64,000 nucleotides of DNA from Pedobacter cryotolerans (GTDB taxonomy: Bacteria > Bacteroidota > Bacteroidia > Sphingobacteriales > Sphingobacteriaceae), in NCBI RefSeq assembly GCF_005116475.1, contig NZ_SWBO01000007.1:1-64000 (forward strand), read 5' to 3'. Below the pieces are notes generated by a model. The model made no database searches. It was not told the DNA's origin and saw only the letters and a program-made list of their open reading frames with translations. Shown in pieces: positions 1 through 64,000 of the stretch. The position numbers and the translations under genes are program-made. Position 1 is the stretch's first letter. Every line of letters starts with the position of its first letter.

Positions 1-174
1 TCACTTATCATTACCTCACAGCTGCCAGTAAGCAAATGGCATGAAGTGATTGGTGAAAAAACCATTGCCGACGCAATATTGGATAGGATTGTTCATGATG
101 CCAACCGTATTGAACTCAAGGGAGAATCAATGCGGAAGAAAAGGGTGCCTGTGCAAGAAAATAGCTTCCAATAA
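1..174 (+). pseudogene. istB: IS21-family helper ATPase IstB, C-terminal 57 residues (cut by window edge)
   Basis: The window opens inside a reading frame that ends at the TAA at 172-174. Its last 57 residues include [20 protein letters not shown] followed by a basic RKKR tail, the typical C-terminus of the IstB ATPase that assists the IstA transposase of IS21 elements. IstB is an AAA+ protein acting on transposition target DNA. The Walker motifs lie upstream of the window, so whether the gene is intact cannot be judged. The IS21-type terminal repeats that follow at 248-281 support the call. Confidence 0.8.
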
Positions 175-676
175 AAAACAACTTTAAATAACTACTTTTG
201 TTAACGCTTCTATAGCATTTGCAACGTTCGTTCGCCAGCAAATTAGGTGGTCAGTTTGCCACGGAATCACATGGTCAGTTTCTCCGAAATATACAAGCTA
301 GGGAAATATCCGCCAAAATCTTTTAAACTCCCTTTTCCCATTTTAGGCATAAGATCCAAATATATCATCAATACCGTCAACGGTCTTTTGTTTACGCCTT
401 CTTGTTTCATATAATTGAATTTCACTATAACCTTTTTGGTTAATTCATAAATATTTACAATTCTTTTAAAACTTACCCCTATCGGATATCTTTTTTAGAT
501 CGGAGGGAATGTTCGTAAATATTTCTTTCTCTCTAAGACACTTTTTACTTAGTATTTTTAAAGTATTGTACTGTGCTTCATTTATCATTTACATTTATTT
601 TACACAAATTGATAGGATTAATGATTGGTGCACATTAGCACTATTCATTTGTTTGTCAAGCCCTTTCATAATCTTG
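175..676. other. Intergenic stretch beside the IS21 end; coding remnant and a weak small ORF
   Basis: No confident gene. On the minus strand an open frame without a start at its upstream end runs from about 494 down to 263. It contains the protein-like string MKQEGVNKRPLTVLMIYLDL and may be the truncated end of a gene cut by the IS element. On the plus strand a 74-codon hydrophobic frame (509-733) has a GGAGGG-like site before its ATG. However, it runs into the 3' end of the convergent tolC-like gene and resembles nothing I know, so I do not call it a gene. Confidence 0.4.
248..281. repeat. IS21 terminal repeats (two copies of TGGTCAGTTT)
   Basis: The decamer TGGTCAGTTT occurs at 248-257 and again at 272-281, separated by 14 bases. 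Repeated sites of this kind at element ends are typical transposase binding sites of IS21. Confidence 0.6.
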
Positions 677-2080
677 TTAATTAAAGTTTTCTTTCGTCCA
701 TTTAAGGTGGTTATAACCTTGGAGAAATTTTAATCTCAGTTCCAGAATCTTTTCTTGCATTTCGATCAGTTTATTCTCGCGGCTGTTGATCAGAAAAAGA
801 GAACTTTCTCCATTATCGTATCTAACCTGTTCTGCTTGGAGCAAACGTTGGTAATTTTTAGCAGTTTGAAATGCGATACCAATTTGCTGGTTATAATTAA
901 TTACTGCGTTTTTGTAAGTCGTAATTTTCATGCTAATTTCTTGCCTCTTAAAATCGATATCAAGCTGATTTTGTTGAAGTTTGATTTTAGAGATACGATA
1001 ATCTGCCCTAGCTTGTCTAAAAAAGATTGGGATTTCTAGCTTTAAGCTGTATTGATAGTTGTTTTGAAACAGTGGAAATAAATTGTCCTGAAAATTTTCC
1101 TTATTGAGTAAATTGTACGTCAGATCCACCTTGGGTAATAGGCTTTGAAATTTTAGTCTACGCTCCCTCTCCATTAGGTTTTGCTTGCTGAAATAAAACA
1201 AAAGTGAGGAATGATTAGCTAGCGAAGCATTGTCGACTTCTGTGATAAGTGTTAAGTAATTTTGATAGGCCAAATTTTCTTCTAGCGAGGTTGATGGGAG
1301 GATCAATTGAGAAGTGTTATAAGGTTGTTGATTTTCTTGCCATAAGAACAATGACAATTGTTGAGTTGCTTTCACAAACGCCAAATAAGCATTTGTTTGA
1401 TTAAGCTCAAAATTTTGCAACTGCGTGAGCGCTTCCGTCGTGTCAATTGCCGCCCTTTCTCCATACTGGAAAGTTTTTCTGATTAGCTGCAATCTATCTT
1501 GATTAATTTTTACGGCTTTAGTCTGCAACAGCAATGCCTCATGAGCTTTTACCCATTCCCAATAAGAATTATCCGCCTCTAACATTAGATCGTTGGTTAG
1601 CAGAGTTTGGTCTGTTTCTGTCATTTGAAGGGAAAACTTTGCTTGTTCTAACAACGCCCTACGCTTGTCATAGAGTAAGTTCTTGGCCAAAGGTATGGTT
1701 AAGGCAAATTGATTTAACTCACCTTTAGTTTCGCCATTATCCAATTTTTGTCCATCTATGTAGTTATAGCTGCCATTTAACTGTATTCCGTACCACGTTG
1801 GAATACCGAACTCAATATTTGTTTCTTTATAGTATTTAGTCCCATCGATGGTTTTCGAGCCTTGCTTGGCTGCCAATGTTGGATCGAAATTGCCCCTTGC
1901 ACTCTGAATTTCTGCTTGGGCTATTTGATTTTGCAGGCGATAGCGAAAAGCTAGGGGATGATAGTTTTTTACCACCGCTAAAAACTCTTGATGAGATAGT
2001 TTTAAGGTATATTGAGCATGGGAAAAATGCATACAACTAATCAAAAATATAAACAATCCTAGCTTATTTCGCCTTTTCAT
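677..2080 (-). CDS. TolC-family outer membrane efflux protein
   Basis: A 467-residue protein if started at MKRRNKLGLFIFLIS, which gives a clean signal peptide ending near HFSHAQ; an upstream ATG at 2125 would add 15 residues in front of the signal. The body has the alternating helical repeats of TolC trimers, for example residues around QLQNFELNQTNAYLAFVKAT and the second-half repeat around RADYRISKIKLQQNQLDIDF. It would form the outer membrane channel of a type I secretion or efflux system. The start overlaps the 3' end of the upstream HlyD-type pseudogene by 17 bases, as expected in an operon of ABC transporter, adaptor and channel. This gene looks intact although both partners are broken. 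Confidence 0.85.
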   Translation of the reverse strand: MKRRNKLGLFIFLISCMHFSHAQYTLKLSHQEFLAVVKNYHPLAFRYRLQNQIAQAEIQSARGNFDPTLAAKQGSKTIDGTKYYKETNIEFGIPTWYGIQLNGSYNYIDGQKLDNGETKGELNQFALTIPLAKNLLYDKRRALLEQAKFSLQMTETDQTLLTNDLMLEADNSYWEWVKAHEALLLQTKAVKINQDRLQLIRKTFQYGERAAIDTTEALTQLQNFELNQTNAYLAFVKATQQLSLFLWQENQQPYNTSQLILPSTSLEENLAYQNYLTLITEVDNASLANHSSLLFYFSKQNLMERERRLKFQSLLPKVDLTYNLLNKENFQDNLFPLFQNNYQYSLKLEIPIFFRQARADYRISKIKLQQNQLDIDFKRQEISMKITTYKNAVINYNQQIGIAFQTAKNYQRLLQAEQVRYDNGESSLFLINSRENKLIEMQEKILELRLKFLQGYNHLKWTKENFN

Positions 2081-3379
2081 TATCGCTATTAGTTTTAACT
2101 GTATAATAATCCGGAGGGAAGCCATTTATATTTCGCCATAATTCGTACCAAATGGGCAGATCATTTAAAATTGCGATGCCTTGTACACCTGCTCCCATCT
2201 TTATTTGTGGTGGCCAAGGCTTCTGTGTTGGATCTTCAATAACCAATGCTTTAAAGTCACCATTTAAACTTATATAACTCTCTATTGCTATAACTCTGCC
2301 AGTAAATGTTCCATAGCTCGAATTTGGCCATCCAGAGAATACGATTGCAGGGAAGCCATCGAAAGTACACATAACTTTCTGCCCTTGTTCGAGCAATGGG
2401 AGATCAACAGGTTTTACATAAATTTCAACAGCGTAATCCACTTTTTTAGGCACGATGACCCCAATGTTTTCGGCCTCCTTAAGTATTTCTCCAATACCCG
2501 CTTTATTCAGTGATACCACCTGACCATCTTGAGATGCGAGTAAATAATAAAGTCCTCTTCTTGCTTTATAATTAGCTACTTGATTTTCTAACTTGGCAAT
2601 ATCGCCAGCGCTACCAGCTATTTGTCCCATGGCTTGAAATCGCTCCCCTTCTGTCTTACTTACCCTCTCTGTGTAATCTTGTATGGCGGAGTTTTGCTCT
2701 ATGCCTATAGTCGTGATCTCTTGGATGGTTTGAGCTAACTTATTTTCTATGGATGTCTTTTTAGCCAATTCGTTTTGGAATGAAACGTTTCTTTGCTGAA
2801 ACTGTGTAAGGGATACCAAACCGTCCTCATACATTTTTTTTTGACGATTATACTGGTCTTCACTTAATCTGAACTCATTATTTGCAGCAACGAGCTCTGC
2901 TTGTTCTCCTACAATTTTGTTTTTTAACTGGCTAATTTTAACATTAAGCTGACTTAACTTTAACTCACGTGAAGCATTGAGAGCGGAGAGCTGACTATTG
3001 GTTGTTCCTACTTTGGCCCGATAATAATCTCTAACGCCAATTTTTGCTTTCACCTGTTGTTGGGCTCGCTCCACTAATAAAGGATCCATATAATCTTCTT
3101 TAACTTCTGCTAGTTGTATTAGCGTATCACCCTTTTGAACATGATCGCCGATTTTTACGTACCATTTAAAATTCTGCCAGGTATGGGTGAATTGAGCTGT
3201 TGAGGACGCTGATCTTGATATAGCGTGCTTACATTGCCTATAAGCTAAATATTTTGAGTCCATGGCAGAATTAATACGGCGAGACAAATCGCTAAAAAGA
3301 TGAAAAACCATCGTTTTACCCTAGAGTCTCTATGGATCTGATAAATATGATCTAGTGATTTTATTTTCATCTTAAGCAT
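2064..3379 (-). pseudogene. HlyD-family membrane fusion protein, broken by a stop and a frameshift
   Basis: Reading starts at 3379 (MLKMKIKSLDHIYQIHRDSR), five bases after the ABC gene, with one membrane segment (WFFIFLAICLAVLIL). It stops at a TAG at 3245-3247. The same frame continues as GNVSTLYQDQRPQQLNSPIP and then loses register near 3163-3170, where one base appears missing. The next frame carries the rest: lipoyl-like half motif (KWYVKIGDHVQKGDTLIQL), a long coiled coil, the second half motif and a beta-barrel region (VKPVDLPLLEQGQKVMCTF). Intact members would bridge inner and outer membranes in type I secretion. Two separate lesions suggest real decay rather than a single read error. 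Confidence 0.85.
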
Positions 3380-3383
3380 TGGA

Positions 3384-5050
3384 TTACATTTTATAAAGTG
3401 TGCCGTTTTGTAGGTGTAAACTCTGATCTGCAATCGAAACTAATGATGGATCATCTGAAATAATTACAATGGTCATTCTCTCTTTCGCTTCTTGAAGATA
3501 ATTGACCATTCTCTTACAGAACTCTGCATTCATTCCAGTTAATGGATGCTCCAATAATAGCAAGCGCTTATCTCCCAGCAGGGCTCTTAGGATTAAGATC
3601 TTCTTTCTAGAGCTGAACGAAATCTCTGTATCGGTCTTGCTTAAATGGGTATTAAAGCCTTTTGTGAAAGTACCGGATAAATTATCTAAACCTATAGCTT
3701 CAGAAACCTCAAGTAGACCATCCGTACCAATATTCTGTCTACCCAATAGGATATTGTCCTCCAATGTACCTTTAATAATTTGCATATCATCCATATACAT
3801 GCCGATGTGATCTCTTAGTGAAACCTTATCCATATTTTTTAAAGGAATTTTATCAAACAAAACGCTTCCGTTTGAGGGGTCATAAAAACCAGCCATCATA
3901 TTCATCAGTAGCGATTTTCCAGAACCGAGGCTGCCGGTTATCAATGTTATGGTATTTGGTTGAATATTAAAATTGATATTAGATAGAATAGGTTTTTGGT
4001 CGGTAAATGAAAACTCAACCTCTGTGAAAGTAACTTCCATTCCAGCTATCTTTGATTCTAGAACAATATTCTCGTTATGCTCTTCAGTTAGTCCGGTCAC
4101 CTTGCCAAGCTTATCTAAAGAGGCGACAACATCATAGTAACTTTCCAGACTTATAATCAGCTTTTCAACTGCCGCCATGATGCTTAACACCACGATTTCA
4201 GTTGCAATAAAAGCACCAATATTTAATTTTTGGTCGACTAGTAGATAAGTACCGATGGCAAGCATTACCAAAGTGATCACCACCTTGAAGCCTATAATTG
4301 CCTCATATTGAAAAATCAACACCCTGAAATGCTGGGTTCGGCATTCCAGATATTCTACAACACGTTCATCAGTACCTGAAAGATGCATCTGTGTTTTAGA
4401 GTAAATTTTAAATGTTTTTATTGCCCCGGCAACATCTTCCAGCCAACATGCAACTTTGTACTTCTTAGCGCTCTCATCAATGCTCGATCGTATACCATCG
4501 TCCATTGTAAAACTGAAGATGATGATCACAATTACCACTACGAATGCTCCAAAAACTAAAAACCAGGTATGATAAAAAGATAGTAACAGAATACCAAATA
4601 GGATCTGTATCAGTGCAGACGGAATTTCTAGCAGGATCTTGGAAATACCCTTTTGGAGATTTTGCGTGTCAAAAAAACGGTTCACCAACTCCGGTAGATA
4701 ATACTTTTTATTTTTCGACACGTCGATCTTAGGAAGCTTTTCTGCAAATGCAATAGCATATTCAACAAAAATCTTCTGCTGAATCTTCTCAATTATCTGC
4801 ATTACTTGTAACCGGAAGTAGCCAGTTAAAAAGTGCCAATTACTACAAATCCTATAAGCATATACAACGAGGTGACCATCGTAGCGCCCATGGCAAAACT
4901 TACAATCGCTTGAATGCCTAAAGGTATACTTAGTTGAACCAGACCACTCAATATGGCATACATATAAATAGCAGTTACATCCTTTTTTTCTTTAGTAATA
5001 TACTTGAATAGTGCGATACTGCTTTTTGTAAAATCGTTAACTTCTGCCAT
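3384..5050 (-). pseudogene. Type I secretion ABC transporter, broken by a one-base frameshift
   Basis: The N-terminal part (start 5050, MAEVNDFTKSSIALFKYITK) reads into the first membrane segments and stops at 4826-4828. Adding one T to the T run (A run 4828-4832 on the plus strand) continues the protein smoothly through GYFRLQVMQIIEKIQQKIF to 3384. The second part has membrane helices and a nucleotide-binding domain with Walker A GSLGSGKS. The signature region (EISFSSRKKILILRALL) and Walker B (RLLLLEHP in place of a DE pair) are divergent, so even the intact ancestor may have been a weak ATPase. The HlyD-type and TolC-type genes follow, making a type I secretion operon. Substrate unknown. 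Confidence 0.85.
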
Positions 5051-5256
5051 TTTTTTAATATTAATCCATGGAAACGCTAATAAAAATTAACTATACATAT
5101 TTCTTGTACTGAACATTCGACATCCAATCGATTAGTTTAGTGAGATGTTTGCCAAAAACTTATAATTTGAGACTGTCTAGGAAAGCTGCTTGACAATTGT
5201 ATGGATACCTAAATGTCATATTGCTCTCGTGATCATGCACAATTGATATCCACATT

Positions 5257-5695
5257 TCAGGATTTATTAAATAGCTCCAAATCTGTCTCTCTAATTAAAG
5301 AAACCCAACTATGTTCAGAATTTTTTCCATTACCCAGTAATTTTATAGGATTATAGCCTAAAAATTGAGAATTGATGAAATAACAGGGAGTTTTATCTGA
5401 TATTATCTTTGCTACAAGATCAATCAAACTGTTTAAACTAATTTTTTCAACAATTTCAATGTATAACCTACTTAAAATGTTTATTAAAATGCTAAATTTA
5501 ACTACAACGTGTTGATAGATTGCGGTCACTGTTGAACTTAAACTTACAACAGGTTTTTTTTAATTCAAAGCACTTTTGTTCGATTTCATCGCCAAATTCT
5601 CTCACTTTTTGAATGATCATTTTTCCAATCTTCCTTTTTTCGGGATCGAGAGGATACAACCTTTCATTAATTTTATATTTCAATAAGACAAGCAT
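5257..5695 (-). pseudogene. Possible broken small gene upstream of the secretion operon (unrecognised)
   Basis: A frame starting at 5695 (MLVLLKYKINERLYPLDPEK) runs to a run of eight T on the plus strand (5554-5561) and then stops at 5498. Removing one base from this run carries FELKK on into a second open frame (PVVSLSSTVTAIYQHVVVKF) that ends at 5257, giving about 145 residues. I do not recognise the family. Its place upstream of a type I secretion operon on the same strand could mean a related function, but this is only position. Confidence 0.3.
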
Positions 5696-5726
5696 AATCT
5701 ATTTTCTAACAAAAATATCATTAGTT

Positions 5727-5828
5727 ATGGATAAAAACGCAAAACAATCATTTGTAATAGCCATTGTATTGAAATTAGTTGTATTACTAATATTTTATAC
5801 AGTAATACTATCTTTTCTTTTTATTTAG
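5727..5828 (+). CDS. Putative 33-residue single-span membrane peptide
   Basis: ATG at 5727 opens a 33-codon frame: a charged polar start (MDKNAKQS) followed by one continuous hydrophobic span to the end (LVVLLIFYTVILSFLFI). The pattern of short basic/polar head plus one membrane helix is that of small membrane subunits or regulators. There is no homology I recognise and no operon partner on this strand. It could also be chance in AT-rich DNA. Confidence 0.3.
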   Translation: MDKNAKQSFVIAIVLKLVVLLIFYTVILSFLFI

Positions 5829-5999
5829 AGGTTTTGCCTTACTTTGACTCCATCTCTTCTTCGTGAATAATAACCCTAATCCAACAGAGCAATGGTCACT
5901 TCTCCATATCTTGAAATATGATTCATCGCTAATTTTTGTTTTCTTGAGAGAAATGTCATGTATGCAAATTATTAAAGGCCCACAGTTATATTGAGTACA

Positions 6000-6962
6000 T
6001 CAGCAGTTCTGCACAATCATAAAATAGATTGGCATACCAATGGTAATATTCACTGGGAAGGTTATTGCCAGCGCCATTGGTAGATAGAGCCCAGGGTTCG
6101 CTTTGGGTACTGAGATTTTCATGGCTGCCGGCACAGCAATGTAAGAGGCACTTGCCGCAAGTACAGCAAAAACAAATCTATTTACTTCATCTTCAATAAG
6201 ATAAGTACTTAAAAACGCAATCAAGCTGCCATTAAACAAGGGAATAAAGAATGCAAATAATGCAGGGAACCAACCAAAAGAGAAAAAGGCTTTTAGCTTC
6301 TTTCCGCTAGTAAGGCCCATATCCAGTAAAAAAATGGCTAAAAAACCTTTAAACAGGTCATTGGTAAAAGGTTTAATGCCTTCAGCTTGTTTGGCACTGG
6401 CCAGATAACCAATGACAAGACTGCCCAAAATTAGCAGCACACTCCCATTGGTAAAAGAATGTTTAAGCACCTTCATTTTATTGATCTCATGGCTAGCGTT
6501 TTTATTGAAAAATGAGATCAGTAGCAAACCCATAATGATAGCTGGCGATTCCATCAATGCCATAATAGCAACCATGTGCCCATGCAAAATCAGCTGCTGA
6601 CTTTCCAGATAAGAGACTGCAGTAACAAAAGTTACTGCACTTACCGATCCGTAGGCCGCAGCAATTGCGCCAGCATCATATACATTTAATCGCCTCTTGA
6701 GGATAAAAAAAGTATATAGCGGAATAGACAATGAAATCAGTATACCGAAAATCATTGTCCATACAATCTCTGTTGTAAAAGTTTCATGGGAAAGTTCCTG
6801 CCCACCTTTAAACCCTATGGCAAAGAGCAGATAAAGCGAAATAAACTTAGAAGAGTTTGGAGGTATCTCCAGATCGCTTTTGAGGTAAACAGCTATTATA
6901 CCTAGCACAAAGAACAAAAGTGCAGGGTTGGTTAAATTATCTAACAGTAAATTATAATCCAT
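6000..6962 (-). CDS. sbtA: SbtA-type sodium-dependent bicarbonate permease
   Basis: A 320-residue polytopic membrane protein, starting at MDYNLLLDNLTNPALLFFVL; an in-frame ATG 32 codons upstream would put non-membrane sequence ahead of the first helix, so I reject it. About ten hydrophobic segments are visible. Family marks include the FAIGFKGG motif (residues about 51-58), the YGSVSAVTFVTA segment and the second-half repeat LLDMGLTSGKK. The family (DUF897/SbtA) imports bicarbonate with sodium; in cyanobacteria it is controlled by the PII-like protein SbtB. Here it is the last gene of an operon that includes a beta-carbonic-anhydrase-like protein immediately upstream and a CutA-like (PII-fold) protein further up. 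Transport of bicarbonate is inferred from family. Confidence 0.88.
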   Translation of the reverse strand: MDYNLLLDNLTNPALLFFVLGIIAVYLKSDLEIPPNSSKFISLYLLFAIGFKGGQELSHETFTTEIVWTMIFGILISLSIPLYTFFILKRRLNVYDAGAIAAAYGSVSAVTFVTAVSYLESQQLILHGHMVAIMALMESPAIIMGLLLISFFNKNASHEINKMKVLKHSFTNGSVLLILGSLVIGYLASAKQAEGIKPFTNDLFKGFLAIFLLDMGLTSGKKLKAFFSFGWFPALFAFFIPLFNGSLIAFLSTYLIEDEVNRFVFAVLAASASYIAVPAAMKISVPKANPGLYLPMALAITFPVNITIGMPIYFMIVQNC

Positions 6963-6991
6963 AAGTATGATTTGATTTATATATAACAATA

Positions 6992-7453
6992 CTATTCTAA
7001 AAAATTGCCAGAAGAACTCACCAAACCTTTGACGATGATCGAATACTGTGCAATACATTCTCCAGTAAGAGGCACTTTAGTAAGCTGTTCGATCTGCTGC
7101 TGCATAATAAGTCTAGCCAATTGATATCGCTGGTGGGCTATCGACTTATCCTTGAAACAGTTAAAATAGTTCTTTATGTAAAGCGACATGATCGTTTGTT
7201 CGGCGGGCACTCCAAATGGTTCGCTTCTGTTGATGACGGCATCGATAAACCTGCAGGAAGTATCCGTTACCAAACAAATTTCGTTAACCTTTTGCTGAAC
7301 AATTAAATCTCTTATCACAATCAAGTGATCTATCTGGTTCCATCCAAAAACTGCAGCAGGAGCGGTTAGGAAGAAATGCTCTTTCCCAAACTTCCGCTTT
7401 AGCGGTTGCTCTAGGTAAGAAAAAGGACAGACTAAAAATAAGATGTGATGCAT
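6992..7453 (-). CDS. Beta-carbonic-anhydrase-like protein lacking standard active-site residues
   Basis: A 153-residue protein. By eye it follows the beta-carbonic-anhydrase fold: FLVCPFSYLEQPLKRKFG matches the CxDxR loop and following helix, ICLVTDTSCRF matches the strand with HxxC, and the C-terminal QQQIEQLTKVPLTG segment matches the late helix before the final strand. Of the zinc ligands, Cys9 and Cys67 are kept but the histidine is Asp64, and the Asp/Arg dyad of CxDxR is Phe11 and Tyr13. It may be a sensor, a pseudoenzyme or an enzyme with a different site. It lies 22 bases after sua5 and 29 bases before sbtA, which fits a role in CO2/bicarbonate handling. The alignment is my own and needs a profile search. 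Confidence 0.6.
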   Translation of the reverse strand: MHHILFLVCPFSYLEQPLKRKFGKEHFFLTAPAAVFGWNQIDHLIVIRDLIVQQKVNEICLVTDTSCRFIDAVINRSEPFGVPAEQTIMSLYIKNYFNCFKDKSIAHQRYQLARLIMQQQIEQLTKVPLTGECIAQYSIIVKGLVSSSGNFLE

Positions 7454-7475
7454 ATAATTTTCTCCTGATAAATAC

Positions 7476-8450
7476 TTAAATCAGCGCCAGTGAACTGCCA
7501 AGTGCAGCTCTACTCAGCTTATCGTTAATTACCAAACCCAAGCCCTCCTCTGGGAAATATTCGGCAATAATATAATCTAACTGCATTTTGTCTAGTTGGT
7601 GCATGGCTTCATATAGGTTAGCTGCAGCTTCAGCTAAGTAACCATCAAAGGAAAGCACTTTTTGTACAAATGAAGCTGGCAAACCAATTAATTTTTCATT
7701 AAAAAGTAACAGTCCAACTTTTTTATCCTTCATTCTACTGGTTTCAAATTTGATATTCTTTGTGAAAATCAGTGGCGTAGCCGGAGCATAATGTTTAGCA
7801 AGCATGCCTGGTGCTACAGGAGATTTACCAGCTTTATTGATCAACTTTACCTTACCAACAACTGCTCCAATTTCTGCCACAGAGAGCGAGCCCAACCTAT
7901 AAACAATGGTTTGGTTTCCTTCAAAACCAACAATGGTAGATTCGATCCCTTTTTTACAGCGACCACCCTGCAGTACCATGCCAATACGGTCTTTAAAATA
8001 TTCCTCAACATGCTCGGCTCTGGAAGGACTAATACTCCCAAATGGATTGGCGCTGGGTGCTGCTAATGGAAAATCGATTTCATTCAGCAAAGCTAAAGCT
8101 ACCGGATGATCTGGTACTCTAACCGCCACCGTAGAATTGCCAGCAGTTATCAGATCAGACACTTTCTCATTTTTTTTAAGCAGCAAAGTTAATGGACCTG
8201 GCCAGTACTGTTCTGCCAGCTTTAGCGCCATTGGAGGCACATCTGCTGTTATTTTTGCCAAATACTCGATGCTGTTAACATGCACAATTAAAGGATTATG
8301 CAACGGACGCTGTTTAGTTTCGTATATCGCCTTTACCGCGTTTTCGTTGTAAATATTAGCTGCCAAGCCATATACAGTTTCGGTAGGTATGGCAACCAAG
8401 CCACCTTGCTTTAAAATAGCTGCAGCTAAAGCTATATCATCACTTATCAT
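7476..8450 (-). CDS. sua5: L-threonylcarbamoyladenylate synthase (Sua5 type)
   Basis: A 324-residue protein with the YrdC-type domain first (KQGGLVAIPTETVYGLAANI at residues 14-33; PTETVYGL is the family signature) and SAPSANPFG-type substrate loop (LAAPSANPFGSISPS). A linker with PVAPGMLAKHYAPATPL then leads to a C-terminal Sua5 domain. It condenses threonine, bicarbonate and ATP to threonylcarbamoyl-AMP for the t6A37 tRNA modification. It starts two bases after the stop of the DUF6671 gene in the bicarbonate-themed operon. Bicarbonate as a direct substrate gives one reason for its presence here; it could equally be the cell's only copy placed by chance. Confidence 0.93.
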   Translation of the reverse strand: MISDDIALAAAILKQGGLVAIPTETVYGLAANIYNENAVKAIYETKQRPLHNPLIVHVNSIEYLAKITADVPPMALKLAEQYWPGPLTLLLKKNEKVSDLITAGNSTVAVRVPDHPVALALLNEIDFPLAAPSANPFGSISPSRAEHVEEYFKDRIGMVLQGGRCKKGIESTIVGFEGNQTIVYRLGSLSVAEIGAVVGKVKLINKAGKSPVAPGMLAKHYAPATPLIFTKNIKFETSRMKDKKVGLLLFNEKLIGLPASFVQKVLSFDGYLAEAAANLYEAMHQLDKMQLDYIIAEYFPEEGLGLVINDKLSRAALGSSLALI

Positions 8451-8452
8451 AA

Positions 8453-9289
8453 TTAAGGGTTACATAAATCACAAAACTTTGGATCTTCGTTTTCTTTCCC
8501 ATGGGGATATTTTTTTTCTAAGGAAAAATGGCAGTGTGCACATCGATAGATATGGGCTAGTGTAGATCGTGTCGGAAATCTACACAACTCACAAGGCAAA
8601 CCTTGTTTTGCTTCTACCGCTGCAAAACCAGGCATTTGACAGCTTGGACATAAGGATTTAATTTTGTCTGCTAGCTTTTGAGCGGCAGTTTCAATAACCC
8701 TCATTCTCGTGGGATTAAACATGGCTCTCATATCGGTCTCCACGTAGGCACTCCAATTATCGAGTTTAACCATATGGTAGCTTGATATCAGCAAATCCGA
8801 ATCAGTAATCCCTTTAACCATACATCCTAGATCCTCTTTTTGCTTTCTGATGATTAGTCCATGCGATGAAAAGCCTGCATCCGCTGCAAAAGCTCGCAAT
8901 TCATCTTCACAAGCAATCATCGCCGCATTGAAGTTAGTACTCAAACTCAGCTCACTTACTGTTATCTCTAAGCCATTTTTCTGATCGATAAAAATTAAGA
9001 TTTCTTCATCTGCATGAGCAAAAAAAAGCGTTGGATGCGCACCAAAAGAGCCTTCACTAGCTATTGCCAAATCGCAGTTAGCCAAAGCCATTGCCTGTAG
9101 GCATTTATTTTTAACAGTTGTTAGGGCATCATCGGTTCTTTCTACCTCACCTGTAAAAGTCCCTAGTAAATCGCTATCAAATTCTGTCCAAACAAAGCAG
9201 TTAACGCCAAGCTCCCTTTGCATAATTGGAGCAATGACGCTTTCTTTTTGATGTTTAGTTGCAATGAGTAAACGCCTCCCCTTAAACAT
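8453..9289 (-). CDS. DUF6671-family protein with C-terminal zinc-ribbon pairs
   Basis: A 278-residue protein of a family I know as DUF6671, function unknown. The first about 200 residues form a globular domain with repeated charged motifs (IATKHQKE, FDSDLLGTFTGEVERT, IASEGSFGAHP, and later ETDMRAMFNPTRM). The C-terminal 65 residues carry four CxxC pairs (CPSC, CELC, CAHC, CDLC), most likely two zinc ribbons. It lies three bases after the 91-residue gene and two bases before sua5, so it is co-transcribed. A nucleic-acid or nucleotide role is possible from the zinc ribbons but is only a guess. Confidence 0.75.
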   Translation of the reverse strand: MFKGRRLLIATKHQKESVIAPIMQRELGVNCFVWTEFDSDLLGTFTGEVERTDDALTTVKNKCLQAMALANCDLAIASEGSFGAHPTLFFAHADEEILIFIDQKNGLEITVSELSLSTNFNAAMIACEDELRAFAADAGFSSHGLIIRKQKEDLGCMVKGITDSDLLISSYHMVKLDNWSAYVETDMRAMFNPTRMRVIETAAQKLADKIKSLCPSCQMPGFAAVEAKQGLPCELCRFPTRSTLAHIYRCAHCHFSLEKKYPHGKENEDPKFCDLCNP

Positions 9290-9292
9290 TTT

Positions 9293-9568
9293 TTAAAGTA
9301 TTGTAACTTGTATTTCTGATTTAATCTCGAGCTGTTTGCCCTGTTTTCGAGCTTCCTCCAGAAAACTTACTACATTTTCGATACTTTCTTTAAGTTCTAC
9401 GATACGGTGTAAAGAATGTTCATCATCTTTGCCATTTCGCTCTTGCGAACTGAAGTTTTTAATCTGATGAAACTGTATCTTACTGGTAAAAACATTCTTT
9501 AAAATTTCACGGCTTTCTAAAGCAGAAAAATTGCCGTCAATAAACTTGAATTTTTGTACGTTGTTCAT
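9293..9568 (-). CDS. 91-residue conserved-looking hypothetical protein
   Basis: Start chosen at MNNVQKFKFIDGNFSALESR (9568) rather than the ATG at 9643, because 9568 overlaps the stop of the preceding small gene in an ATGA arrangement and the extra 25 residues look random. The protein is soluble, alpha/beta in look, with a charged helix (RIVELKESIENVVSFLEEAR) before a final strand (IKSEIQVTIL). I do not recognise the family. It is sandwiched between the small membrane peptide and the DUF6671 gene with almost no spacing, which argues for a real, co-translated gene. Confidence 0.65.
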   Translation of the reverse strand: MNNVQKFKFIDGNFSALESREILKNVFTSKIQFHQIKNFSSQERNGKDDEHSLHRIVELKESIENVVSFLEEARKQGKQLEIKSEIQVTIL

Positions 9569-9729
9569 GATTGTTGTTGTTTTAATAGTTGTGCTGAGCA
9601 AAATGCTCCTGAAATGATACTTAATGAAGATAATAGCTCGCAAATGAATAAATCGGTGGTGACTAACGCCGTAGTGAGAGATAGGAGCATTATTGTTGTA
9701 AGCAGAGCGATGATATTGTTTTGTTTCAT
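9565..9729 (-). CDS. 54-residue small membrane protein coupled to the next gene
   Basis: ATG at 9729 opens a 54-codon frame beginning MKQNNIIALLTTIMLLSLTT, with a second hydrophobic stretch LFICELLSSLSIISGAF and a polar end (LLKQQQS). The TGA stop overlaps the ATG of the following 91-residue gene (ATGA), a classic translational coupling layout. It begins 30 bases after the CutA-like gene. Two membrane spans are predicted by eye. Function unknown; position in an operon ending with a bicarbonate permease suggests a possible membrane partner. Confidence 0.6.
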   Translation of the reverse strand: MKQNNIIALLTTIMLLSLTTALVTTDLFICELLSSLSIISGAFCSAQLLKQQQS

Positions 9730-9759
9730 TTTAATACTGATTGAAAAAAGAATAATTGA

Positions 9760-10071
9760 TTAAACCGGAATGGTATTTTGTTTCACCATCTCATCAAAAC
9801 TGCTGTTAGAGCCAACAATTGGAGTTGAGATAATCAAAACTTCTTCGCCCAATTTTGCTTCTACGGCATTAACGATCTGGTTAATTAACAGCGATTTAGA
9901 TTTGGCCGTAATCACATTAAAAACCTGTTTGGTAAAATTTCCGTCTTTTATGGTGTAGGAAATATTGTCTACATCTATCACTGCCGATGCGATGAATTTG
10001 GCTCCAAGCAGGTGTTTAACCAATTCTTCGGCGTTGTTTTTCTTGTCTAAGTAAATGATAACGTTGACCAT
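9760..10071 (-). CDS. CutA-like protein (PII-type ferredoxin-like fold)
   Basis: 103 residues. The pattern follows CutA: an N-terminal strand (MVNVIIYLD), helix with AEELVKHLLGAKFIASAVID, a hairpin region (DNISYTIKDGNFTKQVFNVI), a second helix (KSLLINQIVNAVEAKLG), strand (EEVLIISTPIVG) and the closing helix SSFDEMVKQNT that resembles the YLxWxxENT end of CutA trimers. The usual copper-related residues are not obvious. CutA and PII share a fold, and PII-like SbtB controls SbtA in cyanobacteria, so a regulatory role toward the permease in this operon is possible but inferred. Located 15 bases after the icd stop. Confidence 0.7.
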   Translation of the reverse strand: MVNVIIYLDKKNNAEELVKHLLGAKFIASAVIDVDNISYTIKDGNFTKQVFNVITAKSKSLLINQIVNAVEAKLGEEVLIISTPIVGSNSSFDEMVKQNTIPV

Positions 10072-10086
10072 AAATTTTACCCTTTT

Positions 10087-11523
10087 TTATTGACCCTGAC
10101 CTAATGAAAATGCAGCCTTGCCATTAAACTCATATAGATTCTCTGTTTTAACGACATCAATATTTAACTCATCGGCCTGTTTTAGCAGTTGAACGATGTC
10201 TTCTTTACTAATGGTAATATCCACATCTGATATAAACCTGCATCTCCAATGATCGGTACAGAATGTTTCCTCAAAACCATTAGGCCATACTTTTACCCCT
10301 CTGTTGGTAATCATGGCAAGCACCACGTCGCCGCTGTCCATTGCCTTAATTTGCGTTGCCAGCTTGTTAGCGTTACTACCAGACCAGTGCACAAAAAGAT
10401 CTACACCTACCAATTTTTTCACTGCTGCTGGTTTTCTTATGTATTTGGGTAGTTTTAAAGCTGTATTCGTAAACTGAGTGCTGACTTTTAAAAACGATGG
10501 CTGCTCTCCCAAATTTGAAATAAGGTGTGCCGTAAATTCTGATGTGCTTACCTCCTTTTTGCTAAATCCGCTTTTGAAGATATCTTTGGTGTGTATGCCC
10601 TCTTCAATGGTTTTCAACCAGGCATTCTGGATGTTTTGTGCAACCCCTGTTTGTCCGATGTGTGTAAGCAACATAACAGCGGCTTGGATAAGCCCAGAAG
10701 GATTACCCATATTTTTGCCTGCAATATCTGGAGCCGAACCATGTATGGCCTCAAACATGGCACATTCTTCGCCAATATTTGCTGAACCACCTAAACCAAC
10801 CGAGCCTGCAATTTCTGCAGCAATGTCAGAAATGATATCTCCATAAAGGTTCAGGGTTACGATTACGTCAAAATCTTCAGGCGACTGCGCCAATTTAGCG
10901 GCTCCGATATCAATGATCCAGTGATCGGTTCTGATTTCTGGGTATTCCAAAGCAATCTCATCAAACACCTTATGGAACAGCCCGTCGGTTTGCTTCATGA
11001 TATTATCTTTGGTGAGGCATGTCACCTTTTTTCTGCCCTGCTGTTTGGTATACTCAAAAGCATAGCGGATAATCTTTTCACATCCGGGCCTGCTGATGAG
11101 CTTCAGACACTGGATTACCTCATCTGTCTGCTGATGCTCGATCCCCGCATACAAATCTTCCTCGTTTTCCCTGATGATTACCAGATCCATTACCGGATGT
11201 TTTGTAGCAATGAATGGATGAAAGCTCATGCATGGGCGAACATTTGCATACAGACCCATCGCTTTCCTCATGGTTACGTTCAAGCTTTTATAGCCCCCAC
11301 CTTGTGGTGTGGTAATGGGAGCCTTTAAGAAAATTTTGTTTCTACGGATTGTATCCCAAGATTCTGCAGCAATGCCCGAAGTATTTCCAGCTAGATAAAC
11401 TTTCTCTCCTACTTCAATTTCGTCAATTTCCAATTGTGCTCCAGCCACCTTTAAGATCCTTAAGGTGGCATCCATAATTTCTGGACCTATTCCGTCTCCT
11501 TTTGCAACTGTAATTCTCGTCAT
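10087..11523 (-). CDS. icd: Isocitrate dehydrogenase, long (about 480 aa) type
   Basis: 478 residues. The catalytic domain covers residues 1-340: GDGIGPEIM near the N-terminus, substrate-binding region around SLNVTMRKAMGLYANVRP, YAGIEHQQT, and the nucleotide and metal region NLYGDIISDIAAEIAGSVGL followed by EAIHGSAPDIAGKNMGNPSG. A C-terminal extension of about 135 residues marks the long dehydrogenase type seen in Thermus and Rickettsia. It oxidises isocitrate to 2-oxoglutarate, releasing CO2. It is the first gene of the operon and is divergent from a CbbR-like LysR gene, with 91 bases between them. Confidence 0.92.
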   Translation of the reverse strand: MTRITVAKGDGIGPEIMDATLRILKVAGAQLEIDEIEVGEKVYLAGNTSGIAAESWDTIRRNKIFLKAPITTPQGGGYKSLNVTMRKAMGLYANVRPCMSFHPFIATKHPVMDLVIIRENEEDLYAGIEHQQTDEVIQCLKLISRPGCEKIIRYAFEYTKQQGRKKVTCLTKDNIMKQTDGLFHKVFDEIALEYPEIRTDHWIIDIGAAKLAQSPEDFDVIVTLNLYGDIISDIAAEIAGSVGLGGSANIGEECAMFEAIHGSAPDIAGKNMGNPSGLIQAAVMLLTHIGQTGVAQNIQNAWLKTIEEGIHTKDIFKSGFSKKEVSTSEFTAHLISNLGEQPSFLKVSTQFTNTALKLPKYIRKPAAVKKLVGVDLFVHWSGSNANKLATQIKAMDSGDVVLAMITNRGVKVWPNGFEETFCTDHWRCRFISDVDITISKEDIVQLLKQADELNIDVVKTENLYEFNGKAAFSLGQGQ

Positions 11524-11581
11524 ATTGATGATGTGTTTTTGATTGGCACAATATTCCGGGAAAGTTTTTATATATTTTTAT

Positions 11582-11605
11582 TTATGTTTGTAATGATATA
11601 CATAA
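11582..11605. promoter_or_regulatory. Inverted repeat with LysR-type T-N11-A features
   Basis: TTATGT (11582-11587) and ACATAA (11600-11605) form a perfect inverted repeat spaced by 12 bases in the icd/lysR divergent intergenic region, ending 9 bases before the lysR ATG. LysR regulators typically bind such interrupted palindromes to activate the divergent operon and limit their own synthesis. Binding is inferred. Confidence 0.45.
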
Positions 11606-11614
11606 AAATTATTT

Positions 11615-12538
11615 ATGCATTATACCCTACATCAGCTTCAAGTTTTTTTGAAGGTTACCCAAACTAAAAGCATTACCAAAGCAGCAGAAGAGTTACATTT
11701 AACCCAACCTGCAGTTTCCATCCAACTGAAAAACTTGCAGGACCAATTCGAAATTCCACTTACCGAAGTAGTTGGACGTCAGCTCTATGTAACGGATTTC
11801 GGGAGAGAAATTGCCCATGCTGCAGAGAATATTTTGAATGAGGTTTACGCCATCAATTACAAAACCTCTACCTTCAAGGGACAGTTAACAGGGCGGCTAA
11901 AAATTTCCGTAGTTTCCACAGGCAAGTATGTGATGCCTTTTTTTTTATCAGATTTTATGAAAGAGCATCAGGGCGTAGAACTGCTAATGGATGTGACCAA
12001 TAAGAATAAGGTACTAGAAAGTTTGGAGAACAACGAAGTTGATTTCGCACTGGTTTCTATTTTACCGACCACATTACATGTGGAGAAACTTGATCTACTG
12101 CAGAATAAACTTTATCTGGTAGGTGATTCATCTCCGGTTTTAAATAAAAAAGCGAAGGTAAAGGAGATATTTGAAGAGCTGCCGATTATTTTTAGGGAAA
12201 AGGGCTCTGGAACCAGACAAACAATGGAAGCTTTTTTCAACAGAAATGAAATTGCAGTGCTGAAGAAGATGGAACTTTCCTCTAACGAGGCGGTAAAACA
12301 AGCTTTACTGGCCGGACTTGGCTATTCTATTATGCCGTTGATTGGGATCAGGAACGAATTGCAAAACAAGGAACTGCAGATTATACCAGTAAAAGGTCTT
12401 CCGATTACCACAACCTGGCGGATTGTTTGGCTAAAAGGCAAAAAACTCTCTCCAGTTTCTGCAGCTTATTTAACCTACCTAAAGCAAAATATCTCAACCA
12501 TCGTGCAGAACAGATTCACATGGTATGAGCAGTATTGA
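11615..12538 (+). CDS. LysR-family transcriptional regulator, CbbR/CmpR-like
   Basis: 307 residues. The N-terminal winged helix-turn-helix covers residues 1-62 (LHQLQVFLKVTQTKSITKAA and LTQPAVSIQLKNLQ). A linker helix leads to a periplasmic-binding-like effector domain from about residue 90. The effector half contains FREKGSGTRQTMEAFF, close to the SGTR motif of CbbR-type regulators that sense metabolites tied to carbon fixation or inorganic carbon. It is divergent from the icd-to-sbtA operon, so it probably controls it. The ligand could be a TCA or carbon metabolite such as 2-oxoglutarate or citrate; this is inferred. Confidence 0.88.
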   Translation: MHYTLHQLQVFLKVTQTKSITKAAEELHLTQPAVSIQLKNLQDQFEIPLTEVVGRQLYVTDFGREIAHAAENILNEVYAINYKTSTFKGQLTGRLKISVVSTGKYVMPFFLSDFMKEHQGVELLMDVTNKNKVLESLENNEVDFALVSILPTTLHVEKLDLLQNKLYLVGDSSPVLNKKAKVKEIFEELPIIFREKGSGTRQTMEAFFNRNEIAVLKKMELSSNEAVKQALLAGLGYSIMPLIGIRNELQNKELQIIPVKGLPITTTWRIVWLKGKKLSPVSAAYLTYLKQNISTIVQNRFTWYEQY

Positions 12539-12649
12539 TATTAGCTATATAAATCACTGATGGCAATGGCACAAAGCGACGAAATTGAAAAAATCAACAA
12601 GTTGTTGAATGCCGACAACAGCAATTTGAAAAATCAGCTTAGGAGTGAA

Positions 12650-13023
12650 ATAGACGCGAGAATGAACCTAGAGCCATTAGGAATGAATTTAAAAAAATCT
12701 GCCATGATGAGCCTACCTGCCTAAAGCACTTAGCCCTGCTAAATTAGGCTAATCGTCATAGATGCAAGAAATGTAGGCAGGATAAATATTGCAAAGGAAA
12801 ATCCGAATATTTAAGGCGCTTCTCTAAGTGTGGCTACAATGAGACTGCAATTTCAAATACAGTTTTTCATAGGGTTAAATTTCCGTTTTTAGAGGCCTTA
12901 TATATGTTTTTTTTTACTAAGGTCATACACAAGCAGAACAGCAAGGGAGCTTTCAATGTGCACCGCTTTGAAGAAAAATACTTGCTGGCTATTCAAGCAA
13001 AAGATCAATGCGATGTTAAATAA
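12650..13023 (+). pseudogene. Relic of an IS1595-family transposase
   Basis: One frame ending at the TAA at 13021-13023 reads FKKICHDEPTCLKHLALLN, a stop, then ANRHRCKKCRQDKYC and FSKCGYNETAISNTVFHRVK and FPFLEALYMFFFTKV. The paired CxxC motifs and the FHRVKFPFLEALYM segment match the zinc-ribbon N-terminus of IS1595 (ISXO2-like) transposases. The catalytic domain is absent and an internal stop is present at about 12745-12747, so this is a dead fragment. Confidence 0.6.
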
Positions 13024-13383
13024 GAGTAATAGCGTGCAAAAGAACTGGCAAGTCCTAATTTTGCTAGCTAATAAGTAGAAGAAAATATGAAAATGCAGCC
13101 AAGATCGAAACTTAATGTTTCTTGGTTCAAAAGTTATTAAATGATTAATGACTATTTAAGCAAATATTGAACTGAATCATGCTACCTGATATATAGTCAC
13201 GCTAGTTCAACCATATTTAATCTGTGCAAAACAAGTGCTCCCCAGAATACAAAAAAAGATCAGGTAAAACCAACTAACAGAGATGAACTCCGGCAAAGGC
13301 TAAATCAGATAACTAATGAAACGCTTTTCTTTGATCCCATACATTAAATAATCGGTCGAAAAATATAAAAATCATTAAAAGAA

Positions 13384-13413
13384 GAGGCTGTATCATAAAA
13401 ATGATACAGCCTC
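13384..13413 (-). terminator. Strong hairpin after the carbonic anhydrase gene
   Basis: A perfect 13-base stem (GAGGCTGTATCAT paired with ATGATACAGCCTC) with an AAAA loop, 18 bases beyond the stop of the minus-strand carbonic anhydrase gene. No long T run follows on either side, so it may work as an mRNA 3' stabiliser as well as a terminator. Confidence 0.6.
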
Positions 13414-13430
13414 ATAAAATGAGAGTAAAA

Positions 13431-14180
13431 CTATTCCACAAATTCAAGCTTACCCGTTCTCAAGGTATAAAAAACTCCTACTATTTTTATTTCACCCTTG
13501 TTTTCCATATCCTTTAGTATTTCACTTTTGGCCCTTATCTGAGATATTGCATATCTAATATTATTCTGTGCGACCACTTTTACGAAAGCTTCATTTTTAG
13601 AGGATTTTTCTCCCTCAAACCCCTGGCTCATTGCAACCGCAGGTTGTATGTTCGATAGCATAGCCGTAATATTACCTAAATCCACTCCATCTATTGCTCC
13701 CTTAACTGCACCACAGTGTTGATGTCCCATCACAACAATAAGTTTTGCCCCAGCCACCTTACAAGCAAATTCCATGCTCCCTAATAAATCTGTATTTACA
13801 AAGTTACCAGCAACCCTTCCAACAAATACATCTCCCATACCTTGGTCGAAAACATCTTCAACCGGCACTCTACTATCCAAACAACTTAAAACCATAGCCT
13901 TTGGATACTGTCCATCTGTTACAGTTTTCCTGATTTCTTCGGTGTGCTCGCGTTGGGTTACAGTCCCTGTATTAAAGCGTTGGTTACCCTCCTTAAACTC
14001 CTGTAAAACTTTCTCTGGAGACAATGAATTCTGTTCAGCTTTTGTCATGAGGTGTCTACGTCTGTATTCTGCCCTTGAAGGTTCTACAATTCCATTAACA
14101 TTTTTAGTTGAGGAATTGCATGAAATAAGTAATTGGAGAATAATGATTACATTAAATATGTTCAATAATTTTTTTGTCAT
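13431..14180 (-). CDS. Lipoprotein beta-class carbonic anhydrase
   Basis: 249 residues. It begins with a lipoprotein signal whose lipobox is LLISC (Cys21), so it is probably anchored in an envelope membrane facing the periplasm. The beta-carbonic anhydrase domain follows. Zinc ligands are Cys100 in CLDSR, His153 and Cys156 in GHQHCG, with the Asp102/Arg104 dyad present, so it should be active in converting CO2 and bicarbonate. It lies about 900 bases beyond the LysR gene of the bicarbonate-themed operon, is transcribed toward it, and is separated by transposon debris. A periplasmic enzyme supplying bicarbonate to the SbtA-type permease is a sensible but unproven link. Confidence 0.93.
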   Translation of the reverse strand: MTKKLLNIFNVIIILQLLISCNSSTKNVNGIVEPSRAEYRRRHLMTKAEQNSLSPEKVLQEFKEGNQRFNTGTVTQREHTEEIRKTVTDGQYPKAMVLSCLDSRVPVEDVFDQGMGDVFVGRVAGNFVNTDLLGSMEFACKVAGAKLIVVMGHQHCGAVKGAIDGVDLGNITAMLSNIQPAVAMSQGFEGEKSSKNEAFVKVVAQNNIRYAISQIRAKSEILKDMENKGEIKIVGVFYTLRTGKLEFVE

Positions 14181-14754
14181 GGCATTTTACTTTTTCGGTC
14201 ATACAATTTTGCAGAATTCAACCCATATATTTTCATTTATAATTTTAATCGAAATCATAAAATAAGTTTATGTTTTCAAGATATACTAACGTAAAAAAAT
14301 CACCACTAATAATAAAATTACTTCACTATATCAACAACTCATCCTCATTGTCCAACCGTTCATGTCTTCTCGGCTGTTTTATCTTATAGGGTGAATTTTA
14401 AGTCTGCACCTTTTGTTATGTGATTATCTTTAAAATGAGGTTACGTGAGATTTGAACGGATTCAAATGATTATGATTGTTGCTCTTCAAATAAAAAATAG
14501 CCACTTAAAATGCGTTGATAGCTAAGATTTGGGTTATGGCAAAATTTTGACAGAATTATAGCATCTAATTTGCAGACCGAAGCTATCAGTTTGTTTCATG
14601 GTCATGCAATAACAAAAATATTCGGTTTTAATAACGGACAGATACTGTTTTGTTTTCGTTGATAAGCCAAAAGAATTTATAACTATTGCGACGACCCTTT
14701 TGAAGAATATCGAAAGCTCATAATCATATATATGTAAATGAAAATTAAAGTAAA
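14181..14754. other. Noncoding stretch; nothing recognised
   Basis: AT-rich DNA upstream of the carbonic anhydrase and of the broken acetyltransferase. I see short open frames on both strands but none with protein-like composition, no hairpin with a T run and no tRNA. It presumably contains the carbonic anhydrase promoter. Confidence 0.4.
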
Positions 14755-15193
14755 ATGATTTTATATCGACAGGCAATAAACGAAGACTTCGACTTCACAT
14801 TTATACTAAAAAGAAGTACAAGTAAAAAACTTGTAGAAAAAATTTGGGGTTGGGATGAAGATGTACAACTCAAATATCATAAAAATCAATTTAACCCCAA
14901 TGAAATTAAAATCATAATTTATGGTGAAAATGAGGTGGGCGATATATCAACTTTTATTACAGAAAATATTTTGCTTATAGAAAATATCCTGATAGATCCA
15001 GATTCTCAGGGAAGAAATATTGGAACTAGAGTGCTTCTTGATACCATTGAAACGGCATCTGAATATAATAGAATTATTGAGTTACAAGTTTTGAAAAATT
15101 AATATCCGGGCTATAAAACTCTATTAATTTTTAAATTTTCAAACCTTTGAAGAGACAGAACTACATTATAAAATGAGATATCAAAAAAATTGA
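14755..15193 (+). pseudogene. GNAT-family acetyltransferase, broken
   Basis: The first 115 codons (MILYRQAINEDFDFTFILKR onward) show the GNAT fold, including the acetyl-CoA loop in DPDSQGRNIGTRVL. The frame closes at 15100-15102 just after an A5 run. Removing one A restores KINIRAIKLY, then a TAA where a glutamine is expected, then FQTFEETELHYKMRYQKN to a stop at 15191-15193, the normal GNAT C-terminus. A frameshift plus a nonsense codon indicate a decayed gene. Substrate unknown. Confidence 0.7.
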
Positions 15194-15300
15194 GTCCTTC
15201 ATCAATTTTGTTAAAATTAGTTCCGACGAAGTATCTGCAAGTAAAACCGAAATTCTTAAAGCTGCAAAACGTTAGGCAACATTTATAAAAACAAATCGAA

Positions 15301-15636
15301 TGTCAAAACTGAAAAAAAACAGAGAAAAACTTAACTTGACGCAGGAAGAGCTTTCTCATCAATCAAAGATTTCTATAAGGACCATTCAACGTATTGAATC
15401 GGGAAAATGAACCAAAAGGACAAACACTTAAATTATTAGCGAAGACTTTAGGAATCAAAGAAAATGAATTGCTTGAAGAAGTGGAAACCAATAGTGAAAA
15501 TAACTTCGCCATAATAAAGATTATCAACCTCTCTTCATTGCCTTTTACCATATGCCCACTTGCAAATATTATTGTTCCTCTTGTCATAATTTTTGCCAAA
15601 AAGCAATTCAACCTGCACCTGATTTCAAAATTATAA
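15301..15636 (+). pseudogene. XRE-type helix-turn-helix plus membrane-domain protein, frameshifted
   Basis: ATG at 15301 gives MSKLKKNREKLNLTQEELSH and continues through a Cro/C1-type helix-turn-helix to IESGK, then hits TGA at 15408-15410. Shifting by one base continues with EPKGQTLKLLAKTLGIKENE and two hydrophobic segments (SSLPFTICPLANIIVPLVII), the layout of Bacteroidota XRE proteins with a DUF4870-like membrane tail. The C-terminal membrane part ends early at 15636. I consider it a remnant regulator. Confidence 0.65.
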
Positions 15637-16044
15637 AGCCACACATACACGATCGTGGCTGAAATATCTTTAGGAAATATTCCACCATTTAGGATTTCTG
15701 AATTGAAAGTCTTTGTTTGACACCTCACGGATGGTCATTTAGATCCAAAACCAAATTATTGACATATGCCAACAATTTGGTTCAATTTTAATCCGCCCAA
15801 GGTGAAAGAAAAGAATTTAGAGATTAAAATTTGATCAGTAATCAATAATTCTTTTGTTCTTTAGATCATCAACAATGGGCGCTAATATGCTTAGAAATGA
15901 TATAAGGTGTTCAAAGTAGTCCCCCTGCTGCGTACTGCAAAAAGCCTCAGAGAAATCTGAGGCTTTTTTGTTAGGTAAAATTTTAAAAAGAATAGCAAAT
16001 TATTTATTAAGTATTGCTACCTTCAAACGTCTCTATTTATAAAC
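15637..16044. other. Intergenic region with a terminator; promoter of the kinase gene
   Basis: No gene seen. The stretch ends with a strong terminator (15941-15969) that has no intact gene directly upstream, and then about 75 bases that must hold the promoter of the histidine kinase gene. The bases before the hairpin could be the end of a small RNA, but I cannot show one. Confidence 0.35.
15941..15969 (+). terminator. Rho-independent terminator without an obvious upstream gene
   Basis: AAAGCCTCAG, a six-base loop, then CTGAGGCTTT followed by a T run. It is a textbook plus-strand terminator; the nearest upstream plus-strand coding sequence is the broken XRE gene 300 bases away. Confidence 0.75.
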
Positions 16045-17355
16045 ATGTCTAAAAGTCTCCCTAATAAATTAACTGATTTAAAATTAACATCTTGGGCCGA
16101 TTTAGTAGGTAGCAAAGAAAATTTTTCATTAGAAAGCCGAATTTTTCATTCCATTTCTATCGGATTATTAATTTTAAATCTACTCTATATTCCTTACAAC
16201 TTTTTTATCGGACTTCACATCGGAGCCTTATCGGGTTTCATCTTTTTCCTGGTTTTCTTTTACCAGTATTACAATTCTAGAATTAACCATAAACCGCATA
16301 GCAACCTATTATTTGGCAGTTTAGGAATTGTAATTTTAGGTGCAAATTATTTTACCAACTCTGGCATTGTTGGTTCTACAGATATTATTTGGCCTGCTTA
16401 CCTATTATTGGTTTTTGCCATATCCCCTTATAAACAGCATATTATTTGGCTTATTGTTTACCTTATTTGCTTTGCTGCTATACATGTGGTAGAATATTTA
16501 CATCCAGAATTCATTAGCTATCCAATTACACCTGGTAAAAGTCAATTTATTGATCGCGTTACTGCTTTTCCCATACCAATTATTGCGATTTTTTTAGTGA
16601 TTAAATTTATGAGGCGAAGCTATGATAAAGAAAAAAATGACACCTTAGCAAAAACAATTGCTGTTGAAAAAAGTAATATCGAAAAAGATAAATTGATGTC
16701 TATCATTTCGCATGATTTAAAATCGCCTTTGGTAAGCATACAGAATTATTTAACCTTACTTAATGAGAATGAAATAGCTGCCAGCGATAGACCTGCCATA
16801 GAAAAGGATTTGCTTAAATCTACCAGTAATGCCATGGAAATGCTTTCTAACTTATTATTGTGGTCTAAATCTCAAATGGACGGCCCGAAAGTTCAACTTA
16901 TAGAAATAGACTTGATTAAGGTCTTAAAAAATACTTTAGAAATGGAAAAAATTCTTGCTTCTAAAAAGAACATTACCTTAAACTATCAAATTCCATCGCC
17001 AATTATTGTTATTGCAGACATAGATATGCTACAGTTAGTGGTACGAAACCTAGTAAGTAACGCCATTAAGTTTACTCATTTTAATGGGTTAATTAACATT
17101 ACAGCAAAAGCTGAAGGAAAATATTGCAAGTTAACCGTAGAAGATAATGGTGCTGGGATAAAAGAAGAAGAGCAAGATCAAATATTTTCTGTTAGTACAA
17201 AACCTGCTTATGGTACAGACAACGAAAAAGGTGTTGGTTTAGGATTGGTATTGTGTAAAGAATTTATTGAAAGACAAGATGGAAGTATTTACTTTACCAG
17301 CACTGTAAATGAAGGTTCTAGTTTTATGGTTTTAATACCTACAAAGGTGGATTAG
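16045..17355 (+). CDS. Membrane sensor histidine kinase (orphan)
   Basis: 436 residues. About six membrane segments span residues 32-190, with almost no extracytoplasmic domain, so the membrane part itself is likely the sensor. The dimerisation and phosphoacceptor box is SHDLKSP with His223. The ATPase domain has the N box (VVRNLVSNAIKFT), the G1 box (VEDNGAGI) and G2 box (GVGLGLVLCKEF). It should autophosphorylate and pass phosphate to a response regulator. No response regulator gene lies next to it, so its partner must be encoded elsewhere. Signal unknown. Confidence 0.92.
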   Translation: MSKSLPNKLTDLKLTSWADLVGSKENFSLESRIFHSISIGLLILNLLYIPYNFFIGLHIGALSGFIFFLVFFYQYYNSRINHKPHSNLLFGSLGIVILGANYFTNSGIVGSTDIIWPAYLLLVFAISPYKQHIIWLIVYLICFAAIHVVEYLHPEFISYPITPGKSQFIDRVTAFPIPIIAIFLVIKFMRRSYDKEKNDTLAKTIAVEKSNIEKDKLMSIISHDLKSPLVSIQNYLTLLNENEIAASDRPAIEKDLLKSTSNAMEMLSNLLLWSKSQMDGPKVQLIEIDLIKVLKNTLEMEKILASKKNITLNYQIPSPIIVIADIDMLQLVVRNLVSNAIKFTHFNGLINITAKAEGKYCKLTVEDNGAGIKEEEQDQIFSVSTKPAYGTDNEKGVGLGLVLCKEFIERQDGSIYFTSTVNEGSSFMVLIPTKVD

Positions 17356-17509
17356 CAGAAGTTAGTCCAACAATGCTTTTGCTACAAAGCACAAGTTTTT
17401 ATTAAATAAACCTACTTGCAGCGGCATCCTTTTACTTGCGTAGCTTGTAAAAGATATAGCTAAAAGGAGGACTGTCTTTAATTTTTGCAATGTAACTGCT
17501 TTACAATTA

Positions 17510-17806
17510 TTAAGCTTTTATAGGGCGTTCGTCTTTTAACCTTTTATCTACAATAAATGGGGCGAAGGGCAGTAAAGAAGCTACAAAAATTAAAACTACT
17601 TTACCAAATTTCCACTTTTGTTCTTGCCAAGCCATTAATAAACATGCGCCATACATTACGAAAAGTAATCCATGTGCCCAGCCAGTATATTTTACAGCCA
17701 AGGGCATATCTGCCCAATATTTTAAGGGCATAGCTATAAAAAGCAATAAAATATAAGAAATTCCTTCGGCTACGGCTACTTTTCTGAAAATATTTAATGA
17801 TGACAT
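17510..17806 (-). CDS. DUF3817-family small membrane protein
   Basis: 98 residues with three membrane segments. The motif AEGISYILLLFIAMPLKYWA in the first third and TGWAHGLLFVMYGACLLMAW in the second are typical of DUF3817, a widespread family of unknown role. It ends with a basic charged tail (KRLKDERPIKA). It is monocistronic: the next minus-strand gene upstream is beyond the kinase, and hscB lies on the same strand but on its far side with 77 bases between. Confidence 0.88.
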   Translation of the reverse strand: MSSLNIFRKVAVAEGISYILLLFIAMPLKYWADMPLAVKYTGWAHGLLFVMYGACLLMAWQEQKWKFGKVVLIFVASLLPFAPFIVDKRLKDERPIKA

Positions 17807-17883
17807 GGCATTTTACTTTATGCAAAAGTAACTAAGCAAGCTCGATTTAATATGGCTGGTTTGCTTTTTTACATTATGCTGTA

Positions 17884-18411
17884 TTAAGCATTGATACGAG
17901 CTAAACTTTGTTTGATGCGATACAAATATTTATTGCGGTAATAAACATCCTTAATTGCTTTTAAAAGAGTAATTTGAGCATCTTGATTTGCCGTATCGAA
18001 AGCTACGGTAAGTTCAGTTAATTCTTTATTTAGAGATTGCTCAAATAGCTCTACCTGTACCCTAACGCCTTCTAGTTTGATTGCATTAGGCTCAAATTCT
18101 AAATCCATCAAGGTTTCATTCACATCCATCATTTCCATTAAAAAATCTTGCGGTAGAGCGTAATTTTCGCCTTCTACCAATTGATTTTCTAACTCTAAAA
18201 CGTAGTGTAATCGTTTTTGTGGATCTTTTAAAACTTGAAAAGCTTTGTTGTTAAGCGTAGAAAGTTCTAAAACCTCTTGCTGCTTTTCTTCACTTTCGTT
18301 GATATAAAAATCTGGATGAAACTTTTTACTTAGCGCATAAAATTGCTGCTTCACAACTGCTTGATCGGGATTAAAACTAATTGGCAAATTGTAAAGCTCG
18401 AAGTAATTCAT
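17884..18411 (-). CDS. hscB: Fe-S cluster co-chaperone HscB
   Basis: 175 residues. The J domain is at the N-terminus (NYFELYNLPISFNPDQA, with the HPD triad in KKFHPDFYINES at about residues 32-34). The C-terminal helical domain (ELENQLVEGENYALPQDFLM and EFEPN onward) is what binds the IscU scaffold. HscB delivers IscU to the HscA chaperone to release Fe-S clusters. It follows rseP on the same strand by 37 bases, with a palindromic repeat between them. Other Fe-S genes in the window (iscX, [2Fe-2S] ferredoxin) lie about 43 kb away. Confidence 0.9.
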   Translation of the reverse strand: MNYFELYNLPISFNPDQAVVKQQFYALSKKFHPDFYINESEEKQQEVLELSTLNNKAFQVLKDPQKRLHYVLELENQLVEGENYALPQDFLMEMMDVNETLMDLEFEPNAIKLEGVRVQVELFEQSLNKELTELTVAFDTANQDAQITLLKAIKDVYYRNKYLYRIKQSLARINA

Positions 18412-18423
18412 TTAAGATTAAAT

Positions 18424-18450
18424 AAGTCCCTTTAGGGGATTAAGGGGTTT
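18424..18450. repeat. GC-rich palindromic repeat, copy between rseP and hscB
   Basis: AAGTCCCTTTAGGGGAT followed by TAAGGGG is the same repeat found many times in the his operon (consensus AGTCCCCTTTAGGGGATT then TAGGGGTT). This copy fills the short rseP-hscB spacer and touches the rseP stop codon. Confidence 0.75.
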
Positions 18451-19831
18451 ATTTCCCAAACAATTTTAAAATATCATTACCAAAGGCGAAAACCATTAAA
18501 CTCAATAAAATTACGAAACCTACAATTTGAGCACGTTCCATAAATTTATCACCAAGTGGCTTACCTTTTATCATTTCGATAATTAAAAACACCACATGAC
18601 CGCCATCTAAAGCCGGAATTGGTAGCAAATTCATAAATGCTAAAGCCATAGAAATTAAAGCGGTTAAACGCCAGAAATTTTCCCACTCGAACTCAGAACC
18701 ATAAATTTGTGCAATACCGATTGGACTGCTAATGTTACGAGCGCTTACCTTACCCGTAATCATTTTCCAAATTCCTTTTCCGTTATCTATAAAAGTGGTT
18801 ATTGCTTTATTATTACCGACAGAAAAAGATTCTAAGAAACCATAATCTACGTGTTTTTGTGGTAACTCTTTCATTCCAAATAGAACTCCTATTGTTCCAT
18901 TGGCAGAAACTTTTGGTTTTAAATCGATAATTTTTCCATCTCGCCAAACCGTTAAGGTTATCACTTTCCCTTTTGAATTTTCTGCGATATTGTTAATTTC
19001 ATCTCTAAAACGAATTTTGTTTCCATTAACAGCCAATACACTATCGCCAACTTTAACCCCAGCATCAAAAGCCGGAGCAATAGTTTTTGCTGGTTTAGCA
19101 CCAAAAAGTTTTTTAATGAGTGATACCTTTTCTGGTGTATGATCTACAACAGCTACAATTTTTTTAACTTCATACCTTGGCGCAACAAATTCTCTAATTC
19201 CATATTCGCTAATGCTATCTAAAACTGTTTCTGGCACTCTTAAATCAACTGCTTGTCCGTTTCTAGAAACTGTTAATTTTGGGTTGCCCAGCAAAACCTT
19301 AGAGCTAATCAGCTCTTCGAAGCGAATAACTTTACTGCCGTTTAAAGCTAAAATCTTATCACCTGTTTTAATGCCAATTTGTTTTCCAATGATACCAGGG
19401 TCAACGCCATTTACCAACTGATCATTTGGTGTAAAATCTTCGCCATATTTAAAGGTAATCATCCAAAAAATGAAAATACCAACTATAATATTTACGATAA
19501 TACCACCCAACATTACAATTAAACGTTGCCAAGCTGGTTTAGAGCGAAATTCCCAAGGTTGTGCTGGTAAAGCTAATTGTTCGGTATCCATAGATTCGTC
19601 TATCATTCCCGAAATTTTAACATAGCCACCTAAAGGTAACCATCCAACTCCATATTCAGTATCGCCAATTTTGAAGCTGAAAAGTTTAAATCCCCAAGCA
19701 TCAAAAAAAAGATAAAATTTTTCAACTTTTATTCCGAAGGCACGTGCCGCTAAAAAATGTCCTAATTCGTGTAGTATTACTAATATCGATAATCCCAGCA
19801 AAAGCTGGCCCGCCATAATCAGTCCGTCCAT
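18449..19831 (-). CDS. rseP: RseP-type site-2 membrane protease
   Basis: 460 residues. The zinc-binding HELGH motif lies in the first membrane helix (VILHELGHFLAARAFG, residues about 19-34), with the second conserved motif in the C-terminal helix region (NLLPIPALDGGHVVF), where LDG is the third ligand. Two PDZ domains lie between (around residues 150-210 and 240-310). The enzyme cuts membrane-anchored substrates within the bilayer, classically anti-sigma factors in envelope stress. It follows dxr by 19 bases, a common dxr-rseP pairing. Confidence 0.95.
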   Translation of the reverse strand: MDGLIMAGQLLLGLSILVILHELGHFLAARAFGIKVEKFYLFFDAWGFKLFSFKIGDTEYGVGWLPLGGYVKISGMIDESMDTEQLALPAQPWEFRSKPAWQRLIVMLGGIIVNIIVGIFIFWMITFKYGEDFTPNDQLVNGVDPGIIGKQIGIKTGDKILALNGSKVIRFEELISSKVLLGNPKLTVSRNGQAVDLRVPETVLDSISEYGIREFVAPRYEVKKIVAVVDHTPEKVSLIKKLFGAKPAKTIAPAFDAGVKVGDSVLAVNGNKIRFRDEINNIAENSKGKVITLTVWRDGKIIDLKPKVSANGTIGVLFGMKELPQKHVDYGFLESFSVGNNKAITTFIDNGKGIWKMITGKVSARNISSPIGIAQIYGSEFEWENFWRLTALISMALAFMNLLPIPALDGGHVVFLIIEMIKGKPLGDKFMERAQIVGFVILLSLMVFAFGNDILKLFGK

Positions 19832-19850
19832 ATATTTTTTTAGTATTGTT

Positions 19851-21017
19851 TTATTTTAGATTTGTTAAACTTTGTTTTGTTACGAGTTCGCCGGCAAATA
19901 TACGTGTCTGTTTGTCGGTTTCTAAATAATTTTGAAGTGTTGGTTGCGCTATAAAATTAATTTCTAGCATACAAGCCTCAATTACATCACTCATTTCTAA
20001 AAAACCAATTTGATCTTTTAAGAATGCATCGACAACAATTTCATTGGCTGCATTAATGATACAAGGCATATTTCCTCCCTTTTTCATCGCGGTAAAAGCA
20101 ATTTCTAGGTTGCGGAAACTTTTGGTATCAGCTTGCGAAAAAGTAAATTCTGGATAGTTTAAAAAATTAAAACGCTCAAAATTACTTTGCACCCTTTGCG
20201 GATAGGCTAAAGCGTAGTGTATGGGTAATTTCATATCGGGCAAACCCAATTGGGCCTTTATAGAGCCATCAGTAAATTGCACCATAGAATGGATAATAGA
20301 CTGAGGATGAACCACTACTTCAATTTGATCTGCTTGCAAATCGAATAACCATTTTGCTTCAATCGCTTCTAAACCTTTGTTCATCAGCGAAGCTGAATCT
20401 ATAGTTATTTTTGCACCCATTACCCAATTTGGATGTTTTAAAGCTTGTGATTTGGTAACCAGTGATAAGAAATCGAGATTTTTACCTCTAAACGGACCAC
20501 CAGATGCGGTTAAAAATATTTTTTCTATCGGATTTTGCTCCTCGCCTACCAAACATTGAAAAATTGCTGAATGCTCTGAATCAACAGGAATAATTTTTAC
20601 GCCATGTTGTTTTGCCAATTGCATTACCAGCTCACCTGCAACAACTAAGGTTTCTTTATTGGCAAGGCCGATGTCTTTTTTTGCTTCTATAGCTGCAATT
20701 GTGGGCTTTAAACCTACTGAACCCATTATTGCGGTTAAAACAAATTGAGTTTGCGGCAATTGTACCGCAGCAATTAAGGCATCTTCGCCACAAAGTACGT
20801 TAACATTTGGCAAGGCTTTTTTAACTGTGGAGTAATGATCTTGGCAGGTAATTACTACCATTTCTGGTTTAAATTCTAGTGCCTGCTCAATTAGTAAATC
20901 AGCATTATTTTGCGCAGTAAGTACATTTACTTTGTATAAATTTGGGTTGGCCCGAATTACTTCTAATGCCTGTGTACCTATTGAGCCTGTGCTACCTAAT
21001 ATGGATATGTTTTTCAA
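19851..21017 (-). CDS. dxr: 1-deoxy-D-xylulose 5-phosphate reductoisomerase
   Basis: 388 residues. The NADPH-binding loop is ILGSTGSIGTQALEVI at the N-terminus. The catalytic region has GLANKETLVVAGELV, PVDSEHSAIFQCL (metal-binding Asp and Glu) and TASGGPFR, followed by the flexible loop around HPNWVMGAKITIDSASLMNK. It makes 2-C-methyl-D-erythritol 4-phosphate in the MEP route to isoprenoids. It is transcribed with rseP downstream; a palindromic repeat separates it from the GH3-family gene on the same strand. Confidence 0.96.
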   Translation of the reverse strand: MKNISILGSTGSIGTQALEVIRANPNLYKVNVLTAQNNADLLIEQALEFKPEMVVITCQDHYSTVKKALPNVNVLCGEDALIAAVQLPQTQFVLTAIMGSVGLKPTIAAIEAKKDIGLANKETLVVAGELVMQLAKQHGVKIIPVDSEHSAIFQCLVGEEQNPIEKIFLTASGGPFRGKNLDFLSLVTKSQALKHPNWVMGAKITIDSASLMNKGLEAIEAKWLFDLQADQIEVVVHPQSIIHSMVQFTDGSIKAQLGLPDMKLPIHYALAYPQRVQSNFERFNFLNYPEFTFSQADTKSFRNLEIAFTAMKKGGNMPCIINAANEIVVDAFLKDQIGFLEMSDVIEACMLEINFIAQPTLQNYLETDKQTRIFAGELVTKQSLTNLK

Positions 21018-21036
21018 ACTTGTTTATTTTTTTGAG

Positions 21037-21102
21037 ATTTGTCATGCTGAGCGTAGTCGAAGTATCTCAATGTGAGATTCCTCGTTCCTCGGAATGACAA
21101 AT
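21037..21102. repeat. REP-like intergenic inverted repeat
   Basis: ATTTGTCATGCTGAGC at the left and GGAATGACAAAT at the right close a 66-base inverted structure with an inner GTATCTC/GAGAT pair and the string CGTAGTCGAAG. Related strings (TCGACTA, TGAGC, ATGACA) recur in other intergenic repeats of this window. It lies in the dxr/GH3-gene spacer and abuts the GH3-gene stop codon. Confidence 0.65.
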
Positions 21103-22610
21103 TATCTAGTATATTTCTCCAAAACCTCTGCTAACTTTCTATCATTGCTTAACCTTGGCACTTTATTTTGTCCGCCGAGTTTTCCTTCTGCTCTCATGTA
21201 ATTTACAAATGCATCCTTTTTTAATGACCTAATCATTAACTTTTGTAAAATTTTTCCTTCAATGAGGTCAAAATAGTAAATGTTTTTCTTTTGTAAAGCT
21301 AAATCTACTTTTTCGCTAAAGGTTTTTAAGTCTTTTGGTTCGTTTGCAAACTCTACAAACCACTCGTGGTAAGGTAATTCGCCATCTGGCGGATTAACTT
21401 GCGGTGCTACAGTAAATTCAGTAATTTCTATGCCTTCGGTATTAGCAACCGATAAAATAGCCTGTTCAACTTCCTCTCCTATTACATGTTCGCCAAAGGC
21501 GGATATAAAATGTTTGATCCTTCCTGTAACCAAAATCTTATAAGGATTTTTTGACACAAATTTAACCGTATCGCCTATGCTATAACCCCATAAACCTGCA
21601 CTAGTATTTAAAATTAATGCATAATTTTTATCCAGCTCAACCTCAGCTAAACTTAAACGTGTTGGTATTTCATTATAGTATTCATCTGCTGGAATAAACT
21701 CGTAAAAAATTCCGGCTTTTGCCAATAACAATAAACTTTTATCGCTCTGCGAATCTTGATAAGCAATAAAACCTTCGGATGCTGGATAAGTTTCTATGGC
21801 ATCAATTTTTTTTCCAATGCTTGCCTCAATTTTAGCACGATAAGGTTCGTAATTTACTCCACCATAAACAAAAAGACTAAAGTTTTTAAATATATCTTTG
21901 ATCTTTTTGCCGTTAGCTTTTTCACTTAACCTATCGAAATACATTTGCACCCATGGTGGTATACCCGAGATTAATGTCATGTCTTCATTTAAAGTTTCGC
22001 CAACAATGGCTTCAACTTTTTCTTCCCAATCTTCAATACAATTGGTTTGATAAGATGGCAATCTGTTTTTTTGCAAATACGCAGGCACCAAATGAGCTAC
22101 AATACCAGATAAGCGGCCAACGTTTATTCCGTTCTTTTTAGTTAAAATCGGGCTACCCTGTAAAAAAATCATCTTGCCATTTACAAAATCGGCTTTGCCC
22201 GTTTCATGGATATAAGTTAATAATGCGTTACGAGCAGCTTTAATATGCTCCGGCATCGATTCTTTAGAAATTGGAATGTATTTTACGCCTGAGGTAGTAC
22301 CTGATGTTTTGGCAAAATATGCGGGTTTTCCTTTCCATAACACATCGCTTTCGCCAGCTACAACACGATCTATGTAAGGTCTTAAATCTTCATAATCTCT
22401 AACGGGTACATTAGCTTTAAAATCCTGATAAGATTGAATGGACTGAAACTGATGATCTTTACCGAATGCTGTTTGTGAAGCAGTTTTAACAAGATATTGT
22501 AGCGTTTCTTCTTGTGCTTTTAATGCATTTTTTTTCCATTTATTGATACCTTTAACTACAAAGGCAGCAAATGGTTTACTTAGTGCTGCTTTTAATCCCA
22601 TAAACCCCAA
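21102..22610 (-). CDS. GH3-family protein (bacterial relative of auxin-amido synthetases)
   Basis: 502 residues. The family motifs are present: YFAKTSGTTSGVKYIPIS (ATP-binding loop), SGIPPWVQMYFDRL, ETYPASEGFIAYQD (adenylation motif) and the hinge region INTSAGLWGYSIGDTVKFV as LILNTSAGLWGYSIGDTVKF. Plant GH3 proteins join amino acids to acyl substrates via an adenylate. The acyl acceptor and donor of bacterial members are unknown to me. A second in-frame ATG at codon 4 is possible. The gene starts five bases after the zeta-like kinase gene ends, so the two are probably co-transcribed. Confidence 0.9.
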   Translation of the reverse strand: MGFMGLKAALSKPFAAFVVKGINKWKKNALKAQEETLQYLVKTASQTAFGKDHQFQSIQSYQDFKANVPVRDYEDLRPYIDRVVAGESDVLWKGKPAYFAKTSGTTSGVKYIPISKESMPEHIKAARNALLTYIHETGKADFVNGKMIFLQGSPILTKKNGINVGRLSGIVAHLVPAYLQKNRLPSYQTNCIEDWEEKVEAIVGETLNEDMTLISGIPPWVQMYFDRLSEKANGKKIKDIFKNFSLFVYGGVNYEPYRAKIEASIGKKIDAIETYPASEGFIAYQDSQSDKSLLLLAKAGIFYEFIPADEYYNEIPTRLSLAEVELDKNYALILNTSAGLWGYSIGDTVKFVSKNPYKILVTGRIKHFISAFGEHVIGEEVEQAILSVANTEGIEITEFTVAPQVNPPDGELPYHEWFVEFANEPKDLKTFSEKVDLALQKKNIYYFDLIEGKILQKLMIRSLKKDAFVNYMRAEGKLGGQNKVPRLSNDRKLAEVLEKYTR

Positions 22611-22614
22611 AACC

Positions 22615-23229
22615 CTAAAGAGGCTTCTCCTTTCTAAAATCTATATTGTTTACAATTACGTCAAATGCTTCTTTAGAAATTTTATCTCTGCTAAAGGCAT
22701 ATTGTGCAAAATACTGTAAAAAGCTATAATCATTCTTTTTATAAGAAATTACTTCTAAACCATACAAAGTCAATACATTTTCATTTTGATTTTTGTTACC
22801 AGTATAAATAAAATCTACTCTATCGAAATGGTAATGATAGGAGGAAATATTTTTAAAATTTTCTGTAAAATTCAGTTCTACATTACCTTTGGAAATTTCT
22901 AATCCACTTTGTTCCAAATATCTTAATGCAACTCTATTTAATGATTGCTGAGGACTATTTAAAAATAAAAAAATTAAATTTAGTTTATAATTTGCTTTTT
23001 TTGCTTCATCGATTAATGCCGTAAAAGAAGAATTATTAAATACGGTTTCAAATACGATATTCCTTCTTAATTTAATTGCATTTGAATATACTTCCCTTGT
23101 TCTTTCTTTGTAAACATCAGTCATGATAATTTCAAAGTCAGAAAAATCGTTCAATCTACTTCTTATAAAACTAGATTTACCTGCTGCATTTGGCCCAGTT
23201 ACTACAAATAATTCTGGTTGAATAATCAT
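22615..23229 (-). CDS. Zeta-toxin-like P-loop kinase
   Basis: 204 residues. Walker A is GPNAAGKSS near residues 12-20 (LFVVTGPNAAGKSSFIRSRL), followed by NIVFETVFNN, in the position of the second conserved motif of zeta-type kinases, and a LID-like segment NRVALRYLEQSG. Zeta toxins phosphorylate UDP-N-acetylglucosamine; many relatives, however, act on other small molecules. A 77-residue gene ends directly before its ATG (TAA then ATG with no spacing), suggesting a two-gene module. The 3' end contains a degenerate form of the palindromic repeat. Confidence 0.7.
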   Translation of the reverse strand: MIIQPELFVVTGPNAAGKSSFIRSRLNDFSDFEIIMTDVYKERTREVYSNAIKLRRNIVFETVFNNSSFTALIDEAKKANYKLNLIFLFLNSPQQSLNRVALRYLEQSGLEISKGNVELNFTENFKNISSYHYHFDRVDFIYTGNKNQNENVLTLYGLEVISYKKNDYSFLQYFAQYAFSRDKISKEAFDVIVNNIDFRKEKPL

Positions 23230-23463
23230 TTAATCAATTAGTTTCTCAAAAATATCAACAATCCTAACTGGACGATTCTCTTCATCATATTCCACTTCAA
23301 ATATTACTAAATAAACTTCACCATTTGGCAACTCTTTTCTCCAATATTTTTCATCACCTTTTTCTTGGTAATAAAAAGGATTACCTAATTCGAATGCTTT
23401 TTGTCTTCCTAAATCAGCAAAATTATTCAAATTACTTAATAACTTCTCAATTGAAACTGCCAT
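23230..23463 (-). CDS. 77-residue partner of the zeta-like kinase (putative antitoxin)
   Basis: A small acidic protein (MAVSIEKLLSNLNNFADLGR at the start; EVYLVIFEVEYDEENRPVRI toward the end). Its TAA stop is immediately followed by the kinase ATG, so the pair is translationally linked. The layout of a small acidic protein just ahead of a zeta-like kinase is that of epsilon/zeta-type toxin-antitoxin pairs, but the sequence does not look like epsilon to me. Antitoxin activity is therefore inferred from context only. Confidence 0.6.
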   Translation of the reverse strand: MAVSIEKLLSNLNNFADLGRQKAFELGNPFYYQEKGDEKYWRKELPNGEVYLVIFEVEYDEENRPVRIVDIFEKLID

Positions 23464-23468
23464 AGGGT

Positions 23469-24347
23469 TTAAACCAAATTATGTATAATATCAGGATGTT
23501 CATCTCCTTTGTATTCGCTCATTATTTTTCTATAAGCCACAGCAAAAAAAGCCGTAGTAAATGGTACAATTACAAACGAACTAAACACAACAACAATTAA
23601 AGATACATATTGATTGATATCATAATCGAAAAAGTAATTTACCAAACGAAAACCTGTTAAAACAACAATGTAGAAAAACCCAAAAACAATTGCTTGTACC
23701 AAAACCAAACCCGCCAAAATAAATAATAGTTTAATAAAATTTCCTTTAGTAGTTGCTAAGCTTAGCTTAATAGATTCGAATGGCGTACTATGTTTATCAA
23801 TGATAAAAAATGGAAAAAATACAATCCTGATGAAGGTAAAAAAGATACTTAGCATAGCTATTGCTACTGCGATGTTAACAATAATTTGCCCTGCGAACGT
23901 AAAATTATCAATCAAACCCTGATTTACTGCAAATTTTAAAATCAAATCTAAAATATATAATATAGGCATCAGCAAAATCACCACAAAAAATATACTGATA
24001 CCGAAATATACGGTTCCAACTAAAAATCTCCCTATTTCAATTCGTGTTGGCAAAGTATCAATAATCTTAATATCATTTTCATTTTCGTGATCTAGTAGCC
24101 TGAATATATATTTGATCATACATAATTCTACCACACAATAACTCATTACAAAAATTAAAAGCATAATTATCCTGATTCCTACATTTAAATCGCCCATAAA
24201 AAAGGCCATAAAAGTAGAGGTTGATGCCGTTATGAAAATCAAAAAGCATAGGGTTGCAATAGAGAAATAATTATCTCGAGTTACCCTCCATGCTTGCATA
24301 ATAACATCTTTAACTGCGAAAGTACTTTCTTTTAAATAATCGATCAT
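23469..24347 (-). CDS. Polytopic membrane protein, unrecognised
   Basis: 292 residues with about six membrane segments, a short cytoplasmic N-terminus (MIDYLKESTFAVKDVIMQAW) and a polar acidic C-terminus. A middle motif FFIIDKHSTPFESIKLSLAT resembles the helix-turn region of DUF975/GDPD-type membrane domains, in which an amphipathic SLKxSxxLTKG element precedes a helix. I do not assign a function. Its start overlaps the glycosyltransferase stop by four bases (ATGA), so it is translated with it. Confidence 0.6.
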   Translation of the reverse strand: MIDYLKESTFAVKDVIMQAWRVTRDNYFSIATLCFLIFITASTSTFMAFFMGDLNVGIRIIMLLIFVMSYCVVELCMIKYIFRLLDHENENDIKIIDTLPTRIEIGRFLVGTVYFGISIFFVVILLMPILYILDLILKFAVNQGLIDNFTFAGQIIVNIAVAIAMLSIFFTFIRIVFFPFFIIDKHSTPFESIKLSLATTKGNFIKLLFILAGLVLVQAIVFGFFYIVVLTGFRLVNYFFDYDINQYVSLIVVVFSSFVIVPFTTAFFAVAYRKIMSEYKGDEHPDIIHNLV

Positions 24348-25312
24348 GATTGATTAAATATAACTCTTTTGAAAAAATCTTGTATAAAACCTAAACCGTA
24401 GGCGAAAAGTTGTATAAATGATGCAATAACGCTCAAAATTGCAATTTTTATTGATTTATTGACTTGCCAAGCGTGAAAAAATATCAACACAAAAAATAGC
24501 AAGAAAAAGAAATTACAAACGTATCCCAATGGGAGATAAAATACATTAGATAACAATAATATCCCTAAACCAACCACAAATACTGCCGGAAAAAAATGCA
24601 CTGCTTTTAGTTCTTTTGGAAAGTGTTTGTAAATATTAATTCTAGCCCTGCCAAAAAAGTGCAACTGTTTGTAAAATTGAGCAAAACTTGTTCGTCTTTT
24701 ATGGTAAACTTTAGCCTCAGGAATTAGTCCAATTTTAAATCCATTTTCATGAATACGGATACTGTACTCAATATCTTCTCCTAGTCTGGTAAGGATAAAA
24801 CCACCAACTTTCTCATAAACCTCTCTAGAAACACCCATATTAAAACTACGTGGATGAAATTGTCCGATGTGTTTTTTATTTCCTCTAATACCACCTGTTG
24901 TAAATGGAGATGTCATGGCGTAACTAATTGCTTTTTGCACTGAAGTAAAGGTAGTATGTGCAGCATCTGGTCCGCCAAAGGCATCTAATTGATGCTCAAA
25001 GAGATAATTCTTTACAATTTCGAGGTAATCTTCCGGAATGAGGCAATCAGAATCGAAAATTATAAAGTAATCGCCTTTTGCTCTTTCGAAACCAAAATTT
25101 CGGGCAAAACCCTGACCAGCATTGGGTTTTACAAAATATTTAACATCCAGCTCATCTGCATAATTAGCTACAATATTCTTTGCATCATTTACAGAACCAT
25201 CTTCAATTACCAAAACCTCAAACTGCATGTAAGTTTGCTTAGTTAAGGATAGTAAAAGCTCATCAATTTCTTGAGGGCGATTGTAAAGTGGTATGATGAT
25301 GGAGAAAAACAT
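24344..25312 (-). CDS. Family 2 glycosyltransferase with C-terminal membrane segments
   Basis: 322 residues. The GT-A domain opens with MFFSIIIPLYNRPQEIDELL. The nucleotide-sugar aspartates are in VLVIEDGS and the DxD-like FDSDCL (about residues 89-93); the acceptor side has GGFILTRLGEDIEYSIRIHE with the ED base motif. Two to three membrane helices follow near the C-terminus. It transfers a sugar from a nucleotide donor at the inner membrane face. Together with the neighbouring GT2 gene it may serve surface polysaccharide or lipid glycosylation; the acceptor is unknown. Confidence 0.88.
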   Translation of the reverse strand: MFFSIIIPLYNRPQEIDELLLSLTKQTYMQFEVLVIEDGSVNDAKNIVANYADELDVKYFVKPNAGQGFARNFGFERAKGDYFIIFDSDCLIPEDYLEIVKNYLFEHQLDAFGGPDAAHTTFTSVQKAISYAMTSPFTTGGIRGNKKHIGQFHPRSFNMGVSREVYEKVGGFILTRLGEDIEYSIRIHENGFKIGLIPEAKVYHKRRTSFAQFYKQLHFFGRARINIYKHFPKELKAVHFFPAVFVVGLGILLLSNVFYLPLGYVCNFFFLLFFVLIFFHAWQVNKSIKIAILSVIASFIQLFAYGLGFIQDFFKRVIFNQS

Positions 25313-25331
25313 GTCTTGAGGCTGAAAGCCG

Positions 25332-25376
25332 AAAGACTAAAGACCAAAGCGCTTTATGCTTTTAGCTTTAGTCTTT
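25332..25376 (-). terminator. Inverted repeat between the two glycosyltransferase genes
   Basis: AAAGACTAAAG at 25332 pairs with CTTTAGTCTTT ending at 25376, with an inner AAAGC/GCTTT pairing. It lies directly after the stop of the upstream minus-strand glycosyltransferase and may terminate or attenuate transcription into the next one. Confidence 0.5.
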
Positions 25377-25380
25377 TAGC

Positions 25381-26331
25381 TTAAATAATTTCTTTTTCTA
25401 TTAAATACTGATTTCTTTCTGGTGCATTGCGACCAACCAATTCGGCTATAAAACCTGCTAAAAACATTTGTGAACCTACAATTATGGCAACTAATGCTAA
25501 GTAAAACAAGGGTTGGTCTGTGGCGTTTCGGTAAGAATGGTTATTGTAGATTAAAATTTGCTTTTCTACCATAATGTAAATTGCCATAATGATCCCCAAA
25601 ACAAAACTTAACACGCCTAATGAACCAAAAAAATGCATTGGGCGTTTGCCAAATTTACCAACAAAAAAGATAGATAGTAAATCTAAAAAACCATTGATGA
25701 ATCTACTCATCCCAAATTTTGTAGTCCCGTATTTTCTAGCTCTATGTTCTACAACTTGCTCGCCAATTTTGCTAAAACCAGCCCATTTTGCAATTACCGG
25801 AATGTAGCGGTGCATTTCGCCATAAACTTCTATGGTTTTTACTACGTCACCTCGGTAAGCTTTTAAACCACAGTTAAAATCATTTAATTCGATGCCACTC
25901 ATTTTGCGTGTTGCCGCATTAAACAATTTGGTAGGGATAGTTTTTGTAATCGGATCGTAACGTTTCTTTTTCCAGCCAGAAATGATATCGTATCCTTCCT
26001 CTTTAATTCTGCGGTATAATTCTGGTATTTCATCCGGACTATCCTGTAAATCGGCATCCATGGTAATTACAACATCGCCCTGCGTTACTTCGAAAGCAAC
26101 GTTTAATGCGGCAGATTTGCCATAATTTCTTCTGAACTTTACTGCTTTTATAGTAGCATAAGTTTCCTTTAGCTGTGTAATTACTTGCCAAGATTTATCT
26201 GTACTGCCATCGTCTACCAATACAATTTCGTACGAAAAATTATTTTCGACCATTACTTTATCAACCCAAGCAACTAACTCAGGCAACGATTCATCTTCAT
26301 TATATAGTGGTACTACAACTGATATATCCAT
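25381..26331 (-). CDS. Polyprenyl-phosphate-type family 2 glycosyltransferase
   Basis: 316 residues. It begins MDISVVVPLYNEDESLPELV, with VLVDDGSTDKSW (donor Asp), DADLQDSPDEIPEL (DxD motif) and NCGLKAYRGDVVK further on. Two C-terminal membrane helices (about 235-260 and 275-300) give the layout of DPM1/GtrB-type enzymes, which load a sugar onto a polyprenyl phosphate carrier. It would work at the cytoplasmic face, with a separate enzyme using the lipid-linked sugar. The specific sugar cannot be read from sequence. Confidence 0.9.
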   Translation of the reverse strand: MDISVVVPLYNEDESLPELVAWVDKVMVENNFSYEIVLVDDGSTDKSWQVITQLKETYATIKAVKFRRNYGKSAALNVAFEVTQGDVVITMDADLQDSPDEIPELYRRIKEEGYDIISGWKKKRYDPITKTIPTKLFNAATRKMSGIELNDFNCGLKAYRGDVVKTIEVYGEMHRYIPVIAKWAGFSKIGEQVVEHRARKYGTTKFGMSRFINGFLDLLSIFFVGKFGKRPMHFFGSLGVLSFVLGIIMAIYIMVEKQILIYNNHSYRNATDQPLFYLALVAIIVGSQMFLAGFIAELVGRNAPERNQYLIEKEII

Positions 26332-26342
26332 TTTTTCGGTTT

Positions 26343-26375
26343 AAACCTCGTAGGTTTTAAAAACCTACGAGGTTT
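26343..26375 (-). terminator. Perfect 16-base-stem hairpin in the GT2/DUF4199 spacer
   Basis: AAACCTCGTAGGTTTT pairs fully with AAAACCTACGAGGTTT across a single-base loop. It is one of two adjacent hairpins in this 118-base spacer. It sits just ahead of the glycosyltransferase start, so it may also be a mobile palindrome rather than a terminator. Confidence 0.5.
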
Positions 26376-26386
26376 GTATAAAACAA

Positions 26387-26429
26387 AACGTGCAAATTTC
26401 ATCAAATATTTTGATAAAACTTGCACGTT
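26387..26429 (-). terminator. Long hairpin downstream of the DUF4199 gene
   Basis: AACGTGCAA (26387-26395) pairs with TTGCACGTT (26421-26429), with an inner ATCAAA/TTTGAT stem. It lies 20 bases after the stop of the minus-strand DUF4199 gene, in the place expected for its terminator. Confidence 0.6.
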
Positions 26430-26449
26430 ATGAATTTATGTTTCTTTAT

Positions 26450-27037
26450 TTATTGCACTTCTACTTGTTCATCATTAAGTGGTGTAAATGGATTTGAATT
26501 CGATTTTTTAAAAATCAAAGCAAATATTAAGGCACCAACAAAGTACATTATTGCTGCTACTCCAAAACCTGTAACAGCTTGACTAAAAGTAGGTGAAAAC
26601 TGTTTATCTAAACTTTCCTCAACAATCTCCATAGCTTTAGCACTCGTTTCTTCGTCCATACCCATATTTCTGTAAGTTTCTTCCGTTTTGGCTAATGAAA
26701 GTTCTTTCATCTTTACTGGATAACTTGGATCTATAAACTTGCCAAACAAAACAGTAAATACAAACACAATAGCCATTGAGGTTAAAAACATAGCAAAAAT
26801 TGGCCATAATGCCTCTCCAAAACTCCAGTACCCACCTGCTTTTTTTCTTAAATCGATGCAGAAAAAAACCGCTAAAGTAATTCCGATTACAATAGTTATA
26901 CCTGCATAAATGTATGAACTCATTAAGCTTGGCATAATATACCAGGTAACTAAAAAGATTACAATATTAATTGCACCCCAAATTGCACCGTTTTTTAAAG
27001 CTTCTGCTTTAAGGTTAAAGTTTGTAGTAGTTTCCAT
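26450..27037 (-). CDS. DUF4199-family membrane protein
   Basis: 195 residues with four membrane segments: NGAIWGAINIVIFLVTWYIM, a second near YIYAGITIVIGITLAVFF, a third (WPIFAMFLTSMAIVFVFTVL) and a last one near GVAAIMYFVGALIFALIF. Between helices three and four lies a charged loop (EETYRNMGMDEETSAKAMEI) typical of DUF4199, a Bacteroidota family of unknown function. It is followed by hairpins and so is probably the end of a transcription unit with the upstream acidic protein gene. Confidence 0.88.
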   Translation of the reverse strand: METTTNFNLKAEALKNGAIWGAINIVIFLVTWYIMPSLMSSYIYAGITIVIGITLAVFFCIDLRKKAGGYWSFGEALWPIFAMFLTSMAIVFVFTVLFGKFIDPSYPVKMKELSLAKTEETYRNMGMDEETSAKAMEIVEESLDKQFSPTFSQAVTGFGVAAIMYFVGALIFALIFKKSNSNPFTPLNDEQVEVQ

Positions 27038-27056
27038 TTCTATTTAGTTTTTAGGT

Positions 27057-27731
27057 TTATCTATTTTTATTAAAAGTAGTAATTAAAGTATATACTGAAA
27101 CATCAAAGCTTTTGTTATTACTAAAATTAATTAAATCTTGTTGTACAGCTTCACTGGTATTAGGTTGCAAAAAGAAAGTCATAAATGGCACAAAAAGCTC
27201 TTCCATTTCTTCGCTAAGCTCTAACAAATCGGCATTGCTACAAATATCTTCTACGCTACTTTCGGCTAACTGTTGGTTGCTAATTAAATCTTCATAAATA
27301 TGAAATTCATCTTGAAACTCATCTTCTTCTACCAATAAAAACTCTTTCAAGAAATCTTCTAAACCTGGCTTAATTTCTTCATCGTGGCATTCGTTAATAT
27401 ACAATAACAAATTCAACAATTCTGTTCCACGATCTATGGTATCTTCCTCAATCTGTTCCCATTCTCTCGATTCCAAGTAATCTTCCTCTAATTTATTAAC
27501 ATCACTTGTAAAAAAGTTAATCATCAATAAATCAAAGAAAACTTCTCTCAATTCATCAAATTTTGGATGCTCGTCAAAAACCTCGTCAAACTCGGCTACC
27601 TTTTCTAAAAAGTTCATGTCTTTACTAAAAACATCAACTAATCGTTCTTCAATTGCTAAAGATTCTATTTGGTTAGCGGCCGCAAATTGATCTAAAGATG
27701 CGATTAAAGCCTGTTCTACACTACTGTTCAT
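27057..27731 (-). CDS. Acidic hypothetical protein
   Basis: 224 residues, very rich in Glu and Asp, all helical in look, with no signal peptide or membrane segment. Representative stretches are EFDEVFDEHPKFDELREVFF and LEEDYLESREWEQIEEDTID. The gene start overlaps the 3' end of the dihydroorotase homologue by 11 bases, so the two are co-transcribed. I do not recognise the family and give no function. Confidence 0.65.
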   Translation of the reverse strand: MNSSVEQALIASLDQFAAANQIESLAIEERLVDVFSKDMNFLEKVAEFDEVFDEHPKFDELREVFFDLLMINFFTSDVNKLEEDYLESREWEQIEEDTIDRGTELLNLLLYINECHDEEIKPGLEDFLKEFLLVEEDEFQDEFHIYEDLISNQQLAESSVEDICSNADLLELSEEMEELFVPFMTFFLQPNTSEAVQQDLINFSNNKSFDVSVYTLITTFNKNR

Positions 27732-28986
27732 ATTTTTGATATTGATTGTTGTTGTAAACTAAATTAACTTTTCCTTTTAGCTTTTTACCTAATAAAGGTG
27801 AATTGGCTGATTTAGAAAAGTTATTCGTTGAATTGTATTCCCATTCTTGTGAGGCATTATAAATTATAAAATTTGCCTTCTCCCCAACATTTATCGATGG
27901 GATTGATAAGTTTAATATCTTTCTAGGATTAATTGACAATTTTTCAGCAATTAAAGTAGCATCTAGTCCAGCTTTTATTAATATTGGTAAAACTGTTTGC
28001 AACGCGATAATTCCATAAGCAGCAATCTCAAATTCTACATCTTTAAACTCAATTTCGTGCGGACGATGTTGTGATGAGATCGCATCAATGGTTCCATCTT
28101 TTAAACCATTAATCAGCGCTTTTTGATCGGCTTTGCCACGCAACGGCGGTTTTACTTTATAATTGCTATCGAAACCATTTAATAATTCTTCTGTAAATAT
28201 CAATTGATGAGCAGCAACATCGCAAGTGATTTGAACGCCGTCCTTTTTTGCTTTTTTAATTAAAGCCACTGCACCAGCTGTAGAAACATTACTGATGTGA
28301 ATGGGTGCATTGTGATAGGTAGCCAAAAAAATATCTCTTGAAATTTGCATTTCTTCGGCCAATGCCGGCACACCTTTCATCCCTAATAAAACGCTATTTG
28401 CGCTTTCATTAACTTGTGCTTTACCAGCAATAGATTTATTTTCGGGACAAAGCATTAACAAACCACCAAAACCTAAGCAATATTGCAAGGCTCTACTCAC
28501 AAAACCATCATCTGCAATGGCTTTACTACCTTCAGAAAAAGCAACGGCGCCAGCATTTTTCATGTCAAAAAGCTCGGCCAATTCTTTGCCTTCTAAGTTA
28601 TTGCTAATTGCTCCTATCGGATAAACATCAACCAAATTTCCTTTAGCTCGGTTAAGGATATACTCCACCTCTCCCTTAGATTGTACAACTGGCTTAGTGG
28701 TTGGTAATACAGCCAATCCTGTAAAGCCACCCGCTTTTGCTACGGCTGTTGCTGTTTGTATATCTTCTTTTGTCTCTAAACCCGGATCGCCAACCATGCA
28801 ATTTAAATCGAAAAATCCAGGCGAAAGAACTGCACCATCTGCTTCAAAAACAGCTTCGTTTTTTAGGGGTGATAAAGATTTTGATATGGCTGCAATTTTT
28901 CCATTTTCAATTCTTACATCAGTTATTTGTTGATTAAATTGGCTGTTAGGATCTGCAATTGTAATTCCCTTTACTAAGAGGTTCAT
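27721..28986 (-). CDS. Dihydroorotase-like protein without metal-binding histidines
   Basis: 421 residues with the amidohydrolase layout of class I dihydroorotase. The metal-binding HxH of the DLHVHLREPG motif reads DLNCMVGDPG (Asn62, Met64), and the DHAPH motif reads QHRPHE, so the catalytic aspartate is Gln. The other histidines are partly kept (HISNVSTAGA, AAHQLIF). This resembles the noncatalytic PyrC' subunit that holds aspartate transcarbamoylase in some bacteria. It is probably structural or regulatory in pyrimidine synthesis rather than an enzyme. The start overlaps the BatA-like gene by four bases. Confidence 0.85.
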   Translation of the reverse strand: MNLLVKGITIADPNSQFNQQITDVRIENGKIAAISKSLSPLKNEAVFEADGAVLSPGFFDLNCMVGDPGLETKEDIQTATAVAKAGGFTGLAVLPTTKPVVQSKGEVEYILNRAKGNLVDVYPIGAISNNLEGKELAELFDMKNAGAVAFSEGSKAIADDGFVSRALQYCLGFGGLLMLCPENKSIAGKAQVNESANSVLLGMKGVPALAEEMQISRDIFLATYHNAPIHISNVSTAGAVALIKKAKKDGVQITCDVAAHQLIFTEELLNGFDSNYKVKPPLRGKADQKALINGLKDGTIDAISSQHRPHEIEFKDVEFEIAAYGIIALQTVLPILIKAGLDATLIAEKLSINPRKILNLSIPSINVGEKANFIIYNASQEWEYNSTNNFSKSANSPLLGKKLKGKVNLVYNNNQYQKYEQ

Positions 28987-31025
28987 GAATTTTTATAAGT
29001 TTGAGTATGATAAAATCGGATTAATAATATTTCAATTGCTATAAAAACTAATGACAAAATTAGACAAAGTTTCCATAACTCGGTTCCATTATTTTTTGTT
29101 GTAATTGAGGTAGATAAATTATCACTTTTAGGATCTAAAAATGTAACTTGTTTTTGCGCAAAAAGTTTTTCTAATTGCTTTTGATCATCAAAATGCATAT
29201 CAGATTCTGCTCTATTATTGTTAAATGCCATCACTGATAAAGTTGAATCACTTTTTTTTACATCATAAAAACCAGCTCTTTTAACTTGATCTGCAGTATA
29301 CAAGAGTGTTTTACCATTAGTTTGGCGAATTTCGGGAATAATCTCAAAATCATCAGCAACCAATTTTATAGATTGATTTGCTCCGATAGTTGTTTTCTCT
29401 AATTCTACATCCTGATCTTGTGTGGTAAGGTAATAAATGGGCTGCGCTCTAACACTAGCAAAAGCGATTTTGTAAAGCAACGGCACAAATATAGCGTGTT
29501 TAGCAAAATTGCTATCTTCTGCTGCCAAACCAGTTGCCGATAAAAAAATCTCACCTTTCTCATTTGTAAATTTCGAAAAGAAAAGCTTGTTGGCAGGTAA
29601 GACCAATAAGTTTTCTTTGTTGCTTCTACTACGTTCAGCGTAGCTGAAATAACGATTAACTTGAGGTAAATCTAAATTTTGCGGCAAAGTTTCAAACACA
29701 TCCTTAAATAATGGGTTTTTAAGTTCAATAGCATTAACTTTTAAGGGTGTATTATTTAATTCAGCAACTGCTGGAAGATTTAAAGCTGTTAAAAATGAGC
29801 TATAAAGCTGTAGATTAGCATTTAAATCTGGAAAGATAATCAGTGACCCGCCATTTGCAACATAGGTTTTGAGTTCTTGTGCCAATCCGCTAGATGGGCT
29901 ATTTAACTCATTTAACACCACTAAACTATAATCTTGTAAAGCAGAATAATTAATATTTGCTTCGGGCATCTCTGTTAAATTAAAGTAGGGATCAGCCCCG
30001 AATAAAGCCCTAATATATTTTCCGCTTTGCGAACCATTAATTGCTAATACTTTTTGTTCTTTACTAACTTTAAAGCTAAAATTTAATTGATCATCGAAAG
30101 TTAAAGGAAAATCTTTAATACCGATTACTCCTTTTTGCCAGCCTAAAGCTAACCCGCTATACGAAAGTGTATCTAATGCTTTTTGGCCAGCAGCTATATT
30201 AAAACTACTAACTGCTTTTTGCTGATTATTAATATCAAGTTTAACGGAGATATTTTTTGCATCCTCGTTTCCATAATTTTTAAGTTGTACTACCAATTTT
30301 TCTGTTGTATTAGCTTGGTGTACAGGCGAAAGCAACCAAACACTATCTACAGCCACATTTGGCAAATCATTACCTGCCAATTTAACCAACGAAATATTTG
30401 TATTGGGGTCTGTTTTAATCAAATCCTGCCCTGCAAAACCTTTTTGATAATCTGATATCACATAAACAAAGCGATTAGCTGTTCCTTTAAAAATAGCTTG
30501 TTGCCTATCCAATACTTGATTCAGTTTTCTACTAGCGGATGAAATTTTAACTTCATCAACTGCCAAAATAAATTCATCTGCATTTAGCAAGCGCTGATGT
30601 TTTCCTTCAAAATCGTTAGTTAATATTTGAAACCTGTCATTAATCTCAAATACCTTTGCTATTTCTTTTGCCTTTCTTTTGGCTTCATCTAACAAACTTC
30701 CTTCTTTATTTACAGCGTCCATACTGTAAGAATTATCGATATAGATACTTACAACATTTCCTTTACTTGTATCAATTTTCTGCTGATTTGGGATGTAGGG
30801 TTTTGCAAAAGCCAACACTAAAAATAGGATTGCTAAAATTCTGCTCAGTAGAATAAGTAAATTTTTGAGTCGCTCTTGTGATGATGTTTGCTCTTTAATC
30901 TCCTTTAAAAAAGCAACATTGCTGAAATAAACCTTCTTAAATTTCCGGAAATTGAATAAATGGATGATTATCGGTATGGCAACCGTAAAAAGTGCAAAAA
31001 GAAAGCCCGGATACAGGAAATTCAT
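28983..31025 (-). CDS. BatA-domain aerotolerance-type membrane protein with VWA region
   Basis: 680 residues. The N-terminus MNFLYPGFLFALFTVAIPII then HLFNFRKFKKVYFSNVAFLK is the BatA domain. A second membrane helix follows and then a von Willebrand A-like region with the metal site IYIDNSYSMDA (DxSxS variant: Asp-Asn-Ser-Tyr-Ser). The long middle part is predicted to be periplasmic, and a final helix (ELWKLCLILSLVFIAIEILL) closes the protein. Such proteins are widespread in Bacteroidota and linked by name to aerotolerance; the exact role is not known. Its 3' end overlaps the dihydroorotase-like start. Confidence 0.88.
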   Translation of the reverse strand: MNFLYPGFLFALFTVAIPIIIHLFNFRKFKKVYFSNVAFLKEIKEQTSSQERLKNLLILLSRILAILFLVLAFAKPYIPNQQKIDTSKGNVVSIYIDNSYSMDAVNKEGSLLDEAKRKAKEIAKVFEINDRFQILTNDFEGKHQRLLNADEFILAVDEVKISSASRKLNQVLDRQQAIFKGTANRFVYVISDYQKGFAGQDLIKTDPNTNISLVKLAGNDLPNVAVDSVWLLSPVHQANTTEKLVVQLKNYGNEDAKNISVKLDINNQQKAVSSFNIAAGQKALDTLSYSGLALGWQKGVIGIKDFPLTFDDQLNFSFKVSKEQKVLAINGSQSGKYIRALFGADPYFNLTEMPEANINYSALQDYSLVVLNELNSPSSGLAQELKTYVANGGSLIIFPDLNANLQLYSSFLTALNLPAVAELNNTPLKVNAIELKNPLFKDVFETLPQNLDLPQVNRYFSYAERSRSNKENLLVLPANKLFFSKFTNEKGEIFLSATGLAAEDSNFAKHAIFVPLLYKIAFASVRAQPIYYLTTQDQDVELEKTTIGANQSIKLVADDFEIIPEIRQTNGKTLLYTADQVKRAGFYDVKKSDSTLSVMAFNNNRAESDMHFDDQKQLEKLFAQKQVTFLDPKSDNLSTSITTKNNGTELWKLCLILSLVFIAIEILLIRFYHTQTYKNS

Positions 31026-31325
31026 TAAAAACCAAAGATAGAAAAATTATACAGTTTATCGAATTGGTAAACGAAAACTTACGACTTGTAACCTTATTGA
31101 GCGGAAAAAAATAATTAATAACGAAAAAAATCATCAATATATTAAAACACTAAAATAATTTAAAACACTAATTTACAGCGTTTTATATAAGTCACTATAA
31201 AGTAATTAAAAATTAAACATTTAATTAAAAGTTAATATTTGCTTATATTTGGATATACAAATAAAAATAGAGCCTATAAAACAAACTCATACTAAAGATT
31301 ATTGTGAACGAGATACCGAAAAACT
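31026..31325 (+). promoter_or_regulatory. Divergent promoter region; TATATTTG -7 element for the L,D-transpeptidase
   Basis: A 300-base AT-rich divergent spacer. TATATTTG at 31244-31251 fits the Bacteroidota -7 consensus TAnnTTTG, with the coding start 75 bases downstream, leaving a fairly long 5' untranslated leader. I see no stable structure in the leader. Promoter function is inferred from consensus. Confidence 0.4.
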
Positions 31326-32093
31326 ATGAGAAAATACATTTTAGGAATAACTGGATTATTATCCATCGCTTTCTGTTTAACCATTACCAGTTTCAAATCA
31401 ACAGAAAAAACACCAGCTGCACCCCCTATCGTTAGTACCGACAGTTTATATACAAATTACATTAGTAGTTTATATAGTGCTGCGCATTTGCAAGAGGCTG
31501 GTTTAAACTTTTCTGTTTTCGAAAAAGCGGTTACAGGGTTTTATAACTTAAAAAAAGCTGGTCAACTTTCTGATAAGTCTATTTTATCTATTGCAGATTT
31601 TGATCAATCTAGCAAGAAAAAAAGATTGTACATTATAGATTTAGCAAAGCGAGAAATGCTTTTGAACACCTGGGTTGCCCATGGTCAGAACAGTGGATTT
31701 GATGACGCGATAAAGTTTTCTAACAAAAACGATTCGTTTACTAGTAGCTTAGGTTTTTACGTAACTGGCGAGGTTTACAGAGGTATACATGGCCGTTCGC
31801 TTAAGCTTGATGGAATGGATCAAGGTTTTAATGACAATGCCAGAAGCCGTTCAATTGTAGTGCATGGAGCTTCTTATGTTAGCGAAGGAACCATTAACGC
31901 TTTAGGTAGATTAGGCAGAAGCCAAGGTTGCCCAGCTGTAGCACCTGAAGTTGCAGATCAAGTAATAAACACCATTGGTGATAAAACCGTACTATTTATC
32001 AATAAAAGCGTAAATGAATATTCATCAAAGTATTTAGACCATGCTTTTGCAGCTAATTTTGCCGCAGATCCTACCACTCATTTGATGGATTAG
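31326..32093 (+). CDS. Murein L,D-transpeptidase catalytic-domain family protein
   Basis: 255 residues with an N-terminal membrane anchor or signal (YILGITGLLSIAFCLTITSF). The catalytic domain has HGASYVSEGTINALGRLGRS followed by QGCPAV, in which Cys is the nucleophile; the upstream His in IVVHGA supports activity. It is the short family (about 250 aa) found in Bacteroidota and related to YkuD enzymes that form 3-3 cross-links or attach proteins to peptidoglycan. The bidirectional terminator at 32115 closes the gene. Two YcbB-like transpeptidases are encoded convergently just beyond. Confidence 0.9.
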   Translation: MRKYILGITGLLSIAFCLTITSFKSTEKTPAAPPIVSTDSLYTNYISSLYSAAHLQEAGLNFSVFEKAVTGFYNLKKAGQLSDKSILSIADFDQSSKKKRLYIIDLAKREMLLNTWVAHGQNSGFDDAIKFSNKNDSFTSSLGFYVTGEVYRGIHGRSLKLDGMDQGFNDNARSRSIVVHGASYVSEGTINALGRLGRSQGCPAVAPEVADQVINTIGDKTVLFINKSVNEYSSKYLDHAFAANFAADPTTHLMD

Positions 32094-32114
32094 TACAACG
32101 ATATTATAAATTAC

Positions 32115-32150
32115 AAATAGGCACATAGAAAATTCTCTATGTGCCTATTT
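32115..32150. terminator. Bidirectional terminator between convergent L,D-transpeptidase genes
   Basis: AAATAGGCACATAGA and TCTATGTGCCTATTT form a 15-base perfect stem around AAATTC. It lies between the stops of two convergent genes and can serve both. Confidence 0.8.
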
Positions 32151-32167
32151 AGTTAAGAAGGATTTAA

Positions 32168-33703
32168 TTATGCTAATCTTTGTAAGTGGGTATATAGCAC
32201 AATATCCAATCCGTAAATATCTTTTCTGTATTGAAGGTTTCCGCTAGCATCTGCCCAACAGGTAAAATAAGCTAAATAAACAGGAATTTGTTTAGGCAAA
32301 CCAATATCAGTTGCTACCGGATCTGTACTTACCATACCCGTTTTAATTTTATCATATTTAGCTCCTTTGCCAAATAAGGCTTCAGCAAGTTCAAGCGGTT
32401 TTTCTACTCGCACGCAACCGTGACTAACAGCTCTCATTTCTTTGTTAAAAGCAGCCTTAGCAGGAGTATCGTGCAAATAAACACTGCTTTCATTCTGAAA
32501 AAGAAATTTTATTTTACCCAATGAATTATCATCTCCCGGACGTTGCTTAAACGCATATTTTTTGCCTGCATCTGCTGCCGACCAATCTATTGTTTCTGGA
32601 TCTTCAATTAGCTGTCCGTTTTCAAAAACATCGATGTTATGATTTGCTAAATAATAAGGATCTTTTGCCGCGTCTTTAGTAATTTCGTTAGTAGCAATAC
32701 TTTCTGGTATATTCCACACCGGATTAACCTGAACACTGTGAATAAGACTTTTTAATTGTGGTGTTTCTCTATTAAATGGCCTATCTTTTTTTAGATCATT
32801 TTCATCGTATTCTACTAAGTTATCTTTACTGCCCAACTCTCTACCTTCGCCTACACAAACTTTCATATTTAATACAGATTTCCCTCCATCCATTACATCT
32901 AATTTAAAATCTGGAATATTAACCCAAACATATTTATCTTCTGTTGGCAGGTTTTTCCATCTTAAACGTTCTAAATTAACTTTTAAAACTCTTTCGGTTT
33001 CTTCTAAATTACTTCCCGGCAGGATAGCTTTATTTGCTAAAGCTTTTTGCAAAGCGATGTACTGATTTTCTTTAGGTTGAATGCTATCTAAAAACTCAAC
33101 AACATCATTAGTTTGAAAAACTTGCAAAAAGCTATTACTATCGGGCCTTTTAGTTGCAGTATAGTATTGCGCATAAATTTTCCTCGGACTAATTATACCG
33201 AATTGCAAGGCATTGCTATAATTAGTTAAAGAGTTTGCCGCAGAAAGCTCTAAATCAATTAAAACTTGATAAGCTTCATCGAGTGTTTTGATTTCTTTTT
33301 TATTGTAGGTTTTTTCAATAAGTTCATTTAGCTCATTGGTTTTAAATATAACTGGATCTAAACCGTGATTTGATGCACTATTCAATACAGCAACTGCATC
33401 TTTTAATTTATCTTTTTGCAAATTTTTCATCAGCAAAACTGGTTCAAAATCATTTGCCTCGTAAAAAGCTTTTAAAAACTTAGGGTTGCGGTATTTACTT
33501 TGCTGTTTGGCAAAGGTTTCTTTAAACTTCGAGATAAAAGTTTCTGTTTCTATGTCTTTAAAGATCTTATTTCTTGTTTCTTTAAAAACAACTGCACCAA
33601 TATCTGAGTGGCTTTTTTTGCAAGATTGGAAAATGATTAAAAATGCCGCTACAAGAAAAAGAAACTTGAAAGCTTTAAATTTAGAGTTGGATGTGAATTT
33701 CAT
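32168..33703 (-). CDS. YcbB-like L,D-transpeptidase (lipoprotein)
   Basis: 511 residues. A lipoprotein signal ends at IIFQSC (Cys about residue 27). The YcbB layout follows: a scaffold domain with IQP-like helical repeats, then a peptidoglycan-binding/insert region, then the YkuD catalytic domain with HDTPAKAAFNKEMRAVSHGC and VRVEKPLELAEALFG; HGCVRV holds the nucleophile Cys. It would make 3-3 cross-links in peptidoglycan from the periplasmic side. The other YcbB-like gene of the window lies upstream on the same strand, with one gene between them. Confidence 0.92.
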   Translation of the reverse strand: MKFTSNSKFKAFKFLFLVAAFLIIFQSCKKSHSDIGAVVFKETRNKIFKDIETETFISKFKETFAKQQSKYRNPKFLKAFYEANDFEPVLLMKNLQKDKLKDAVAVLNSASNHGLDPVIFKTNELNELIEKTYNKKEIKTLDEAYQVLIDLELSAANSLTNYSNALQFGIISPRKIYAQYYTATKRPDSNSFLQVFQTNDVVEFLDSIQPKENQYIALQKALANKAILPGSNLEETERVLKVNLERLRWKNLPTEDKYVWVNIPDFKLDVMDGGKSVLNMKVCVGEGRELGSKDNLVEYDENDLKKDRPFNRETPQLKSLIHSVQVNPVWNIPESIATNEITKDAAKDPYYLANHNIDVFENGQLIEDPETIDWSAADAGKKYAFKQRPGDDNSLGKIKFLFQNESSVYLHDTPAKAAFNKEMRAVSHGCVRVEKPLELAEALFGKGAKYDKIKTGMVSTDPVATDIGLPKQIPVYLAYFTCWADASGNLQYRKDIYGLDIVLYTHLQRLA

Positions 33704-33837
33704 ATAGACTAAAATAAAATTTAAGTCTATTTTGTTTGAAAAATTAAGATTATTTCTGCTAATTTATTTCTTTGTTTTTGAAAGGTTTAACATTTTCTAA
33801 AAATTACATCATTTTAACAGCGACTTCTACCACTATC

Positions 33838-34680
33838 CTAATAAGAAAAACCTGGAAAAACTAGGTGTATAATTTGCCAATAACCATACTCTAAGGCAAA
33901 ATAAAGCTTAAAAGGCCCACTTATCACTTCTGTTTCGCCATTGGCTAAAACAACTCTATAACCTAAAGCTCCTTCTGCATAACCCATTCCCCTATCATTA
34001 TCCATTAATTGAAAGCTGGTATCTATAATATCATACCTCCCATTTATAAATCTGCTAGATAAGCTAAAAATATTGTGAATCTGATCAACAACTTGTTGCT
34101 TGCTTAAAGTCTTTCTTTCTGGCAAAACAAATTCATCGCTCAATTCCCAATTATCTGTAGTTATTGTTTGGTTAAACCATGCATTTATAAAAACTTCTGC
34201 TTGTTTTTTAATATCAGCTTCGTGATTTGGATGAAATTCTTCATAAATGAAATGGTTTTTCATTCCTTCTATGGTTACATCATCAATTTCAACATCAAAT
34301 AATTCTTCCGTTAAAAACACATACTTTTTACGGTTATCATATTCGTACAAATAAGAAACCTCAATGTTATTATTTTCCAAAAGCAAGTTTAAAGCAGCCA
34401 ATTCTTCGGTTATTTGCTCATCAGTTAAATCTACTGCCTTTTTTATTTTAGGATTTGATATTTTATCGAAAATTTTAATCGTTTTTTGATTCTCTGCTGA
34501 TTGATGAAATGCCAAAATATTTTTTAAAAACATATTTTCCATTGCTGGTGGCAAATCATTTTCTGAATGAAAAAGCGCACCCAATTCTGCTTGCATTTTA
34601 AGTTTTAACAACTCGTTTTCGATATGCAAATTTTCTTCAGGGCTATCACCTAATGAATCTTCAGTATGATTATCTTCCAT
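33838..34680 (-). CDS. Hypothetical protein between two L,D-transpeptidase genes
   Basis: 280 residues, soluble, without a signal peptide. The N-terminal half is acidic and helical; the C-terminal 130 residues (from about EADIKKQAEVFINAWFNQTI) look like an NTF2/SnoaL-type cone with a final pair of strands (GPFKLYFALEYGYWQIIHLV). I recognise it only as a type common in Bacteroidota. It starts 12 bases after the upstream L,D-transpeptidase stop, so they share a transcript. No function assigned. Confidence 0.65.
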   Translation of the reverse strand: MEDNHTEDSLGDSPEENLHIENELLKLKMQAELGALFHSENDLPPAMENMFLKNILAFHQSAENQKTIKIFDKISNPKIKKAVDLTDEQITEELAALNLLLENNNIEVSYLYEYDNRKKYVFLTEELFDVEIDDVTIEGMKNHFIYEEFHPNHEADIKKQAEVFINAWFNQTITTDNWELSDEFVLPERKTLSKQQVVDQIHNIFSLSSRFINGRYDIIDTSFQLMDNDRGMGYAEGALGYRVVLANGETEVISGPFKLYFALEYGYWQIIHLVFPGFSY

Positions 34681-34692
34681 AATTTCTTACTA

Positions 34693-36273
34693 TTATCGAA
34701 CGTATTTTTTAATTGCATCCCACAATATCCCATCATATTCATACACATCTGGTCTAAATTGTACTTTGCCGTTTTCCGCCCATGCGGTATAATAACCAAT
34801 TACAACAGCTACATTTTTTCGGGTAGCAAACCACGATGGCTTTAATCGAAAAACTTTTGTACTATCATTTTTCTTCGCCAATATTTTCTGAAATTGCTTA
34901 TTTCTATTGGTATCAATAGGCGGCAAATTTACTTCCATCCTTAGCTGATCATATTGGTACTTATCCTTTACCATCAACTCTGCAAATTTTAATGGGTTTT
35001 CTACCCGCACACAACCATGGCTAATTGCTCTATTTTTAAGCTTAAAACCATATTTATTATTGGTATCGTGTAAATAAATACTTGAGCTATTGTCGAAAAC
35101 AAATTTAAATTTCCCTAATGCATTCCCTTCACCAGAACCTTGCTTAAATGTAAAAGGTAATTTTTCTCTAGCGTATCTATTCCATTGTATGGTATCTGGT
35201 TCATAAATCTGTTTACCTTTATAATAAACCCTAATATTGCTATTAGATAGGTAATAGGGATCTTTTCTGGCCATCCAATAAATTTCACTTTGTGCAATAC
35301 TTACCGGAATATTCCAAACTGGATTAACCTGCACGGCGTTAAATACACTTACCAATTGTGGTGTTTCATGATTTTTTGGTTTATCATCTAAACTACCAGT
35401 TCTTAAAAAAGTTTTCATCCGTTCTGTGTAGGTTGCCTCTCTTTTACCGCCAACACATACATTCATGTGCGCTAAAGTATCATCTTTTTTAAACCATGTT
35501 AAAGAGAAATCTGGTATGTTTACCATTACAACTTCTTCAGTCTTTATGGGGATTTGCCACCGTAAACGCTCTAAATTTAATTTTATCTTTTGAATCGATA
35601 AATCATTTTCATCGCCCAAACTATCTCGGTAATGAGCCAGTAATTTTTTTAATTCTAAATAGCTTTTAGCAGTTGGTTGAGCATTTTTAAGTACTGCAAA
35701 CATATTTTTCGTTTTTAAAACAGAATCCAACATTAAACTATCTGGGCGTTTAACCTTAATATAATACCTATTAAAAATATTTCGAGGATTTATTACACCA
35801 TAATTCATAAATGTTGTATATCTCAATAGCGCATCGGCAGTTTTAATTTCTAATTCTGCAATTATTGGATAAACTTCGTCTATGCTCTTAAAATTATTGG
35901 CTTTTAACTTTTTTACTAGTGTTTCTAACTCATTAAACTTAAAAGATGCTGGATTTATTCCATCAGCTTTGCTAAATTGTAAGTAATTTAATAACGAATC
36001 AATTTCTCCATTTGCAAAAAAGCGAGTAATAAGAATTGGATTGTTTTTGTTAGATAGGTAAAAAGCTTTTGTAGTTTTAGGGTTGGACAAAGAACTGCTC
36101 AAATCGTCCAATTTTTTACTGAATATTGGATAATACGACAATGTATCAAATTTGTTATAGAGCTTGTAGTCGAAATGTTCAGCAAGTACAGTAGCAATCT
36201 CTGGTTTAGTGTTAAACCAACCACAAGAACTTAAAACTAAACATAAGCATAAAAAAAGTAGCGTTTTCTTCAA
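34693..36273 (-). CDS. YcbB-like L,D-transpeptidase (lipoprotein), second copy
   Basis: 526 residues. The lipobox is LVLSSC (Cys17). It has the same arrangement as the other YcbB-like protein: helical scaffold with the repeated YSNAL-type region (here LRYTTFMNYGVINPRNIFNR), an insert, and the YkuD domain with HDTNNKYGFKLKNRAISHGC; the HGCVRVENP motif has the nucleophile Cys. Although they share structure, the two paralogues differ widely in sequence, suggesting old duplication and different roles. Transcribed away from the his operon. Confidence 0.92.
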   Translation of the reverse strand: MKKTLLFLCLCLVLSSCGWFNTKPEIATVLAEHFDYKLYNKFDTLSYYPIFSKKLDDLSSSLSNPKTTKAFYLSNKNNPILITRFFANGEIDSLLNYLQFSKADGINPASFKFNELETLVKKLKANNFKSIDEVYPIIAELEIKTADALLRYTTFMNYGVINPRNIFNRYYIKVKRPDSLMLDSVLKTKNMFAVLKNAQPTAKSYLELKKLLAHYRDSLGDENDLSIQKIKLNLERLRWQIPIKTEEVVMVNIPDFSLTWFKKDDTLAHMNVCVGGKREATYTERMKTFLRTGSLDDKPKNHETPQLVSVFNAVQVNPVWNIPVSIAQSEIYWMARKDPYYLSNSNIRVYYKGKQIYEPDTIQWNRYAREKLPFTFKQGSGEGNALGKFKFVFDNSSSIYLHDTNNKYGFKLKNRAISHGCVRVENPLKFAELMVKDKYQYDQLRMEVNLPPIDTNRNKQFQKILAKKNDSTKVFRLKPSWFATRKNVAVVIGYYTAWAENGKVQFRPDVYEYDGILWDAIKKYVR

Positions 36274-36366
36274 TTTCGTTGATATATTAATTAATTATTT
36301 TATTCTTTTTTTAATTAAACTGTTCAATTTAAATGCCACATATTTTTTATTTTAATTTAACAAAGC

Positions 36367-36374
36367 TATATTTG
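36367..36374 (+). promoter_or_regulatory. TATATTTG -7 promoter element of the his operon
   Basis: TATATTTG at 36367-36374 matches the Bacteroidota TAnnTTTG element and lies about 42 bases ahead of the histidine leader peptide ATG. No clear -33 TTTG was seen. Function inferred from consensus and place. Confidence 0.5.
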
Positions 36375-36415
36375 CGTCATCTTCTCAATAAAATTACGGA
36401 AAGATAAGCAATATA

Positions 36416-36475
36416 ATGATCCAAGTTTTAAACCATCACGTACATTTACATCATCGCCATTGTGGCGATAGATAG
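36416..36475 (+). CDS. hisL: Histidine operon leader peptide (19 aa)
   Basis: ATG at 36416 opens MIQVLNHHVHLHHRHCGDR, stopping at TAG 36473-36475. Six of 19 residues are histidine, clustered in HHVHLHHRH. This is the hallmark of a leader peptide for transcription attenuation: ribosome stalling on the His codons would signal histidine shortage. The short frame lies 68 bases ahead of hisG, behind a TATATTTG promoter element. No sequence likeness to the enterobacterial hisL was assumed; the call rests on codon content and location. Confidence 0.8.
   Translation: MIQVLNHHVHLHHRHCGDR
36453..36469 (+). promoter_or_regulatory. Candidate attenuator hairpin overlapping the his leader
   Basis: ATCGCCA and TGGCGAT pair as a 7-base stem with a TTG loop, overlapping the last His codons and the end of the leader peptide. 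A ribosome stalled on the His codons would block this stem. A second, weaker GTTTT/AAAAC hairpin (36482-36497), close to a T5 run at 36500-36504, is a possible terminator. The alternative pairings were not computed. Confidence 0.45.
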
Positions 36476-36543
36476 ATATATGTTTTGTACGCAAAACGGT
36501 TTTTAAAACAGATTTAATATTCTTATTCCTAATTTTATATAAA

Positions 36544-37395
36544 GTGAAAACACTTAAAATCGCTATCCAAAAATCGGGTAGGTTAAACGAAAAATCAGTA
36601 GAAATTCTTAAAAATTGTGGTCTTTCTTTCGAAAACTACAAAAGTTCTCTAATTGCAACTGTTGCAAATTTTCCTCTAGAAATTCTCTTTTTAAGAGACG
36701 ATGATATTCCAGAATATGTACAAGATGGCATTGCCGATTTAGGTATTGTGGGCGAAAATGTAATCATAGAAGCGGGTGCAGATGTTGCTTATTTACAGCC
36801 TTTAGGTTTCGGTAAATGTACCCTAAAAATTGCCGTTCAAAGCACTAGTGATATCACCGAATTGTCGCAATTAAATGGCAAGGCAATTGCCACTTCTTAC
36901 CCTGTAATTTTACAAAAATATCTTACAGAAAATAACGTTGATGCGCAGATTAGAAACATCTCTGGCTCGGTAGAAATTGGTCCAGGTTTGGGCCTAAGCG
37001 ACGCCATTTTCGACATCGTTTCTACAGGCGGAACTTTAAAGAGTAACGGACTAAAAGCCTTCAAAAATGTTATGAGTTCTGAAGCAGTTTTAATTGCTAG
37101 CAAAGGGATGGAATTAAATCCTGAAGTGTTAGAATTGTTGCAAAGAATTCAATCTGTACTAAGAGCAAAAGCAACAAAATATGTGGTACTTAATGTGGCA
37201 AAAGAAAACTTGCAAGCCGTGGTAGATTTGTTGCCAGGCGTAAAAAGTCCTACCGTTGTTCCATTGTTCGAAGAAGGTTGGGTAGCTGTACATTCGGTAA
37301 TTGCTGAAGAAGATTTCTGGGAAAAAATTAATGGTTTAAAATTAGCAGGTGCTGAAGGAATTGTGGTAATGCCAATTGAGAAAATCATTACCTAA
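36544..37395 (+). CDS. hisG: ATP phosphoribosyltransferase HisG (long form)
   Basis: 283 residues with a GTG start. The catalytic domain includes KIAIQKSGRLNEKSVEILKN, the DLGIVGENV loop and the PRPP-binding segment DIVSTGGTLKSNGLKA. The C-terminal about 75 residues form the regulatory domain of long-form HisG (YVVLNVAKENLQAVVDLLPG), which binds histidine for feedback inhibition, and no HisZ is needed. It catalyses the first step of histidine synthesis, from ATP and PRPP. First structural gene after the leader peptide. Confidence 0.96.
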   Translation: MKTLKIAIQKSGRLNEKSVEILKNCGLSFENYKSSLIATVANFPLEILFLRDDDIPEYVQDGIADLGIVGENVIIEAGADVAYLQPLGFGKCTLKIAVQSTSDITELSQLNGKAIATSYPVILQKYLTENNVDAQIRNISGSVEIGPGLGLSDAIFDIVSTGGTLKSNGLKAFKNVMSSEAVLIASKGMELNPEVLELLQRIQSVLRAKATKYVVLNVAKENLQAVVDLLPGVKSPTVVPLFEEGWVAVHSVIAEEDFWEKINGLKLAGAEGIVVMPIEKIIT

Positions 37396-37464
37396 AAACA
37401 AAAAAAAATAGATTTAAACACGATAGTTAATATTAACTAATAGTTAAATTCAACACATAACATA

Positions 37465-38748
37465 TTGAAACTCTATAATTATAAAGATTTAACTCAACAA
37501 AAAATTAAAGAACTATGTTCTAGAAAAGTTGAGGATGATAATTTGATATTTTCAAGGGTGCAAAGCATCATTTCTACAGTAAAAACCGATGGTGATGCAG
37601 CGCTACTCTCCTATGCCGAACAGTTTGATAAGGTTAAATTAACCTCGTTATTTATTGGCAAAGAAGAGCTTGCTAGCATCGCCAAACAAATTCCTTTAAC
37701 AGTAAAAAACGCCATTGATGTCGCCTACCAAAACATCTATAAATTTCACCAAGCGCAGTTAAAAACTGAATCTAAAGTTGAAACAATGGAAGGTGTTGTT
37801 TGCTGGAGAGAAGCCAGAGCAATTGAAAAAGTTGGGCTCTATATTCCGGGCGGAACAGCGGTTTTACCAAGCACTTTTTTGATGCTTGGCATCCCTGCAA
37901 AAATTGCTGGTAGCAAAGAAATTGTAGTCTGTTCTCCTCCCCAAAGTGATGGCAAAATTAACTGCTACATTGCTTATGTTGCTACCTTGCTAAACATAGA
38001 AAAAGTTTACTTAGTTGGTGGTGCTCAGGCTGTCGGCGCAATGGCTTTTGGAACGGAAACAATTCCTAAAATTGACAAGATTTTTGGACCCGGAAATAGG
38101 TATGTAACCGAGGCAAAAAAGCTGGTGCAAAACACGGTTGCAATTGATATGCCTGCAGGCCCATCAGAGGTTTTAGTAGTAGCCGATGAAACTGCAAATC
38201 CTGCTTTTGTGGCAGCCGATTTATTAGCCCAAGCCGAACACGGAATTGATAGTCAGGCGGTGTTGGTTGCCACTTCAAAGAAATTAATTGAAGAGGTTAT
38301 TTTGGAAGTTGAAAAACAATTAGCTGATTTACCTAGAAAAGACATCGCTGCAAAAGCAATTGAAAATTCTTATATCATTTTCGCCGAAAACTTAAACGAT
38401 GCAATGGATTTCAGCAATGCTTACGCACCGGAACATTTAATTTTAGCGACAGACAATTTTGAACCATTAATCCCATTAATTATTAATGCAGGTTCTGTGT
38501 TTTTAGGCAACCTAACGCCAGAAAGCGCAGGCGATTATGCTTCGGGCACAAACCACACTTTACCTACAAGTGGTTTTGCAAGTGCTTTTTCGGGAGTTTC
38601 GGTAGATACTTTCTTAAAAAAGATCACTTTTCAGCACTTAAGCGCTAAAGGTTTACAAAACATTGGCAACACAGTTGAAGTTTTAGCAGAAGCCGAAGGT
38701 TTACAGGCACATAAAAATGCGATAAGTATTAGATTAAAGGAGATGTGA
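37465..38748 (+). CDS. hisD: Histidinol dehydrogenase HisD
   Basis: 427 residues with a TTG start (KLYNYKDLTQQKIKEL follows). The NAD and zinc regions are in place: VGLYIPGGTAVLPSTFLMLG, IFGPGNRYVTEAKKLV, DMPAGPSEVLVVADE and HGIDSQAVLVATS, with the catalytic YAPEHL motif later (NAYAPEHLILA) and the C-terminal zinc-binding HTLPTSGFAS. It oxidises histidinol in two steps to histidine. The 3' spacer before hisC carries short TCTCAAAT direct repeats. Confidence 0.96.
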   Translation: MKLYNYKDLTQQKIKELCSRKVEDDNLIFSRVQSIISTVKTDGDAALLSYAEQFDKVKLTSLFIGKEELASIAKQIPLTVKNAIDVAYQNIYKFHQAQLKTESKVETMEGVVCWREARAIEKVGLYIPGGTAVLPSTFLMLGIPAKIAGSKEIVVCSPPQSDGKINCYIAYVATLLNIEKVYLVGGAQAVGAMAFGTETIPKIDKIFGPGNRYVTEAKKLVQNTVAIDMPAGPSEVLVVADETANPAFVAADLLAQAEHGIDSQAVLVATSKKLIEEVILEVEKQLADLPRKDIAAKAIENSYIIFAENLNDAMDFSNAYAPEHLILATDNFEPLIPLIINAGSVFLGNLTPESAGDYASGTNHTLPTSGFASAFSGVSVDTFLKKITFQHLSAKGLQNIGNTVEVLAEAEGLQAHKNAISIRLKEM

Positions 38749-38829
38749 GAAGTTAGATATGAGATGTGAGAAATCAGAACGCTTCACAGTCTCAAATCTC
38801 ACTACTCAAATCTCAAATCTCAAAAAAAA
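38749..38829. repeat. Short direct repeats in the hisD-hisC spacer
   Basis: The spacer contains TCTCAAATCTCA-type units several times, and the reverse form GATGTGAGA next to the hisD stop. The same words recur at about 44606-44636 after hisIE (GATGTGAGATTTGAGATG). They are simple repeats that could form a hairpin; no gene here. Confidence 0.5.
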
Positions 38830-39900
38830 ATGGACATTAAAGATTTACAAAGAGAAAATATAAAAACCCTTAAGCCCTACTCTACCGCTAGAGATGAGTT
38901 TAAAGGACAAGCAAGTGTCTTTTTAGATGCAAACGAGAATAGTTTTGGCTCTCCTTTGCCAGCTAACTACAATCGTTACCCAGACCCATTGCAATTAGAT
39001 TTAAAAGATGCAATTAGCAAAATTAAAGGTGTGCCGATTGAAAACACATTTTTAGGCAATGGTAGCGATGAAGCAATTGATTTATTATACCGTGCTTTTT
39101 GCAATCCGGGAAAAGACAATGTCATCATCTTACCTCCTACCTACGGAATGTACGAGGTTTCGGCTAACATTAACGATGTGGAGATTAGAAAAGTTGATTT
39201 ATTGCCAAATTTTCAACTCGACTTAGAAAAAATTGCTGAAGCTATTGATGCAAATACCAAAATGATTTTCATTTGTTCGCCAAATAATCCTACTGGAAAT
39301 TCTATTAACCGAACAGATATTGAAACTATTTTAGCCAACTTTAAAGGTTTGGTGGTAATTGATGAAGCTTATATCAACTTCGCTAAACAGAAAACTTTTA
39401 TTCAAGAATTAACGGAATATGCCAATTTGGTTATTCTACAAACGTTTTCTAAAGCTTGGGGATTAGCAGCTTTACGTTTAGGAATGGCTTTTTCATCAAG
39501 ACCAGTTATTGACATTTTAAACAAGGTAAAACCGCCTTATAATATCAATCAGGCAACACAAGATTTGGCTTTGGCAGCTTTAGAAAACATCCAGCAGGTA
39601 AATGATTGGATAAAAATTACAGTTTCTGAAAGAGACAGATTGAGTAATTTACTCGCTAAACTTCCAATGGTTAAAAAAGTTTACCCATCTGATGCTAATT
39701 TTATTTTGGCACAGGTAGATGATGCTTTAGGAACTTACAATTTATTAGTAGATAAGGGCATCATTGTTCGCGACCGTTCAAAAGTATCGCTTTGCGAAGG
39801 TTGTTTAAGAATTACGGTAGGAACAGTTGAAGAAAATGATGAGCTTATTAGAGTATTAACCCCCCAACCCCCTAAAGGGGGAGCGGAAAACCCAGCGTAA
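38830..39900 (+). CDS. hisC: Histidinol-phosphate aminotransferase HisC, repeat-extended C-terminus
   Basis: 356 residues. It is a fold-type I PLP enzyme: [19 protein letters not shown] near the N-terminus, [28 protein letters not shown] (Asp binding PLP), [17 protein letters not shown] (Lys is the Schiff-base residue) and the C-terminal Arg in CLRITVGT. It makes histidinol phosphate from imidazole-acetol phosphate. The last dozen residues ([14 protein letters not shown]) are encoded by the left arm of a palindromic repeat and are not part of the normal enzyme. Stop at 39898-39900, four bases before the hisB ATG. Confidence 0.96.
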
Positions 39901-39964
39901 ATATATGGAGCAGAATAAAATAGACGAAGTACAAAAGTCCCCTTCAGGGGATTTAGGGGTTAGA
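39857..39964. repeat. 108-bp compound palindromic element at the hisC-hisB junction
   Basis: Left arm: TAACCCCCCAACCCCCTAAA then GGGGGAGC. Right arm: AAGTCCCCTTCAGGGGATTT then AGGGGTTAGA, roughly the reverse complement of the left. It encodes the tail and stop of hisC and, 48 bases from its left end, the ATG of hisB. A second copy of exactly the same length (42667-42774) lies at hisA-hisF with the ATG at the same offset. Confidence 0.85.
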
Positions 39965-41089
39965 GTATTGTTTATAGACCGTGATGGCACATTAAACATC
40001 GAACCAGATGATGAACAAGTAGATAGTTTTGCAAAGCTGAAATTTTATCCGAGATCGTTGTATTATCTTTCTAAAATTGCAACAGAACTAGATTTTGAGT
40101 TGGTAATGGTGACTAATCAAGATGGTTTGGGAACGCCAGCTAACCCTGAGGAAAATTTTTGGCCGATACACAACTTTATGCTCGATACATTTGCAGGCGA
40201 AGGCGTTGTTTTTAGTGAAATTGTAATTGATAGAACTTTTGCGAAAGACAATGCACCTACCCGCAAACCGCAAACAGGATTGCTAACTCATTATTTTAGT
40301 GAAGCTTACGATTTAAAGAACTCGTTCGTAATTGGCGATCGTTTAAATGATGTGATTTTAGCCAAAAACTTAGGCTCAAAAGCGATTTTTTTACGTCAGA
40401 ATGATGCTTTAGGAAGTGCAGAAGCTTTAGATAAATACGAAACACTTTCTGATGTAATTGCATTAGAAACTCAAAAATGGGAAGATATTTATACTTTTTT
40501 AAGAGCTGGAGCAAGAAAAGTTAATCACGTTCGTAAAACAAATGAAACAGATATTACAATTGGTTTAGATTTAGACGGAACAGGAAAAGCAACCATTAAA
40601 ACGGGTTTAAATTTCTTCGACCATATGTTAGATCAAATTGCTAGACACGGCAGTATGAATTTAGATGTGATTGCCGATGGCGATTTACATATTGACGAGC
40701 ACCATACCATTGAAGATACAGGAATTGCCTTAGGAGAAGCTTTTGCACAGGCTTTAGGCAATAAATTAGGCATAGAGCGTTATGGTTTTTGCTTACCAAT
40801 GGATGATTGCCTAGCACAAGTGGCTATAGATTTTGGTGGCAGAAACTGGATTGTTTGGGATGCAGAATTTAAACGTGAAAAAGTTGGCGATGTACCTACT
40901 GAAATGTTTTTCCACTTTTTTAAATCTTTTAGCGATGCCGCAAAATGCAATTTGAACATTAAAGCAGAAGGCGAAAACGAACATCACAAAATAGAAGCTA
41001 TCTTTAAAGCTTTTGCAAAAGCAATTAAAATGGCGGTAAAACGTGATGCAGAAAAAATGGTTTTACCGAGTACCAAAGGATTGTTGTAA
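39905..41089 (+). CDS. hisB: Bifunctional HisB (histidinol-phosphatase / IGP dehydratase), repeat-derived N-terminus
   Basis: 394 residues. Residues 1-20 ([20 protein letters not shown]) come from the palindromic element and precede the normal start region [10 protein letters not shown]. The HAD phosphatase domain (Asp25, Asp27) covers residues 21-190, with [16 protein letters not shown]. The imidazoleglycerol-phosphate dehydratase domain follows, with [30 protein letters not shown] (metal-binding His) and [11 protein letters not shown]. It catalyses steps 6 and 8 of the pathway. It remains in frame despite the added leader. Confidence 0.95.
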
Positions 41090-41146
41090 AACGGAAGATG
41101 TAAGATGGAAAAGGGATTTAGCAGGTTTGAAAAACTGACTTTGTAA

Positions 41147-41233
41147 AATAAACCTGATAGCAGTGAAAATGTTTTTATGTCAGTCTGAGCATAGTCGAAG
41201 ACCAATAAAAACATTGTAACGGATAGCAGGACT
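41147..41233. repeat. Dispersed repeat in the hisB-hisH spacer (AAACCTGATAGCAG family)
   Basis: AAACCTGATAGCAGTGAAAAT at the left and ATTGTAACGGATAGCAGGACT at the right border an inverted AATGTTTTTAT/ATAAAAACATT stem that encloses TCTGAGCATAGTCGAAGACC. The two borders closely match those of the repeat at 55205-55266, so both belong to one family carrying different inner sequences. Confidence 0.65.
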
Positions 41234-41279
41234 ACAGTACCAATGAAAAACTGACATTCATTTTCCAATAATTAATAAA

Positions 41280-41918
41280 ATGGAAGAAAATAAAATTAAC
41301 GAAAAGTCCCCTTCGGATGCCAAGGGGATAGGCATCATAAACTACGGCGCAGGAAATATTTTCTCCTTAACCGCAGCTTTAGAAAGGCAAAATATAACTT
41401 ACGGAATGGTTAATACAGAAGCTGATTTAGAGAAATACAGTCACATTATTATTCCTGGTGTTGGTCATGCTGGTGCTGCGATGAAAAAACTGGAACAAAC
41501 CGGATTGGTGGGTGCAATTAAAGCTTTAACAAAACCAGTTTTAGGTATTTGTGTGGGTATGCAGTTAATTACACAACATTCTGAAGAGGGAGATGCTAAT
41601 CTTTTGGATATCATCCCGTTAAAAACAAAATTATTTGATAAGAATTTAGGGATAAAAATTCCGCACATGGGGTGGAATAATGTTGATTTTAAAAACAACT
41701 TACTCTTTGAAGGTGTTAATTCTGATACACAATTTTACTTCGTACATTCTTATTTTATTGAATATAACCCTACTTTTGATATCGCGGCTGTAAATTATGG
41801 CAACAAGTTTTCGGCGGCAATACAAAAAGATAATTTTTACGGCGTTCAGTTTCATCCAGAAAAATCTGGCGAAGCAGGCGAACGCTTATTGAAAAACTTC
41901 TCAAACCTTAGTTTATAA
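41280..41918 (+). CDS. hisH: Imidazole glycerol phosphate synthase glutaminase subunit HisH
   Basis: 212 residues. The first 17 residues (MEENKINEKSPSDAKGI) are repeat-derived and resemble the added HisB leader; the normal enzyme begins at IGIINYGAGN. The class I glutamine amidotransferase triad is present: Cys in PVLGICVGMQL, His and Glu in YGVQFHPEKS. It produces ammonia for HisF. It stops one base before the hisA ATG region. Confidence 0.95.
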   Translation: MEENKINEKSPSDAKGIGIINYGAGNIFSLTAALERQNITYGMVNTEADLEKYSHIIIPGVGHAGAAMKKLEQTGLVGAIKALTKPVLGICVGMQLITQHSEEGDANLLDIIPLKTKLFDKNLGIKIPHMGWNNVDFKNNLLFEGVNSDTQFYFVHSYFIEYNPTFDIAAVNYGNKFSAAIQKDNFYGVQFHPEKSGEAGERLLKNFSNLSL

Positions 41919-41919
41919 A

Positions 41920-42666
41920 ATGTATATAATTCCAGCAATTGATATTTTAGACGGAAAAGTTGTCCGCTTACGTGAAGGCGACTATAACCAGAAAACTGAA
42001 TACGATGTTTCTATCGAAGAAATGATTGAGCGTTACCGTTCTAACGGGACAGATTTTATTCATATTATTGATTTAAATGGCGCTAAAGGCGATTTCAGCA
42101 ACCAGAAAACTTTGTTTGACATCATTAAAAAAACAGAGATGCGGGTGCAGTATGGTGGCGGAATTAGAACCATTGAACAAGTAAATAATTTATTGGATGC
42201 AGGTATCCATCGTGTTATTGTTGGTACGCAAGCCATTAGCAATCCAGATTTTTTACCTGATTTGAGTAAGGCTTTTGCTAAAAAAGACGATTATGCCAAC
42301 AGAATTGTAATTGCAATTGATGTTTTGGATGAGGTAATTAAATACTCGGGTTGGATGGAAAGTTCTCCAATCAAATTAATGGATTACGTGGATAAATGCT
42401 TGGCTTTAGGGTTTTTCCGCTTTTTATGCACTGATATTAGTAAAGATGGGAAATTAGGTGGCGCAGCGGTAGATTTGTATAAAAAACTGCTTGACCATTC
42501 GCCAATGATTAAATTAATCGCATCTGGCGGAGTAAGCTCAATGGAAGATATTTACGAATTGGCAAAATACGATATTAGAAGTGTGGTGGTTGGTAAAGCC
42601 ATTTATGAAAACCGAATTTCTATTGAAGAGATTAAGGATTGGAATTTGAAGATGTTGTCAAGTATA

Positions 42667-42669
<3 letters not shown>
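41920..42669 (+). CDS. hisA: ProFAR isomerase HisA
   Basis: 249 residues, a TIM barrel with the half-barrel repeat expected: MYIIPAIDILDGKVVRLREG (catalytic Asp8), QYGGGIRTIEQVNNLLDAGI, and the second half FLCTDISKDGKLGG (second catalytic Asp) and IASGGVSSMEDIYELAKYD. It isomerises the aminoaldose to the aminoketose in step 4. Its stop codon TAA (42667-42669) is also the first three bases of the 108-bp palindromic element. Confidence 0.96.
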
Positions 42670-43911
<1,242 letters not shown>

Positions 43912-43923
<12 letters not shown>

Positions 43924-43945
43924 CCCCCTAAAGGGGGAATTACCC
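43912..43945. repeat. Palindromic repeat at the end of hisF
   Basis: TTAGAACCCCCTAACCCCCT then AAAGGGGGAAT: left-arm type copy that encodes the last residues (RTP) and the stop of the hisF fusion and fills part of the hisF-hisIE spacer. Confidence 0.75.
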
Positions 43946-43984
43946 CTCATTTAGGAATAGCAAAAACATAAATAAAAGCAAAAA

Positions 43985-44608
43985 ATGGTTAACGAAAATA
44001 TAGCATCAAGCCAGATAGACTTTGGCAAAACTCCCCCTTCAGGGGGTTGGGGGGTTCCCGTAGTAATACAAAACGAGCAAACTTTAGAGGTTTTAATGTT
44101 AGGCTATATGAATGCCGAAGCATTTGAGAAAACACAAGCTGAAGGGAAAGTAACTTTCTTTTCTCGCTCTAAAAACCGTTTATGGACTAAAGGCGAAGAA
44201 AGCGGAAATTTTCTTTTCGTAAAATCTATTCATATTGATTGCGATAATGATACCATCTTAATTAAAGCTAATCCGGTTGGACCAACTTGCCATACAGGCA
44301 GTAGAAGTTGTTTTAAAACTGATTATAACCAAAACTTTATTTTTGAGTTAGAAAATATTATTAATGATCGATATGAAAATCCTGTAGAAGGCTCGTACAT
44401 CAATAAAATGAGAGCTAAAGGCTTAAATAAAATAGCACAAAAAGTCGGCGAAGAAGGTGTAGAAACAGTAATTGCAGCTTTAGCAGAAACTGAAGAAGAT
44501 TTAATTGGGGAAGCAGCAGATTTACTTTTTCACTTGACTTTTTTATTGAAGGAAAAAGGGTTATCAATTAAAGATATTGCTAAGAAATTAGAAAGCAGAC
44601 ATAAGTAG
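43985..44608 (+). CDS. hisI: Bifunctional HisIE with an in-frame repeat insertion
   Basis: 207 residues. The normal beginning, IDFGK followed by VPVVIQNEQTLEVLMLGYMN, is interrupted by TPPSGGWG, encoded by a palindromic repeat at 44030-44056. The PRA-CH domain (HisI) continues with SRSKNRLWTKGEESGN and the zinc-binding CHTGSRSCF. The HisE PRA-PP pyrophosphohydrolase domain follows from about residue 118 (NKIAQKVGEEGVETVIAALA). It performs steps 2 and 3. Last gene of the his operon. The insertion lies before the first conserved strand, so activity is probably kept. Confidence 0.94.
   Translation: MVNENIASSQIDFGKTPPSGGWGVPVVIQNEQTLEVLMLGYMNAEAFEKTQAEGKVTFFSRSKNRLWTKGEESGNFLFVKSIHIDCDNDTILIKANPVGPTCHTGSRSCFKTDYNQNFIFELENIINDRYENPVEGSYINKMRAKGLNKIAQKVGEEGVETVIAALAETEEDLIGEAADLLFHLTFLLKEKGLSIKDIAKKLESRHK
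44030..44056. repeat. Palindromic repeat inside hisIE
   Basis: ACTCCCCCTTCAGGGGGTTG then GGGGGTT: 27 bases, a multiple of three, translated as TPPSGGWG between IDFGK and VPVVI of HisIE. Confidence 0.75.
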
Positions 44609-44683
44609 ATGTGAGATTTGAGATGTTAGAAGTGAGACCACTCCAATTGCAACTCGTACTCCTTATTATGCAATACGAATAAA

Positions 44684-45064
44684 ATGCTCAAATACTTATC
44701 ATATCTTAACTTAGTTTTCGCAATAGCTTTCGCTGTAGTTTTAAGGAGCAACAAAAATTATATTGATTTAGCTTTTCTAATTCCGTCAATTCTTTTTAAC
44801 TGGCTGTCCTTATATCAATTAATTAAAAATAAATTAAGGTTTGATAAATGGCATTTGTATGTTGGCTATTTAAGTGTTTTCATAAGTATTATTTCCACAA
44901 TCGTAACAATAAAAATTATTTTTGGAGTATTCTCAAATACAAGCATTTACCTTGGACCTTCAATTTATTTATTTCTAGCAAGGCAACTATTTGATATTTC
45001 TATAATATTCCAATTTATTACAGCTTTAAAAGAAAATAAAAAAATATTAAGCCGTTCTAATTAA
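44684..45064 (+). CDS. Small four-span membrane protein, unrecognised
   Basis: 126 residues with about four hydrophobic segments: YLNLVFAIAFAVVL, LAFLIPSILFNWLSLYQLI, YVGYLSVFISIISTIVTIKI and SIYLFLARQLFDISIIFQFI. A short basic tail (KENKKILSRSN) closes it. It lies 75 bases after the his operon and 12 bases before the WD40 gene on the same strand. No known family recognised. Confidence 0.55.
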   Translation: MLKYLSYLNLVFAIAFAVVLRSNKNYIDLAFLIPSILFNWLSLYQLIKNKLRFDKWHLYVGYLSVFISIISTIVTIKIIFGVFSNTSIYLGPSIYLFLARQLFDISIIFQFITALKENKKILSRSN

Positions 45065-45076
45065 GTTAAATTTAAG

Positions 45077-45976
45077 ATGCTAAAACATTTAAAAACACTT
45101 TCTGGCCACCAAAACCCTGTTTATGCTTTAGCAAATGCTGATGAGAATGATATTTTCTTTAGTGCAGGTAATGACAAGGGTGTTGTAGAATGGTCGTTAG
45201 CTGAATTGGCTTTCGTAAAAGTGAAAACTCCTGTACAAAGTTCGGTTTACAGTTTACTTTGTTATAATAATTTACTATTTATTGGCGAAAGAAGTGGTGC
45301 CTTTAGCGTTTATGATTTAACTAAACAGGAAATCATCACCAGAATTAATGCGCATCCAAAACCAATTTTCGATATTAAAGTAACCAAAAGCAAAAACGAA
45401 TTGTTAACCACAGGCGAAGATGGTTCAGTTGCAGTTTGGTCGCTATTAGATTATTCAGAAATTTATCGTTTTCAGGTGGCTTATGATACGGTGAGGTGTA
45501 TCGGCATTTCGCCAGATGAAACTGAAATCGCCTTTGGCTGTAAAGATCATTTGATTAAAATTTACAACTTGGCTGATTATAGCTTAAAACAGACTTTAAA
45601 AGGTCATTCTTTACCAGTTACTTCCTTAGCTTATCATCCCTCTGGTAAATATTTAATTTCTGGAAGCAGAGATGCACAGTTAAAAATATGGAATTTACCC
45701 AACTACGAACTAGTTCAAACCATTCCAGCGCATTTATTTACCATTTACAATATTGCTTTTCACCCAAGCCTACCCTATTTTGCAACAAGCAGCCAAGATA
45801 AAAGCATTAAACTTTGGGATGCTGAAAACTTTAAACTTTATAAAATTTTAAGTTTAGAAAAAGGCGAATTTGGGCATACACATTCTATTAATAAAATTAT
45901 TTGGAGTAAAGACGGAAAACATCTAATTTCTACAGGAGATGATAGAAAAGTAATGATTTGGGAAATAGAGGATTAA
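45077..45976 (+). CDS. WD40 repeat protein
   Basis: 299 residues made up of about seven WD40 blades, without signal peptide. Visible units include LKHLKTLSGHQNPVYALANA at the start, GEDGSVAVWSLLDYSE, LKGHSLPVTSLAYHPSGKYL with SGSRDAQLKIWNL, and SSQDKSIKLWDAENFK. It would form a single cytoplasmic beta-propeller for protein interaction. It is followed 37 bases later by the YceH gene. Confidence 0.93.
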   Translation: MLKHLKTLSGHQNPVYALANADENDIFFSAGNDKGVVEWSLAELAFVKVKTPVQSSVYSLLCYNNLLFIGERSGAFSVYDLTKQEIITRINAHPKPIFDIKVTKSKNELLTTGEDGSVAVWSLLDYSEIYRFQVAYDTVRCIGISPDETEIAFGCKDHLIKIYNLADYSLKQTLKGHSLPVTSLAYHPSGKYLISGSRDAQLKIWNLPNYELVQTIPAHLFTIYNIAFHPSLPYFATSSQDKSIKLWDAENFKLYKILSLEKGEFGHTHSINKIIWSKDGKHLISTGDDRKVMIWEIED

Positions 45977-46013
45977 TTTTTAAATTTAAAATCATTAGAT
46001 ATATCTTAGCCTT

Positions 46014-46616
46014 ATGGACACAAAGACTTTACCAGTTTTAGATGCAGCTCAGATTAGAGTTTTAGGTGCTTTAATGGAAAAAAGCAAAACTACACCAGAT
46101 TATTATCCAATGACTTTGAACGGATTAGCTGCTGCTTGTAACCAGAAAACATCTCGTAAACCCGTGGTGCAATATGATGAGAGTACCATATCAACTGCGC
46201 TAAATTCTTTAAAAATTGCAGGATTAATCTCTACTGCAACTGGTGGTTCTATACGTAATATTAAATATAAACACAATTTCGCTATTGTATTTCCTGTTTT
46301 ACCGAGCGAAGTTGCTATAATGTGTCTGTTATTTTTACGTGGCCCACAAACCCCTGGCGAAATTAATACCAACTCTGGCAGATTATACGAGTTTGAAACT
46401 TTAGAGGAAGTTAATGAAGTTTTAGAAAAACTAGCCAGCGAAGGCTACATTAAACAGTTGCCAAAACGCCCCGGACAAAAAGAGCAACGTTACATGCATT
46501 TATTTGCAGGCGATATAGAATTTATCGAAGAAGATTATGCTTCAGATGAAAGTCCTGCGAAATCAAATAGTCAATTAGAGGAAAGAGTTATTAAATTAGA
46601 AACCGAGCTAGCATAA
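46014..46616 (+). CDS. YceH/DUF480-family protein with a premature stop
   Basis: 200 residues. Two winged-helix domains typical of DUF480: LDAAQIRVLGALMEKSKTTP with YPMTLNGLAAACNQKTSRKP, and FLRGPQTPGEINTNSGRLYE with LPKRPGQKEQRYMHLF. The frame stops at TAA 46614-46616. The very same frame then continues LKENLAKLMAELGVE to TAG at 46662-46664, the usual C-terminal coiled coil. A single C-to-T change (CAA to TAA) would explain this. The lost 16 residues are probably not essential for the core fold. Confidence 0.9.
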   Translation: MDTKTLPVLDAAQIRVLGALMEKSKTTPDYYPMTLNGLAAACNQKTSRKPVVQYDESTISTALNSLKIAGLISTATGGSIRNIKYKHNFAIVFPVLPSEVAIMCLLFLRGPQTPGEINTNSGRLYEFETLEEVNEVLEKLASEGYIKQLPKRPGQKEQRYMHLFAGDIEFIEEDYASDESPAKSNSQLEERVIKLETELA

Positions 46617-46712
46617 CTTAAAGAAAACTTAGCTAAATTAATGGCCGAACTTGGTGTTGAATAGTAAGAGTAAAACCATATAAGAAATATAAGTTTCATA
46701 TAAGATAAATTG

Positions 46713-47117
46713 TTAATATAGTTCTTCGTATAATTCATTTACATAGGTTTTCTGACCTTCCTTAAAAATATGCGAACAATTAAAATTTATCATTAATCCT
46801 ATTGGTAATTTCAATAACTTCATATATGTCATTAGCTGTGCGATATGAATCGGCAGAACCGTATCAACTGATTTAAACTCAACAATTAGAGCGTTTTCTA
46901 CTAAAAGATCACATCTTAAATCGACAACTAGATTTAATCCTTTATAATTTACAGGAATTAATAATTCTGTATTAAAATTAATCTTTCTTAAAATAAGCTC
47001 ATGAACCATACATTTATGGTATACACTTTCTAATAAACCCGGCCCTAAAGTTTTATGAACTTCAATTGCGGTACCATTAACTTTATAAATTAAATCTGTT
47101 AGGTATGATTTTGTCAT
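46713..47117 (-). CDS. GxxExxY-family protein
   Basis: 134 residues. The family signature GPGLLESVYHKCM is near residues 25-37, followed by DLRCDLLVENALIVEFKSVD, in which the acidic residues and Lys resemble a PD-(D/E)xK nuclease core, and a final MTYMKLLKLPIGLMINFN segment. The family is common in Bacteroidota; its role is not established, though relatives occur as inserts in rRNA genes in other phyla. It stands alone in opposite orientation to its neighbours. Confidence 0.9.
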   Translation of the reverse strand: MTKSYLTDLIYKVNGTAIEVHKTLGPGLLESVYHKCMVHELILRKINFNTELLIPVNYKGLNLVVDLRCDLLVENALIVEFKSVDTVLPIHIAQLMTYMKLLKLPIGLMINFNCSHIFKEGQKTYVNELYEELY

Positions 47118-47304
47118 CTCTTTATAGTTTTATAAAACAATATAATGAGACAAAATAACCATTAAAAATTATCCAATAATTAATTATATATATTTAACAT
47201 TCAGTTAATTAAATTAATTATGACATAGAATTTTTTACTTCATTAAGCACAAGAAATGAATGAAAAAACTTATATTTTCTTATATGCCTTATATGGTTCA
47301 AAAC

Positions 47305-48084
47305 CTACACAAACCTCTTGATAATCCTTAACTTATGCGTATATTTCGCTAGCTCTACATTATAAATCCCTTGATCGTCTATCGGGTCAATCCGTACCAT
47401 ACCAGCCGAATGGACGATTTCTGAATTGCTTAACATCATTCCAACGTGGGTAATTTTTCCTTCTTCATTATCAAAAAAAGCTAAATCACCCAATTGTGCT
47501 GCTGCTAAAAAATCAACGGTATCACCATCTTGAGCTTGTTGTGATGCATCTCGTTTAAGCGAAACTCCATTTAATTTATAAACAGCTTGCACAAATCCAG
47601 AGCAATCAATTCCAAAAAAGGTTCTTCCTCCCCATGAATATGGAGTATTTAAAAAAAACTTAGCCGTTTCTTCAACATTTAATGTAAAATCAACTTTGTT
47701 TGGGATAAAAGGTTTTGAGGTTACCATAAATTCATTTTCACCAATAAAGCAGTTACCATTGTTAAAATACGGTAATGTACTTCCTGGACTTAAATAAAAT
47801 TTAGTACCATTAGATGCTATAACCGTATTATCTAATTGGGCTGGCGTTAAATATTGGTAAGCTTGCTCATCATTAAATTGCAGATCTGTAATTTTTTGGA
47901 GTTGTTTGTAATCCATCCAACCTTCATAATTATCATGTTTAGTTACAATTAAACACCATTTTTCTGTTTTTTCTAAAACTGTAACCCGATCTCCGAATAA
48001 AATCTGAGAAACAATTTCACTTCGATCCGAAGGTTCTTTTCTTATTGGTGCAACCGCAATTCTACAAACGTGATAATTATCCAT
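47305..48084 (-). CDS. NlpC/P60 (C40) peptidase with bacterial SH3 domains
   Basis: 259 residues. Two SH3-like domains occupy residues 1-125 (VAPIRKEPSDRSEIVSQILF and the WCLIVTKHDNYEGWMDY strand). The C40 peptidase domain follows, with the nucleophile in GIDCSGFVQAVY (Cys about 155), His in GKITHVGMMLSN and the third residue in HSAGMVRID. It cuts peptide stems of peptidoglycan, usually gamma-D-Glu-diamino acid bonds. There is no signal peptide visible, so it probably acts on recycled muropeptides in the cytoplasm or is exported by another route. Confidence 0.92.
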   Translation of the reverse strand: MDNYHVCRIAVAPIRKEPSDRSEIVSQILFGDRVTVLEKTEKWCLIVTKHDNYEGWMDYKQLQKITDLQFNDEQAYQYLTPAQLDNTVIASNGTKFYLSPGSTLPYFNNGNCFIGENEFMVTSKPFIPNKVDFTLNVEETAKFFLNTPYSWGGRTFFGIDCSGFVQAVYKLNGVSLKRDASQQAQDGDTVDFLAAAQLGDLAFFDNEEGKITHVGMMLSNSEIVHSAGMVRIDPIDDQGIYNVELAKYTHKLRIIKRFV

Positions 48085-48180
48085 AATAAATTTAAATATC
48101 CAAAAATAATGATAAACATCACAACCTAAACATTTAACTTTTTTATTTGTTAATTTTATACAACTCTAAAAGCTAAACAC

Positions 48181-48624
48181 ATGGATTTCAAAAAGATATT
48201 AATTGCAGTTGACAATAGTACCTGCTCAGAAAAAGCCGCTAAAACTGGCTACGAAATGGCAGTCAAATTTGGGTCGGATGTAGCACTTCTGAATATTATT
48301 GAGCCTGCACCTGCTACCGTAAATCCTGATTATACGTTAGCTCCAGTTTTTATGGAAATGTATGACAATAGCGAAGATAACAGTCAGAAATTATTAACTG
48401 AAATTTCTAATAAGTATGGAAATGGAGTTGCAACCACCTATTTAACAAGTTTAGATACGGCCACACATGGCATTATACAACAAGCAGAGGAATGGGGTGC
48501 AGATTTAATTGTAATTGGCACCCACGGCAGAACTGGCTTATATCATTTTTTAATGGGTAGCGTAGCAGAACATGTAGCAAGAAAAGCGGCTTGTCCTGTT
48601 TTAATTGTACCTAATAAAGATTAA
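48181..48624 (+). CDS. Universal stress protein UspA family
   Basis: 147 residues, single Usp domain. It begins with KKILIAVDNSTCSEKAAKTG; the ATP-binding motif is at the end, GTHGRTGLYHFLMGSVAEHV followed by CPVLIVP. Such proteins bind ATP and accumulate under stress. It is a single-gene unit, closed by a hairpin and inverted repeats. Confidence 0.93.
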   Translation: MDFKKILIAVDNSTCSEKAAKTGYEMAVKFGSDVALLNIIEPAPATVNPDYTLAPVFMEMYDNSEDNSQKLLTEISNKYGNGVATTYLTSLDTATHGIIQQAEEWGADLIVIGTHGRTGLYHFLMGSVAEHVARKAACPVLIVPNKD

Positions 48625-48625
48625 T

Positions 48626-48745
48626 CAGTTTTCAGTTGACAGTTTTCAGTTGACAAAGAAATCTGCTAGCATAAAAAAAGAGACTTTAAATTAAATCTCT
48701 TTTTTGTATTATTAATTGAAAATTGTCAACTGAAAACTGTTAACT
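48626..48745. repeat. Inverted repeat with internal terminator between UspA and ferredoxin genes
   Basis: Two copies of CAGTTTTCAGTTGACA at the left (48626-48656) face TTGTCAACTGAAAACTGTTA at the right (48723-48742). Inside lies a hairpin AAAAAGAGACTTTAA/TTAAATCTCTTTTTT (48673-48705) that works as a bidirectional terminator for the convergent genes. The CAGTTTTCAGTTGAC words are also typical of dispersed repeats in this group. Confidence 0.6.
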
Positions 48746-49094
48746 ATCCTTCTTGGTGTAACCAAGCTTTTTTAGCCAATAGTTCTTCTTCAGTTTCTCT
48801 AACATCTTCATCATCTACGCAACAATCTACTGGGCAAACTGCCGCACATTGAGGTTCATCATGAAAACCTTTACATTCTGTACATTTATCAGAAACGATG
48901 TAGTAAACCTCATCTGAAACTGCATCTTGAGATGCACCAGCATCCATTTGCGATCCACCAAAATCAATTATACCATCTAAATTGGTACCATCAGAAAATC
49001 GCCAAGCTGTACCTGCATCATAAATTGCATTATTTGGGCATTCTGGCTCGCATGCTCCACAATTAATGCACTCGTCTGTTATTTTAATTGCCAT
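48744..49094 (-). CDS. 4Fe-4S dicluster ferredoxin
   Basis: 116 residues. It has two cluster motifs: [12 protein letters not shown] (residues 9-20) and [18 protein letters not shown], the second widened by an insert typical of Bacteroidota/Chromatium-type ferredoxins; the long insert between the two motifs contains [20 protein letters not shown]. It is a low-potential electron carrier in the cytoplasm. It is divergent from the acyl-CoA reductase gene across 77 bases, which may reflect a shared redox role. Confidence 0.93.
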
Positions 49095-49171
49095 GTCTTC
49101 GTGTATATCTTTTGCTAAGTTTAACTTTGCACTGCAAATATAACAATAATCGATTTAAAATAGTTCTAAAT

Positions 49172-50197
49172 ATGTCATCGTTGTCACTAACAAAAGAAAA
49201 AATTATCATTTCCTTAATTAAACTCAGCGGGTTTATGAGTAATCCGAGTGAAGATTTTGTAGCGATGATGCATGCTGCTAAAAATAGCAATGGATGGTTT
49301 ACCATAGATGAAGTTGAAAGAGCAATCTCATCATTAGCTAAAATGTTGAACAAAAAAGACTTGGAACAATGGTTTGAAAACATTTCCATCAGTCAAAATC
49401 CTAAAAAAGTGGGTTTAATATTGGCAGGAAACATTCCTTTGGTTGGTTTCCATGATGTTTTATGTGTTTTAGCAACAGGAAATATAGCTGTGATCAAAAT
49501 GTCATCATCTGATGATAAGCTATTGCCAGCATTATTAAAAGAGTTAATTTCTATTGAGCCTGCTTACGCAAGTCAAATTGAATATGCAGAGCGATTAAAA
49601 GATTTTGATGCGATAATTGCAACAGGTAGTAATAATACTTCTCGTTATTTCGATTATTATTTTAGCAAAGTTCCAAATATCATCCGTAAAAATAGAAATA
49701 GTGTTGCCGTTTTAAGGGGTGATGAAACATCTGAAGAATTAGAAAATTTAGGCCACGATATTTTTGACTATTTTGGTTTAGGCTGCAGAAACGTTTCAAA
49801 AATTCATATCCCAACTGGTTATGATTTAAAATATTTTTTTGAGCCAATAGAAAAACATCAGGCTATTATTAACCATTTCAAATACAACAATAATTACGAT
49901 TATAACAAATCAATTTATTTGGTAAATGGAGTAAAACATTTTGACAATGGTTTTTTGTTAGTTAAGGAAGATGAAAATTTTGTTTCGCCTTTGGCTGTTC
50001 TTTTCTACGAAGAATATAAAAACATCAACTTTGTTGAAGAAAAATTAATAACTCAGGAAGAACAAATTCAATGCGTTGTTACTAACTTAGATTTAAAAAT
50101 TAATAAAGAAAAGATTGGTTTTGGAGATAGCCAAAATCCTAAACTATGGGATTATGCGGACAATGTTAATACAGTAGACTTTCTGCTTAAACTCTAA
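49172..50197 (+). CDS. LuxC-type acyl-CoA reductase
   Basis: 341 residues if started at MSSLSLTKEKIIISLIKLSG; a farther ATG (49088) would overlap the divergent ferredoxin gene and adds unlikely sequence. The LuxC/aldehyde-dehydrogenase-like domain shows NIPLVGFHDVLCVLATGNIA with VIKMSSSDDKLLPALLKELI, IIATGSNNTSRYFDYYFSKV, and the catalytic Cys in FGLGCRNVSKIHIP. It would reduce acyl-CoA (or acyl adenylate) to the aldehyde. The substrate is unknown; no luxAB genes are present here. Confidence 0.88.
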   Translation: MSSLSLTKEKIIISLIKLSGFMSNPSEDFVAMMHAAKNSNGWFTIDEVERAISSLAKMLNKKDLEQWFENISISQNPKKVGLILAGNIPLVGFHDVLCVLATGNIAVIKMSSSDDKLLPALLKELISIEPAYASQIEYAERLKDFDAIIATGSNNTSRYFDYYFSKVPNIIRKNRNSVAVLRGDETSEELENLGHDIFDYFGLGCRNVSKIHIPTGYDLKYFFEPIEKHQAIINHFKYNNNYDYNKSIYLVNGVKHFDNGFLLVKEDENFVSPLAVLFYEEYKNINFVEEKLITQEEQIQCVVTNLDLKINKEKIGFGDSQNPKLWDYADNVNTVDFLLKL

Positions 50198-50278
50198 TTC
50201 TAAAACATTTAATTACACAACAATACCACAACAGCATTTATTTTCAATTAAAAAGAAGTATAATTTTATCTACATTGT

Positions 50279-52198
50279 ATGAAATTTTTGTTTCAATTGA
50301 AAAAATCATCCTTAAAATACTTTATAATTCTAATTTTATTAAATGCTACAACAATAGTTAAAGCACAAGTTTGTTCAGGTACATTAGGCGATCCTGTTAT
50401 TAATATTGATTTTGGCAGAGGAACTACAACATTTGGCCCTCAAATTAGTGAAACAAACTATAGATATGTTGCGGGAACTCCAGACGATGGTTGGTATACC
50501 ATTGTTAAAACGAGTGCTGGACTAAATTCTGGTTGGCATCAAAATGTAATTAATAGAACACCAAATGACCCGAACGGTTATTTTATGCTCGTAAATGCGA
50601 ACAATGACCCAGGTGTTTTCTATCAAACTACAGTAAGTAATCTTTGTCCAAACACAACTTATGAGTTTGCAGCATGGGTTATAAATATTTTAAGAAATAG
50701 TGGCGTGAAGCCTAAAATTAGATTTACAATCACAAATAACGGCCTTCCAATTGCAGGTGGTGATGTTTCTACTGGAGAAATTCTAGAAGGTTCTGCTACC
50801 AATTGGATTAAGTACGGTACAACATTTAAAACACCTGTAAATGTTGGTACAATAGCCTTAACCATGACAAATGAAAATCCTGGAGGTGTAGGTAATGATT
50901 TAGGTATAGATGACATTACATTTAGACCATGTGGACCAAACATAAGTTCTACAGTTAACAACTCTGGCATTAATGCAAATCTTTGTGCTGGCGAAAGCGG
51001 CAGTTTCAACCTTTCATCAACAGTTTCTTCTGGCTACAATGATCCCGTTTACCAATGGCAAGAGTTTATTGGTAATAACTGGGTAAATATTGCCGGAGAA
51101 ACCACAACTCAAACCACAAGAGTTTTCACCAATGCACAGGTTGGGTTATACCAATATCGTTTAGCTGTTGCAGAAAACGGAAATATAAATTCTGCGAATT
51201 GTAGAGTTTCATCAGCAACCTTAACGATAAATGTAAATGCCAAACCAACTCCCATAGCAACAAACAGTGGGGTCGCCTGCGAAGGAAGCACTGTTCAACT
51301 TAACGTAGATCAAGGTGTTTCCTTTGTTTGGACAGGTCCTAATAGTTTTTCTTCAACATTGCAGAACCCCCAAATTCCAAACGTTACTACGGCAAGTATA
51401 GGCACCTATCAAGTTACCGTAACCAGTGCTGCTGGTTGTGTTGCTACTACCTCTACACCAGTAAACGTTTTGCCAGTTGTAAATGCAAACATTAACATCA
51501 CTAACACCACAATTTGCGAAAATCAATCGGTTAATTTAGTGGCTAGCGGTGGTACAACTTATACTTGGTTACCTACAGAAGGTTTATCTAATTCTGCTAT
51601 TGCAAATCCAATAGCTTCTCCACAACAAACTACTAAATACACAGTCAACATTTCTAATGGAGCTTGCTCTGAAACTAGAGAAGTTACAATTACAGTCTTA
51701 AAAAATGCTAATGCTAATGCAGGTGATGATAAAAAAATGTTAGTTGGCCAATCTGTTGTGTTAGAAGGAGCAGTTTCAGGTGATAACATTACCTATTTAT
51801 GGTCGCCAATAGATTATTTAGATGACCCAACAAAGTTAAATCCGATTGCAAACCCTCCTACTGATATCACTTATACATTAACCGTACAATCAAGTTGTAA
51901 TGTTAGTACAGATGATGTTTTTGTAAAAGTTTATCCCAAAATAGAAATTCCAAATACTTTTACACCAAACGGCGATGGTGTGAACGATACTTGGAATATT
52001 CCTTCAATATCTGCGTTCGAAAAGCCAAAGTTACAAGTGATCAATAGAAATGGACAATTAGTTTACGAAACTAGAAATACCGAACCTTGGGATGGAAAAT
52101 CTCGAGGTAAAAATGTGCCTGTTGGCGTATATTATTACAATCTTTACCTTAATGAAGATTTTAAATTATATTCTGGATGGGTTATGCTTACCAGATAA
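50279..52198 (+). CDS. T9SS type-B cargo protein with gliding-motility-type C-terminal domain
   Basis: 639 residues. A signal peptide is at the N-terminus (YFIILILLNATTIVKAQ). A beta-rich domain follows (residues about 30-220, with a CBM-like motif in NDPGVFYQTTVSNLCPNTTY and GIDDITFRPC), then several Ig/PKD-like repeats (TPIATNSGVACEGSTVQLNV, NINITNTTICENQSVNLVAS). The C-terminal about 85 residues (IPNTFTPNGDGVNDTWNIPS to GVYYYNLYLNEDFKLYSGWV) form the CHU_C type-B sorting domain that directs secretion via the type IX system. Probably a cell-surface adhesin or structural protein. Confidence 0.92.
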   Translation: MKFLFQLKKSSLKYFIILILLNATTIVKAQVCSGTLGDPVINIDFGRGTTTFGPQISETNYRYVAGTPDDGWYTIVKTSAGLNSGWHQNVINRTPNDPNGYFMLVNANNDPGVFYQTTVSNLCPNTTYEFAAWVINILRNSGVKPKIRFTITNNGLPIAGGDVSTGEILEGSATNWIKYGTTFKTPVNVGTIALTMTNENPGGVGNDLGIDDITFRPCGPNISSTVNNSGINANLCAGESGSFNLSSTVSSGYNDPVYQWQEFIGNNWVNIAGETTTQTTRVFTNAQVGLYQYRLAVAENGNINSANCRVSSATLTINVNAKPTPIATNSGVACEGSTVQLNVDQGVSFVWTGPNSFSSTLQNPQIPNVTTASIGTYQVTVTSAAGCVATTSTPVNVLPVVNANINITNTTICENQSVNLVASGGTTYTWLPTEGLSNSAIANPIASPQQTTKYTVNISNGACSETREVTITVLKNANANAGDDKKMLVGQSVVLEGAVSGDNITYLWSPIDYLDDPTKLNPIANPPTDITYTLTVQSSCNVSTDDVFVKVYPKIEIPNTFTPNGDGVNDTWNIPSISAFEKPKLQVINRNGQLVYETRNTEPWDGKSRGKNVPVGVYYYNLYLNEDFKLYSGWVMLTR

Positions 52199-52247
52199 AA
52201 TCTATTTTTAAGTTCTATTATCAGCTAGAAATGCTATTTTTGGACAA

Positions 52248-52451
52248 ATGTATATCATAAAAGTAAAGGGCATTGCCAAAATACCAGATTATGTGCAGCT
52301 TAGAGATGAGAAATTTACACTCTTGGCTTACTTTAGGGTAGATAGACCTGATAAATCGTTAGATAAATTAGGTTTAGGCGACAAGCAAGATCAGATTATG
52401 CATATTATTAATAACTTACCTTTTGGGCAAGTAACGAAATTGGAGATTTAA
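52248..52451 (+). CDS. 67-residue conserved protein upstream of ftsE
   Basis: A small soluble protein (KVKGIAKIPDYVQLRDEKFT, then DRPDKSLDKLGLGDKQDQIM and NNLPFGQVTKLEI). It lies one base before the ftsE start. I recall this type from Bacteroidota, where it is sometimes annotated as an aldolase fragment, but nothing here supports an enzyme. The tight spacing suggests a link with FtsE. Function unknown. Confidence 0.75.
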   Translation: MYIIKVKGIAKIPDYVQLRDEKFTLLAYFRVDRPDKSLDKLGLGDKQDQIMHIINNLPFGQVTKLEI

Positions 52452-52452
52452 A

Positions 52453-53136
52453 ATGGCAGAAAATATAGTTATCAACCTACAAAAAGTAGATGTTTTTCAG
52501 CAAAAGCATTTAGTGTTATCAAACGTAAATTTAGACATAGCCAAAGGCGAGTTTGTGTTTTTAATTGGGCAAACTGGCTCAGGAAAAAGTAGTTTGCTTA
52601 AAATTATTTATGGCGATTTACATATTGGAAACGGAAATGGTGCTGTTGCAGGTTTTGATTTAAAGAATTTAGCAGAAAAAGATGTACCGTATTTACGCAG
52701 AAAATTAGGGATTGTTTTTCAAGATTTTCAGTTGTTAAGTGATAGAACAATTGAGCAAAATTTAGAATTTGTATTAAAAGCTACAGGCTGGGACGATAAA
52801 AACCTAATTAACGAACGCATTAAGGACGTTTTGGAGAAAGTTGGTTTGCGTTCTAAAATTAAAAAAATGCCACATGAAATTTCTGGTGGCGAGCAACAAC
52901 GCGTTGTAATTGCTAGAGCATTATTAAACAACCCAGAAATTATTTTGGCTGATGAACCTACCGGAAATTTAGATCCAGAAACATCTGAAGAAATTGTATT
53001 ACTATTGAAGCAAATTAGTCAAAGCGGTACTGCAGTTTTAATGGCCACACACGATTACCACATCATTCGTACTTTCCCATCACGTATTATTAAATGCGAA
53101 GGTGGTGTAGTTCATGAGGATGCACAAATTACATAG
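52453..53136 (+). CDS. ftsE: Cell-division ABC ATPase FtsE
   Basis: 227 residues. Walker A GQTGSGKSS at about residues 37-45, Q-loop in LGIVFQDFQLLSDRTIEQNL, signature SGGEQQRV, Walker B EIILADEPTGNLDPETSEEI and H-loop in MATHDYHII. The FQDFQLL and TGNLD words are typical of FtsE, the ATPase that works with FtsX to switch on peptidoglycan hydrolases at the septum. ftsX is not adjacent, as often in Bacteroidota. It follows the 67-residue gene. Confidence 0.9.
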   Translation: MAENIVINLQKVDVFQQKHLVLSNVNLDIAKGEFVFLIGQTGSGKSSLLKIIYGDLHIGNGNGAVAGFDLKNLAEKDVPYLRRKLGIVFQDFQLLSDRTIEQNLEFVLKATGWDDKNLINERIKDVLEKVGLRSKIKKMPHEISGGEQQRVVIARALLNNPEIILADEPTGNLDPETSEEIVLLLKQISQSGTAVLMATHDYHIIRTFPSRIIKCEGGVVHEDAQIT

Positions 53137-53161
53137 TCAATTCTGACAAAATTTTACAATT

Positions 53162-53208
53162 CAGCCATTCTGTTCAGTTATTTTACACTTAAACTGACAG
53201 CATGGCTG
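53162..53208. promoter_or_regulatory. Inverted repeat upstream of grpE
   Basis: CAGCCATTCTGTTCAGTT at 53162 pairs with AACTGACAGCATGGCTG ending at 53208, with one bulged base. It lies just upstream of the sigma54-like promoter at 53219-53235. It may be an activator-binding site or the ftsE terminator, though no T run follows on the plus strand. Confidence 0.5.
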
Positions 53209-53218
53209 ATTTTAGTTA

Positions 53219-53235
53219 TTGGCAAAACTTTTGAG
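53219..53235 (+). promoter_or_regulatory. Sigma54-like promoter of grpE-dnaJ
   Basis: TTGGCAAAACTTTTGAG has GG at 53221-53222 and the TTG of the -12 box ending at 53233, so the distance between the two G positions is 12, as in sigma54 promoters (TGGCAC-N5-TTGC). The C of GC is replaced by A. Transcription would start about 53245, 20 bases before the grpE ATG. Confidence 0.5.
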
Positions 53236-53264
53236 TTTGAACAAAAAACACGCACATAAAAAAC

Positions 53265-53849
53265 ATGTTTAATAAGAAGAAAAAGGAAGAAGAACCAATT
53301 GTAGAGAACAATCAGGTTGAGCAAGAAATAGCTGATGTGCAGACTGAAGCGATAGAAGAAAACTCGACAGAAACCGTTGAAGAACCTATTATAGAACTTT
53401 CATTAGAAGAAAAACTACAACAAGAAAACAGCAATTTAAACGATAAATATCTTCGTTTGTTTGCCGAGTTCGATAATTATAAACGTAGAACACAAAAAGA
53501 ACGCGTTGAGTTATTGCAAACTGCTGGTAAAGATGTAGTTATTTCTTTATTACCTGTTCTTGATGATTTTGAGCGTGCTTTAAAAGCTACCGAAAATGCA
53601 ACTGAAGTTAATGCAATTCGCGAAGGTGTAATGCTAGTACAAACTAAACTTAAAAGCATTTTAGGCCAAAAAGGTTTAAAAGAAATGGAAAGTTTAAACA
53701 CTGTTTTTGATACAGATATACATGAGGCAATTACTAAAATACCAGCACCAAATGATGATTTGAAAGGTAAAGTAGTTGATGAATTAGAAAAAGGCTATAC
53801 CCTTAACGATAAAGTAATTCGCTTTGCGAAAGTGGTAGTTGGAGCATAA
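53265..53849 (+). CDS. grpE: Nucleotide exchange factor GrpE
   Basis: 194 residues. An acidic disordered N-terminus (VENNQVEQEIADVQTEAIEE) is followed by the long dimerising helix (EKLQQENSNLNDKYLRLFAE and YKRRTQKERVELLQTAGKDV) and the beta-wing domain ending with NDKVIRFAKVVVG. It releases ADP from DnaK. It is co-directional with dnaJ, 90 bases downstream; dnaK is not in the window. The spacer contains repeats of ATTGAATTATAGAATG words. Confidence 0.96.
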   Translation: MFNKKKKEEEPIVENNQVEQEIADVQTEAIEENSTETVEEPIIELSLEEKLQQENSNLNDKYLRLFAEFDNYKRRTQKERVELLQTAGKDVVISLLPVLDDFERALKATENATEVNAIREGVMLVQTKLKSILGQKGLKEMESLNTVFDTDIHEAITKIPAPNDDLKGKVVDELEKGYTLNDKVIRFAKVVVGA

Positions 53850-53939
53850 ATATAATTATAGAATGAGAGAAGGATTGAATTATAGAATGGGCTTTTCATT
53901 CAATCATTCAAAATTCAGTCATTCAATTATTAAATAGAA

Positions 53940-55103
53940 ATGAGCAAAAGAGATTTTTACGATATACTTGGGGTTACCAAAAGCGCATCTGCGGAAGAAA
54001 TTAAAAAAGCCTACCGTAAGTTAGCTATTAAATATCACCCAGATAAAAACCCTGATGATAAATCTGCTGAAGATAAATTTAAAGAAGCAGCCGAAGCTTA
54101 TGAGGTTTTAAGTAACCCTGAAAAAAAACAACGTTATGATCAATATGGTCATTCAGGTGTTGGCGGTGCAGGCGGAGGTGGTGGCTATGGTGGCGGTGGC
54201 ATGAATATGGAAGATATCTTCAGTCAGTTTGGAGATATTTTTGGTAGTGGTGGTGGTAGCCCATTCGATAGCTTTTTCGGAGGTCAACAATCTCGAGGCG
54301 GAAGAAGAGTTTCAAAAGGAAGTAATTTACGTATCAAGGTAAAATTAACCCTCGAAGAAATTGCCAACGGTGCCGAGAAAAAGATAAAGGTAAACAAACA
54401 AATTGCTTGTAAAACTTGTGATGGTTCTGGGGCAAAAGATAAAGGCTCAGTAAGTACTTGTAAAACTTGTGGTGGTAGCGGTGCAGTACGCAGAGTTACC
54501 AATACCATTTTGGGCCAAATGCAAACTACAGCAACCTGCCCTACTTGCCAAGGTAGCGGGCAACAAATAACTGCCAAATGTGGTGCTTGCCATGGCGAAG
54601 GAACTGTACGCGGTGAAGAAACCATTACCATTAATATTCCAGCTGGTGTAAGCGAAGGTATGCAGTTGAGCATGGCTGGCAAAGGTAATGCTGCTCCAAA
54701 CAGTGGCGTACCAGGCGATTTAATTATTTTAATTGAAGAGTTGCCACACGATACTTTAAAACGTGAAGGAAACAACATCGTTTACGATTTACATGTAAGC
54801 ATTGTTGATGCTGCCTTAGGTTACAGTGCCGAAGTACCAACCATTGATGGTAAAGCAAAAATTAAAATTGAAGCGGGTACACAAAGTGGAAAATTATTGA
54901 GACTAAAAGGAAAAGGTATTCCTGAGGTAAACTCTTACCACCGTGGCGATCAAATTATACATGTAAACATTTGGACACCAAAAGTGCTAAACGCAGAAGA
55001 AAGAATAATTTTAGAAAAGTTGAAAGAGTCTCCGAACTTTAAACCACAACCTGGTAAAAATGATAAGAGTTTCTTCGATAAAATGAAAGAATATTTTGAG
55101 TAA
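53940..55103 (+). CDS. dnaJ: Chaperone DnaJ
   Basis: 387 residues. J domain at residues 3-68 with HPD in [15 protein letters not shown] Gly-rich region follows ([20 protein letters not shown]). The zinc domain has four CxxCxGxG units ([40 protein letters not shown]). The C-terminal substrate-binding domain (from [18 protein letters not shown]) and [17 protein letters not shown] tail close it. It delivers clients to DnaK and stimulates its ATPase. Terminator at 55123. Confidence 0.97.
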
Positions 55104-55122
55104 GAATTTATTCAAATAATTG

Positions 55123-55162
55123 AATAGCCTTAATGTCTTTAGATGTTAAGGCTATTTTTTTT
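55123..55162 (+). terminator. Rho-independent terminator after dnaJ
   Basis: AATAGCCTTAA and TTAAGGCTATT form an 11-base stem around a 12-base loop, followed by a T run. 20 bases after the dnaJ stop. Confidence 0.85.
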
Positions 55163-55204
55163 GCACTTTGCAACACTCCAAAAGAACTACTTCCATTAAA
55201 ATCT

Positions 55205-55266
55205 AAACCCGGTTGCAGTGGAAATCTCCCGATTCTTCATCGGGAATTGCAACGAAAGACGGGACT
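55205..55266. repeat. Dispersed repeat, AAACCCGGTTGCAG family
   Basis: AAACCCGGTTGCAGTGGAAAT at the left and ATTGCAACGAAAGACGGGACT at the right frame a TCCCGAT/ATCGGGA hairpin. The borders match those of the repeat at 41147-41233. It lies between the dnaJ terminator and the ABC gene. Confidence 0.65.
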
Positions 55267-55366
55267 GAAATAAGCAATGAAAATTCTTACCTTGCTTTTC
55301 TAAATATTTCAGTAACTATTTACTTGTTTCTACATCTAACTATTACTAAACTAAAACAAATTACAC

Positions 55367-56278
55367 ATGTTAAGCGTAAAAAATATTGTAAAGCAATATG
55401 CCACGCACCGAGCCTTAGATAATGTTAGCTTAGAGCTAGAAAAAGGCAAAATATTTGGACTTTTAGGTCCGAATGGTGCGGGCAAAACCTCGTTGATTAG
55501 AATTATTACCCAAATTACCGCTCCAGATAGTGGCGAAGTCCTTTTTAACGGAGAAAGATTAAATAGCAACCACATTTCTCAAATTGGCTACTTACCCGAA
55601 GAACGTGGTTTGTACAAAAAAATGGAAATTGGTGAGCAAGTTTTATACCTTTCTAAATTGAAGGGTTTAAGCACAGCCGAAGCTACAAAACGCATTAAAT
55701 TTTGGTTCGAGAAGTTAGGTATGCAAGATTGGTGGAGCAAAAAAGTTGAGGATTTAAGTAAAGGAATGCAACAAAAAGTACAATTTGTTGCCACAGTTTT
55801 ACATCAACCAGAACTCATTATTTTAGATGAACCTTTCTCTGGTTTCGACCCAGTTAATGCCGATATCATTAAAAACGAAATTTTAGAACTGAACAAACAA
55901 GGTGCAACATTTATATTTTCTACCCACCGCATGGAAAGTGTTGAAGAGTTGTGCGATCATATTGCATTGATACACAAATCGAAAAAGATTTTAGATGGCA
56001 GCGTAGATGAAATTAAAGCAACTTACCGCAACAATACTTATTGGATAGAATATGAGGGCGATTATAAAGTAGAAAGTACCGAAAACGTTTTTGAGGTTTT
56101 ACAAACTGAAAACGTGAAAGGTAAAACCTTAATTAAGGTTAAACTACACGAAAACAGAACTGCAAATGAGGTTTTAGCCATGCTATTACCTAAGGTAAAC
56201 ATTCATCGTTTAGACGAAGTGATACCAACTATGAACGATATTTTTATTAAAACAGTTAAAGGAGAAGGTCATGAATAA
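55367..56278 (+). CDS. NatA-like ABC exporter ATPase
   Basis: 303 residues. Walker A GPNGAGKTS at about residues 36-44 (FGLLGPNGAGKTSLIRIITQ), signature LSKGMQQKV, Walker B LIILDEPFSGFDPVNADIIK and H-loop STHRMESVEELCDHI. After the ATPase comes an about 80-residue C-terminal domain. The following permease gene overlaps it by eight bases. The pair resembles NatAB-type sodium or drug exporters, with substrate unknown. Confidence 0.9.
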   Translation: MLSVKNIVKQYATHRALDNVSLELEKGKIFGLLGPNGAGKTSLIRIITQITAPDSGEVLFNGERLNSNHISQIGYLPEERGLYKKMEIGEQVLYLSKLKGLSTAEATKRIKFWFEKLGMQDWWSKKVEDLSKGMQQKVQFVATVLHQPELIILDEPFSGFDPVNADIIKNEILELNKQGATFIFSTHRMESVEELCDHIALIHKSKKILDGSVDEIKATYRNNTYWIEYEGDYKVESTENVFEVLQTENVKGKTLIKVKLHENRTANEVLAMLLPKVNIHRLDEVIPTMNDIFIKTVKGEGHE

Positions 56279-57605
56279 AGTTTTACTCATTATTAGCAGA
56301 GAATATTTATCGAGAGTAAAAAAGAAATCATTTATTGTAATGACTTTTTTAACACCACTATTAATTGCTGGTATTTATGGCTTAATTGGCTATTTTACTT
56401 ACAAAGGCATTAAAGATACGCATGATAAAGTTGCCGTTGTTAGCACAAATACCACGCTAACAGAGAAATTAGCAACCGACGAAAATATCGAATACCAATA
56501 CGTAAACAAACCTTTAGATGTGATGAAAAAATCGCTTTCTAAATCTGATTACGACTATATTCTATATTTACCAGAGTTTACTTTGGCAGAGCCTAAAGGC
56601 GTTCAGCTTTTTGGCGAAAAGCAAGCTGGTATGTCTCTAAACAACAGAATTTCTGGAGATTTAGAAGAACTCATTCGCAACCAAAAGCTTAAACAATCGG
56701 GTATTTCGCAAACTGATTTAGACCAATTGAAAACCTCAGTTGATATTGATACTAAAAAAATTGCTATAGAAACTGGCAAAGAAGAAGCCAGTAGCGCTGG
56801 TGCAAGTACCATAATTGCCTTTATTGCAGGTATTTTAATGTTCATGTTCATTATGCTATACGGCATACAAGTGATGCGTGGCGTTATCGAAGAAAAAACG
56901 AGTAGAATTATCGAGGTCATGATTTCTTCGGTTAAACCGTTTCAATTAATGATGGGTAAAATCATCGGCATTGCCTTAGTTGGTTTAACCCAATTTATAT
57001 TGTGGATAGTGCTAACCTTAACCATTAGTACCATTGCAGCAACCGTTTTAATAGACAAAGCTGATGTGAAAAAAATTGCGGCATCGTCGCAAAATGGAAG
57101 TACTGTTGGAGCAAGCCAAGAGCAAATTCAGGCAGCCCAAGGACCAATTGGCGATATCCAAAAAAGTTTAGCTGGATTAGATTTTGGCAAAATCGTAACT
57201 GTATTTATTTTCTTTTTTATTGGTGGATATTTGTTTTATAGCGCTTTATACGCCGCTATCGGTTCTGCCGTAGATAGCGAAACCGAAACCCAGCAGTTTA
57301 TGATGCCGGTAATGATGCCACTACTTTTAGGTTATGCCTTATCGTTAAGTGTAGTAACAAATGATCCATATGGCAATGTTGCTTTTTGGCTTTCTATGAT
57401 CCCATTTACCTCTCCTATTGCCATGGTTGTGCGTTTACCTTATGGCGTACCAGGCTGGGAATTGGCCTTATCGATGGCAATTTTAGTAGTCGGTTTTATT
57501 TTTACCGTATGGGTAGCTAGTAGAATTTACCGTGTGGGTATTTTAATGTATGGCAAAAAAACCACGTTTAAGGAAATGTTTAAATGGTTTACGTATAAAA
57601 ATTAG
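56271..57605 (+). CDS. NatB/ABC-2-type permease
   Basis: 444 residues. First helix (FIVMTFLTPLLIAGIYGLIG) after a basic start (SREYLSRVKKKS), then a large extracytoplasmic domain (residues about 50-180), then about five helices (IIAFIAGILMFMFIMLYGIQ and IIGIALVGLTQFILWIVLTL included) and the motif GVIEEKTSRIIEVMISSVKP typical of ABC-2 permeases. With the upstream ATPase it forms a two-gene exporter. A long hairpin follows the stop (57623-57698). Confidence 0.9.
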   Translation: MNKVLLIISREYLSRVKKKSFIVMTFLTPLLIAGIYGLIGYFTYKGIKDTHDKVAVVSTNTTLTEKLATDENIEYQYVNKPLDVMKKSLSKSDYDYILYLPEFTLAEPKGVQLFGEKQAGMSLNNRISGDLEELIRNQKLKQSGISQTDLDQLKTSVDIDTKKIAIETGKEEASSAGASTIIAFIAGILMFMFIMLYGIQVMRGVIEEKTSRIIEVMISSVKPFQLMMGKIIGIALVGLTQFILWIVLTLTISTIAATVLIDKADVKKIAASSQNGSTVGASQEQIQAAQGPIGDIQKSLAGLDFGKIVTVFIFFFIGGYLFYSALYAAIGSAVDSETETQQFMMPVMMPLLLGYALSLSVVTNDPYGNVAFWLSMIPFTSPIAMVVRLPYGVPGWELALSMAILVVGFIFTVWVASRIYRVGILMYGKKTTFKEMFKWFTYKN

Positions 57606-58004
57606 TTTTTACAAATCTTATGAACCACCTAAGTAACCTAAGAAAACCTAAGTTTGTGCTTTGGTAAATTTTGGTTTCTTTGGTGGTTTATTTTTTTTGA
57701 AAACGAGTGCTAGGGGCTTTTGGCTAATGCAGCCCTGCTCTCCCTTCTGCCAATTAAACCTGTTATTTATTTTCGCTACACTATAAAAAAGTAACCAATG
57801 CTATTTGAATTGGCATTACGCTAAATCAGGTTTATATTACAAAGGCAGTAGTTTTTGGCAACAGCAAAACGCATAAAACATCAGACCTAAAACAAATCTG
57901 CTTAGGTAAACTTGGGTCACTTTGGTGGTAAAAAATTAAAACTAATCTATGTTTTAAAAGGTAAAACACAAAATAATACCTTTAAACTTTTCGTTAAATA
58001 TAAT
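57606..58004. other. 399-base spacer with terminator and imperfect repeats
   Basis: Beyond the terminator at 57623-57698 the spacer has an inverted TAAACCTG/CAGGTTTA pair (about 57764-57838), a CAATGC...GCATT-type hairpin around 57796-57822, and a near copy of the CTTTGGTGGT words at 57918-57928. An ATG at 57912 in frame with the phosphatase gene would translate part of this, but I consider it noncoding. Confidence 0.4.
57623..57698 (+). terminator. Long imperfect hairpin and T run after the permease gene
   Basis: AACCACC at 57623 pairs with GGTGGTT ending at 57689, extended inward by imperfect pairing of AAGTAACC with GGTTTCTT, and followed by ATTTTTTTT. It fits a terminator for the exporter unit. 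Confidence 0.65.
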
Positions 58005-58910
58005 ATGAAGATAGCTGCAATAGACCTTGGAACAAATACTTTTCACTTAATCATAGCCGAACAAAACGGAACAGAATTAGAAATCATTTACAAAACCAAT
58101 CAGCCTGTTAAATTAGGTGAAGACATTACGAAAGACAATCTAATTATTCCAGCAGCTTTTGAAAGAGGAATAAATTGCTTAAAACAGTTTAAAGAAGAGT
58201 TAGATCAGCATCATATTGTAAACCTAAAAGCTACTGCAACTTCTGCAGTTCGTAGTGCCATAAACGGTCAGGATTTCGTAACCGCTGCAAAAGCCGAAGC
58301 CGGAATTGAGATTGACATTATTGATGGCGATGAAGAAGCACAATTGATTTACGAAGGTGTAAAGTTAAGTGGCGCTATTACTGGTAAATCATTGATAATG
58401 GATATTGGTGGCGGCAGTACTGAATTTATTTTATGTGATGAGGAAAACCTAATCTGGAAAAAAAGCTACAATATTGGTGCAGCAAGATTAATGCAAGGCT
58501 TTTTTAAGTCAGACCCAATTAATGAAATTGATCAACAAAAAATTCAGCAGCACGTTGCAAATGAATTAAAAGCCCTTAAAGTAATTTGTGAAGAATACAA
58601 ACCAGAAACTTTAATTGGTTCTGCCGGCGCCTTTGAAACTTTTGCCCAGATGCTATTGCCAGAATTAGACATTAAAACAATAAGTACAGCTGAGATTTCT
58701 TTTGCAGCTTATCAAAATTTAGCAACAAAGTTGATCAGTTCTTCTCATCAAGAACGGGCAAAAATGGACAACCTAATTCCATTGCGTGTAGATATGATTG
58801 TGATGGCAACTTTGCTAACCAATTATGTACTAAACGAGTTTAACATCAACAATATCAAACTATCTACCTACGACCTGAAAATGGGCGTTTTGCAAAGTTT
58901 GAGAGATTAG
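58005..58910 (+). CDS. Ppx/GppA-family phosphatase
   Basis: 301 residues starting MKIAAIDLGTNTFHLIIAEQ, the phosphate-1 loop; an earlier ATG adds 31 residues that look like spacer. The second motif ATATSAVRSAING, DIGGGSTEFILC (phosphate-2) and SAGAFETFAQMLLP match the exopolyphosphatase/guanosine pentaphosphatase family. It removes phosphate from polyphosphate or pppGpp. It is the short form without the C-terminal HD-like domain. Confidence 0.9.
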   Translation: MKIAAIDLGTNTFHLIIAEQNGTELEIIYKTNQPVKLGEDITKDNLIIPAAFERGINCLKQFKEELDQHHIVNLKATATSAVRSAINGQDFVTAAKAEAGIEIDIIDGDEEAQLIYEGVKLSGAITGKSLIMDIGGGSTEFILCDEENLIWKKSYNIGAARLMQGFFKSDPINEIDQQKIQQHVANELKALKVICEEYKPETLIGSAGAFETFAQMLLPELDIKTISTAEISFAAYQNLATKLISSSHQERAKMDNLIPLRVDMIVMATLLTNYVLNEFNINNIKLSTYDLKMGVLQSLRD

Positions 58911-59216
58911 TTTGATGGCATATTAGCTGCAAATTCATTAAAACAGATGCTAAAATAAATTCAGCATCTTGAAACTTTGATTTGACTTCACCTGAATTTA
59001 TTTCAGCTTTACGAAAAATATCAAACTAATGTATTCTGTAATTGACTTGTTGATCATCATCAGTTATTATAGCCCGTAGTTAAAAAGTGTCGTCATTGCG
59101 AGGCACGAATCAATCTTAAAGCGGTAGTTTTGTTACCTACAATAGTTGTAGGATTGCTTCGTGCCTCGCAATGACGGATAAACAAGCAAAACAACGTTAA
59201 ACTAGATAAATTAAAT
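58911..59216. other. Spacer between convergent ppx and maf genes with a long inverted repeat
   Basis: About 300 bases without a gene. The part 58911-59090 shows nothing clear; the part 59091-59176 is a dispersed inverted repeat (separate entry), which may also act as the shared terminator of the two convergent genes. Confidence 0.5.
59091..59176. repeat. REP-like inverted repeat between ppx and maf
   Basis: CGTCATTGCGAGGCACGAAT at the left and TTCGTGCCTCGCAATGACG at the right form a 19-base near-perfect stem, with a further CAATC/GATTG pair and a TACCTACAAT/ATTGTAGGTA-like inner loop. This CGTCATTGCGAGGCACGAA word is a common dispersed repeat in many bacterial genomes. Confidence 0.75.
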
Positions 59217-59786
59217 CTATCTTAACTCTTGCAAAGCTTTATACAACTTCTCTGTTGGTAAACCCATTACATTGGTGTATGAACCTTTCATAGCAGTTAC
59301 AACAGCCAAACCCCACCAATCTTGTATACCATAACTTCCAGCTTTATCAAATGGCTTGAAGTTATCAATGTAATAATCAATTTCTTCTGCTGTAACGGTT
59401 CTACAAGTAACTTCAGTTAAATCATAAAATGAGGTAATTTGATTATTTTTAACTAGAGTAACACCAGTATAAACCTCGTGTACACTTCCAGAAAGTTTAG
59501 TTAGCATTTCTTGAGCATGAGCTTTATCTTCAGGTTTACCTAATATCTCGCCATTCAAAGCTACAATCGTATCAGCAGTTATCACAATGTGGTTATCTTT
59601 TGCCTCAAATGCCTTAGCCTTTTTTTCTGATATATAAACTGCAATTTCTGATGGTGATAAATCAGTCGGAAAACTTTCGTCAACTTCTTTTAGTTCAATC
59701 GTGAAATCTAACCCCATCAATTGCATTAATTCTTGTCTACGAGGTGATTTAGAGGCTAAAATAATGGGTGAGTTTTGTTTATACAT
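59217..59786 (-). CDS. maf: Maf-family nucleotide pyrophosphatase
   Basis: 189 residues, starting at MYKQNSPIILASKSPRRQEL; an ATG 15 codons earlier would precede the typical start. The Maf motifs are SKSPRRQEL (phosphate-binding), SEKKAKAF, ITADTIVAL (catalytic Asp), GKPEDKAHAQEML and the FDKAGSYGIQDWW segment. It hydrolyses noncanonical or pyrimidine nucleoside triphosphates and is linked to septum control. Convergent with the ppx-like gene. Confidence 0.95.
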   Translation of the reverse strand: MYKQNSPIILASKSPRRQELMQLMGLDFTIELKEVDESFPTDLSPSEIAVYISEKKAKAFEAKDNHIVITADTIVALNGEILGKPEDKAHAQEMLTKLSGSVHEVYTGVTLVKNNQITSFYDLTEVTCRTVTAEEIDYYIDNFKPFDKAGSYGIQDWWGLAVVTAMKGSYTNVMGLPTEKLYKALQELR

Positions 59787-59906
59787 ATTTAATGGTGCGT
59801 TTAGCTTTGTCAAAGTTATAGCGAATATCAAATAACTTTGACAAAGCTTATTAAATTTTAAGCTAAAATAACAAAATCATATTTGTTATTAAAAATTGTG
59901 CGTCTT

Positions 59907-59993
59907 ACCCAACTCGATTGGGTATCGTAAAGCGTAAAACATTACTTATATGCATTCTTTTTTATTGCTTTACGATTCCCGCCTTCGCGGGAA
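59907..59993. repeat. Nested inverted repeats upstream of maf
   Basis: Three palindromes follow each other: ACCCAACTCGATTGGGT (59907-59923), ATCGTAAAGC/GCTTTACGAT (59924-59933 with 59967-59976) and TTCCCGCCTTCGCGGGAA (59976-59993). The last one with GAATGACGAAATCTC is a REP-like word. They fill the maf/Spy-like spacer. Confidence 0.65.
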
Positions 59994-60008
59994 TGACGAA
60001 ATCTCAAA

Positions 60009-60044
60009 AACAACAAAAGCGACCCGAAAGTCGCTTTTGTTGTT
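60009..60044 (-). terminator. Terminator after the Spy-like gene
   Basis: AACAACAAAAGCGAC and GTCGCTTTTGTTGTT form a perfect 15-base stem around CCGAAA, 15 bases beyond the stop of the minus-strand gene at 60059. Confidence 0.85.
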
Positions 60045-60058
60045 TAAATTTATTTTGA

Positions 60059-60448
60059 TTATTGACCGCCAGCTTGACGTTCTTTCATCATTTTCTCTCT
60101 ATCTGCTTTCACCTGATCTTGCCAAACTTTGTATGCTGTTTTTTGCTCTGCAGTAAAAATCGCATTTAATTTCGTGTCAGTTTCTGCGTTCATTTTCTGC
60201 ATTTTTTCCATCATTGCTTGTCTATCTCCGCCACCTTGCATTTCTTCACGCATCTTTTTCATTTCATCAGCCGCTGCTGTGTAAACTGCAGTAGCTTTAG
60301 TTTTCTGATCGTCGGTTAATTTTACCTTCTCATCTAATTGCTTAACTCTTTCTTCTGGTGCTGCCATCATTCTGCCACCGCCTTGTTGTGCATTAGCAAA
60401 TGCAACTGTTGCGAATAATAATCCGCAAATCATCAATAATTTTTTCAT
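60059..60448 (-). CDS. Spy/DUF4890-like periplasmic protein
   Basis: 129 residues. Signal peptide MKKLLMICGLLFATVAFANA then QQGGGRMMAAPEERVKQLDE. The mature part is a charged all-helical domain (VKLTDDQKTKATAVYTAAAD, EEMQGGGDRQAMMEKMQKMN, AIFTAEQKTAYKVWQDQVKA) with the LTxxQ-type motifs of Spy/CpxP-like periplasmic chaperones. Methionine is frequent. Possibly a stress-related holdase; DUF4890 is the closest name I know. Confidence 0.75.
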   Translation of the reverse strand: MKKLLMICGLLFATVAFANAQQGGGRMMAAPEERVKQLDEKVKLTDDQKTKATAVYTAAADEMKKMREEMQGGGDRQAMMEKMQKMNAETDTKLNAIFTAEQKTAYKVWQDQVKADREKMMKERQAGGQ

Positions 60449-60607
60449 GTTTTTTTTGATTTTGATTCTTGTTTTAAACCTCAGTTAAAAGAGATTTATG
60501 GTTGTTGTTTTATGCCTATTTGAGCATAAATTTATCAGAAAGTTTAATTTACAATTTAAAATAATTGTAACATTTTTAAACCTATATCCGCAAGAATTAA
60601 AATTGTA

Positions 60608-61135
60608 TTATTTACTGGCTTCAGCAGCATCTGGATTAAGATCAAACCAGTTTTTTTGAACTTTCAACACTTTCTCTATCACATCTCTTACTGCACAATC
60701 TCCTCCTTTTTTAGGAGAAATGTAATGTGAAATATCTTTAATTTCGTCAATAGCATCACTAGGGCAAGTAGCTAAGCCAACTAATTTCATCACATAATAA
60801 TCTGGCATATCATCGCCCATGTACAGTACCTGTGCTGGTGAAATGTTATTTTCTTTCATGTATTGTTCAAACACAGCAACTTTGTCGCTTACTTTTAAAT
60901 AAACATCAGGCAAACCTAAATTTTCGAAACGTTTGGTTGTTGCCGCACCTCCACTGCCAGATATGATACAAATTTTATAACCTTTCTTTAAAGCTAACTG
61001 TAAAGCATAACCATCTTTGATGTTGAATGTACGGAGTAAATCTCCAGATTCTGATGCAATAACAGTTCCATCTGTTAATACACCATCAACATCAAAAATA
61101 AATGTGGTTATTTCTTTAAGTTTTTCGAAGAACAT
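60608..61135 (-). CDS. kdsC: HAD-IIIA phosphatase, KDO-8-phosphate phosphatase-like (KdsC)
   Basis: 175 residues. HAD motif I DVDGVLTDG (residues 14-22), motif II in CIISGSGG, motif III Lys in YLKVSDKVAVFEQY and motif IV in VLYMGDDMPDYYVMKLVGLA. The KdsC-type layout without a cap domain fits the phosphatase that makes KDO for lipid A core synthesis. In Bacteroidota such proteins can also serve other sugar phosphates, so the substrate is inferred. Followed by a dispersed repeat and iscX. Confidence 0.88.
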   Translation of the reverse strand: MFFEKLKEITTFIFDVDGVLTDGTVIASESGDLLRTFNIKDGYALQLALKKGYKICIISGSGGAATTKRFENLGLPDVYLKVSDKVAVFEQYMKENNISPAQVLYMGDDMPDYYVMKLVGLATCPSDAIDEIKDISHYISPKKGGDCAVRDVIEKVLKVQKNWFDLNPDAAEASK

Positions 61136-61160
61136 GTATAGGGTTATGTTTAAAGGTTAG

Positions 61161-61199
61161 CCCTTCGACTACCAGCCTTCGGCAGGCAAGCGCTAAGGG
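61161..61199. repeat. REP-like repeat between kdsC and iscX
   Basis: CCCTTCGACTACCAGCCTTC then GGCAGGCAAGCGCTAAGGG: outer CCCTT/AAGGG and inner GCCTTCGGCAGGC palindromes. Near copy at 61520-61563. Confidence 0.65.
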
Positions 61200-61227
61200 T
61201 GACAACTGTAAACTAGAAACTGTTAAC

Positions 61228-61473
61228 TTAATCTTGGTTATCTCTCCACTCATAAACCCAAGCAGATTGAATTTGCTCTAAATGGCCTTCGTTACTTTCT
61301 TCACGAGTTCCTTTAAAATTAGGTAATTCTAATACCCATTCTAACAATTCTGTAAAGCGGATGCGGTATATTTTTGGTTCACCAAATTCATCGCCAAATT
61401 TTTCGTAAAGCTCTTGCGCAATGTCTTCGTGATCGTTCCAGTAAATTGGTAATGCAAATTTATCGTTGTTCAT
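61228..61473 (-). CDS. iscX: Fe-S assembly adaptor IscX
   Basis: 81 residues. The IscX motif WNDHEDIAQELYEKFGDE is near the N-terminus; the later PKIYRIRFTELLEWVLELPN and the terminal segment IQSAWVYEWRDNQD complete the family pattern. It binds IscS and iron and tunes Fe-S cluster assembly. Between two copies of a REP-like repeat; a [2Fe-2S] ferredoxin gene lies 105 bases upstream on the same strand. Confidence 0.92.
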   Translation of the reverse strand: MNNDKFALPIYWNDHEDIAQELYEKFGDEFGEPKIYRIRFTELLEWVLELPNFKGTREESNEGHLEQIQSAWVYEWRDNQD

Positions 61474-61519
61474 AATTGTTGTTCAAATGTTGAAAGGTTG
61501 TAATGTTGTAATGTTAATG

Positions 61520-61563
61520 TCCTTCGACTACCAGCCTTTGGCGGGCAAGCGCTCAGGATGACA
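61520..61563. repeat. REP-like repeat between iscX and the ferredoxin gene
   Basis: TCCTTCGACTACCAGCCTTT then GGCGGGCAAGCGCTCAGGATGACA. It matches the repeat at 61161-61199 in about 33 of 38 positions and so flanks iscX on the other side. Confidence 0.65.
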
Positions 61564-61578
61564 AATAACTGAAACTGA

Positions 61579-61911
61579 CTAGTGTCCTAAAAATTCTGAC
61601 TGATCAGGTATAGTTACTTCAATATCACCATCTAAAACTACACATTGGCAAGCCAAACGCGAAGAAATTTTTGGTCTAACTGCTCTATCAATAAAATCTT
61701 CTTCTTTATCAGAAATTTCTTGAAGGTTATCCATACCCTTATTGATGTATATATGGCAAGTACTACAACCACATACACCACCGCAATTATGCTGCAATTC
61801 TATACCATTGTCTAAACAAATGTCTAAAACATCTTCTCCTGCCGCAATAGGCAATTCTATGGTTGCTTTATCAGCTTCTTCGAAGTTTATTTTTAATTTA
61901 TAAATACTCAT
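61579..61911 (-). CDS. [2Fe-2S] ferredoxin, adrenodoxin type
   Basis: 110 residues, starting at MSIYKLKINFEEADKATIEL (a start four codons earlier is possible). The cluster ligands lie in CGGVCGCSTCH and the distant LACQCVV (spacing C-x5-C-x2-C and later C), the vertebrate-type/ISC ferredoxin arrangement. It ends EVTIPDQSEFLGH. It serves electron delivery in Fe-S cluster synthesis, which agrees with iscX next to it. Confidence 0.93.
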   Translation of the reverse strand: MSIYKLKINFEEADKATIELPIAAGEDVLDICLDNGIELQHNCGGVCGCSTCHIYINKGMDNLQEISDKEEDFIDRAVRPKISSRLACQCVVLDGDIEVTIPDQSEFLGH

Positions 61912-61952
61912 AATTATTTGCAAAGGTATTAGCTAAAACGGCAATTTTATAA

Positions 61953-62711
61953 TTATCTCGTTTTTTTAATGCTATTACTTAATATTTTATAGATCTCAAG
62001 CAATTCTTGATGATCATTTAGCAACTCTTCATGCTTTTTGAGCGTTTGCTCATCATGCCTAATCGCTGGTCCGGTTTGTACTGTTAAAGGTAAAGCATAT
62101 TGTACTTTACTTGCTGTTTCGGTAATTAATGGCCTAATGATATCGAAATCTAAATCATTTGCTTTTAACAAATCATCCGCTAATGCGTACAAATGATTAG
62201 TGAAATTACAGGCAAAAACTGCCGCCAAATGCAATATCTTTCGTTTATCGCTATTTACTTCTAAAACATTTGTGCTTAATTTATTGGCTATTTCTTTTAA
62301 AACAGCTAAACTTTCTTCGTTATTGGCTTCTAAACAAAGTGGAATAGTCGAAAAATCGACCTGCTTATTTTTAGAAAAAGTTTGTAATGGATAAAAAACT
62401 CCAAAATTTTCGGAATTTTCTAACACAGCTAAATTCACTGAACCAGAAGTATGGGCGATGATACCTTTAAATGATTTCAATTGATTTACTATGTTAACAA
62501 TTTCATCATCCTTAATAGCAATCAAACATACATCTGCATCAAAATCTACCTCCGAAAGCTCTTTAATTGCAGTTGCACTAACATCATTAGCTAAAAGCGA
62601 TGCATTTTGATAATGATAAGACCAAACTTGCGCTATATTTACATTTACTGCATTTAAAGCTTTAGCAATATGTGTGGCAACATTTCCTGATCCTATTAGT
62701 ACAACATTCAT
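61953..62711 (-). CDS. DUF2520 Rossmann-fold protein
   Basis: 252 residues. The N-terminal Rossmann fold has VLIGSGNVATHIAKALNAVN (GxGxxA variant). The DUF2520 domain follows, with IAHTSGSVNLAVLENSENFG, VFYPLQTFSKNKQVDFSTIP, and HLAAVFACNFTNHLYALADD, resembling the dimer domain of ketopantoate- and pyrroline-reductases. Enzyme activity unknown. Starts one base downstream of the CcmF-like gene stop on the same strand, so co-transcribed. Confidence 0.9.
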   Translation of the reverse strand: MNVVLIGSGNVATHIAKALNAVNVNIAQVWSYHYQNASLLANDVSATAIKELSEVDFDADVCLIAIKDDEIVNIVNQLKSFKGIIAHTSGSVNLAVLENSENFGVFYPLQTFSKNKQVDFSTIPLCLEANNEESLAVLKEIANKLSTNVLEVNSDKRKILHLAAVFACNFTNHLYALADDLLKANDLDFDIIRPLITETASKVQYALPLTVQTGPAIRHDEQTLKKHEELLNDHQELLEIYKILSNSIKKTR

Positions 62712-62712
62712 T

Positions 62713-63999
62713 TTATGTGGTAACTTCTTTCTTTCTTCTAAAAATAGAAATTATAAAACCTACTACCATCACAATTGTACCTACCCAATATAAGTTGATG
62801 TAAGGGAACTCAATCGATTTAAACACCAACCAATCTTTAGCTTGTTGTGGTTTTTCATAAACCTGTATTTCAAATTTCCCCTCTTCAGGAATAATTTTAG
62901 TAAATCTTAACCTTAAACCTAGTTCCTCAATTTTTCTGGCAAAATCAAATGTATTATTTCCTTTAACCATAAACAAAGGCTCGGCTTTGTATAATTTACC
63001 ACTCACATTTACTTCTAAAGGCAAAGCAACTGCCAAATCACCTTCAGCAATTTTTAAATCTTTAACCACTGGTTTTGCGTTCAATTGGCCAACTGTTAAA
63101 ATTCCGCTGCTGGTGTGTATGGTATCACCTGGTTTTACACTTAATATTCTTGGCGCTTTGTAATTCTCCTCTTCTGTATGCCCTTCGTGATCACCATGTT
63201 CTTCTTGCTTTTGTGCTGCACTAGTAATGTGAGTATAAATATCAGAGGTTAAATAGTGTTTGGTATCAGGTGATGCAATTAAACCCATATCTCCGTTTTC
63301 TTGAATACTTGGATTTAAATCAAAATCTTCTTTTACCTTACCCGCAGCATCAAAAACTTTAAAATTAAGTTTGTAATAGGTATTTGGAGCAACTGTTGTA
63401 TCGCTTAAATACGTGATGGTGTACTTGCCCATTTTTTTAGGCTCATTTTTGTACAGCATGATATTTTCACCAGGTTTTGCTGCTTTTTCAAAATCTTTAA
63501 CTGGAATAAAATTGGTTTCGTTAATTGAAATTGTATTACTTGTTGCCGCAGCTACTAGAGCTCCCAATAATAATATGGCAAAGCCGATGTGTGCAATTGA
63601 CGAACCCAACATTTTATTTGCTTTACCAAAAGCTCCACTTAATAAACGAGCATTAGATAAAACAGCAAACAAACAACTAAATGTTAAAATTATGTACAGT
63701 AAGTTTGTATAAACTCCTGTTAGCCAAACAAAACCACCGGTAAGTACTAATGCAAAAACAACTGATGACACTAAGCTACTGTAAAACTTACGTGGCTCGG
63801 TTCTTTTGTATTTTAAAAACTGCGAAAAACCAGAAATTAAGGTAATAAATACCGCAAAAACTGCTTGCCATTTGTTATAATATTGAATTGGGTCTTGTAA
63901 AACTTTTGAAGTACCAAATACTTTATTAAATACTGGATAAGAAGTGGTTACTATTACTTGAATACATGCTACAGTTAGCACTAAAGCACCAATAAACAT
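62713..63999 (-). CDS. CcmF/CcsA-type cytochrome c biogenesis protein, C-terminal part (cut by window end)
   Basis: 428 residues run from the right window edge to the stop at 62713. Several membrane helices in the first 170 residues (VLTVACIQVIVTTSYPVFNK, SSLVSSVVFALVLTGGFVWL, LGSSIAHIGFAILLLGALVA, where the His in AHIG is a likely heme ligand) are followed by a periplasmic domain with a His-rich stretch (EEHGDHEGHTEEENY) and one last helix (YWVGTIVMVVGFIISIFRRK). This is the CcmF-type heme lyase layout for covalent heme attachment. The ATG at 63999 may be internal, so the true start is outside the window. Confidence 0.85.
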   Translation of the reverse strand: MFIGALVLTVACIQVIVTTSYPVFNKVFGTSKVLQDPIQYYNKWQAVFAVFITLISGFSQFLKYKRTEPRKFYSSLVSSVVFALVLTGGFVWLTGVYTNLLYIILTFSCLFAVLSNARLLSGAFGKANKMLGSSIAHIGFAILLLGALVAAATSNTISINETNFIPVKDFEKAAKPGENIMLYKNEPKKMGKYTITYLSDTTVAPNTYYKLNFKVFDAAGKVKEDFDLNPSIQENGDMGLIASPDTKHYLTSDIYTHITSAAQKQEEHGDHEGHTEEENYKAPRILSVKPGDTIHTSSGILTVGQLNAKPVVKDLKIAEGDLAVALPLEVNVSGKLYKAEPLFMVKGNNTFDFARKIEELGLRLRFTKIIPEEGKFEIQVYEKPQQAKDWLVFKSIEFPYINLYWVGTIVMVVGFIISIFRRKKEVTT

Positions 64000-64000
64000 C

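Follow-up and report, generated by a model that had tools for sequence, protein, structure and literature searches.

A REP-like 108-bp doublet at his gene borders in Pedobacter cryotolerans and its possible kinship with an in-frame DUF559 nuclease unit

Short palindromic repeats of bacterial genomes are usually explained by RAYT transposases. The Pfam name of the protein domain DUF559 still describes it as being of unknown function. REPs of the GTAG and CGTC types lie near the 3′ ends of genes, supply stop codons and occur in frame within genes (PMC3733652). In P. fluorescens, the spacing within REPINs peaks at 71 and 110 bp (PMC3116915). For DUF559, published reports describe a Caulobacter protein, VsrA, that is required for the DNA-damage response in cells without cytosine methyltransferase (PMC12907096), a DUF559 that adjoins a transposase in three repeated segments acting as recombination hotspots in Legionella pneumophila (PMC12308824), and the assignment of a DUF559 gene to the EDxHD homing endonuclease family (PMC9403480). 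No tie of DUF559 to palindromic repeats was found in the literature searched, which took in few subscription journals. The same searches returned no published REP-like family linked to a DUF559 nuclease and no description of DUF559 residing in frame within essential genes.

The window analysed here is a 64,000-nucleotide stretch of P. cryotolerans DNA (contig NZ_SWBO01000007.1, positions 1 to 64,000), and its his operon carries two copies of a 108-bp element (Table 1). The sequence-only reading had reported that these copies agree in length, arm structure and ATG offset, and they do: both are 108 nt long, align without gaps at 83% identity (E 2.2e-26) and place the ATG at offset 48 (39905 and 42715). 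Each copy is an inverted arm pair flanking an ATG-bearing spacer, in which the left arm, A, has the sequence TAACCCCCCARCCCCCTAAAGGGGGA and the right arm, B, is a variant of A on the opposite strand. Copy 1 contributes the final 13 codons and the TAA to hisC and 20 opening codons to hisB, and copy 2 contributes the TAA of hisA and 20 opening codons to the ORF downstream. The proposal that each copy closes one gene and opens the next was correct to this extent, but the ORF opened by copy 2 is a DUF559–HisF fusion and not a plain hisF. When folded as single-stranded DNA, copy 1 was unexceptional (z -0.95) and copy 2 modest (z -2.24), and the argument is therefore not rested on folding. The hisB–hisH spacer of the operon contains an Rfam Flavo-1 RNA match at 41146–41237 (+; 55.4 bits, cut-off 42), and by eye similar spacers are present at hisB–hisH in several relatives.

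Table 1. Elements, arms and coding features of the his operon region, in window positions.
Feature	Position	Strand	Basis or remark
Element copy 1, 108 bp	39857..39964	+	hisC–hisB junction; sequence comparison
Left arm of copy 1, A orientation	39857..39883	+	Core CCCCTAAAGGGG at 39869–39880; read in frame as the HisC C-terminal end
ATG and first 20 hisB codons, element-borne	39905..39964	+	ORF reading
Right arm of copy 1, B orientation	39935..39964	-	Core/arm search
Possible decayed arm	41304..41329	-	In the hisH N-terminal extension; tentative, by eye
Element copy 2, 108 bp	42667..42774	+	hisA–hisF junction; first bases are the TAA stop of hisA
DUF559–HisF fusion ORF, 402 aa	42715..43923	+	ORF translation, Pfam
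DUF559 (PF04480) domain, nuclease-like fold	42811..43125	+	Pfam, profile and structure searches
Closing arm, B orientation	43142..43168	-	Separates the DUF559 domain from the HisF core
Third arm pair of the operon	43914..44056	+	hisF–hisIE junction; arms 43914–43939 and 44031–44056

A third full-length relative (106 nt, 75% identity) lies on another contig at the trpG–trpC junction (C1:12468–12573), where it closes a glutamine amidotransferase gene and opens an indole-3-glycerol phosphate synthase gene; the name trpG is a reading from the GATase match plus the neighbouring gene. A local origin, by duplication or gene conversion confined to the his junctions, would account for two copies that are 2.8 kb apart and alike over their full length; the sequence-only reading had named such a local duplication as a refutation. 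The trpG–trpC copy refutes a duplication confined to his, and together with the 68 arm cores found genome-wide it leaves this explanation with scarcely any probability.

These 68 cores are exact occurrences of CCCCTRAAGGGG in the 4.25-Mb genome, in which the reversed control pattern occurs 0 times. With the E value given above, these counts rule out chance similarity of the two copies. The stretches around all 68 cores were fetched (a recount including the window again gave 68) and genes were called with a custom codon-usage script, so that gene starts are approximate; random positions for comparison were drawn from the fetched stretches and not from the whole genome. A stop codon in the A sense lies within 30 nt of 31 of the 68 arms (random 2.7%, p 3e-30), and in 16 of those 31 the TAA is followed directly by CCCC, such that the arm's own edge forms the stop. 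A gene start in the B sense is found at 13/68 arms (random 5.0%, p 2.7e-5), while the opposite-sense controls on the same data gave 2/68 and 6/68, and only 7/68 arms are internal to genes compared with 72% of random positions. The genome-wide search called for with the first description thus returned a preference for gene borders rather than its absence.

All 14 arm pairs less than 150 nt apart are convergent (A then B), with an arm spacing of 28–109 nt in this genome. The joining of a stop to a start, which holds for the his copies, is seen in just 7 of these 14 close pairs; two join two convergent stops, three have the stop side only, one is internal to a single ORF and one fits none of these. 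The internal pair lies in frame within a GcpE/IspG protein. At that locus (L039, 2147–4117), another doublet is found at the stop codon of the same gene.

Orthologous junctions were compared in the his operons of 19 same-genus genomes and one genome of another genus, and relatives indeed show junctions without the element. The hisC–hisB gap is 26–31 nt in 12 of the 19 same-genus genomes versus 112 nt in the window; at the remaining eight loci it is 35–170 nt, with arms in G135 and G034 and a possible degraded one in G105. In G125, the closest genome by HisF (95%), the hisC–hisB junction reads GGAAAGATATAATGAAAAAAGTATTG and hisB begins at a short native ATG. Compared by eye with this state, the copy in the window substitutes about 19 native bases instead of being simply inserted; the native stop and start have given way to the element. 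A clean target-site duplication, as would be expected of a MITE of a DDE transposon, was not seen at the junctions compared by eye. G135, which is more distant (HisF 89%), has a related hisC–hisB insert with the common stretch ATATGGAGCAGAATAAAA, and therefore loss, transfer or repeated insertion must have occurred. Among 10 genomes inspected by eye at trpG–trpC, G135 and G150 have arm pairs with different interiors and the other eight, including G125, have no arms. Element-free hisA–hisF and other junctions often hold other palindromic repeats, of the type GTCATTGCGAGGCACGAAGCAATC (L184–L202, by eye).

The his and trp sites, and the arm pairs with different interiors at trpG–trpC in G135 and G150, speak for an intercistronic element that serves the host and is under selection for the stability of transcripts or for coupled translation within amino-acid operons. 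Against this, the element is patchy among close relatives, 12/19 of which have a plain hisC–hisB gap and 8/10 no trpG–trpC arms, and the arms also lie at many unrelated genes; a host-serving origin is judged improbable. The view of the element as a repeat that redraws gene borders and leaves the operon intact is supported, but it was overstated: stop supply and in-frame REPs had already been published (PMC3733652), and a stop is joined to a start in only half of the close pairs. Given the published behaviour of REPs and REPINs (PMC3733652, PMC3116915), the border behaviour is of a known kind, and ordinary REP-like behaviour can explain the border preference without any nuclease.

A more interesting explanation comes from two features beside copy 2 that the sequence-only reading overlooked, namely a DUF559 nuclease domain and a third arm. 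The fusion ORF consists, in order, of the element-encoded start, the DUF559 domain, a B arm and HisF. Its PF04480 match scores 109.4 bits (curated cut-off 20.6; E 1.1e-31), and among named genomes its DUF559 part is most similar to proteins of Pedobacter species, the best three at 82–86%. The structure of the domain is predicted with confidence (pLDDT 91.7), and in a Foldseek search this model comes closest to 3HRL (E 1.5e-8), followed by homing endonuclease I-Bth0305I (3R3P; E 6.5e-4). Profile searches agree, with E values of 6.6e-31 and 3.1e-5, respectively. Across 44 DUF559 sequences, the invariant columns include E25, D53, E64, H70 and D79. In the alignment with 3R3P, E64 and D79 are conserved, A and W stand opposite D53 and H70, and E25 falls outside the match.

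DUF559 shares with the EDxHD (Vsr-like) enzyme I-Bth0305I a related catalytic fold, lineages that are largely sorted by site, a patchy presence and some broken copies. Two invariant DUF559 residues are different in the 3R3P chain, and DUF559 departs from the EDxHD enzymes in being framed by REP-like arms, in staying in the host protein and in its lack of a surrounding intron or intein: no intron family reached its gathering score within window positions 36000–46000, and no intein domain was found in the scanned fusion ORFs (Pfam, E 1e-5; 10 + 5 ORFs).

Hairpins lie at most of the DUF559 loci searched. When named genomes were scanned with the DUF559 portion of the fusion protein, 48 loci were obtained, mostly from Bacteroidota; other labels were Chloroflexi, Cyanobacteria, Fibrobacterota, Ignavibacterium, Caldithrix and Alphaproteobacteria, often attached to MAGs and uncheckable. 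To these were added 28 of 29 loci from a search of the family (best-scoring matches rather than a random draw; L139 was dropped for want of the motif and L025 is the window itself), three others of the source genome and the window. At least three loci of this set of 80 are duplicated under two names (L080/L150, L081/L132 and L110/L146, the last with identical flanks). In a search of the 300 bp to either side of DUF559, 76/80 loci had a pyrimidine-rich hairpin on one side or more and 60/80 on both; the 48 named loci alone gave 44 and 31. In contrast, control ORFs of at least 100 aa, taken from these 80 loci at a distance of more than 1.2 kb from the DUF559 gene, have a hairpin on any side in 16/161 cases and on both sides in 1/161. 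Hairpin density is ~1.1 per DUF559 flank versus 0.036 per equal length farther off in the same loci. The hairpins are also oriented, with 60 A and 18 B forms on the left flank and 55 B and 19 A forms on the right, the remainder having no assigned form. L026 and L027 of the source genome are free-standing DUF559 genes with nearby hairpins of other sequence types.

DUF559 is also found in frame within other host genes. Pfam confirmed fusions to HisF (the window and L082), to LeuS (L024 of the source genome and L126, with a second place in LeuS in L243), to methylmalonyl-CoA mutase (L135), to an Lhr-type helicase (L130), to methionine synthase (MetH; L104 of Flavobacterium cucumis, L109 of a Chloroflexi MAG, L242 and L244), to the TruB C-terminus (L236 and L239), to the TrpA N-terminus (L098) and to DNA methylases (L101 and L102). 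The source genome has a single LeuS match at E <= 1e-60 (L024, G000:C29:6826-10140), and this match carries the DUF559 insert; the domain stands in frame ahead of the LeuS editing-domain match. A LeuS match was obtained in 19 genomes of the genus sample; three of them have the insert (G000, G164 and G153) and 16 do not, 14 of the latter being established from inspected junctions and two from split matches. The leuS gene of G156 (L217) contains a short in-frame stretch resembling the outer edges of both LeuS-type arms, which is likely to be the excision scar of a lost DUF559 element.

In-frame residence of this kind recalls two described systems. Rickettsia palindromic elements (RPE) are likewise palindromic repeats read in frame in protein genes (PMC3733652), but they have another sequence, and the part of that source available describes no nuclease gene linked to them. 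REPs of RAYT subclass 2.4 lie in frame inside their own transposase gene (PMC6006769), which encodes an HUH transposase, and these REPs are GT[AG]G-footed, unlike the arms described here.

A tree of DUF559 domains was built from 104 loci, of which five had no usable domain and nine of the remaining 99 were dropped as identical, leaving 90 tips. Host labels were assigned by sequence motifs, with five loci that lie in other host genes being counted as free-standing; the host-site label changes 6 times on this tree compared with at least 33 times in 500 shuffles. The 28 HisF-type domains fall within a clade of 33 that also has five free-standing ones, and the mutase and helicase types are nested in a group containing 12 LeuS types. 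Across genera, a given site thus belongs for the most part to a single lineage, and moves to new sites are rare. Such site-bound lineages would be compatible with homing and also with plain inheritance plus loss. Distances between HisF-linked DUF559 domains correlate with HisF distances at 0.42 over 19 genomes and at -0.09 between genera, five of the 24 fused genomes having been missed by the motif search and left out.

The number of arm cores per genome follows the HisF-type fusion. Of 151 family genomes, 133 have a HisF match, and in 24 of those 133 HisF is fused to DUF559. The median core count is 42.5 with the fusion (n=24) versus 1 without (n=109; Mann–Whitney p 3e-14), and 0 of 20000 within-genus permutations reached the observed value. 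DUF559 is present at hisF in 23 of the 28 genomes with at least 9 cores (21 fused, two adjacent) versus 3 of the 123 with fewer, a count that also includes the 18 genomes without a HisF match. As the genomes are related, the association is partly phylogenetic. Three genomes have the fusion yet just 4–6 cores (G054, G091 and G027). A stop interrupts 5 of the 24 fused matches, within the DUF559 domain itself in two (G091 and G126); these stops would agree with the decay of a homing gene, but what they display is only decay.

A rival reading, in which the arms are REP-like repeats moved by another enzyme and DUF559 is a passenger between them, draws on five genomes that have 12–41 cores and no DUF559 at hisF (G125, G094, G014, G072 and G146), in one of which, G125, an arm pair is nonetheless found at hisF–hisIE. 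It also draws on the LeuS-type nuclease of the source genome, whose related arms are scarcely amplified and occur at five sites, two of them at LeuS itself. Against it, hairpins of several sequence types lie at 76/80 DUF559 loci, and core numbers track the HisF-type fusion within genera. Of 22 further DUF559 matches in 20 fetched stretches, two have CCCC cores at a distance of up to 600 bp, and both are at hisF (L231 and L235). Weighing these points, the passenger reading is considered unlikely, though it is the strongest of the rivals. A general rule that every DUF559 amplifies its own arms in its genome was also tried; it is unsupported for the LeuS type.

The remaining rival is that these are ordinary REPINs mobilised by a RAYT (Y1 HUH transposase). 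The elements resemble REPINs in being inverted doublets of short palindromes that are present in many copies, lie near gene 3′ ends and can supply a stop, and the source genome has four Y1_Tnp matches. Core count and Y1_Tnp count are weakly correlated over the 151 genomes (rho 0.26, p 0.001), but this correlation disappears once genomes with DUF559 at hisF are set aside (rho 0.09, p 0.31), and a Y1_Tnp match is absent from five genomes that have 12–52 cores. A RAYT gene flanked by CCCC arms was sought at the four Y1_Tnp loci of the source genome and none was found; arm-type hairpins lie within 1.5 kb at 0/4 of them. The arms also differ from REPs in lacking a constant tag of the GT[AG]G or CGTC type at the hairpin foot: 13/68 arms have GT[AG]G or its complement, at scattered positions up to 16 nt from the core, and 4/68 have CGTC/GACG. 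The gene linked to these arms is instead a DUF559 nuclease, and a RAYT-based origin is regarded as very improbable.

The reading favoured here, with moderate confidence, is that the 108-bp element is a REPIN-like, non-autonomous doublet and a short relative of a mobile unit made up of an arm, a DUF559 ORF and an arm, which does not use a RAYT. The doublet consists of two inverted REP-like arms of ~25 nt with a short spacer between them. The full form would carry the DUF559 nuclease ORF between its arms, and at hisA–hisF this nuclease would have become the N-terminal part of HisF, while short copies dispersed to other sites. Short copies would last chiefly where genes meet, because an arm provides TAA at its outer edge, and because the left arm, the spacer ATG and the right arm each provide an open frame, such that the upstream gene ends and the downstream gene starts. 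The nuclease may cut DNA at arms or at empty sites and thereby provoke copying through repair, as homing endonucleases do. The doublet structure, its placement, the element-free junctions, the link of DUF559 to hairpins, the trend of arm number with fusion and the largely site-sorted lineages are observed by comparison of sequences and genomes; from these we infer that the arms may be moved by the nuclease.

More broadly, it is about an even chance that these loci represent a class of mobile DNA of their own, whose Vsr/EDxHD-like DUF559 nuclease, framed by cognate REP-like hairpin arms, would home in frame into protein genes without splicing, using its arms as tolerated peptide linkers, stops or starts, and would seed REPIN-like short forms at gene borders. 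The targets of homing would, as part of that same evenly weighted proposal, include essential genes such as leuS. The window offers a simple test bed, with full and short forms in one genome and element-free junctions in close relatives. If the proposal is true, a second, nuclease-based partner would account for palindromic repeats that have no neighbouring RAYT, DUF559 would gain a role, and a mobile gene could persist within an essential gene by keeping its frame, without any splicing.
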